Notes under the pieces: generated by a model
The model's input: only the letters and a program-made list of their open reading frames with translations
Databases searched by the model: none
What the model was told of the DNA's origin: nothing
Position numbers and translations under genes: made by a program
Assembly (NCBI GenBank): GCA_902785355.1
Contig: CACZYF010000020.1
Location: 1-32,210, forward strand
Direction of reading: 5' to 3'
Length of the DNA stretch: 32,210 nt
DNA from: an uncultured Ruminococcus sp.
Lineage (GTDB): Bacteria; Bacillota; Clostridia; Oscillospirales; Acutalibacteraceae
In this document: positions 1 to 32,210 of the stretch, piece by piece
How positions within the stretch are numbered: the stretch's first letter is position 1
Layout: each line of letters starts with the position of its first letter

Positions 1-85
1 CGGTTGGAAATCCCCTCGCGAGTTCCTTTACCATTTCCTCAATACCAGCGAGGTCATCTTTTCTTGAATTTGTGTAACACATCAT
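1..85 (-). CDS. Possible 5' end of a divergent gene running off the window
   Basis: On the minus strand a frame opens with two adjacent ATGs at 85 and 82 and stays open to the window edge, about 28 codons, reading MMCYTNSRKDDLAGIEEM and onward. It is charged and helix-like and could be the start of a small cytoplasmic protein. No clear Shine-Dalgarno precedes it, and the stretch is too short for assignment. It may equally be chance. The bases beyond position 1 would settle whether the frame continues. Confidence 0.22.
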   Translation of the reverse strand, partial: MMCYTNSRKDDLAGIEEMVKELARGFPT

Positions 86-131
86 TGACAAACCAACACT
101 CTCTATATGCGATTATTTTCGAGGAGGATTC

Positions 132-1277
132 ATGATGGAGAATAAGACGAAAAGTACCGCGACCCCGTGGAAGGTGCTGTCTGCGATTTTGGCGGTCGCG
201 CTGATCGCGGTATCATGCGCATGGGCTTTCACGGCGAACGGAAGTAAGGGTCAGCCGACCGATAAAGCCGGGACGGAGGCTCCTGCGACGGCGGATCAGG
301 GTAAAGCGCTGTCTGCCGATAAAATACAGCAGAAGCGAAAAATCATCATCGATACCGATACCGCCGGCGATGACGCCGCGGCGCTGATCATCGCGGCAAA
401 GGATCCGAACGTCGAGATCCTCGGCGTAACGGTCTCCGAAGGCAACGTCAAGCTGGATCAGGCGGTCAAAAACGCTTTGATGACGCTTGAGATGGCGGGC
501 AGTGACGCGCCGGTTTACGCGGGCGCGGACGCTACCTATACCGGTAATCCGCGCAATGTGTTCAGCGTGTTCGGCAAGGACGGCATGGGCGATCAGGACC
601 TGATCCATCCGACGCGTAAGGCGGCGGACGGCAGTGCGATCGACTTCATCCTCGATACGATCAAGGCGAACCCCGACGAGGTGGAGATCATCGCGCTAGG
701 TCCCGTGACGAATCTGGCGCTCGCCTTCGATAAGGACGAAGAGACGATGAAGCGTGTCAAGCGCTATTGGTCGATGGGTACAACGGGCTTTGGTCACGGT
801 AACGCGACCCCCGTAGCGGAGTTCAACGTCTATCACGACGCCGAAGCATACAAGGTTTTTGCCGAATCGGGCGTTCCGGTCACGGTGCTCGGACTCGATA
901 TGATGAACGACGATGTCATCCATACGAAGGAATGGCTCGATGAAATCGCCTCCAAGGGCGGTTTATCGGAATTTTTTGCCAAGTCGTTCGGCGGTCTTGT
1001 CAAGTTCAATGAGCAAGCGAACGGTAAGGCGTACGCCGATAATCCTGACGGCACCTGCATGGCGTGTGTGCTTTGGGACGGCTTTGTACAGGAGACCGAG
1101 GCATGTCATCCGGTTGTGATGACCGAGGATAACGAGACCTACGGTCAGGTCGTACTGTACAAGAAGAGCTACGGCTACGATTCAGGTATCACCTTTGAGG
1201 ATTACAACTTCAACGTGATTACTAAGATAAACAGCAAGGGCTTCAGGGAGAAGCTGGCTTCACTGTTGGAGCAGTAA
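132..1277 (+). CDS. Inosine/uridine-preferring nucleoside hydrolase family protein, exported
   Basis: Predicted N-ribohydrolase that splits nucleosides into base and ribose. The N-terminus has a hydrophobic segment (about residues 14-30) ending in VSC, a possible lipobox, followed by a polar linker to about residue 68, so the enzyme is probably lipid-anchored or secreted and acts on extracellular nucleosides. The family calcium/ribose motif is present as DTDTAGDD (residues 74-81; the usual form is DTDPGxDD). Other family landmarks are ALGPVTNLALA and the EFNVYHDAEA segment. The C-terminal region that normally carries a catalytic His-Asp reads NPDGTCM, so the His appears replaced, which could change specificity. 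AGGAGG at 122-127 lies 4 bases before the ATG at 132 and 7 before a second ATG at 135; 135 may be the true start. It is a single gene; the next genes converge on it. Confidence 0.85.
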   Translation: MMENKTKSTATPWKVLSAILAVALIAVSCAWAFTANGSKGQPTDKAGTEAPATADQGKALSADKIQQKRKIIIDTDTAGDDAAALIIAAKDPNVEILGVTVSEGNVKLDQAVKNALMTLEMAGSDAPVYAGADATYTGNPRNVFSVFGKDGMGDQDLIHPTRKAADGSAIDFILDTIKANPDEVEIIALGPVTNLALAFDKDEETMKRVKRYWSMGTTGFGHGNATPVAEFNVYHDAEAYKVFAESGVPVTVLGLDMMNDDVIHTKEWLDEIASKGGLSEFFAKSFGGLVKFNEQANGKAYADNPDGTCMACVLWDGFVQETEACHPVVMTEDNETYGQVVLYKKSYGYDSGITFEDYNFNVITKINSKGFREKLASLLEQ

Positions 1278-1364
1278 AGCGGTTGATATTTCATCCTTTA
1301 CTTTCCTCAATTGTATGGCGGGTTAATTCTTAATAGGAAAAATAATAGCTTATAGATCAAGTTT

Positions 1365-1440
1365 AAAAAATCGGTAAATGCCGGACAGTCAAGCGCTGCC
1401 CGGCATTCTTATGCCCTGTTACGGCACCGGCTGTAACAGG
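1365..1440 (-). terminator. Double hairpin terminator downstream of cotJC
   Basis: Two inverted repeats follow the cotJC stop on the minus strand. The first (1415-1440) pairs CCTGTTAC with GTAACAGG. The second (1377-1407) pairs AATGCCGG with CCGGCATT plus an inner CAG/CTG, and on the minus strand is followed by six T residues (plus-strand A run 1365-1370). This is the layout of a Rho-independent terminator for the cotJ operon. It may also stop transcription arriving from the nucleoside hydrolase. Confidence 0.7.
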
Positions 1441-2064
1441 TTATCTGTCTTTTCTTTTCTTAAAGCAATTTTTGTCGTAGCTCGGATTGAAGGCGTAGAA
1501 GTTCTTGCTGTCGAGCTGATCGGTCAGCAGTCGCAGGTTCTCGCCGAAGCGCTGGTAGTGTACGACCTCGCGCGCCCTGAGGAAGCGGATCGGGTCGATG
1601 ACGTCGGGATCGTCACAGAATCGAAGAATATTATCGTAGGTGGTGCGAGCCTTCTGCTCCGCCGCCATGGACTCATGCAGGTCGGTGATCGCGTCGCCCT
1701 TGCTGGCGATCGCCATAGCGTTGAACGGTACGCCTGCCGCCGAGGCGGGGTAGATGCCGGTGGTGTGATCGACGAAGTACGCGTCGAGTCCCGCCTTCTT
1801 GATCTCTTCGGGGCTGACGCCCTTGGTCAGCTGATAGATGATCGCGCCGACCATCTCGAGATGGTTGAGCTCCTCGGTACCGATGTCGGTCAACGTCGCT
1901 TTCAATTCCGGCATCGGCATCGCGAATCGCTGAGACAAATAGCGTGTAGAAGCCCCCAGCTCACCATCGGGACCCCCATATTGCGACGCGATGATCTTTG
2001 CGAGGGCGGGGTTGGGATTCTTGATCTTTACGGGGTATTGCAGTTGCTTTTCATATACAAACAT
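1441..2064 (-). CDS. cotJC: Spore coat protein CotJC, manganese-catalase-like
   Basis: 207-residue ferritin-like protein of the CotJC / manganese catalase family, a component of the inner spore coat. It begins MFVYEKQLQYPVKI, the typical CotJC start, and contains di-metal ligand helices of the family, with the EELNHLEM segment (Glu and His ligands) and a later HESMAAEQKARTTYDN segment. The ATG at 2064 is chosen because GGAGG (plus-strand CCTCC 2071-2075) lies 6 bases upstream; a longer frame upstream overlaps cotJB. It is the last gene of cotJA-cotJB-cotJC, one base after the cotJB stop. Length and neighbours match the family well. The reaction in Mn catalases is disproportionation of hydrogen peroxide; whether CotJC itself is catalytic here cannot be read from sequence. 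Confidence 0.95.
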   Translation of the reverse strand: MFVYEKQLQYPVKIKNPNPALAKIIASQYGGPDGELGASTRYLSQRFAMPMPELKATLTDIGTEELNHLEMVGAIIYQLTKGVSPEEIKKAGLDAYFVDHTTGIYPASAAGVPFNAMAIASKGDAITDLHESMAAEQKARTTYDNILRFCDDPDVIDPIRFLRAREVVHYQRFGENLRLLTDQLDSKNFYAFNPSYDKNCFKKRKDR

Positions 2065-2065
2065 A

Positions 2066-2314
2066 TTAGCCCTCCATATCCCACGGCCACGGGTCCTTGA
2101 CCCAGCTCCACGAGTTAGCTGCGTTTTCATCCTTGGTCAGCGGTCCGTATTTTTCTTCAAATTTTTCAACGAGCGGGCGGAGCTGAGCGAGGTATTCGTC
2201 ACGTTTCCTCAGCATCTCGGTATCGCCCGGATGGGTGTCGAGAAAGAGGTCGATGTCGGTGACAGCAAACTTGCAGGTGCCGATCTTTTTGAGTAGCATC
2301 TCGCGGTCAGTCAT
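2066..2314 (-). CDS. cotJB: Spore coat protein CotJB
   Basis: 82-residue CotJB family protein. It shows the family features KFAVTDIDLFLDTHPGD near the start, KYGPL in the middle and a tryptophan-rich tail (WSWVKDPWPWDMEG). CotJB is a small spore-coat component encoded with CotJA and CotJC. Two start codons compete: ATG at 2320 has its GGAGG only 2 bases away, while ATG at 2314 has it 8 bases away, so 2314 is preferred. The start overlaps the end of cotJA by 8 bases, which suggests translational coupling. Confidence 0.93.
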   Translation of the reverse strand: MTDREMLLKKIGTCKFAVTDIDLFLDTHPGDTEMLRKRDEYLAQLRPLVEKFEEKYGPLTKDENAANSWSWVKDPWPWDMEG

Positions 2315-2507
2315 CGTCATTACCTCCGCATTTACAGCCGTAGAACGGCTTGTGCAGCGCCTTGAACATGGTGCCGTTTTCATAGCCGAGCACCGGCTTG
2401 CACATTTCGGGCGAGTAGGGCTGATACGGCACATAAGCCATCGCCTCAACGGTATCCTCGGGCAACGGTCTGAGCCCGTAGGACGCCCTGATCTGTTTCA
2501 TATCCAT
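2307..2507 (-). CDS. cotJA: Spore coat associated protein CotJA
   Basis: 66-residue CotJA family protein. The recognisable segment is AMAYVPYQPYSPEMCKP followed by a GTMFKALHKPFYG stretch, matching the YVPYQ...G(T)xFPxLxxPY pattern of the family. The tail is Cys/Gly/Asp rich (CKCGGNDDD). AGGAG (plus-strand CTCCT 2516-2520) is 8 bases before the ATG. It is the first gene of the cotJ operon and its stop overlaps the start of cotJB. Its presence with CotJB and CotJC is strong evidence that the organism has the sporulation programme. Confidence 0.93.
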   Translation of the reverse strand: MDMKQIRASYGLRPLPEDTVEAMAYVPYQPYSPEMCKPVLGYENGTMFKALHKPFYGCKCGGNDDD

Positions 2508-2527
2508 ATCGGATTCTCCTTACGGTT

Positions 2528-2558
2528 ATTGCGGCGGGCAAGGTTCACCCGCCGCAAT
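2528..2558 (-). other. Strong hairpin in the cotJ leader
   Basis: A perfect 11-bp inverted repeat, ATTGCGGCGGG (2528-2538) with CCCGCCGCAAT (2548-2558) and a 9-base loop. No T run follows on either strand, so it does not look like a terminator. It sits directly upstream of the cotJA ribosome-binding site, at or just after the predicted transcription start, and may be a 5' end hairpin that stabilises the mRNA. Confidence 0.5.
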
Positions 2559-2560
2559 AT

Positions 2561-2587
2561 TATCTTATGTCGAAGAAGCCTTTTGGT
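2561..2587 (-). promoter_or_regulatory. Possible mother-cell sigma factor promoter for cotJ
   Basis: On the minus strand CATAAGATA (plus 2561-2569) fits the sigma-K -10 pattern CATAnnnTA, with ACC (plus 2585-2587) 15 bases upstream as a possible -35. In Bacillus cotJ is transcribed in the mother cell, so a sporulation sigma is expected here. The match is short and could be chance. Confidence 0.35.
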
Positions 2588-2649
2588 TCGGATCGGGGAG
2601 TGCTTTCACCCGTTGTCAGATCGCTTTTCTGAAAAATATGTGAAATCGG

Positions 2650-2678
2650 TTGAATCCCGCGCTTTGATGTGCTAATAT
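2650..2678 (+). promoter_or_regulatory. Possible sigma-A promoter for the amidohydrolase operon
   Basis: TTGAAT (2650-2655) and TAATAT (2673-2678) are separated by 17 bases and lie about 30 bases upstream of the gene's SD. Each hexamer matches consensus at four positions. An alternative -10, TATTAT, is at 2678-2683. Confidence 0.35.
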
Positions 2679-2707
2679 ATTATCATAAAAACAGGGGAGG
2701 CGGTAGA

Positions 2708-3523
2708 ATGCTGATAGATACTCATGTTCATATCGGTCATATGCTGGGCTTTGATATGACGCCCGAGGACGTGCTCTACTCGATGGATCGCTACGGCGTG
2801 GATTTTTCGCTGGTATCAAATATCGAGGCGGCGGAGTTCGATCACGAGGGACGTCCGATCTCCGATTACTTCCAGAAGTCGCAGAACGAGGTGTTCCGCG
2901 ATACCCTTGAGTTCGCGGCGCAGTATCCCGAGCGTATCGGCGCGATGCCGTGGTTGAAGATCGCGACTGAACAGCCGGATGAAGAATTCATCGACCTGCT
3001 CGACAAGAACCGCAGTCTGGTCTACGGCTTCAAGCTCCATCCGTTCCATTCGCGTACCGCTCCCGACGATCCGAAGCTCGAGCCCTACTATGAGCTCGCG
3101 GAGCGTTATCATCTGCCGATCGTGTCCCATACCGGCGGCTGTGAGGAAGCGCGATCCATCCATCTGTATAACGCCGCTGTGCGTCATCCGGAGCTTGACT
3201 TCGTGATGGTGCATATGGATCTCGGCACCGACAACAGCGAGGCACTCGATCTGCTCGAGAAGGCGGATAACCTCTACGGCGATACCACATGGGTGCCTGT
3301 GCAGACCGTGATCAAGGCGGTTCAGCGCTTCGGCAGCGGAAAAATCCTCTTCGGCTCCGACAACCCGATCGACGGCCCCGATACCTACCTGCATAACCGC
3401 ACCGGCGACCGTTCGCTGTATCAGGAGTACTTCCACGACCTCGGCGCGATGCTCAGCCCGTGGGACTACGGCAACATCATGTACCGCAACGCCGCCCGGG
3501 TGTTCGGTATCCACTGGTATTGA
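2708..3523 (+). CDS. Amidohydrolase (metal-dependent, TIM-barrel) family protein
   Basis: 271-residue protein of the amidohydrolase-2 (COG2159) type, hydrolases or decarboxylases with a TIM barrel and one divalent metal. The N-terminal metal motif HVH is at residues 6-8 (MLIDTHVHIG); later barrel strands carry a His in GFKLHPFH, another in IVSHTGG and the C-terminal Asp in LFGSDNPIDG, the usual order of metal ligands and catalytic Asp. No signal peptide, so cytoplasmic. AGGGGAGG (2693-2700) is 7 bases before the ATG at 2708, which fixes the start. It is the first gene of a likely three-gene unit with the acetyltransferase (27 bases downstream) and the ubiquitin-dockerin gene. The substrate cannot be inferred. 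Confidence 0.85.
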   Translation: MLIDTHVHIGHMLGFDMTPEDVLYSMDRYGVDFSLVSNIEAAEFDHEGRPISDYFQKSQNEVFRDTLEFAAQYPERIGAMPWLKIATEQPDEEFIDLLDKNRSLVYGFKLHPFHSRTAPDDPKLEPYYELAERYHLPIVSHTGGCEEARSIHLYNAAVRHPELDFVMVHMDLGTDNSEALDLLEKADNLYGDTTWVPVQTVIKAVQRFGSGKILFGSDNPIDGPDTYLHNRTGDRSLYQEYFHDLGAMLSPWDYGNIMYRNAARVFGIHWY

Positions 3524-3550
3524 TAATGAACAAGGAGAATCGCTTAATCA

Positions 3551-4018
3551 ATGTTCAGAAGAATCACCGAAAATGACTGGGAGCTGTATCGCCGATACGT
3601 CGATACCTTCTACCATACCGACGCGGTCAATGCTCCCGTACCCGTTGAGAATTATCGTGCGACCTTTGACGAGATGCTGCACTCCGACACTTATGTAAGA
3701 GGTTATATCTTTGAATATGAAGGAACGCCCTGCGGCTTTGCGCTGCTGTCCAAGACCTTCTCTCAGGAGGCGGGCGGTATCTCAATCACGATCGAGGAGA
3801 TCTATATCGACCCCGAATATCGTTCCAAGGGGCTTGCGACAGAGTTCTTTGAGTGGCTCAAGAACGAGTCCTGCGCGATGCGCCTGCGCCTTGAGGTCGA
3901 GGATTACAACAAAGGCGCCATGCGACTGTATGAACGCATGGGCTTTGAGCTGCTGCCGTATCTGCAAATGGTCATCGACAGGCAGCGACAGGAGAAAAAG
4001 CATGATGAAAATGTCTAA
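3551..4018 (+). CDS. GNAT family N-acetyltransferase
   Basis: 155-residue GNAT-fold acetyltransferase, which would transfer an acetyl group from acetyl-CoA to an amine. The acetyl-CoA binding motif A appears as [19 protein letters not shown] (R/QxxGxG/A loop as RSKGLA), followed by the beta5-alpha4 segment with [14 protein letters not shown], the usual C-terminal signature. The substrate is unknown; the N-terminal half ([15 protein letters not shown]) is typical of GNATs annotated only at family level. AAGGAG (3533-3538) is 12 bases from the ATG, somewhat far. Its last 17 bases overlap the start of the ubiquitin-dockerin gene, in a different frame, so the two are probably translated together. 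Confidence 0.88.
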
Positions 4019-4568
4019 GATACTTGCGTTTGGGCTAGCGGTCATCCTGTTGGTTTCTGCGATTACGGTCGGATTTTCCGCGGCAGAGATCGATCTCGTA
4101 CCGTCGGGCATGCAGATCTTTGTCCGTACGCTGACCGGCAAGACCGTCACGCTGGATGTAGAATCCAACGATACCATCGAGAATATCAAGCAGAAGATAC
4201 AGGAGAAAGAGGGGATACCGCCCGATCAGCAGCGATTGATCTTCGCGGGTAAACAGCTCGAGGACGGCAGAACCCTCGCCGATTATAACATCCAAAAGGA
4301 AAACACCCTTCATCTGGTGCTCCGTCTGCGCGGGATCCTCGGCGATGCCGACAGTAACGGAGAGGTCGAAATCGTTGACGCGACCTTGATTCTGCGGTAT
4401 AACGTTCTGATGATCGGAGAAGGCGCCATCAATACGCAGCTTGCCGATGTTGACGACAGCGGTGAGGTCGATGTGATCGACTCTACGCTGATCATGCGCT
4501 ATCTGAGTACGATCCCTACCGCGTATCCGATCGGAGAGTACCGTTCTGCAACACCCGATCAGCAATAA
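4002..4568 (+). CDS. Secreted ubiquitin-dockerin fusion protein
   Basis: 188 residues in three parts. Residues 1-28 form a signal peptide (MMKMSK, hydrophobic core, SAA cleavage region). Residues 37-112 are a ubiquitin: aligned by eye, 65 of 76 positions match human ubiquitin, with differences at ubiquitin positions 6, 13, 16, 19, 20, 26, 28, 32, 57, 65 and 76. The Leu8/Ile44/Val70 patch and Lys11, 27, 29, 33, 48 and 63 are kept; Lys6 is Arg. The C-terminus reads LRLRGI, so Gly76 is lost, and runs straight into a dockerin (residues 114-175) with two calcium-loop repeats, [19 protein letters not shown] and [24 protein letters not shown] (3990-3994) lies 7 bases before the ATG, inside the acetyltransferase gene, which it overlaps by 17 bases. 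Ubiquitin is a eukaryotic protein, so lateral acquisition is inferred; dockerins bind cohesins on cellulosomes or cell surfaces. Base composition resembles the neighbours, so the transfer is not recent. Confidence 0.95.
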
Positions 4569-4581
4569 TCTATCAAAACCG

Positions 4582-4617
4582 AACCGGCACGACATGAACA
4601 GTGTCGGTTCTTCTTTA
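4582..4617 (+). terminator. Rho-independent terminator after the ubiquitin-dockerin gene
   Basis: AACCGGCAC (4582-4590) pairs with GTGTCGGTT (4601-4609) around a 10-base loop, with one G-T pair, followed by CTTCTTT. It ends the amidohydrolase-acetyltransferase-ubiquitin unit. Confidence 0.75.
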
Positions 4618-4629
4618 TGAATCGCTCTT

Positions 4630-4695
4630 GTTCACGATTTGTTCACATTTCATTCAGAATTATTTCATCTATGTGTCAACTGGTTTTCACATTGA
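4630..4695 (+). promoter_or_regulatory. Array of six 11-bp direct repeats upstream of htrA
   Basis: In strict 11-base register the sequence shows GTTCAC (4630), GTTCAC (4641), ATTCAG (4652), TTTCAT (4663), TGTCAA (4674) and TTTCAC (4685). The first two units are identical in their core and the others are degenerate. One helical turn between direct repeats is the usual binding pattern of OmpR/PhoP-type response regulators. In Bacillus subtilis htrA is controlled by the CssRS two-component system, so control by such a regulator is a reasonable inference. A weak promoter (TTGACG 4734-4739, TAAAAT 4755-4760, spacer 15) lies downstream. Confidence 0.5.
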
Positions 4696-4782
4696 CAAAT
4701 TAAGATATAGGCGTACTCAGAAAACAGGAATGTTTGACGGGTAACGAAACATAATAAAATACAGACGTCAGGAGGTATCATT

Positions 4783-6489
<1,707 letters not shown>

Positions 6490-6512
6490 TCGAATACAGT
6501 AATAATCAGAGA

Positions 6513-6537
6513 GGCAGTCCGACGGGCTGCCTTTTTT
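6513..6537 (+). terminator. Rho-independent terminator of htrA
   Basis: GGCAGTCC (6513-6520) pairs with GGGCTGCC (6524-6531), with one G-T pair and a short loop, followed by six T residues. Confidence 0.88.
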
Positions 6538-6543
6538 GAACGC

Positions 6544-6574
6544 AAAAATCCCGCCGAGGATCACTCAGCGGGAT
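6544..6574 (-). terminator. Terminator facing murC
   Basis: ATCCCGC (6548-6554) pairs with GCGGGAT (6568-6574). On the minus strand the stem is followed by a T run (plus-strand A run 6544-6548), so it would stop murC transcription after it has crossed the repeat region. Confidence 0.65.
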
Positions 6575-6620
6575 ATCTTTCTGTCTTTATTAACCCGTCA
6601 TCGCGAGGTACACAAATGTA

Positions 6621-6656
6621 ATTGCGAGGAGCGCAAGCGACGTGGCAATCTCAACC
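6621..6656. repeat. Short intergenic repeat, ATTGC...GCAAT type
   Basis: Starts ATTGCGAGGAG and ends GACGTGGCAATCTCAACC, with 5-base inverted ends. A second copy with the same ends but different middle is at 8382-8426, and a related sequence is at 6670-6790. These resemble the abundant REP-like or MITE-like intergenic elements of gut Clostridia. Function unknown. Confidence 0.6.
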
Positions 6657-6669
6657 GATTAAAAATGTC

Positions 6670-6790
6670 ATTGCGAGGGCAAAGGCTCCCTTTGGTAAAG
6701 GGAGCTGTCGCGGGAGCGACTGAGGGATTGTATAAACAGGAGCAAAGCGACCAACCGGTACTCGCTTCGCTCAAACAAATCGTGCAATCC
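6670..6790. repeat. Composite intergenic repeat with hairpin
   Basis: Bounded by ATTGCGAGG (6670) and GCAAT (near 6785). It contains a perfect 9-bp hairpin, GCTCCCTTT (6685-6693) with AAAGGGAGC (6697-6705), followed by GGGAGCGACTGAGGGATTG. This hairpin-plus-tail form is familiar from intergenic repeats of Ruminococcaceae genomes. No coding capacity is seen between htrA and murC. Confidence 0.55.
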
Positions 6791-6809
6791 TCCCCGGAAT
6801 GCCGCGGTA

Positions 6810-8189
6810 TTAGTCTTCTTCAGTCTTGAGCGCTTTCAGGATCATGTTCGCGCACATATAGACGTTGCCGCCGCCGAGGGTGATGACGAGGTCATCCTCC
6901 TGTGCGTTCTCGACGATGTATTTGGTGATGTCCTCAAAGGTATCGATGCATACGCTGCCCGGTACCTTCGCGCCGAGATCGGTATTGTAGATATTGTAGG
7001 TGTTGGTCTCGCGAACAGGCAGGATCTCCGAGATGATCGCCTGATCGGGTATGCTCAGCGCCTTGGCAAAATCATCCAGCAGCAGTGCTGTGCGGGAGAA
7101 GGTGTGAGGTTGGAACACAGCCCAGACCTTGCGGAAGCCCATCTCCATCGCGGAGCTGAGGGTAGCGGTAAGCTCGGTCGGATGATGCGCAAAGTCGTCG
7201 GCAACGGTGATGCCGCGCGGAGCACCGAGGATCTCAAAGCGTCTGTGTACGCCGGTGAACTTGCCGAGATTCTCCGCGATCTGTTCGGGAGTCGCGCCGA
7301 GGTAGTGGGCGACGGTCGCCGCCGCGAGCGCGTTGTAGATATTGTGTCTGCCCGGAACCATCAGATCGATCTCACAGAGCTTCTCTCCCTTGTGCATGAG
7401 GTCGAATTTCTTGTATGCGCCCTTGATATCTCTGAGGTTCTCTGCGTAGTAGTCGTTGGTTTTGCGGAAGCCGAAGGTCAGCATCGGGATCGTGACGTCC
7501 TCGAGCGCCTCGAGCGCGTTTTCGTCGTCGCCGTTGTAGGCGATCAGCCCCGTGGTCAGGTGAGCGAACTTGTTGAAGCTCTTCTTGATGTTGTCGAGGG
7601 TCTTGAAGTAGTCGAGGTGATCGGCGTCGATGTTGGTGATGATGGAGATATAGGGATTGAGCTCGAGGAAGGTGTCGACGTACTCGCACGCCTCGCATAC
7701 GATGATGTCGCTGTGACCGACATAGCCGTTGCCGCCGATGAAGGGCAGCTTACCGCCGATGATCGCGGAGGGATCGAAGCCCGAGCTGATCAGCAGCTGA
7801 CTGAGCATGGCGGTGGTGGAGGTCTTGCCGTGCGTTCCCGCTACCGCGATGGAGCGGTTGTAGCGGCGGGTCACGATACCCAGCATCACGGAGCGCTCGA
7901 TCGCCGGGATACCCTGCTCCTTCGCTGCTACCAGCTCGGGATTGTCGCTCTTGACAGCGGCGGTATAGACGATCAGCTCAGCGCCTTCGATATTCTCGGC
8001 ACGGTGTCCCATGTGCACCGGGATACCGTAGCTCTTGATGCGGTCGAGGGTCTCGCCCTCGTTGGCGTCGGAGCCGGAGAGCTCGAAGCCCTCGCTGTGT
8101 AGGATCTCCGCCAGCGGACACATACCCGAGCCGCCGATGCCGATGAAGTGGATACGTTTGATATTATCTAAAAGATGATCTTTGTTCAT
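6810..8189 (-). CDS. murC: UDP-N-acetylmuramate--L-alanine ligase
   Basis: 459-residue cytoplasmic ligase that adds L-alanine to UDP-N-acetylmuramic acid using ATP, the first peptide step of peptidoglycan synthesis. The N-terminal nucleotide-sugar domain has HFIGIGGSGM, the central domain has the Mur-ligase ATP loop GTHGKTS (residues 118-124), and the C-terminal domain shows DDFAHHPTE and FQPHTFSRT, both typical of MurC. Length is as expected. AAGGGG (plus-strand 8200-8205) is 10 bases before the ATG. It stands alone on the minus strand; the gene on the far side is divergent, and the 258-base gap between them holds an intergenic repeat. Confidence 0.97.
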   Translation of the reverse strand: MNKDHLLDNIKRIHFIGIGGSGMCPLAEILHSEGFELSGSDANEGETLDRIKSYGIPVHMGHRAENIEGAELIVYTAAVKSDNPELVAAKEQGIPAIERSVMLGIVTRRYNRSIAVAGTHGKTSTTAMLSQLLISSGFDPSAIIGGKLPFIGGNGYVGHSDIIVCEACEYVDTFLELNPYISIITNIDADHLDYFKTLDNIKKSFNKFAHLTTGLIAYNGDDENALEALEDVTIPMLTFGFRKTNDYYAENLRDIKGAYKKFDLMHKGEKLCEIDLMVPGRHNIYNALAAATVAHYLGATPEQIAENLGKFTGVHRRFEILGAPRGITVADDFAHHPTELTATLSSAMEMGFRKVWAVFQPHTFSRTALLLDDFAKALSIPDQAIISEILPVRETNTYNIYNTDLGAKVPGSVCIDTFEDITKYIVENAQEDDLVITLGGGNVYMCANMILKALKTEED

Positions 8190-8381
8190 GATGAATTATC
8201 CCCTTAGTATCATGGTTCGTTCATGGTAGTATATGCAATAAAGCGTGTTTCTGCTCCATTACTTCCCTATATCTTACCACTTTTGACATAAAAGTTCAAT
8301 AGGGTAAACAAATTGTAATTATAATGTCAAATCAGAAAAATAAAAGGCACACCTATTGTATAATGAACATTATAAAATGCC

Positions 8382-8426
8382 ATTGCGAGGAGTCGGCGTA
8401 ATGCTGACGACGAGGCAATCTTAACC
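8382..8426. repeat. Short intergenic repeat, second ATTGC...GCAAT copy
   Basis: ATTGCGAGGAG at the left and GACGAGGCAATCTTAACC at the right match the ends of the copy at 6621-6656; the interior (TCGGCGTAATGCTGACG) differs and contains an imperfect palindrome. It ends only about 20 bases before the methyltransferase start, so it is within that gene's leader. Confidence 0.6.
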
Positions 8427-8447
8427 ACATTACCGAAGGAATATCCT

Positions 8448-9806
8448 ATGTATCGTAAAAATGAAATCATCGAACTGAATATCACCTCTCTTACCTCCGA
8501 CGGCGACGGCGTCGGCAGGGCAGGGGAGCTTGTCTTTTTCGTCCCGAATACCGCTGTCGGCGACATCATCCGCGCGCGTGTTTTGAAGGTGAAGAAGAAT
8601 GTCGGCTTTGCCCGCGTGGAGGAGGTGCTGACGCCATCCTCCGACCGTATCGAGCCGGACTGTCCCGTGTCGCGCTCCTGCGGCGGCTGTGTTTACCGCC
8701 ATATCTCTTATGACGCGGAGCTGAGCGCCAAGCGGCAGAAGGTCATCGACGCCGTGACCCGAATCGGAAAGCTGCCTGCTGATTTAGTGAAAAATATAAT
8801 TCCATCAGAGAAAATTGACGGCTATCGTAACAAGGCGATGATCCCTGTCGGTCTCGACCGCGCCGGTGAGGTCGTGATGGGCTTTTACGCCCGCCACAGC
8901 CACAATATCATGCACTGCCTACGCTGTCAGCTCTCGCCGGAGATCTTTAACGCTATCGCGGGCGATTTCTACACCTTTCTCAGGCACCGCCCTCAGCTCA
9001 TTTATACGCCGCAAAACCGACGCGGCATCCGTCATCTGTACCTGCGGTATGCCGAGTCGACCGGCGACGTGATGGTGTGCGTCGTAGCGGGGGACAGGCA
9101 TTTTGAGGATGATACCCTGCTTTATGATTCTTTAACAGAAAAATACGACTGTATCAAGAGCATTGTCGTCAACGTCAATCCCGATGATACCAACGTTATC
9201 CTCGGCAAGCGCTCCTACACGGTGTATGGCGACGACAGTATCGCCGATACGCTCTGCGGTCTACGCTTCGAGATCGCGCCCGCCGCGTTCTATCAGGTCA
9301 ATCGCAGTCAGGCAGAGCGCCTGTACGGTAAGGCGAAGGACTATGCCGCGCTTACCGGCAGCGAGACGCTGCTCGATCTCTACTGCGGCGCCGGTACGAT
9401 CGGCATGTCCATGGCGGATCGGTGCAAAGAGCTGATCGGCGTGGAGATCATCCCCGAGGCGATTGAGAACGCGAAGCAGAACGCCGCGCGCAACGGCGTG
9501 CGTAACGCGCGCTTCCTCTGCGGCGACGCGACCAAGGCGGCTGAGACCCTCCGCGCCGAGGGGATCCGTCCCGACGTGATCGTGGTTGATCCGCCGCGCA
9601 AGGGGCTCACGCCGGAACTGATCGACACCATCGTGCAGATGTCGCCCGACAGGGTCGTCTACGTCAGCTGTGACCCCGCAACCCTCGCCCGCGACCTAAA
9701 GCTCTTCTCGGAAAAGGATTATTCCGTAAAAGAAATAACCCCCTGCGATATGTTCCCCCGCACCGCCCATGTGGAGTCGGTTGCTTATTTAAAAACGGAT
9801 CATTAA
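8448..9806 (+). CDS. rlmD: 23S rRNA (uracil-5-)-methyltransferase, RumA/RlmD family
   Basis: 452-residue S-adenosylmethionine-dependent enzyme that forms 5-methyluridine in 23S rRNA. The N-terminal TRAM RNA-binding domain (about 1-62) is followed by the iron-sulfur cysteines (Cys72, Cys78, Cys81 in CPVSRSCGGC and a fourth in HCLRC). The methyltransferase domain has DLYCGAGTIG for SAM binding, VVDPPRKG, and the catalytic Cys408 in VYVSCDPATLARD. GAAGGA (8435-8440) is 7 bases before the ATG. In Gram-positive bacteria the homologue often methylates two sites (RlmCD), so specificity here is open. The gene stands alone. Confidence 0.93.
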   Translation: MYRKNEIIELNITSLTSDGDGVGRAGELVFFVPNTAVGDIIRARVLKVKKNVGFARVEEVLTPSSDRIEPDCPVSRSCGGCVYRHISYDAELSAKRQKVIDAVTRIGKLPADLVKNIIPSEKIDGYRNKAMIPVGLDRAGEVVMGFYARHSHNIMHCLRCQLSPEIFNAIAGDFYTFLRHRPQLIYTPQNRRGIRHLYLRYAESTGDVMVCVVAGDRHFEDDTLLYDSLTEKYDCIKSIVVNVNPDDTNVILGKRSYTVYGDDSIADTLCGLRFEIAPAAFYQVNRSQAERLYGKAKDYAALTGSETLLDLYCGAGTIGMSMADRCKELIGVEIIPEAIENAKQNAARNGVRNARFLCGDATKAAETLRAEGIRPDVIVVDPPRKGLTPELIDTIVQMSPDRVVYVSCDPATLARDLKLFSEKDYSVKEITPCDMFPRTAHVESVAYLKTDH

Positions 9807-9885
9807 TGATTGATTTATTTGGTGATCTATGGTATTTTATTATTAATTAATAACAGTACAAAGGATCGAAATCTGAGGTGATTTG

Positions 9886-10860
9886 ATGGTTGTTGCGATT
9901 ATTATTTTGCTGATACTGGTGATCGCAGTGTTCGGCGGGTTGTACTGGTCGTATCACAAGACGTTTTATTCGACGACGAAGGATATGGACGAGACGGACG
10001 GCCCCGCCGTTATCATGAAGCATCCCTACAGCGCTGTTGCGCGCGAAAATATCAAGAAGCTCGCGGATACCCCATGTCAGTTCGTACATACCCGCTCGTT
10101 CGACGGTCTGCGGCTGTCCGGTCGGTATTATGAGGGCAGGGAGGATATGCCTCTGTGTATCTGCTTCCACGGCTACCGCGGCTCGGCGCTGCGCGACTTC
10201 TCAGCCTGCGGACTGTTCCTCATGCGCGAGGGCTATAACGTCCTTCTGATCGACGAGCGCGCTCACTGGCGCTCGCAGGGTCATACCATCAGCTTCGGTA
10301 TCAACGAGCGGTTCGACGTGATGTCATGGCTCAGGTTTGCCGAGAGGCGCTTCGGCGCGGATAAACCCGTCAACCTCTTCGGTATCTCGATGGGCGGCGG
10401 CACGGTGCTGATGGCGTCGGGGCAGAATTTGCCCGAGAGCGTAAAGTGTATCGTAGCGGATTGTCCGTTCAACTCTCCGAAGGATATCATCAAGCATGTC
10501 TGCCGCAAGGTCAAGCTGAATCCCGAGCTCTCGTGGCCGCTTGTATGGGCGGCGGCGCATGTCTACGGTCACTTCGATATCAATGCGACCACCGCCGCTG
10601 AGGAAGTGAAGAAAACGACCGTTCCCATCCTGATTATCCACGGTGAGGGCGATAACTTCGTCCCGATGTCGATGAGTGAGGAAGTATATGACGCGAATCC
10701 CGAGATGATTACGCGGTACACCATCCCCGAGGCGGGTCACGGTCTGAGCTATTACTATGATACCGAGCGGTATGAGAAGATCGTGCTTGACTTCTTGCAT
10801 GAGCATGACCGTGAAGAAGCGGGGGAGACTGACGATGAAAAAGATGACTCCGCTGAGTAA
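9886..10860 (+). CDS. Membrane-anchored alpha/beta hydrolase
   Basis: 324-residue alpha/beta hydrolase. A single N-terminal membrane helix (about residues 2-22) probably anchors it with the catalytic domain outside. The oxyanion region is CFHGYRGS, the nucleophile elbow GISMGG holds Ser168, the acid lies in HGEGDNFVP and the His in EAGHGLSYY. The nearest named types are serine aminopeptidase S33-like and BAAT-like hydrolases; the substrate is unknown. The start is the ATG at 9886, with GAGGTG (9875-9880) 5 bases away; a TTG just before it is less likely. Its last 26 bases overlap the next small gene, so the two are probably coupled. Confidence 0.88.
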   Translation: MVVAIIILLILVIAVFGGLYWSYHKTFYSTTKDMDETDGPAVIMKHPYSAVARENIKKLADTPCQFVHTRSFDGLRLSGRYYEGREDMPLCICFHGYRGSALRDFSACGLFLMREGYNVLLIDERAHWRSQGHTISFGINERFDVMSWLRFAERRFGADKPVNLFGISMGGGTVLMASGQNLPESVKCIVADCPFNSPKDIIKHVCRKVKLNPELSWPLVWAAAHVYGHFDINATTAAEEVKKTTVPILIIHGEGDNFVPMSMSEEVYDANPEMITRYTIPEAGHGLSYYYDTERYEKIVLDFLHEHDREEAGETDDEKDDSAE

Positions 10861-11002
10861 AATGAGTAAAAAAGCGCAGAAGGCGTATCACGCAAAACGG
10901 CGACTTGATTGGAACGGCATAAAGCCCGTTACCCGTGTCGCCAAGAGCAAGAAGGTTTATGACCGTAAGAGGTTCGGTAAACCTTTTGATACAGAAGAGT
11001 AA
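10835..11002 (+). CDS. Small basic protein overlapping the hydrolase gene
   Basis: 55 residues, very rich in Lys and Arg (MKKMTPLSKMSKKAQKAYHA, then two further basic stretches including KSKKVYDRKRFGKPFD). A well-placed SD (GGGGGAG 10821-10827, 7 bases before the ATG) and the terminator directly after its stop support real expression. The basic character suggests nucleic-acid or ribosome contact, but I do not recognise a family. It begins inside the hydrolase gene, with a 26-base overlap. Confidence 0.7.
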   Translation: MKKMTPLSKMSKKAQKAYHAKRRLDWNGIKPVTRVAKSKKVYDRKRFGKPFDTEE

Positions 11003-11004
11003 TG

Positions 11005-11041
11005 AAAAGGCAGTACCGCAGGCGTGCGATACTGCCTTTTT
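11005..11041 (+). terminator. Bidirectional-looking terminator after the small basic gene
   Basis: Perfect 11-bp stem, AAAAGGCAGTA (11005-11015) with TACTGCCTTTT (11030-11040), continuing into a fifth T. Confidence 0.9.
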
Positions 11042-11078
11042 GCATAAAAAAGTGCGGTGTTTTTTTATGTATAGCGAA

Positions 11079-11107
11079 TTGAATCATTCGGCTGATTCTG
11101 TTATAAT
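11079..11107 (+). promoter_or_regulatory. Sigma-A promoter of the long dockerin gene
   Basis: TTGAAT (11079-11084), 17-base spacer, perfect TATAAT (11102-11107) preceded by TGT, an extended -10. Transcription would start near 11114. Confidence 0.75.
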
Positions 11108-11128
11108 TTAATGAGTATATATATACCC

Positions 11129-11150
11129 GTTTACCGAAGAGTCGGTAAAC
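11129..11150 (+). promoter_or_regulatory. Leader hairpin just before the SD of the long dockerin gene
   Basis: Perfect 9-bp inverted repeat GTTTACCGA (11129-11137) / TCGGTAAAC (11142-11150) with a four-base AGAG loop. It lies in the transcribed leader, 9 bases before the AAGGAGG at 11159-11165. It could stabilise the mRNA or be an operator; there is no T run, so it is not a terminator. Confidence 0.55.
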
Positions 11151-11172
11151 CTATTCCTAAGGAGGCACAAGC

Positions 11173-12033
11173 ATGAAAACCGGAAAGCACATTAAATTCT
11201 TTGCGCTGCTGCTTGCCGTACTTCTCCTGATCTCGAGCTTTCCGCTGACTGCTCTCGCGGCAGAAGCGAATGACTCTGTGATCGAGATGGTTGAAGGCGA
11301 CGTCATCACCGATTTTGCGTCGGCTGACAGCACAGCGACATCATCCGACCCGAGTATCGCGTGGGTTGACGAGAACGGCGCGCTGAACGCGATGAAGCCC
11401 GGTACCGTCACCGTATCCGACGGTCAGCAGGATTATACCGTTACCGTCAGCGATTTTGAGGACGGCACTCCCGTTGTCGGTAATCTGAAGCTCCTCGCAC
11501 GCTTTAACGACAGCATGCAGTTCTATGACGGTCATGTGTACCTGCTGTTCACATCCTATCAGGACGGTGTGACCATCAACGTACCCGATCTGTACGCGGG
11601 CTATGAGATCGAGGAGTTCTACTATAATAATATCCGCGAGGATATTTCGTACGGTTCCAACCATACCGGTAACGACGCCGACAGCGTCTTTACATTCAAC
11701 AAGGATATGAAGTCCGTTACCCTGAACCGCGGCGAGATTGTCACCATCGGTATGTACCGTGACTTCGATCTCAGCGTACCGCAGGCGGCGCTCGGTTCGA
11801 TCAAGAACAGCTCCCTGTGGGCGGGTCTGACCGCTGCGGGCAAGGCGACCGTGGTCGAGAATCTCTTCAAGCTCCTTGATAACGGCTCCATCAGCGCCGA
11901 TCAGGCTTTCGACCGTTTCAAGGAAGTGCTCGACGAGACCGGACTCGATTACAACAAGCTGCTCGACGGCGTAGTGGACGGCGGCGTTTGCTTCAACCGC
12001 GAGCTGTATAACCAGAAGCTCGAGTACGATTAG
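11173..12033 (+). CDS. Long secreted dockerin protein, N-terminal part up to an in-frame TAG
   Basis: 286 residues before TAG at 12031-12033. A clear signal peptide (1-29, ending LTALAAE) is followed by a bacterial Ig-like (Big_2-type) segment (about 33-95) with ALNAMKPGTVTVS. Next comes the first copy of a domain with a conserved His (His121 in YDGHVYLLF) and the motif GGVCFNRELYNQ just before the stop. After the TAG the same frame stays open for 1,144 more codons, so this is the front of a single 1,431-codon reading frame rather than a separate gene. AAGGAGG is 7 bases before the ATG and the promoter is strong. If the stop is obeyed, the product is a secreted fragment without the cysteine of its domain and without a dockerin. 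Confidence 0.85.
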   Translation: MKTGKHIKFFALLLAVLLLISSFPLTALAAEANDSVIEMVEGDVITDFASADSTATSSDPSIAWVDENGALNAMKPGTVTVSDGQQDYTVTVSDFEDGTPVVGNLKLLARFNDSMQFYDGHVYLLFTSYQDGVTINVPDLYAGYEIEEFYYNNIREDISYGSNHTGNDADSVFTFNKDMKSVTLNRGEIVTIGMYRDFDLSVPQAALGSIKNSSLWAGLTAAGKATVVENLFKLLDNGSISADQAFDRFKEVLDETGLDYNKLLDGVVDGGVCFNRELYNQKLEYD

Positions 12034-12054
12034 TATGAGAACGTTACCTATGAG

Positions 12055-15000
12055 ATGGATATCACCGAGAAACAGCTCGGCACCATGACCGCCTATCTCG
12101 GAGGCAACAACGGAAAGTTCTCTATCCTGAAGAACAGCTGCGCTACCGTAGCCCTGCGCGCGTGGAACGCCGCGGTCGGTACCAAGGACGGCGAGCCGAA
12201 CGCCTATTACCTGACCTCTACCGGAAACGGTATTCTCTCGATCATCGACGCGCCTAAGGGCGTTCGCGACAGCATCAAGAACCGTCTCCCCGGCTACTAT
12301 CTCAACAACGCCGAGGGCGTAGCGGAGCCCGACGCAGGCTTCGAGGATGAGACCGGCTGGGTCTATGTCAGCGCGCCCGAGAAGGTCGCTCCCGTAAACT
12401 ATACTTATGCTGATAAAGCTGTACAGGTCGATGAGGATCTGACTGCTTTGACTCCGCTTGTTACGTCAGCTAAAGCCGGTAAGGGCATTTATTATAATAA
12501 GGATGAGCAGGAGATCGGCGTTGACGTACAGGCTGACAGCAGCGAGATCACCGGCATCAACTTTATTATCAACGGTCAGACCGTGACCCTCGACGGTTCG
12601 AATATGCCGGAGAAAGGTATCTGGTTCAAGACCGCTGTGAAGGATGCCGAAGAAGGCGTAAACTACTATGTCACCGACGCCGACGGTAAGGCGCTGCCGA
12701 GCTACTATGACAACGGTGAGGTCACCTTCCGCGCGGATACGCTCCCGCAGAGCTACAAGATCGTATCCGGTAAGGAGGGCTCCAAGAATATCCTTCGCGT
12801 CAACAACAATATCCCCGAGGGTGTTCAGATCACCGCCGAGGTCTACTATAAGGAGGACGGTCAGAAGATCGCCGTCGATAAGGTTGCCGAGCTCCAAAGC
12901 GGCACCAAGATCTATGTCAAGCCCGATATCTCTTCCCTCGAGATCAGCCATATGATCGAGAGTATCGACATCGACGGCATGAATATCTATGAGGAAGAGG
13001 ATTTTGACGCTGAAGAGGGCGCATACTGCGGCTTGATGCCTGATAATTACGCCGAGCTGAACATCAGTACTGTCGAGGCTGAGATCGAGCCCGCCAAGGA
13101 TGGTATGATTCAGATCTTTGTCGGCGATACGCTGAACGTTGAAGAGTACACGCATCTCTATACGGACGGCGATAAGGAGGGCTATGTTCTCGATGAGACG
13201 GAATGGGAAATCATTCACGACGAGAACGGAGCACTCGAGGGTGAGGGCAGCGAGCTCAAGGCTGTCAAGGAAGGCTCCGCCGTGCTTTGGGCGCGCGCCA
13301 AGAAGAACCCGAACATCGGCGCAGCGTTCATGATCGACGTTCTCGGCAACCGTTCCGACTACGCAGCCGTTACCTTTAACGGCGAAACGGGGGAGAACTA
13401 CGTCCTTCATAATGTTACCGAAGAGAACAACACCGTCATCCCGTACTCCGGCTATCTCGTCAAGAAGGACACCGAGGTCAATATCTATCCCCGTAATACC
13501 GGAAACAAGGCGGTGTTCGCTGTTCTGTGCAACGGTGAGGCGCTTTCCGTCAATGAAGAATTTGAAGGCCCCTGCATCGCTTCAATCCCCGCCGATACCG
13601 ATCTCGATATCGCCGTGACCTTTGCCGAAGCACAGATTAAGGGCTTACCTAAGGATATCAAGTTTGAGAGCAAGGACGATACCTATCAGCTTGAGGCTCG
13701 TACTGTATATAACGGTCTGCTCGGTATCGTCGGCGCGTGGGATGACCGTATCCGTTATACCGCCTCAAATGATCTTATCAGCGTCGATAAGAACGGTCTG
13801 ATCACCGTGACCGATGAGATTCCCGAGGACGGCGCCGCTGTCATCGTGACCGCATACGTCCCCAGCACACCTGAGCTTTCTGCGACCACCAAGATCATCT
13901 TAGGTGACTGCAAGGGCGACAAGATCGTCGGCAGACTGACCATCTCTGCCCGCCCGATCACCAAGGCGCAGCTGATCGCGCACGGCGCCGTTACCTTCAC
14001 TCCCTACGAGGATATGGAGCTGCCCGTCAGCTATTATCGCTACTACAAGCCCAACGAGAAATATGACGCGCTGCTCAAGGATTACGCAGAGAATCCCGAG
14101 AATTATTCCTCCGATCCCGCTCTTTACAACGATAACGAGCTGGGTCTTGAGGATCGCGAATCCTACTTCGATATCGTCGAAGGCGGCATCGGTATCGAGC
14201 CTCAGATCATTTCTCTCAAGAGCGGCGAGAGCATCACGATGTCTAACTACGGCTATGACGAAGGCAGAGTTGAGGTGATCTTGAGCGTATTGGAGAACAG
14301 TGATATCTCCTCCGTCGAGCAGGCTCAGATCCTGATCGAACAGCTTCGGAGCTATATCGAGGACGGTACAGTCGATGAAAACGCGACCTTCGACAGCCTT
14401 GCGGACGTCCTTAAGACGATCATCACTACATCCCGCAAGACCGGTGAGAATCCCGTCAACGGCCGCAGCGAAGGCGGTTTGGATATCAACCGCGAGATGT
14501 ATAACCAGTTCAGAAGACCTGATTCCCAGCTCCCGAACAACTATTACTCCGTTGATATCACTGCCGACGAGCTCGAGATGATGAAGGCGTATATTGCCGA
14601 TCCCGATAATAACTACTATTCCCTTATGGATAAGAACTGCGCGACCGGTTCCGTCGATATCTGGAACGCGACCCTCGCCGATAAGCCCGAACTGAAGCTC
14701 ACCGGTAACTACACCGGTATCGCTGTCGAGCCTGAGTCCCTGTATATCGAGCTCGGTCTCTTAGCCCGCAAGCAGAACCTTGACGGCGAAAGCGGCAAGG
14801 ACTTCTATCCCCGCTCCGTCGCTCACCCGATGTCTTATGCCGAGCTGATCGAAGCGATCGACAAGCTCGGCGAGCCCGAGCTGACCGATGAATACAAGGC
14901 TCAGCTTGACGAACTGCTTGCCGCATATCATGATCTGAACGGTACCGAGCAGAGTTTGGTAACTAACTCCGACAAGCTCTTTGATTCGATTCAGGCGTAT

Positions 15001-15468
15001 GAAGATATGCTTCATGAAAAGGATCTTGAAGCGTTTGACAAGTACGTAGCGGATAAGCTCGCTTATGTTGACTCTCTCGCTCAGGATGGCGACAGTGAAG
15101 TCAGCAAGCTGCTGATCTCCGCCGCTAAGACTGCGATCACCGCGATCCCTTACGACACGGAGAAGAGTCTTGAAGAGAATAAGGCGGATATCGCGAAGCT
15201 TGTCGCTATCCTCGAGCAGGTGCTCGACGATCGCCGTTATCAGGAGCACCCGATGCTCGGCGACGTTGACGTTGACCGTGATGTTACCGCCGCTGATGTT
15301 ACCTTCATCCAGCGTAACGCTGCATGGATGTTGACTCCGCTTTCCTGTAACTTTGCCGCCGCAGACACCGATGAGGATGGTACAATGTCCGTCATGGACG
15401 CAACCATGCTCCAATACTGGTTGGCTGATATGCCCGCGAACGAAAATATCGGCAAACCGATCAAATAA
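12055..15468 (+). CDS. Long secreted dockerin protein, continuation after the TAG
   Basis: In the same frame as the preceding part; the first ATG after the TAG is at 12055 but has no SD or signal peptide, so independent translation is unlikely. It completes the first domain copy with Cys in LKNSCATVALRAWNA (Cys323 of the joined frame), continues through beta-rich segments including Ig-like stretches, and carries a second domain copy (HGAVTFTPYEDM; GGLDINREMYNQ; MDKNCATGSVDIWNA). A helical region follows, then a C-terminal dockerin with two calcium loops (LGDVDVDRDVTAADVTFIQR and DTDEDGTMSVMDATMLQYW). The His...Asn-Cys pattern recalls papain-like or LRAT/DUF4105-like cysteine enzymes, but I cannot name the family. 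The 3.4-kb intact frame argues that the TAG is recent, read through, or an error. Confidence 0.8.
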   Translation: MDITEKQLGTMTAYLGGNNGKFSILKNSCATVALRAWNAAVGTKDGEPNAYYLTSTGNGILSIIDAPKGVRDSIKNRLPGYYLNNAEGVAEPDAGFEDETGWVYVSAPEKVAPVNYTYADKAVQVDEDLTALTPLVTSAKAGKGIYYNKDEQEIGVDVQADSSEITGINFIINGQTVTLDGSNMPEKGIWFKTAVKDAEEGVNYYVTDADGKALPSYYDNGEVTFRADTLPQSYKIVSGKEGSKNILRVNNNIPEGVQITAEVYYKEDGQKIAVDKVAELQSGTKIYVKPDISSLEISHMIESIDIDGMNIYEEEDFDAEEGAYCGLMPDNYAELNISTVEAEIEPAKDGMIQIFVGDTLNVEEYTHLYTDGDKEGYVLDETEWEIIHDENGALEGEGSELKAVKEGSAVLWARAKKNPNIGAAFMIDVLGNRSDYAAVTFNGETGENYVLHNVTEENNTVIPYSGYLVKKDTEVNIYPRNTGNKAVFAVLCNGEALSVNEEFEGPCIASIPADTDLDIAVTFAEAQIKGLPKDIKFESKDDTYQLEARTVYNGLLGIVGAWDDRIRYTASNDLISVDKNGLITVTDEIPEDGAAVIVTAYVPSTPELSATTKIILGDCKGDKIVGRLTISARPITKAQLIAHGAVTFTPYEDMELPVSYYRYYKPNEKYDALLKDYAENPENYSSDPALYNDNELGLEDRESYFDIVEGGIGIEPQIISLKSGESITMSNYGYDEGRVEVILSVLENSDISSVEQAQILIEQLRSYIEDGTVDENATFDSLADVLKTIITTSRKTGENPVNGRSEGGLDINREMYNQFRRPDSQLPNNYYSVDITADELEMMKAYIADPDNNYYSLMDKNCATGSVDIWNATLADKPELKLTGNYTGIAVEPESLYIELGLLARKQNLDGESGKDFYPRSVAHPMSYAELIEAIDKLGEPELTDEYKAQLDELLAAYHDLNGTEQSLVTNSDKLFDSIQAYEDMLHEKDLEAFDKYVADKLAYVDSLAQDGDSEVSKLLISAAKTAITAIPYDTEKSLEENKADIAKLVAILEQVLDDRRYQEHPMLGDVDVDRDVTAADVTFIQRNAAWMLTPLSCNFAAADTDEDGTMSVMDATMLQYWLADMPANENIGKPIK

Positions 15469-15488
15469 TATACGATAGTTTTATCTTT

Positions 15489-15519
15489 GGCTCCGTTGCG
15501 TTTGCGGCGGAGCCGTTTT
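15489..15519 (+). terminator. Terminator after the long dockerin gene
   Basis: GGCTCCG (15489-15495) pairs with CGGAGCC (15508-15514), followed by GTTTT. Confidence 0.75.
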
Positions 15520-15577
15520 GATGAAACATGCAATCTAATGATAGCATTACTGAAGAGTTATTGAAAAATAATTATAT

Positions 15578-15614
15578 TGGCGTGGTAATCATGATATGGC
15601 GTGGTAATCATGAT
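15578..15614 (+). repeat. Tandem 18-bp direct repeat upstream of the acyl-ligase promoter
   Basis: TGGCGTGGTAATCATGAT occurs at 15578-15595 and again, identical, at 15597-15614, a 19-base period. It ends 8 bases before the -35 box of the next promoter. Position and exact repetition suggest an activator or repressor site, though a simple local duplication is possible. Confidence 0.65.
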
Positions 15615-15622
15615 TATGTTTA

Positions 15623-15651
15623 TTGACATTTACGGTCGATTTAGGTAAAAT
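15623..15651 (+). promoter_or_regulatory. Sigma-A promoter of the acyl-ligase operon
   Basis: Perfect TTGACA (15623-15628), 17-base spacer, TAAAAT (15646-15651). Transcription would start near 15658. Confidence 0.75.
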
Positions 15652-15707
15652 AAAGAGGCAGTCGCTAAGATAACATGAAATGAAAGATGATCGGTGATAA
15701 GGTAACT

Positions 15708-17399
15708 ATGAACACTGTAAAGAAAATCAACTATCCCGCGCTGACCATGTTCCAGATGGTGGAGCGTGCCGCCCGACTAACGCCTGATGAATACGCTGTC
15801 GAGTTTTTCGGCAGAAAAATGAAATATTCTACTTTTGTCAAACGAATCGAGCGCTGCGCTCGTGCATTTGTCGCTTTGGGTATCAAGAAAGGCGACGCAG
15901 TAACGCTGTGTATGCCAAACCTGCCTCAGACGCTGGAGTGCTTCTATGCAATCAACCGAATCGGTGCAGTCGCCAACATGGTGCATCCGCTCTCGGCACA
16001 GAATGAGATCACGTACTACCTCAACATCAGTGAAAGTAAGGCGATCGTGACGGTGGATATGTTTTTTGGGAATGTCAGCAAAGCGATCGAGAACGCCGAC
16101 CATCCCGTCAAGGCGATCGTCTGCCGTATGCAGGATGAACTTCCGCCGCCTCTCGACATGGCTTATGTGCTGAAAAAAGGCAAGGAATACCTGAAATATC
16201 CCAACACCGAGAACAGTATCCTGTATAAGAAATTCCTCAAAGGTGCCAAGACGGTCAAGATTCTGCCCGAGATCGTATATGAGAAAGATGCTACCGCCGC
16301 GATACTCTACAGCGGCGGAACCTCCGGCGTTCCGAAGGGAATCTGCCTGACGAATTTAAACTTCAACGCCTGCGCGATGCAGTCACGCGTGGCGATCGAT
16401 ATAGAATACATGAAGGGACTGCGCGTGCTCAGCTGTATGCCGATGTTCCACGGTTTCGGTCTGGGTATCAATATCCACACGGTATTGATCAACAGCGCCT
16501 GCTGTATGCTGATGCCGAGCTTTGACAAGAACAGCTATGCGAACGCCCTGATCAAGAAGAAGCCGAACTTCATCGCGGGCGTACCGACGATTTTTGAAGC
16601 GCTTCTGCACCTGCCTCAGCTCGAGGGCAAGGATCTGTCATACCTGAAGGGTATGTTCTGCGGCGGTGATTCTCTCTCTGTCGAGCTCAAGAGGAGTATC
16701 GATACCTTTCTTAAGGAGCATAACGCCTCTATTCAGGTACGCGAGGGCTACGGCCTGACCGAGTGCGTGACCGCATCCTGTCTGACCCCGAAGGATGAGT
16801 ACCGCGAGAACAGTATCGGACTCCCGTATCCCGATACCTATTATCAGATTGTCCGTCCCGGTACGGATGACGTTCTGCCCTTCGGCGAGGAGGGTGAGAT
16901 CATTCTGCGCGGACCGTCACTGATGACCGGTTACCTCAAGAATCCCGAGGAGACCGCTTCGACCCTTCGCAAACTTGCCGACGGCAATATTTGGCTTTAT
17001 ACCGGCGATCTCGGCTACATGGACGAGGACGGCTATGTCTACTTCAAACAGCGTATCAAGCGCATGATCATCACCAACGGCTATAACGTCTATCCCGGTC
17101 CGATCGAGAACCTTATCGACGGTATTGACGAGGTGGCTTACAGCTGCGTCATCGGCGTAAAGGACACCCATCGTATGCAGCGCGTCCGTGCTTACGTGGT
17201 ACTGCATGACGGAATCGAGCCTTCCGAAGCACTTAAAGAAAAGATCATGAACGAATTAAAGCTTCACGTTGCAAAGTACGCCCTGCCTAAGGAGATCATG
17301 TTCCGTGATGAGCTGCCTAAGACGTTGGTCGGCAAAGTCGCTTACCGTAAGCTCGAGGATGAAGCGAACGCTGAGATCGACGCAGAGGCGGCGAAATGA
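15708..17399 (+). CDS. AMP-forming acyl-CoA synthetase / acyl-AMP ligase
   Basis: 563-residue member of the ANL superfamily, which activates a carboxylic acid with ATP and usually passes the acyl group to CoA. Visible motifs, numbered from an earlier ATG at 15687: the phosphate loop YSGGTSGVPKG (208-218), GYGLTEC (354-360), the YTGDLG hinge with Asp441, the YFKQRIKRMIITNGYNVYP segment and the C-terminal catalytic Lys550 in KTLVGKVAYRKL. AAGG (15699-15702) favours the ATG at 15708; the ATG at 15687 has no SD. No membrane segment is seen, so cytoplasmic. Its stop overlaps the start of the next gene by four bases (ATGA). The preferred acid cannot be read; the family includes medium- and long-chain fatty acid ligases. 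Confidence 0.9.
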   Translation: MNTVKKINYPALTMFQMVERAARLTPDEYAVEFFGRKMKYSTFVKRIERCARAFVALGIKKGDAVTLCMPNLPQTLECFYAINRIGAVANMVHPLSAQNEITYYLNISESKAIVTVDMFFGNVSKAIENADHPVKAIVCRMQDELPPPLDMAYVLKKGKEYLKYPNTENSILYKKFLKGAKTVKILPEIVYEKDATAAILYSGGTSGVPKGICLTNLNFNACAMQSRVAIDIEYMKGLRVLSCMPMFHGFGLGINIHTVLINSACCMLMPSFDKNSYANALIKKKPNFIAGVPTIFEALLHLPQLEGKDLSYLKGMFCGGDSLSVELKRSIDTFLKEHNASIQVREGYGLTECVTASCLTPKDEYRENSIGLPYPDTYYQIVRPGTDDVLPFGEEGEIILRGPSLMTGYLKNPEETASTLRKLADGNIWLYTGDLGYMDEDGYVYFKQRIKRMIITNGYNVYPGPIENLIDGIDEVAYSCVIGVKDTHRMQRVRAYVVLHDGIEPSEALKEKIMNELKLHVAKYALPKEIMFRDELPKTLVGKVAYRKLEDEANAEIDAEAAK

Positions 17400-18175
17400 A
17401 GCTGACATGGTATGGTACGGCTGCAGTCTTGCTTGAATCCGGCGGCACGCGGATCGTATTCGATCCCTTTCTCGGTATGCCGTATGAAGAAGAACCTTTC
17501 CGTCGCGAGCACCTCTCGGCGAGCTACCGTACCGCAAGCGCCGTTCTGGTAACACATGGGCATTTTGATCATATCTATGATATTCCCGCTGTCTACCACG
17601 ACAGCGAGACTCCGATCTATGCGACCGAAACGCCTTGTGAAACGTTGAAGCGCCGAGGTGTGGGGGAGGAGAAGCTCCGTTTGATTCGTCCCGGCGATCA
17701 TTTGGAACTCGGCAGCTTCCGCATCACCGTCTATCAGGGGCGGCATTGTCGCTTTGACAGCGGCGTGATCCGAAAAACAGTTTTCAAGCGTGACACGCTC
17801 CGGCATATAAATCGACTTGTTGAGCTGCTGCAGCTGAATAAACGCTACGCAGAGAACGGCGAGACGCTTTTCTATGAGATAGAAGCCGAGGGTAAGCGCA
17901 TACAGCTCATGGGCAGTATGGGGATGGATGAAGATACCGATTATCCGATCGGAGCAGACGCGATGATTCTGCCGTTCCAGGGGACGGGCGATCCCGCCGC
18001 CTCGGTTCGACCGATCATCGAAAAGCTCAAGCCCAAGAGTATTTATCTCGATCATTACGATGACGCATTCCCGCCGATGTCATCGTTGATCGCAACGGAC
18101 GATTTTGTCGCCGAAATGCATGATAAGGGCATCGCGACAGTCGCGATGGAACAGGGAAGCGTCTATTATCTATAA
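17396..18175 (+). CDS. Metallo-beta-lactamase-fold hydrolase
   Basis: 259 residues. The MBL zinc motif is THGHFDHI (His54, His56, Asp58, His59), with a further His in YQGRHCRFD and a late DHYDD that may supply the last ligands. It starts MKLTWYGTAAVLLESGG, typical of the UlaG-like / COG2220 branch that includes lactonases, nucleases and N-acyl-phosphatidylethanolamine phospholipase D-like enzymes. No signal peptide. The ATGA overlap with the ligase and the 29-base gap to the next gene make a three-gene operon, so it may hydrolyse a lipid-like acyl compound made or used by its partners. That role is inference. Confidence 0.88.
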   Translation: MKLTWYGTAAVLLESGGTRIVFDPFLGMPYEEEPFRREHLSASYRTASAVLVTHGHFDHIYDIPAVYHDSETPIYATETPCETLKRRGVGEEKLRLIRPGDHLELGSFRITVYQGRHCRFDSGVIRKTVFKRDTLRHINRLVELLQLNKRYAENGETLFYEIEAEGKRIQLMGSMGMDEDTDYPIGADAMILPFQGTGDPAASVRPIIEKLKPKSIYLDHYDDAFPPMSSLIATDDFVAEMHDKGIATVAMEQGSVYYL

Positions 18176-18204
18176 TAAACTACCTAAATCAAGGGGATGA
18201 AAAC

Positions 18205-19098
18205 ATGGCAAAGGTCATTAACGGATATAAAAGGAAGTGGGGCGACCGTTGGGACGGCAGAAGGGTCAAGGTACCCGGTCTACAGACGATCATGTCGAAT
18301 CTGTGGCCGAAGCGCACCGACTGCGAGGTCTATCTCAACGATACGCTTGATGTGACGGAGCTCGTGAAGTTCGTAAAAATGAAGAATGAGCAGCACCCCG
18401 ATCTGAAGACCACCTTCTTTCATTGTGTGATCGCTGCTGTCGCGAAGATGGTCAACGAACGCCCGCTGATGAACCGTTTTGTTCAGGGCGGACGTACCTA
18501 CGAGCGTTATGAGATCAGCGTCGCCTTTACCGCAAAGCTCGCTTTTGACGATCACGCTGAGGAAGCGCTGTTGTTCTTTGTGCCTAAGCCTTCCGATACT
18601 GTTGATGACGTCAGTCGGCTGGTTGTCGATCGAGTCAAGAAAGTGCGCAGTCAGGGTAGTAAGGCAGGCGTAGACGATCTGCTCGATAAGGTCGGCGCTC
18701 TTCCGCGTCCGTTGATTATGCTGATCTGCAGGATCGTCCGCTGGATGGACTTCTGGGGCAAGAACCCGAAGGCACTGACCGACGGCGACCCGCATTTCTC
18801 GTCGATTTTCCTCTCTAACCTCGGTTCGATCAAGTGCCCCGCTGTTTATCATCATCTCAATAATTACGGCACCAACAGCATGATGATCACCATCGGTACC
18901 ATCCATGACGAGGAACGAATCATGCCCGACGGCAGTAAGCAGGTCCGCACTGTCTGCGATATCGGCGCGACTCTTGACGAGCGAATCGGCGACGGATTCT
19001 ACTTCGCCCGCAGTTTGAAGCTCGTGCAGCATATCTGTGACCATCCCGAGTTGCTCGATCGTCCGATCAATGAGCCCAGCGGCTTTGATTATAAATAA
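18205..19098 (+). CDS. 2-oxoacid dehydrogenase E2/CAT-fold acyltransferase-like protein
   Basis: 297 residues resembling the catalytic domain of E2 and chloramphenicol acetyltransferases, which move acyl groups from CoA or lipoamide. It has no lipoyl or subunit-binding domain. The fold is suggested by TTFFHCVIAAVAKMVNERP, FLSNLGSI and the MMITIG strand. The family's catalytic HRxxDG box reads LDERIGDGF, so Glu259 replaces the catalytic His while Asp263 and Gly264 are kept. Either the chemistry has changed or the protein binds rather than transfers. Related stand-alone proteins in Clostridia are commonly annotated as E2-like. AGGGG (18192-18196) is 8 bases before the ATG. It ends the ligase-MBL operon. 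Confidence 0.82.
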   Translation: MAKVINGYKRKWGDRWDGRRVKVPGLQTIMSNLWPKRTDCEVYLNDTLDVTELVKFVKMKNEQHPDLKTTFFHCVIAAVAKMVNERPLMNRFVQGGRTYERYEISVAFTAKLAFDDHAEEALLFFVPKPSDTVDDVSRLVVDRVKKVRSQGSKAGVDDLLDKVGALPRPLIMLICRIVRWMDFWGKNPKALTDGDPHFSSIFLSNLGSIKCPAVYHHLNNYGTNSMMITIGTIHDEERIMPDGSKQVRTVCDIGATLDERIGDGFYFARSLKLVQHICDHPELLDRPINEPSGFDYK

Positions 19099-19110
19099 TC
19101 CGTAAACAAT

Positions 19111-19135
19111 GCTCACCTTTCCGGTGGGCGTTTTT
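19111..19135 (+). terminator. Terminator of the acyl-ligase operon
   Basis: GCTCACC (19111-19117) pairs with GGTGGGC (19123-19129) with one mismatch, followed by GTTTTT. Confidence 0.75.
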
Positions 19136-19228
19136 GGTGCGGGAAAACTTTGGAGGAGTTAGGGATGAGGATGCGTTTCCTCATATGGAACCAAATAAAA
19201 ATTTTCGTAAAAATTCATCTGAAAACTA

Positions 19229-19257
19229 TTGACAGTCAAATGAACTTGTGATATAAT
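19229..19257 (+). promoter_or_regulatory. Full-consensus sigma-A promoter
   Basis: TTGACA (19229-19234), 17-base spacer, TATAAT (19252-19257), plus an extended -10 (TGA before TATAAT). It matches consensus at all twelve positions, so the downstream operon is probably expressed strongly unless repressed. Start expected near 19264. Confidence 0.9.
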
Positions 19258-19287
19258 CTGGTAAACTCAAACGAGGAGGAAACCAAG

Positions 19288-19824
19288 ATGACAGATAATC
19301 CCGCCGGTAAGCGAACGGGCAGGATCGCGGAGGTTGCCCCGCTGATCAACGCGACGGACGGACTGACCCTCGGACAGATATGTTCTCTAACTGAGCTCGA
19401 ACCATCCACTATCCAGAATTGGATCAAACGCGGATTCGTTCCGCATCCTGTCCGCAAGAAGTACCACCGCCGCCATCTGGCACGTATCCTGCTGATCGCT
19501 CAGCTTCGTGAGAGCATGCAGATCGACAGGGTAGGGGAGCTGCTTTGCTTCGTCAACGGCGACGCCGATGATGAGTCCGACGACCTGATCCCCGAGGAGG
19601 ATCTGTACGATATCTTTTATCATATCGCCCTGGAGCTCGAGCGACGCAAGCCTGCTCCCGATGACGTAGAGGAGCTTGTGAACAGCATCGCACGAGAAGA
19701 ACTTCTCGGCTTTGAGGGGAAGGATAAGATCCTCAATGCACTCAATATCATGGCATATACCCATATCGCAAATCTATATAAAAGAAAAGCCGACAGCCTG
19801 TTTCAACAGAATTGTCAAGGCTGA
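19288..19824 (+). CDS. DUF1836 family protein, MerR-like helix-turn-helix
   Basis: 178-residue protein of the DUF1836 type. The N-terminal half has a MerR-like helix-turn-helix: LTLGQICSLTELEPSTIQNW followed by IKRGFVPHPVRKKYHRRHLA, the pattern seen in these proteins. The C-terminal half is helical and acidic and ends in LNIMAYTHIANLYKRKA. It probably binds DNA, but targets are not known for the family. AGGAGG (19274-19279) is 8 bases before the ATG. It is the first gene after a consensus promoter, with an SPFH gene 27 bases on, so it could autoregulate the membrane-domain operon. Confidence 0.82.
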   Translation: MTDNPAGKRTGRIAEVAPLINATDGLTLGQICSLTELEPSTIQNWIKRGFVPHPVRKKYHRRHLARILLIAQLRESMQIDRVGELLCFVNGDADDESDDLIPEEDLYDIFYHIALELERRKPAPDDVEELVNSIAREELLGFEGKDKILNALNIMAYTHIANLYKRKADSLFQQNCQG

Positions 19825-19851
19825 TCATGTATATTTTACAAGGAGTTTCAC

Positions 19852-20688
19852 ATGAATAACGTAAACGTAACCGATGTCAAGCTGACAAACCCTAAGATAA
19901 AGAAGCTTATTATTATTCTGGCGATCGTTGCGGTCATCGCGATCATCGCCGTCAACACGATCACCGTCGTCGGCGCCGGTCATACCGGCGTAGTCGTCAC
20001 GATGGGTAAGGTCAATGAGGGTGTCCTACAGGAAGGTATCCACGCGAAGATCCCCTTTATCCAGAACGTCGTGATGATCGACAACCGTATCCAGAAGCTG
20101 GAGGTCACCACTGAGGCGTTCAGTAAGGACCTGCAGAGCGTCGACACCACCCTCGCCATCAACTACCGTGTCGATACCGCCAAGTCCTACAGCATCTACA
20201 AGAACATCGGCGCGAACTACGAGGATGTCCTCGTGACCCCCGCTGTCAATGAAGTCCTCAAGGCGATCACCGCAAAGTACACTGCCGAGGAAACCGTCAC
20301 CAACCGAGCGCTGATCTCTAAGGGTCTTGTCGAGGAGCTGAACAACAAGCTCAACTCCATCGGTCTGTATGTTACCGACGTAAATATCGTCAACTTCGAC
20401 TTCTCCGATGCGTTCATTACCGCGATCGAAGAGAAGCAGGTCGCGCAGCAGAAGCTTTTGAAGGCTGAGACTGAGAAGAAGACCGCTATCACCAACGCCG
20501 AGGCGGAGGCGGAAGCCGCCAAGATCCGCGCTCAGGGTGAAGCGGAAGCAAACACCACGCTGTCTAAGTCTCTGACCGATCAGGTCATTGAAAACAAGAA
20601 GATCGAGAAGTGGAACGGCGAGATGCCCAAGGTCACCGGCGGCAGCGGTACCATCATCGACCTCGGCAGCGTAAGCAGCAGCAACTGA
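19852..20688 (+). CDS. SPFH/prohibitin-family membrane protein
   Basis: 278 residues. One N-terminal membrane helix (about 18-40) is followed by the SPFH (band 7) domain, beginning VGAGHTGVVVTMGKV and including QEGIHAKIPFIQ. An alanine/glutamate-rich coiled coil follows (KAETEKKTAITNAEAEAEAA), then a short tail. The match is closest to prohibitin-type proteins, which form large ring assemblies on membranes and act as chaperones or lipid-domain scaffolds. AAGGAG is about 8 bases before the ATG. It belongs to the DUF1836-SPFH-small membrane protein-NfeD-SPFH cluster. Confidence 0.92.
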   Translation: MNNVNVTDVKLTNPKIKKLIIILAIVAVIAIIAVNTITVVGAGHTGVVVTMGKVNEGVLQEGIHAKIPFIQNVVMIDNRIQKLEVTTEAFSKDLQSVDTTLAINYRVDTAKSYSIYKNIGANYEDVLVTPAVNEVLKAITAKYTAEETVTNRALISKGLVEELNNKLNSIGLYVTDVNIVNFDFSDAFITAIEEKQVAQQKLLKAETEKKTAITNAEAEAEAAKIRAQGEAEANTTLSKSLTDQVIENKKIEKWNGEMPKVTGGSGTIIDLGSVSSSN

Positions 20689-20731
20689 TCGATTTGAAAG
20701 TTGATCATACCAACTACTCATTCAGAAAACA

Positions 20732-21040
20732 ATGGAAAACAATAATAAAGATTTCATGAAAAACCGTCCCGTCGCCGCTCAGGCGAACCAGTATCAGGAC
20801 GTATATGGTTCCCAGAGCAAGAGCACCTTCACGACGATCAGCGCTGCTTTGACAGTCATTGTATTCATACTGACGCTGATCTCGTGGATCGTCGGTAATC
20901 CGCTCCTGGAGGCAATCTTCACGCCGCTGTTTCTCGTGCTGGTGATCTCCTTCTTCGTCGCACGCCGCGCGGATAAACAAAATGCGCCGGTACAGCCGCA
21001 GAATAACCCCGAATCGATCTTCAAGGATCATGATATATAA
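20732..21040 (+). CDS. Small two-helix membrane protein in the SPFH operon
   Basis: 102 residues: a polar Asn/Gln-rich N-terminus, two hydrophobic helices (about 35-56 and 59-76, LLEAIFTPLFLVLVISFF) and a short charged tail. I do not recognise a family. No convincing SD precedes the ATG at 20732, so expression may depend on the upstream SPFH gene. Its place between SPFH and NfeD genes suggests a role in the same membrane complex. Confidence 0.65.
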   Translation: MENNNKDFMKNRPVAAQANQYQDVYGSQSKSTFTTISAALTVIVFILTLISWIVGNPLLEAIFTPLFLVLVISFFVARRADKQNAPVQPQNNPESIFKDHDI

Positions 21041-21102
21041 AAGAGTTCAAAATGCTTACACTGGATTTAAGTGGTGAATACGAACGAACATGGAGGTGAA
21101 GT

Positions 21103-21543
21103 ATGAGCAGTATGACAATATTTTGGCTGGTACTGGCGATCGTGATGGCAGTGCTTGAGGCAGCTACCGTACAGCTGGTTTCGATCTGGTTCTGCGTCGG
21201 TGCAATCGGAGCATGCATCTCGTCGCTGATGACCGACAGCATCGTGATCCAGGCGGCCGTGTTCATCGTGGTATCGGGACTCGCCCTGATCGCTACCAGG
21301 CCGCTGGTCAAGAAGATGAAGAACCGCGCTTCCCAGCCGACCAATGCCGACCGCTATGTCGGCAAGTCCGCCATCGTCATCCAATCCATCGATAACGAGA
21401 AGGCGGAAGGCATGGTCAAGGTGGATAATCAGAAGTGGACGGCGCGTTCCGCAACCGGTATGCCGATCCCCGAAGGGGAGAGGGTCATCGTAACCGCTAT
21501 CGAGGGCGTCAAGCTGATAGTGGAAGCGGTTAAAACACAGTAA
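21103..21543 (+). CDS. NfeD-like membrane protein
   Basis: 146 residues. Two or three membrane helices in residues 1-65 are followed by a soluble OB-fold domain (about 80-143) with YVGKSAIVIQSIDNEKAEG and the typical VDNQKWTARS segment. This is the short NfeD-like form (NfeD1b type), which lacks the protease domain and is usually encoded next to an SPFH/stomatin gene, as here. NfeD and SPFH proteins form membrane microdomain complexes. GGAGGTG (21091-21097) is 5 bases before the ATG. Confidence 0.92.
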   Translation: MSSMTIFWLVLAIVMAVLEAATVQLVSIWFCVGAIGACISSLMTDSIVIQAAVFIVVSGLALIATRPLVKKMKNRASQPTNADRYVGKSAIVIQSIDNEKAEGMVKVDNQKWTARSATGMPIPEGERVIVTAIEGVKLIVEAVKTQ

Positions 21544-21605
21544 ACGATAGTATTTGACCTATCGTAAGAATGTACAAACATTGATTATTATGAAAGGAAT
21601 ATATC

Positions 21606-22505
21606 ATGGCAGGTTATATTATTATCGCAGTCATTGTACTGCTCATTATCATCGTTGTTGTCCGCAATATCAAGATCGTTCCGCAGGCTCACGCCTTTGT
21701 GATTGAGCGACTGGGCGCATATTATCAGACATGGGGTACCGGTCTGCACCTTAAGATCCCCTTCATCGACCGTATTGCGAAGAAGGTCTCGCTGAAGGAA
21801 CAGGTCGTCGACTTCCCGCCCCAGCCCGTTATCACCCGCGATAACGTCACGATGCAGATCGACACTGTCGTCTACTTCGAGATCACCGATCCCAAGCTTT
21901 ACACCTACGGCGTAGAGCAGCCGCTCGCGGCGATCGAGAACCTTACCGCTACTACCCTGCGTAATATTATCGGCGATTTGGAGCTCGATTCCACCCTGAC
22001 CTCCCGCGATACCATCAATGACAAGATCCGTATCATCCTCGATGAAGCGACCGACGCATGGGGCATCCGCGTGATCCGTGTCGAGCTGAAGAACATTCTG
22101 CCTCCGCGTGAGATCCAGGACGCGATGGAGAAGCAGATGAAGGCGGAGCGTGAGCGCCGCGCCCGCATCCTCGACGCAGAGGGTGAGAAGCGTTCCCAGA
22201 TCCTCGTCGCAGAGGGCTTGAAGGAAAGTGCGATCCTCAAGGCTGACGCCGTGAAGGAATCTAAGATCCGTGAAGCGGAAGGTGAAGCGCAGGCGATCCT
22301 CGCCGTCCAGAAGGCGTATGCCGACGCCCTGCGCATGCTCAGTGAAGCGAATCCCTCCGAGAAGGTTATCCAGCTGAAGTCTCTGGAAGCTCTCCAAAAG
22401 GTCGCCGACGGCAAGTCCACTAAGCTGATTATCCCCTCCGATATGCAGAATATCGCCGGTCTTGCCACCTCCGTCAAGGAAATGGTCACCGACGTAAAGG
22501 AATAA
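21606..22505 (+). CDS. SPFH/stomatin-type membrane protein (QmcA-like)
   Basis: 299 residues. An N-terminal helix (3-20) is followed by the stomatin-type band 7 domain, with VPQAHAFVIERLGAYYQTW, PFIDRIAKKVSLKEQ and PPQPVITRDNV. A long charged coiled coil (about 160-250) with repeated AEGEKRSQILVAEG-like units precedes a C-terminal segment ending SVKEMVTDVKE. Stomatin/QmcA proteins form membrane rings and pair with NfeD-like proteins, and the NfeD gene lies just upstream. AAAGGA (about 7 bases before the ATG) supports the start. A terminator follows, closing the operon. Confidence 0.95.
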   Translation: MAGYIIIAVIVLLIIIVVVRNIKIVPQAHAFVIERLGAYYQTWGTGLHLKIPFIDRIAKKVSLKEQVVDFPPQPVITRDNVTMQIDTVVYFEITDPKLYTYGVEQPLAAIENLTATTLRNIIGDLELDSTLTSRDTINDKIRIILDEATDAWGIRVIRVELKNILPPREIQDAMEKQMKAERERRARILDAEGEKRSQILVAEGLKESAILKADAVKESKIREAEGEAQAILAVQKAYADALRMLSEANPSEKVIQLKSLEALQKVADGKSTKLIIPSDMQNIAGLATSVKEMVTDVKE

Positions 22506-22520
22506 TCCAAGAACAGAACA

Positions 22521-22546
22521 AGGAGCAGTCCGCGAGGGCTGCTCCT
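22521..22546 (+). terminator. Terminator of the SPFH operon
   Basis: AGGAGCAGTCC (22521-22531) pairs with GGGCTGCTCCT (22536-22546) with one G-T, followed by TTGTT. It lies directly at the 3' end of the small minus-strand gene and may serve both. Confidence 0.75.
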
Positions 22547-22549
22547 TTG

Positions 22550-22675
22550 TTATGCTTCTGCGTTTCTGCTCTGTTCATCTATATGATGATCTGCTTCACT
22601 TGCAACATTCAGCAACGCCATCACAGCGACTCCGGCAAACCCGCCGATGAACAATCCGATCAGGAAACCGATCAT
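22550..22675 (-). CDS. 41-residue membrane microprotein, DUF3789-like
   Basis: Reads MIGFLIGLFIGGFAGVAVMA, then LLNVASEADHHIDEQS and a short end. A single glycine-rich hydrophobic helix (1-22) is followed by a short charged tail. This matches the DUF3789-like class of tiny proteins, common in Firmicutes and their phages. AGAGGTG stands 5 bases before the ATG, which supports real translation. Function is unknown; it is probably a single-pass membrane peptide. Confidence 0.7.
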   Translation of the reverse strand: MIGFLIGLFIGGFAGVAVMALLNVASEADHHIDEQSRNAEA

Positions 22676-22862
22676 GCTTTCACCTCTTTATGAATTAATG
22701 AATACTTCAGAATTACAACCGTGAAAACTATTTATTTCTATTATTCCAATTCTTAATTATAAATATGCGTTCATGTTGTAAAATACTATATATAGCGCCG
22801 CTTTTATTCCGCAGCGCAAAATAAGGTTAAAACATTGTAACTGTAAATATTAGTTTTGTTAC

Positions 22863-22891
22863 TTGAAAACCACAAGATATTGTGCTAATAT
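22863..22891 (+). promoter_or_regulatory. Promoter of the glycyl-radical mini-protein gene
   Basis: TTGAAA (22863-22868), 17-base spacer, TAATAT (22886-22891). Start expected near 22898. The spacer contains one NrdR-type box and the start region the other. Confidence 0.55.
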
Positions 22892-22916
22892 CTTAATTGC
22901 AATCAAGATAAAGTGT
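22870..22916 (+). promoter_or_regulatory. Tandem NrdR-type boxes
   Basis: Box 1 (22870-22885) is CCACAAGATATTGTGC, agreeing at 13 of 16 positions with the NrdR consensus aCaCwAtATaTwGwGt. Box 2 (22901-22916) is AATCAAGATAAAGTGT, agreeing at 12 of 16. They are 31 bp apart centre to centre, the standard spacing for NrdR, the ATP/dATP-sensing repressor of ribonucleotide reductase genes. They flank the -10 box, which fits repression. The consensus is quoted from memory. Confidence 0.65.
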
Positions 22917-22972
22917 GTTTTAACCGCATATTTGCTTACAAAATAAGAACATTAGGAAATGAGGAGATTAAC

Positions 22973-23266
22973 ATGACCGTAACAGTAACAGGCGGAAGCC
23001 TTTCTAAAAATGAGATCAACGCATATGTAGCTCAGCTCAAGCAGCAGAATCCCGATAAAATTTTCAAGACCATTGACTTCACCGTTGACGGCGAGTATGT
23101 CGATATGAGCTATACCTATGATAACGTTCCTTTCGAGCGTATCCGCCGCATCACCGGCTACCTCGTCGGTACCGTTGACCGCTTCAACGACGCTAAGCGC
23201 GCTGAGGTTCGGGACAGAGTCAAGCATTCCATCGACTGCGGTTGCTCTCTGGAGGAGATCGCGTAA
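22973..23266 (+). CDS. Small NRDD-like protein: stand-alone glycyl-radical domain of anaerobic ribonucleotide reductase
   Basis: 97 residues. The C-terminal half (FERIRRITGYLVGTVDRFND then AKRAEVRDRVKH) resembles the very end of class III reductase NrdD, where the pattern is RRVCGYLG...FNxGKxxEVxxRVKH and the Gly of CGYL carries the radical. The equivalent here is Gly62 in RITGYL. The N-terminal half (TVTGGSLSKNEINAYVAQL) has no catalytic core or zinc cysteines. It is therefore far shorter than NrdD (about 700 residues) and complete in itself. By analogy with YfiD, the spare glycyl-radical part of pyruvate formate-lyase, it may repair or supplement NrdD. GAGGAG (22961-22966) is 6 bases before the ATG at 22973; an earlier in-frame ATG at 22913 lacks an SD and lies over the operator. 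Tandem NrdR boxes upstream support the link. Confidence 0.82.
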   Translation: MTVTVTGGSLSKNEINAYVAQLKQQNPDKIFKTIDFTVDGEYVDMSYTYDNVPFERIRRITGYLVGTVDRFNDAKRAEVRDRVKHSIDCGCSLEEIA

Positions 23267-23311
23267 TCGATTATCCGCAATAGAAATCTTGATCGATTAT
23301 AACGGGATCAC

Positions 23312-23340
23312 TTGACATATCCTGTCGGATAGTGTACAAT
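23312..23340 (+). promoter_or_regulatory. Promoter of the SAM riboswitch-metK transcript
   Basis: Perfect TTGACA (23312-23317), 17-base spacer, TACAAT (23335-23340). Start near 23347, just before the riboswitch. Confidence 0.85.
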
Positions 23341-23353
23341 TGAACAACAAACC

Positions 23354-23481
23354 ACTTATCAAGAGCGACGGAGGGACAGGCCCTGTGAAGTCCGGCAACC
23401 TGCGAAAGTAAGGTGCCAAATCCTGCGGTAGTACCGAAAGATGAGTCAACGCTCCATGCGGTCTGCCGTGTGGAGCTTTTT
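23354..23481 (+). ncRNA. SAM-I riboswitch (S-box) with terminator, controlling metK
   Basis: The aptamer shows the conserved S-box pieces in order: CTTATCAAGAG, GGAGGGAC, GGCCC, GAAGTCCGGCAACC, AAGGTGCCAAATCC, and GAAAGATGAG closing the P1 stem (about 23354-23446). The expression platform is an intrinsic terminator: GCTCCAT (23451-23457) pairs with GTGGAGC (23470-23476), followed by five T. When S-adenosylmethionine is bound the aptamer is stable and the terminator forms, so metK is switched off when its product is plentiful. Confidence 0.97.
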
Positions 23482-23544
23482 ATATGATTGCTTATTATTC
23501 GTATTTTTGATGAGTCACACTTTATATTATAAGAGAGGTATATT

Positions 23545-24723
23545 ATGTCATATTTATTTACATCCGAGTCCGTAACCGAAGGACATCCCGACAAGGTCTG
23601 CGACCGTGTGTCGGATTCGATATTAGACGCGATCCTTGCGCAGGATGAGAATGCGCATGTCGCCTGCGAGACCACCGCTACCACAGGCAGGATCAATATC
23701 ATGGGCGAAGTCAGCACTACCGCCAAAGTCGATTATGAGGCAGTCGCCCGCAAGGCGGTCTGCGAGATCGGCTACGATTGCGAGCGCGCGACCTTCGACG
23801 GCAACACCTGCGAGGTCAACGTGTTTCTCGATACCCAGAGCCCCGATATCGCTATGGGCGTGAACGAGAGCTTCGAGCTCAAGGATGGGGAAGAGGCTGA
23901 AGCGAATCAGCTTGGCGCGGGCGATCAGGGCATGATGTTCGGCTATGCCTGCGACGAGACCCCCGAGCTCATGCCGCTGGCGATCTCTCTGGCACAGAAG
24001 ATGGCGTTACGTCTGACTCAGGTGCGTAAAGACGGCACCCTGCCGTATCTTCGTCCCGACGGAAAGACCCAGGTCACGATCGAGTATGACGGCGATGTTG
24101 CGAAGCGCGTCCATACCGTTGTCGTCTCGACTCAGCACGACGACGATATCAGCCTCGATAAGATTCGTGAAGACATCATCGCCGAGGTCATCCGCCCCGT
24201 GATCCCCGAAGCCCTCATCGATGATGAGACCAAGATCTTCGTCAACCCGACCGGTCGTTTCGTTATCGGTGGCCCGCAGGGCGATTCCGGCTTGACCGGT
24301 AGGAAGATCATCGTCGATACCTACGGCGGCTATGCGCGCCACGGCGGCGGCGCTTTCTCCGGTAAAGACCCGACGAAGGTCGACCGTTCCGCCGCGTATT
24401 ATGCACGTTATATCGCGAAGAATATCGTTGCCGCCGGCCTTGCGAAGAAGGCGGAGGTACAGCTCGCTTACGCGATCGGCGTCGCGAAGCCTGTTTCTGT
24501 TATGGTCGATACCTTCGGCACCTCCGAATTTACCAATGAACAGCTTGCTGACGCAGTCAGCCGCGTCTTTGACGCACGTCCCGCCTCTATTATCCGCGAG
24601 CTTGACCTGCTCCATACCCGCTACGCGCCGCTTTCCGCCTACGGTCATATGGGCCGCGAGGAACTCGGCGTTCGCTGGGAGAATATTGACAAGACCCTTG
24701 TGCTTAAGGCTGCATTACAGTAA
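23545..24723 (+). CDS. metK: S-adenosylmethionine synthetase
   Basis: 392-residue cytoplasmic enzyme that makes S-adenosylmethionine from methionine and ATP. Diagnostic segments are [14 protein letters not shown] at the N-terminus, the signature [12 protein letters not shown] and the P-loop-like [19 protein letters not shown]. Length is as expected. AGAGGT is about 8 bases before the ATG. It is transcribed from its own promoter through the SAM-I riboswitch and ends at a hairpin immediately downstream. Confidence 0.98.
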
Positions 24724-24737
24724 TGATCTCATAGACA

Positions 24738-24760
24738 AAGCCCCGCTTTCGGCGGGGCTT
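24738..24760 (+). terminator. Terminator of metK
   Basis: Perfect 9-bp stem, AAGCCCCGC (24738-24746) with GCGGGGCTT (24752-24760). The following sequence (CCTATTTG) has only a weak T stretch. Confidence 0.7.
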
Positions 24761-24850
24761 CCTATTTGAAATAAGCAGATGTATGTCGAATTTGGTAATG
24801 CGTAAGAATAACAGCGTGAACAAACAATGCTGTCGGGCGTGATGAACAGT

Positions 24851-25291
24851 TTAGTGCTGATGTTCAGGCGGCGTATAGACGGAGTTGCCGAAAGCAATAA
24901 TAGGCATGAATAACTCGGGGAGTATTATCATCCCGATCTTGAATAAGGTAGGTTTTTTGAAGCAATTGCATAGGCGATTGATATGAATCACCTCTGAGAT
25001 GATGGTAAATAATCCGATTACCAGTCCGCATGAGAGCTCGACCATGTCGGGAACAGCGGGGATCAGCTCCAGAATCAGTTCAACAAACCAGAAAATGACT
25101 TCAAGGATAAACCAGATATGAGCCATTCCGACAATATGATGCGAGATGAAGAGGTTATAGAAGGGGATGAGTGATTTCCAACCCTTTTCACCTGCTTTTT
25201 CCAGAATCTTCCATTCGGAAACGATCAGGATCAAATAAACCGGTAGGATGATGAACGCTGTAACGAGGTATATTTTAAGGTCTGATTCCAT
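24851..25291 (-). CDS. DUF5684-like integral membrane protein
   Basis: 146 residues with four hydrophobic segments. The recognisable part is WKILEKAGEKGWKSLIPFYN (about residues 29-48), which follows the first helix; this 'GxxGWxxLIPxYN' pattern is characteristic of the DUF5684 type of signal-peptidase-neighbour membrane proteins in Firmicutes. The C-terminus is short and polar. Function is unknown. The ATG at 25291 is preferred because AAGGA lies about 7 bases upstream; a TTG 18 bases earlier is in frame but poorly placed. The gene stands alone, transcribed away from the GGDEF gene's 3' end. Confidence 0.72.
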   Translation of the reverse strand: MESDLKIYLVTAFIILPVYLILIVSEWKILEKAGEKGWKSLIPFYNLFISHHIVGMAHIWFILEVIFWFVELILELIPAVPDMVELSCGLVIGLFTIISEVIHINRLCNCFKKPTLFKIGMIILPELFMPIIAFGNSVYTPPEHQH

Positions 25292-25387
25292 GGCTAAGTC
25301 CTTAAACAATGGTGTAGCTGTATTATATGAAAGAAGAAAGGTAAATGTTCAATTGAATCGATCGGCGTTGTTCTCTGTATTTAGATT

Positions 25388-26552
25388 TCAAGAGGAAGTT
25401 CTCCTGTCGTTTTCCGCTTTCCGATAATAACGGTTTTTTTCATCATACATAACTTCGTCGGCATGAATAATCAACTTCTCGAGAGAGATATCTCCGTAAT
25501 CGCAGGCTAAGGCGTAACCGGCGGAAACGCTCAGCTTCTTAATCATGCTTCCGCTCCACGACGACGTAGCTTTCGATAGCTGACTGAGCAGCTCATCGGC
25601 GTGCTTGCGGTCGGAATGAGCCAGCACGATGAACTCGTCGCCGCCCGTACGAAAACAGTTGCCGATTGGGCTGAAGACCTTGTCGATACATTCGGCGGCG
25701 CCGCAGATCAACTCGTCTCCCGCAGCATGTCCGAGCGTGTCGTTAGCTATTTTCAGTCCGTTTATATCGATAGAGAAAGCGGCAAAATCATCCGGAAGCT
25801 TTTCTCCTTCGTGGTATTTCAACGTTTTGGAGTAGGCGTAGCGGCTGAGCAGACCCGTCATCGAATCACTGAGCAGTAGCTGCTGCTGTTCATTCAAGCG
25901 GGATTCGGCGTCTATCTGTGAATATTCAGAGTAGTGTATGTACATTAGGATGGCGCCGAAAGTTACGGAAAGATATGCAGTACGAATCTGTCCTCCGAAA
26001 CCTTCCTGAAGAATGATACCGGTCAAAACCAGTCCAATGATCGCATATAAAGAGTAACGATTCTGCTTTGAAAAACTATTACCATAAATCATAAATTCAA
26101 TAATTACGATCATGATAACAAAAAGGTAGACGATCATATAGATGAAGTACAGCGGACCGTGTGAGTAGACATTGTTTTTGTCGATCCTTGTCATCCAACC
26201 GAAGAAGCAGGAGAGTATTTGAAACACGGTGTTTCCGACTAGAATACCGTTCAGCACCTTGTACCATTGATTTTTGATGCCCATTTGTTTGATCAGGGCG
26301 ATGCTGACAATAGGCGTAAGTGTATAGTCGATACACTTAATGACCAAAATAATCCAGGAAGGAAAACTTTGGTTGCCGCTGAGCTGTATCCCTGCCCATT
26401 CTGCGACAGAAGCGAGCGCGATCAATAGGTAGGTAAGATAAAAGACGCTCTTTTGCGGCTTTTTTGAGCCTGTCGTTTTCATGTACTAAAACGCATAAAA
26501 CCAAAAGAGCCGCTAAAGACAGCAGAATGATCGTTGTATAATAATTAAGCAT
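25388..26552 (-). pseudogene. GGDEF membrane protein with a one-base frameshift (putative diguanylate cyclase)
   Basis: Two frames join into one protein of about 387 residues. The first (from ATG at 26552, with GGGAGA 6 bases upstream) encodes MLNYYTTIILLSLAALLVLC and VHENDRLKKA. The second begins in the next frame and continues with QKSVFYLTYLLIALASVAEW, further membrane helices (six or so in all) and a GGDEF domain with SDSMTGLLSRYAY, DINGLKIANDTLGHAAGDE and an intact RTGGDEFIVL active site. Removing one A from the run of six (plus-strand T 26460-26465) restores a continuous frame reading NDRLKKPQKSVFYLTY. Such proteins make cyclic di-GMP; no RxxD inhibitory site precedes GGDEF. The downstream frame has its own ATG at 26482 without a good SD. 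The break may be a mutation, slippage-based switching or a sequencing error. Confidence 0.8.
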
Positions 26553-26664
26553 ATGCAATCTCCCGTATATGACGGATTCAAGAATCCGATTTGGGGTGGA
26601 TAGACGAATATAACGATCAACCTGAGATGCGCTGCAGATGTCGTAAACAATATATATTTATAAT

Positions 26665-26693
26665 ATTATACATTAATGTGTACAAAAAATCAA
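26665..26693 (-). promoter_or_regulatory. Promoter of the GGDEF gene
   Basis: On the minus strand TTGATT (plus 26688-26693), 17-base spacer, perfect TATAAT (plus 26665-26670). It would give a leader of about 105 bases before the ATG at 26552. Confidence 0.65.
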
Positions 26694-26795
26694 GAGTTAA
26701 TACCGTGAATTTATAAATTTAGCGCAAGAGCAAAGAAGTCTAACAGCTCTATGAGGCGGATTGATGCTTCTATTCAAGAACAGACAGCTTTTCTG

Positions 26796-26908
26796 TATCC
26801 TATTCTGTTTTGTTTTCCGCTAAGGACATCGCCCTTTCAAGACAGCGGTTTTTTCGTCCTATTCAGTTTTCTTATTTCGTTAAGGGAATCGTCTTTTGTT
26901 CTTTTCAT
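26796..26908. repeat. Degenerate ~59-bp direct repeat in an AT-rich gap
   Basis: Two imperfect units start with TCCTATTCTGTTTT (about 26798) and TCCTATTCAGTTTT (about 26857); each continues with a pyrimidine-rich stretch and CGCTAAGGACATCG or CGTTAAGGGAATCG. The gap 26,553-26,930 otherwise holds only the GGDEF promoter and leader; I see no convincing gene. Confidence 0.4.
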
Positions 26909-26930
26909 TTTATGAATCGTTTCCAGAACG

Positions 26931-27220
26931 CTACAGCGTTATTATTGACGAGCAGATGCGAACGGTCAGAAACGCCCGGTAGAGGAACGGCAGGATCAGG
27001 AACAGCACATTCCCTCCGATCATCAGCACCCCTATGCAACGGCAAAGAGGATCAATAGGATTCCGATCACGATCAGCGGAATTCTCAAAGCCGCTATGTT
27101 TCCGCATTGAAACACAGGCAGGTTTCTGCAAAACATCGCCGCGACCGTCAGCGCGATCACAACGCCTCCGAATACCGGACCCGGTCCGTAGATCGGCAGA
27201 TGATCTTTCTCGTTCTTCAT
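26931..27220 (-). pseudogene. Remnant of an isoprenylcysteine carboxyl methyltransferase-family gene
   Basis: The N-terminus is intact: a good start (GAGG 8 bases before the ATG at 27220), then MKNEKDHLPIYGPGPVFGGV and two hydrophobic helices to LLILFAVA, where TAG stops the frame at 27032. Immediately beyond, in another frame, comes GVLMIGGNVLFLILPFLYRA then FLTVRICSSI, which looks like the second-to-last helix of the same family (usual form GALLxxGNxxLxxLPxxYxxFLTV). The methyltransferase core between them and the true C-terminus are missing. The remnant is therefore read as an internal deletion plus a truncated end. ICMT-like proteins are membrane enzymes that methylate prenylated or other lipid-like carboxylates. 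Family assignment is from memory of motifs. Confidence 0.6.
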
Positions 27221-27236
27221 GTGTATCGCCTCATAC

Positions 27237-27254
27237 AGTTAGCTGTTGCTAACT
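27237..27254. promoter_or_regulatory. Operator-like palindrome upstream of the methyltransferase remnant
   Basis: AGTTAGC (27237-27243) and GCTAACT (27248-27254) form a perfect 7-bp palindrome with TGTT between. It lies just upstream of the remnant gene, and related TTAGC half-sites recur at about 27320, 27335 and 27355. The symmetry fits a MarR- or TetR-type repressor site, but no such regulator is in the window. Confidence 0.45.
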
Positions 27255-27336
27255 CAATTATAACACAGCCAACTCAAAAACTCAATATCTTCTTGAATAT
27301 TCATTCTGTGATAAACTACAGTTAGTTACCCAACGC

Positions 27337-27358
27337 TAGCATTTACTTACAAATGCTA
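27337..27358. promoter_or_regulatory. Second inverted repeat in the same gap
   Basis: TAGCATTT (27337-27344) and AAATGCTA (27351-27358), a perfect 8-bp inverted repeat with a six-base loop, flanked by CGC and ACA. It shares the TTAGC/GCTAA half-site with the palindrome at 27237-27254. The rest of 27,221-27,635 is AT-rich with no gene I can support. Confidence 0.4.
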
Positions 27359-27635
27359 ACAAATCATATCACCTCTCGATTTAGATCTAAATTGGAATGC
27401 TTTTCTTTTCAGGAAGAGATACCATATAATAGGGATACAATTTCTAATACGATCATATGTATCACGTCTCTTACAAGCACAGCAACATACTACAGCCCGT
27501 TCCAAAAGTCCAGAGAAATATACTCTTAAAGCCAGTGAGCTTTTACAGAATGAACAGCTATCAGAGGACACTCTCAGCGCTATTGTTATTATGTGCAAGA
27601 TCAGTAATTCAAAAACTCTTTCATTCTTATCTGTC

Positions 27636-29186
27636 CTACTTTTCTTCGTGATATTCTTTTTCGGTATTAACATTCCAAATATTATCCTTGTTTGTTTCTC
27701 CTGAAAGAATATTCTTTACTGTTTCAAATGAAGTGCACATACTATGGTCAATATTATTATAACGATGCTGTCCGTTTCTTCCGACACAAAACAAGTTTGG
27801 AATTGTATCGAGATAGTTTCTCAAATCATCCATTTGGTCATATGTATCAAAGTAAGCTGGATATGCTTTTTTAACACGCTCAACGTGCGAATCAAGCACT
27901 TCGTTTTCGTTGCTGATTAATCCCATTGCGACCATTTCTTTGATAGCCATTTTAGCGAAATCATTGTCACTCATAGACCACATTTCGTCGCCTTCATTGC
28001 AGAAATATTCAAGACCGATCCAAATACTGTGTTCAATATCTTTAACCATATACGGCGACCAGTTATTATAAATTTGGAAACGTCCCATTTTAACATTTCT
28101 GTCGTGAACATATACCCAATTGTCAGGTACTATATTACCGATTGTTTTCGTTTTAGTTTCATTTTTCAGATTGAGGTGCGGAATCAATACACCAACCGTC
28201 ATATAATCACGATACGGAAGTCCCTCAGCAATTTTTCTGTACTTATCGGGAACATCGTTCATTCCTACTACCAAATCCTTAACCGGCATCGAAGAAATGA
28301 CGTAGTCGCCATTAACAGTGATTCGTTGTCCATCCTTCTCGTACACAAGACCTGTTACAACATTGTCGCTGCCTTTTAATATATTGACAACCTTAGCGTT
28401 TTTGATAATAGTTCCGCCCATTTTTTCAAAATCAGCGGCAGTCAAATCCCACAATTGACCGGGTCCAAGCTTCGGGTACGCAAATTCCTCAATCAGCGAA
28501 GTTTCAACCTTACGATCCTTTTTATTGAAGATTTTGCCGAATATATCTTTTAACACCGCTTTAATTGATAGACCTTTAACGCGCTGAGCTCCCCACTCAG
28601 GAGAAATCTCGCTCGGATGTCTGCCCCAAAGATTTTCTGTATAGTTTTCAAAGAACATTGAGTACAGTTTCTTGCCAAAGCGATTGATGTAGAAATCCTC
28701 TAAAGATTTTTCCTCACGCTTATGAAACACGGTTTTAAGATAGCTAAAGCCTACAACGATAGTTGTACCGAAGCCCATATTTTTTATCGTTTCAAACTTG
28801 AGCGAAACAGGATAATCAAAGAATTTAGAATTGAAGAGGATTCTTGAGAGTCTGTTTCTCCTCAACATAACCCTGTCATTTTTTTCAGGATCAGGACCGC
28901 CGGTAACAGTTGTTGATGTTCTTTCGAGTACAACGTCATCATACGGCATCGCTCCCTGAGTAGGCAACATTTTCTCCCACCATTCATTCACTTCGGGAAC
29001 TTTAGAGAAAAAACGATGACCTCCCATATCCATACGGTTGCCTTTATAATTTACAGTACGGGATATACCGCCGAAACAATCGCTTTCTTCAAAAACGATT
29101 ACCTCATAATCATTCGATTTATCAAGGAGCTCATAAGCCGCAGTTAAGCCTGCGGGACCTGCTCCGATTATTAATACTTTTTTCAT
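27636..29186 (-). CDS. FAD-dependent oxidoreductase, UDP-galactopyranose mutase/protoporphyrinogen oxidase-like
   Basis: 516 residues. The N-terminal dinucleotide-binding motif is [18 protein letters not shown] followed by the acidic strand end VIVFEES, then GGISRTV and MDMGGHRFF, as in flavin amine oxidase and UDP-galactopyranose mutase relatives. The segment [20 protein letters not shown] is close to the mutase/glycan oxidoreductase branch. The C-terminal FAD segment is [18 protein letters not shown]. Such enzymes act on sugar nucleotides or polyprenyl intermediates; no other sugar genes are nearby. It is strikingly AT-rich compared with the first 26 kb and is the only intact gene here that ends in TAG, both consistent with transfer. 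Its SD is set apart from the ATG by a hairpin. Confidence 0.85.
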
Positions 29187-29194
29187 TTTGATAA

Positions 29195-29219
29195 TCGGAC
29201 GTTTTTGTCCGAACTCCTT
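29195..29219 (-). promoter_or_regulatory. Shine-Dalgarno separated from the start codon by a hairpin
   Basis: On the minus strand AAGGAG (plus 29214-29219) lies 27 bases before the ATG at 29186. Between them TCGGAC and GTCCGA (plus 29195-29200 and 29207-29212) form a perfect 6-bp stem with a six-base loop. Taking out the 18-base hairpin leaves a spacing of 9 bases, which is ideal. Confidence 0.55.
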
Positions 29220-29280
29220 TCATCATCTTTTCTATACAGAAAAACAAGCAAAGTTACGCAACCCGAAAAAAGAAAACAGT

Positions 29281-29325
29281 AAAAACGGCTAAACCCCTCT
29301 TACTAATCAAGGCTTTAGCCGTTTC
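29281..29325 (-). terminator. Terminator of the restriction-modification operon
   Basis: Perfect 11-bp stem: AAACGGCTAAA (29284-29294) with TTTAGCCGTTT (29315-29325). On the minus strand the stem runs into five T residues, about 60 bases after the methyltransferase stop. Confidence 0.8.
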
Positions 29326-29386
29326 TCTATGCTCGTTTGTCGCTTATTTATCTCTTAAATCTACAGACAGATAATGGACAATACCG

Positions 29387-30295
29387 TCATACGGTCATCA
29401 TACTGAATAAAGATAATTGCTCGCTTTCATTAAGCAGCGTGTTTTGCTTTCCGGTAACTGTATAATTAGTTAGCAGGGCTTCTATAACTGGATTTCTGTT
29501 TATTTCTTTTGCTCCAACATGATAGAAATGTTCACGCGTTATTTTTTGGCAGTCATTCCATACTGTCGCAATATACTCATTTCTCCTATAATCGTTATGA
29601 TCCCATGTTGACAGCATATATTTTGCATTACTATCAACTAAGGCTTTGTGCAAGGCAAGCTCTGATTGTTCGTCCCAACTATCATAGTAATCTACATGGC
29701 GACCTATATATGGTGGGTCACAATAAATAAAATCATTCATACCAGCCATAGCAATAGTTGTTTCAAAAGGTTGACAAAAAAACTCCCAGGAATGTGTTTT
29801 CAATAAACTTTCAACGTGCGCGACTTGGTTTACAATTTTTGTCACATAAGCTTTTGCAAAGCGCCGCGGTTTATGACCATAAGGAACATTAAAATTGTAA
29901 TCCTTATTAAACCGTATCATTCCATTAAAGCAAGCACGATTTAAGAACAAAAAATCAAGTGGGTTGTGCTCATTGTTAAATCTTTTACGTACGGTATAAT
30001 AGTAATCATCGTCCCCTTCCTCTAACAGTTTTCCTTCTCTCTCTAAAAAATCGCGTACAACATAGGACGTTATAATTCCAGACTTTATTTGATTATAGAA
30101 CTCTATAATGTGCGGGTTTGTATCTGCAAAAACAGCTTGATGTGGTTCAATGTTAAAGCCGACAACGCCCGAACCCATAAACGGTTCTATCCAAACAGAG
30201 TTCGGCTGCATAATAACGCTTTTTCTGATTAAGGGAACAAGTTTTGTTTTTATTCCCTGTATTTTTATGGGTGGTACATATACTTTTTCATTCAT
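29387..30295 (-). CDS. DNA adenine methyltransferase of an EcoRV-type system (D12/Dam class)
   Basis: 302 residues. It has the D12-class N-terminal motif PPIKIQGIKTKLVPLI, the SAM motif EPFMGSGVVGFN, and the catalytic CDPPYIGRHVDYYDSW, with FLFLNRACFNGMIRFN between. These stretches match what I remember of M.EcoRV, which methylates adenine in GATATC. In this enzyme the catalytic motif follows the SAM motif, as in alpha-class methyltransferases. Its start overlaps the endonuclease stop by four bases (ATGA), so the pair is translated together with the nuclease first. Low GC like its neighbours. Methylation of GATATC would protect the chromosome, which contains many such sites in this window. 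Confidence 0.92.
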   Translation of the reverse strand: MNEKVYVPPIKIQGIKTKLVPLIRKSVIMQPNSVWIEPFMGSGVVGFNIEPHQAVFADTNPHIIEFYNQIKSGIITSYVVRDFLEREGKLLEEGDDDYYYTVRKRFNNEHNPLDFLFLNRACFNGMIRFNKDYNFNVPYGHKPRRFAKAYVTKIVNQVAHVESLLKTHSWEFFCQPFETTIAMAGMNDFIYCDPPYIGRHVDYYDSWDEQSELALHKALVDSNAKYMLSTWDHNDYRRNEYIATVWNDCQKITREHFYHVGAKEINRNPVIEALLTNYTVTGKQNTLLNESEQLSLFSMMTV

Positions 30296-31131
30296 TTTGC
30301 TTTCCTCTTTGGTGCTTTGGGGTTATTCAGTTCAGCAGGCAAACTACGGTATTGTAAATATTCATCAAACGATGAAAGTTTTTTACGCTTTCCATTCCTA
30401 AGAATTTCGATTTTTCCGAAATTAGCCCAATAATCATCAAACAGTTCCTCTCCCGCCTTGGCGAAAACTCCGTTACCGTTTAGTATGTCGTCAATCTTTT
30501 GAATACTGCCTATATTTGCAGTGTTTCCACTACCCCCTATGTCGCTTGCAATCTTCCATTTTTCTTCGGCAAAAAACAGAAAATTCTTTATAACAGATGG
30601 TATTGTTGAAATCTCATCTATAGAATAGATGTGCATTTCCTCGTTTTTGTCAAGTACTGCACGTGAATATATAATTCCTAAACAAAAATGCCCGCTATAT
30701 TCATCATAAGGATATTGTATATTTTTCGTGCTTGTTCGACTAACAAAATATTCTCCGTGCGAACCTAAAGTAAAGCCATTACAGAAACCAGGATATTCTT
30801 CATCTCTGTAAGTCGTTTTTAGGTCTACAGCAAACTTGATTTGCGGATTACTCTTTGAAATAAACGTCAAGTCAGGATACCAATTTTGGTATTTAGCAAG
30901 TTCGATGTCATAACCAATTTTTTGGGCAAAAGTCAAAAAGTGTGGGAACAAATGAAGTTCAAGGACTTTTGAAACGATTTTAGTATCAGAGGAAATAGTG
31001 TAGATATTTTTAAATATATCAATAAATCCTCTGATAGTCCATTCATCGCCCGTAGCAATAAAATTCCTCAAAGTGGAGGCAAAGTCTTTTAATTGAGCGC
31101 CAAACACTGCTTTTTCTGCTTCGTTTTTCAC
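30292..31131 (-). CDS. EcoRV-like type II restriction endonuclease
   Basis: 279 residues. The catalytic PD...DxK motif is present as WYPDLTFISKSNPQIKFAVD followed by LKTTYRD, giving Asp87, Asp103 and Lys105 with the same 16-residue spacing as Asp74, Asp90 and Lys92 of EcoRV. Further EcoRV-like stretches are STKNIQYPYDEYSGHF and SDIGGSGNTANIGSI (GDLAGSGNTTNIGSI in EcoRV). Cutting at GATATC is therefore likely. It starts at GTG (31131), with AGAGG 9 bases upstream. It is about 35 residues longer than EcoRV, mostly at the N-terminus. It precedes its methyltransferase, with a frameshifted XRE regulator 42 bases upstream of it. Confidence 0.92.
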   Translation of the reverse strand: MKNEAEKAVFGAQLKDFASTLRNFIATGDEWTIRGFIDIFKNIYTISSDTKIVSKVLELHLFPHFLTFAQKIGYDIELAKYQNWYPDLTFISKSNPQIKFAVDLKTTYRDEEYPGFCNGFTLGSHGEYFVSRTSTKNIQYPYDEYSGHFCLGIIYSRAVLDKNEEMHIYSIDEISTIPSVIKNFLFFAEEKWKIASDIGGSGNTANIGSIQKIDDILNGNGVFAKAGEELFDDYWANFGKIEILRNGKRKKLSSFDEYLQYRSLPAELNNPKAPKRKAK

Positions 31132-31173
31132 GTGTAATTACCTCTTTCTTGAGTTAATATGGCTTGACTTTTC

Positions 31174-31367
31174 TTATATCTCTACAATATTGTCAAACCC
31201 GTATTCAAAGTCAGTTGCGATTTTTTCTAACGTGTTCATTGCCATAGGTTCGTTTTTCTCATTTTAGTAAGTATGTTCATACTTATACCCGCTGACTTGC
31301 GTATTTGCGTTTTCGTCATACACTTGCCTATCAACAATTCCCATAAGCGGTTATAGCTGTACGTCAT
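31174..31367 (-). pseudogene. XRE-type small regulator at the head of the R-M operon, frameshifted
   Basis: From ATG 31367 (GGAGAG about 7 bases upstream) the frame reads MTYSYNRLWELLIGKCMTKT followed by QIRKSAGISMNILTKMRK, a Cro/C1-type helix-turn-helix start, and then hits a stop shortly after. In the neighbouring frame the normal family ending follows: KNEPMAMNTLEKIATDFEYG, FDNIVEI and stop at 31174. One extra A in the five-A run (plus-strand T 31253-31257) would join them into about 64 residues, the size of a typical small XRE regulator or R-M control protein. It lies between the promoter and the restriction enzyme gene. The break may be mutation, slippage-based switching or a sequencing error. 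Confidence 0.7.
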
Positions 31368-31408
31368 GCGTTTTCTCTCCGCTAAAATAGCCATAAAAAG
31401 CATAGTGC

Positions 31409-31437
31409 ATTATAGCATACCTCGCAAAAAAATTCAA
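31409..31437 (-). promoter_or_regulatory. Sigma-A promoter of the regulator-restriction-methylase operon
   Basis: On the minus strand TTGAAT (plus 31432-31437), 17-base spacer, perfect TATAAT (plus 31409-31414) with an extended -10 (TGC). Start near 31402, 35 bases before the regulator's ATG. Confidence 0.78.
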
Positions 31438-31828
31438 TAATGAATCCTGTAAATGTGATAGTAATTTTCGTTAATTATATCGTTTCAGCTTTGCAGAGGC
31501 AGCTGCAATACAGGGACAAGTCCTTTTTTTGTACGCCTCTAACGTGTCTACGCGGGTTATCTCTTACAAAAAGCTGAAATAGCGCACAACATGGGCAGAC
31601 AGAGGGCGTGCAATGTCCTTGTGGCGAACTCCCTTGTTTTCGCACTACGTTATCTGTGCCGGTATTTCTATTATCTTGTCTTTCAGTTTCATATCGACGC
31701 CACATTTTAAACTCTGTAGTGTATTCGGAATAGTTTTCGTAAAACCCAACGTAACAGTCAACAAACAATGGTGAGCAGGACAAACAACCTGCTCACTACA
31801 TACAAATCGGATAAAATTGAATAAAAGA
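31438..31828. other. AT-rich stretch without a supported gene
   Basis: Between the R-M promoter and the tRNA terminator I see no gene. A minus-strand frame over 31475-31783 is cysteine-rich with no family resemblance and no SD, and may be a decayed remnant. Confidence 0.4.
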
Positions 31829-31866
31829 ATGAGTGTCCATAACGAAAATCCGTTATGAACACTCAT
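31829..31866 (-). terminator. Terminator downstream of tRNA-Leu
   Basis: Inverted repeat of 16 bp with one mismatch (arms 31829-31844 and 31851-31866; ATGAGTGT...ACACTCAT ends). On the minus strand it starts 2 bases after the tRNA 3' end and is followed by TTCTTTTATT. Confidence 0.75.
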
Positions 31867-31868
31867 AC

Positions 31869-31951
31869 TGGTGCGCCTGACAGGACTTGAACCTGCACCC
31901 TCGCGGACTGGAACCTAAATCCAGCGTGTCTGCCAATTCCACCACAAGCGC
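31869..31951 (-). tRNA. tRNA-Leu (anticodon UAG)
   Basis: 83 bases including an encoded CCA. The acceptor stem is GCGCTTG with CAGGCGC, the D-arm contains GGAATTGGCAGAC, the anticodon stem CTGGA/TCCAG holds loop TTTAGGT (anticodon TAG), a long variable arm follows as in class II tRNAs, and the T-arm is GCAGG TTCAAGT CCTGT. It reads CUA leucine codons. The terminator hairpin is directly 3' of it. Confidence 0.95.
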
Positions 31952-32020
31952 TTTTCTATAAAAACAGGTCGCAAAACCCGATATTTATCTCATATTTAAT
32001 TGTTACACCGAGGTGACGTT

Positions 32021-32046
32021 ACCTAAACCCGGCGCGTCTGCCAATT
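32021..32046 (-). pseudogene. Partial second copy of tRNA-Leu
   Basis: A 26-base block matches the D-arm and anticodon region of the intact tRNA-Leu (31913-31938) at 23 of 26 positions; all three differences are transitions. The T-arm and acceptor ends are not recognisable, so it should not fold as a tRNA. It lies 108 bases upstream of the intact copy in transcription order. Confidence 0.65.
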
Positions 32047-32167
32047 GTGCCAAATCTTTGATACCTTTTTATTATACGCAATTATTCGTAAAAAGTCAAT
32101 GATAGATAATATCCGCAAATTGCAATAGCAAGTTGCAACAATTCTTAAGTCTGTAGTAGATTGCCTC

Positions 32168-32210
32168 GAGTTTTCTGAGGGAGGAGCGTAGCGACGAGCG
32201 AGGAAAACTC
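32168..32210. repeat. Inverted-repeat element at the window end
   Basis: GAGTTTTC (32168-32175) and GAAAACTC (32203-32210) enclose GGGAGGAGCGTAGCGACGAGC, which resembles the core of the intergenic repeats at 6621 and 8382 (GAGGAGCGCAAGCGACG). It may continue beyond the window. Confidence 0.5.

What the first reader, a model, noticed from the sequence alone, without database searches (positions are those of the whole stretch)
4002..4568. Secreted bacterial ubiquitin fused to a dockerin
A near-eukaryotic ubiquitin (65 of 76 positions as in human, counted by eye) sits between a signal peptide and a dockerin in an ordinary Clostridia operon. Dockerins normally carry plant-cell-wall enzymes to cohesins. 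Placing ubiquitin there suggests a displayed or released mimic or bait for eukaryotic ubiquitin-binding proteins, for instance of gut protozoa, fungi or the host. Bacteroides fragilis is known to secrete a ubiquitin homologue, but I know of no characterised ubiquitin-dockerin. The interaction partners are inference.
Basis: partly seen in the sequence, partly recalled or inferred. Interest (0 to 1): 0.96.

Follow-up and report, generated by a model that had tools for sequence, protein, structure and literature searches.

The report
Exported bacterial ubiquitin with docking module
A gut bacterium encodes an almost eukaryotic ubiquitin with an export signal and a docking module that should hang it on the outside of the cell; related proteins carry other anchors, which suggests that bacteria took ubiquitin from eukaryotes and put it to a new, still unknown use outside the cell.

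Summary
Window 4002-4568 (+) encodes 188 aa: signal peptide, spacer, ubiquitin (4110-4334; 65 of 76 positions as in human) and a type I dockerin. Contamination is very unlikely: an independent contig carries the gene (93%) in the same order, congeners show the site without it, and the cultured Ruminococcus albus 7 has a leader-ubiquitin protein on a complete plasmid. It belongs to a family of bacterial ubiquitins, mostly placed at or near the end of a leader and joined to dockerins, S-layer domains, LPXTG-like tails, an autotransporter barrel or a T9SS tail. Selection holds the ubiquitin tightly (median dN/dS 0.03; in eight dockerin members 95% identity against 42% for the dockerin part). Two members carry trichomonad-type ubiquitin, pointing to more than one capture. 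Against simple mimicry, the Ile44 face is not specially conserved, Lys48 changed about ten times and Gly75-Gly76 survives in 3 of 48. Best reading: a non-conjugatable, surface-tethered ubiquitin binding head with an unknown partner.

The parts
3551..4018 (+). GNAT-like acetyltransferase gene; its end overlaps the start of the ubiquitin gene (probable operon)
   Evidence: ORF; relatives in congeners. The GNAT name is by eye/recalled; no family search was run on it.
3990..3995 (+). ribosome-binding site AGGAGA
   Evidence: sequence
4002..4568 (+). ubiquitin-dockerin gene with export leader, 188 aa
   Evidence: independent copy L029
4002..4082 (+). signal peptide, probable cleavage FSA|A after residue 27
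   Evidence: hydropathy peak 3.22 over 12 residues; cleavage site by eye, no signal-peptide program run
4083..4109 (+). 9-residue spacer AEIDLVPSG, similar in L030, L031, L072 and others
   Evidence: alignment A3
4110..4334 (+). ubiquitin domain M1-G75; position 76 is Ile
   Evidence: PF00240 108.4 bits; 65/76 to human
4335..4565 (+). type I dockerin; calcium-loop repeats at 4344-4406 and 4446-4508
   Evidence: PF00404 29.1 bits; repeats by eye; solved dockerins incl. R. bromii Amy12 9qfa, 26.6 bits
4590..4616 (+). terminator-like hairpin and T-rich tail after the gene
   Evidence: (3 terminator-like sites in the region, 1.1 expected by chance): weak
4783..6489 (+). trypsin/HtrA-like serine protease gene, right border of the insertion site
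   Evidence: ORF; next to the acetyltransferase gene in congeners without the ubiquitin gene. HtrA name by eye/recalled.

Best explanation
The gene makes an exported ubiquitin whose dockerin should plug it into a membrane-anchored, cohesin-bearing protein of the same cell. Ubiquitin thus becomes an outward-facing, non-conjugatable binding head on the cell surface. Shown from sequence: the ubiquitin and dockerin domains, a probable signal peptide, cohesins in the same genome, loss of Gly76, strong selection specific to the ubiquitin part, several anchoring modes among relatives, and a trichomonad-type ubiquitin in two members. Inferred: that dockerin and cohesin really pair, that the ubiquitin binds a specific partner on a protist, fungus, host cell or rival bacterium, and that across the family binding is not mainly through the classical Ile44 face.
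For: Domains. Cohesins in the same genome: four hits, three over the cut-off; two of the proteins end in a hydrophobic stretch plus lysines, read by eye as membrane anchors. Selection: of 263 pairs of ubiquitin domains at least 88% identical, the 123 with a finite dS have median dN/dS 0.032 and the other 140 are saturated. In eight dockerin members (28 pairs) median identity is 95% for ubiquitin, 42% for the part behind it, 28% for the leader, so the conservation is not inertia. Other members keep a ubiquitin domain with only 44-57 of 76 identities to human, so tight conservation is not needed for the fold. Different anchors: Pfam dockerin in 16 of 54; SLH in four proteins (L058, L062, L166, L169); LPXTG-like tails in 3 (one LPXTG, two SPXTG) and a Cys-plus-hydrophobic tail in 6 of 62 ORFs that reach a stop; autotransporter L064 (assigned by eye) and T9SS tail L067. 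L004 and L006 match 5xy3_m (T. vaginalis ribosome entry) best among single-ubiquitin chains: 141.1 vs 123.6 bits for the human 76-mer, and 130.1 vs 116.2 (L004 against itself 150.2).
Against: No partner was identified and no structure could be predicted. The Ile44 face changes at least as often as other exposed sites (6.6 vs 4.5 changes per site over 49 rows, 4.8 vs 2.9 outside the main clade), so no classical ubiquitin receptor is implied. Surfaces that look conserved (TEK box p 0.02, 0.03, 0.09; F4/K63 face p 0.07, 0.02, 0.47 for all rows, rows outside the main clade and main clade) were chosen after the fact and are weak. Dockerin-cohesin pairing was not tested. 36 of 62 ORFs fell in 'other' in the anchor sorting (it includes the SLH, autotransporter and T9SS ones), so not every member has a recognised anchor. 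Divergent members (for example L173, L174, L175, L069) have the domain far inside the protein, not behind the leader.
Confidence: 0.5

Rival explanations
1. Eukaryote-directed mimic: the displayed ubiquitin engages ubiquitin receptors of ciliates, trichomonads, fungi or the mammalian host through the classical face.
For: Window protein keeps L8, R42, I44, G47, K48, Q49, H68, V70 and R72. Trichomonad-type ubiquitins in two members suggest contact with protists. Several record titles name ruminant gut samples. The R. albus ubiquitin gene is separated by two genes from a PI-PLC-domain gene.
Against: Across 49 domains the Ile44 face is not more conserved than other exposed sites (one-sided permutation p 0.97) and K48 changed about 10 times. 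Members also occur in a pond Rhodobacter and an Epilithonimonas isolate (titles), and a divergent one in a Pseudoalteromonas from abalone.
Confidence: 0.3
2. Stability cap: ubiquitin is a small, very stable, protease-resistant fold used to protect the N-terminus of surface proteins.
For: Position at or near the end of the leader with unrelated partners; several of the little-changed sites are ones I recall as structural (T7, G10, K11-E34, D58, Y59; 0-3 changes each).
Against: Domains with 44-57 of 76 identities to human are kept in other members, yet in the dockerin members the domain stays about 95% identical while synonymous sites are near saturation; exposed Q2, F4 and R72 do not change in the 30 main-clade rows.
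Confidence: 0.3
3. Antibacterial protein like BfUbb of Bacteroides fragilis, but tethered: ubiquitin acts on neighbouring bacteria.
For: BfUbb is a secreted ubiquitin whose mature form begins at Met1, lacks the terminal Gly and inhibits other B. fragilis strains (PMC5705921, passages). An unnamed relative (G093) has four tandem genes with bacteriocin-type double-glycine leaders (by eye), three of them with a detectable ubiquitin domain; a CTB-bacteriocin model matches one leader below its cut-off (18.5 vs 32 bits).
Against: The dockerin should tether this protein; no immunity gene is evident by eye; no target is known to me in Gram-positive neighbours.
Confidence: 0.25
4. Assembly artefact or eukaryotic contamination.
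For: The domain is nearly eukaryotic in sequence; one family row, L063, has no leader and may itself be contamination.
Against: Independent contig with the same gene order; site without the gene in congeners; GC3 of the ubiquitin part 0.71, against 0.61-0.75 for leader, dockerin and three neighbouring genes; complete R. albus 7 plasmid with a relative.
Confidence: 0.01

Closest known systems
BfUbb, secreted ubiquitin of Bacteroides fragilis (PMC3352274, PMC5705921; passages read)
   Same: Near-eukaryotic ubiquitin made by a gut bacterium behind a signal peptide, lacking the C-terminal Gly pair
   Different: BfUbb is a free 76-residue protein found outside the cell; here ubiquitin is fused to a dockerin or other anchors, in Clostridia and other phyla, with several sequence types. 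PMC5705921 itself says that B. [quoted passage not shown] The Nat Microbiol paper on its target (Jiang et al.) was seen only as a citation and is not held; that the target is a peptidyl-prolyl isomerase is recalled.
Dockerin-borne components of cellulosomes and of the R. bromii amylosome (names recalled)
   Same: Leader plus C-terminal type I dockerin in a genome with 62 dockerin hits and cohesins
   Different: The cargo is ubiquitin, not an enzyme or carbohydrate-binding module
Ubiquitin family protein WP_013483628.1 of Ruminococcus albus 7, plasmid pRUMAL01 (annotated)
   Same: Signal peptide directly followed by ubiquitin (66 of 76 to human, 60 of 76 to the window)
   Different: C-terminal part is a beta-type domain shared with neighbouring secreted proteins (by eye) instead of a dockerin
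Secreted ubiquitin extension proteins of plant-parasitic nematodes (described in PMC5705921, passage)
   Same: Secreted ubiquitin with a C-terminal extension
   Different: Eukaryotic effector whose 12-aa extension is cleaved off; here position 76 is Ile and the extension is a dockerin

Membership tests
Ubiquitin family (PF00240) | Score over Pfam cut-off | tested here: met
   108.4 bits vs 25.4
Ubiquitin as a conjugatable modifier | Free or releasable C-terminal Gly75-Gly76 | tested here: not met
   RLRG-Ile, fused to dockerin; GG in 3 of 48 family members
Ubiquitin as a conjugatable modifier | Conjugating enzymes in the same genome | tested here: inconclusive
   No PF00179 hit in the own genome, but the control genomes gave none either; E1, E3 and deubiquitinases not searched
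BfUbb-type secreted ubiquitin | Signal peptide followed by near-eukaryotic ubiquitin without terminal Gly pair | tested here: met
   (with a spacer of 9 residues here; leader judged by hydropathy and by eye)
BfUbb-type secreted ubiquitin | Free 76-residue protein | tested here: not met
   Dockerin attached
BfUbb-type secreted ubiquitin | Antibacterial activity | not testable with these tools
   needs a bench assay
Type I dockerin protein of a cellulosome/amylosome | Two calcium-loop repeats, PF00404 over cut-off | tested here: met
   29.1 vs 22.9 bits; repeats [12 protein letters not shown] and [12 protein letters not shown]
Type I dockerin protein of a cellulosome/amylosome | Binds a cohesin of the same cell | tested here: inconclusive
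   Four cohesin hits, three over cut-off; two proteins with a C-terminal membrane anchor by eye; binding itself not tested
Bacterial ubiquitin-like conjugation or defence systems (Bil, Bub and the like; names recalled) | Match to a defence-system protein model | tested here: not met
   No PADLOC match at E 0.01 for 4 of 4 proteins; none of the nearby ORFs looks like E1/E2 by eye, no family search on them

The most novel reading that the evidence does not exclude
Gut and other bacteria have captured ubiquitin from eukaryotes more than once, trichomonads among the donors, and turned it into an extracellular, surface-tethered recognition head that can be plugged on to many kinds of anchor (dockerin, S-layer, sortase-type, autotransporter, T9SS). 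Its partner is read through a face other than Ile44, so this would be a second, non-conjugating use of ubiquitin in biology, with contact between cells as its purpose.
Probability: 0.35. Interest if true: 0.95.

Novelty: new variant of a known kind. Interest (0 to 1): 0.86.

Why it matters
Ubiquitin is held to be a eukaryotic intracellular modifier; the one bacterial case with a worked-out activity that I know of is BfUbb. A strongly conserved family of exported, apparently anchored bacterial ubiquitins would show that the molecule has been recruited again for work outside the cell, in gut communities of starch and fibre degraders. One member sits in a cultured strain with a complete plasmid sequence, so its function is open to direct test.

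Tried and rejected
Contamination or chimera: rejected.

Phage or mobile-virus origin: in viral contigs 11 stretches matched a pattern but none was confirmed as a relative; no match in phage records. Plasmid records: R. albus 7 and a divergent Pseudoalteromonas protein; a second Pseudoalteromonas record appeared with the longer R. albus query.

Classical Ile44-face conservation: I expected it and did not find it. Site classes (core, Ile44 face, F4/K63, TEK) are recalled, not computed from a structure.

Synteny in full: the acetyltransferase search gave 18 congener loci. Six (L145-L150) keep amidohydrolase, acetyltransferase and protease together without a ubiquitin gene; in the other 12 (L151-L162, more distant acetyltransferases) those neighbours were not found, so they say nothing about the site; L152 has a dockerin-like stretch nearby. 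The gap was measured in five of the six; L148 was not measured.

Unresolved: the donor of the main (Arg6) ubiquitin type. No single solved sequence stands out for the window or for R. albus. The tree of 50 rows has 5 well-supported of 45 inner branches, so the number of captures rests on the trichomonad-type match, not on the tree. L084, which groups with L004 and L006, was not compared with the solved sequences.

Rows: 67 distinct domains; 45 of them in the dN/dS count; 49 bacterial rows with at least 75 bits, no large gap and 72 residues in the tree and site counts (L011, L014, L016, fragments and the divergent rows left out; R. albus was found later and is not in them). The 'main clade' is 30 rows: those with Arg6 plus L031 and L045; it includes L082, which the tree puts outside its 29-row fork. 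L063 (no leader, possibly contamination) was kept in. L065 is probably a fragment of the L031 gene, so the 17 dockerin ORFs are about 16 genes. The dN/dS values are NG86 on 72 codons and some dS values are plainly unreliable. Some dockerin ORFs were cut by the ends of the stretches I fetched.

PF00179 had no positive control.

Full report
What is there. The gene at 4002-4568 on the + strand has an AGGAGA ribosome-binding site, begins inside the end of an upstream acetyltransferase-like gene and encodes 188 residues. In order: a hydrophobic leader ending FSA|A (by eye), the spacer AEIDLVPSG, a ubiquitin domain from Met1 to Gly75 (4110-4334), and directly after it a dockerin with two calcium-loop repeats. 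Residue 76 is Ile instead of Gly.

It belongs to this genome. The window lies in a 2.23 Mb, 98.98% complete genome with one ubiquitin hit. An independent contig, L029, has the same gene (93% over 188 residues) with the same three neighbours at 97.8, 98.7 and 98.1%. Of 18 congener loci with the acetyltransferase, six keep the order amidohydrolase, acetyltransferase, serine protease without a ubiquitin gene between (the other 12, with more distant acetyltransferases, lack these neighbours). In the five measured, the gap is 136-243 bases against 764 in the window and in L029. GC3 of the ubiquitin part is 0.71, against 0.61-0.75 for leader, dockerin and the three neighbours. R. albus 7, a cultured strain, has a leader-ubiquitin protein on its complete 420,706-base plasmid, annotated 'ubiquitin family protein'.

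Where it should go. The genome has 62 dockerin hits. In 62 ORFs with a dockerin-like stretch Pfam at E 1e-5 finds Dockerin_1 in 48, CBM26 in 8, LRR_5 in 7 and alpha-amylase in 6, and no cellulase or hemicellulase family among the 25 listed. This looks like a starch amylosome of the R. bromii kind (name recalled; one weak solved match of the dockerin is R. bromii Amy12). Four cohesin hits, three over the cut-off, are present; two of the proteins end in what looks by eye like a membrane anchor and a third runs off its contig. Inference: the dockerin hangs ubiquitin on such a protein. Pairing was not tested.

A family. One scan of genome contigs gave 42 loci. PF00240 hits at E 0.001 occur in 20 of 398 genomes sampled from the family, 5 of 394 from the order and 5 of 299 from the phylum, each count including the window's own genome and some weak, divergent hits. 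In 60 genomes of the genus at least 12 have a match over the ubiquitin part (the list was cut). Of 49 near-eukaryotic domains, 30 have an Ala-ending AxA-type triplet right before Met1 and 13 a spacer ending in Gly as in the window (triplet counts); the remaining six differ. Divergent members can have the domain deep inside the protein (L173, L174, L175, L069). The C-terminal partners differ: dockerin in 16 of 54 by Pfam, S-layer domains in four, LPXTG-like tails in 3 and a cysteine-plus-hydrophobic tail in 6 of 62 ORFs that reach a stop, an autotransporter barrel and a T9SS tail in one each. Thirty-six of the 62 fall in 'other' in that simple sorting, which includes the S-layer, autotransporter and T9SS ones. 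Record titles name goat, sheep, buffalo and roe deer guts, and a pond; cow rumen (RUG codes) and freshwater (RH codes) are recalled from the codes.

Selection. The window's ubiquitin and those 94-97% identical to it in protein differ at 54-79% of comparable fourfold sites. Of 263 pairs at least 88% identical, 123 with finite dS have median dN/dS 0.032 and 140 are saturated (NG86 on 72 codons, rough). In eight dockerin members the median identity is 95% for ubiquitin, 42% for the part behind it and 28% for the leader. Recent capture or recent module exchange does not explain this; function does.

Not ubiquitin's usual function. Over the tree of 49 bacterial domains the Ile44 face (recalled set) changed 6.6 times per site, other exposed sites 4.5 and the core 2.0; K48 changed 10 times, V70 10, H68 8. 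In the 30-row main clade the Ile44 face changed 1.9 and other exposed sites 1.5 times; outside it 4.8 and 2.9. Yeast is sensitive at R42, I44, K48, G75 and G76, and at L8 and V70 under stress (PMC4862753, passages). Gly75-Gly76 is kept in 3 of 48 and Gly75 in 28 of 48. The window itself keeps the whole Ile44 face. TEK-box sites are little changed (p 0.02 for all rows, 0.09 in the main clade), but that class was picked after seeing the data.

More than one capture. L004 and L006 carry a ubiquitin whose best single-ubiquitin match among the solved sequences is 5xy3_m: 141.1 against 123.6 bits for the human 76-mer, and 130.1 against 116.2; L004 against itself scores 150.2. 5XY3 is a T. vaginalis ribosome (PMC8215155, passage). 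In the window's own search 5xy3_m is not among the best 60 of 306. L004, L006 and L084 form a supported group (99/96). The simplest reading is a separate capture from a parabasalid; one bacterial ubiquitin plus convergence, or transfer the other way, is less likely but not excluded.

How it probably works. Shown from sequence: ubiquitin, dockerin, lost conjugation end, strong selection on the ubiquitin part, several anchors. Inferred: a displayed binding head. I put 0.5 on a specific binding head; the eukaryotic-partner (0.3) and bacterial-partner (0.25) rivals overlap with it, and the cap has 0.3.

What is known. Searches for ubiquitin with dockerin, rumen, Ruminococcus, gut bacteria, amylosome and R. 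albus listed no paper that describes such a protein (listings only, open-licence library; 20 of 39 and 15 of 235 shown). The characterised relative is BfUbb, and the R. albus protein is annotated by name only.

Noticed in passing
   Followed up: partly
L190 3953-10273 (Ruminococcus albus 7 plasmid pRUMAL01): The ubiquitin gene sits in a run of leader-bearing proteins, several sharing a beta-type domain (PTYTVTIPASV, by eye), with a PI-PLC-domain gene and a dockerin gene nearby.
   Followed up: partly
L047 7033-7620 and 7608-8171: Two tandem, overlapping open frames with leader-ubiquitin of different types (Lys6 and Arg6) and similar C-terminal parts by eye.
   Followed up: no
L048, L053, L055, L060: Verrucomicrobia- and Lentisphaerae-titled (or unassigned) records carry Arg6-type ubiquitin with a short C-terminal part ending in a similar F(F/Y)KxF motif by eye; suggests transfer between phyla.
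   Followed up: no
window 12055-15468: A second dockerin protein, 1137 aa, with no other Pfam family at E 0.01.
   Followed up: no
L061 1799-2416 and 2727-3341: Actinobacteria-titled contig with two ubiquitin open frames, no evident signal peptide by eye, sharing the same C-terminal part.
   Followed up: no
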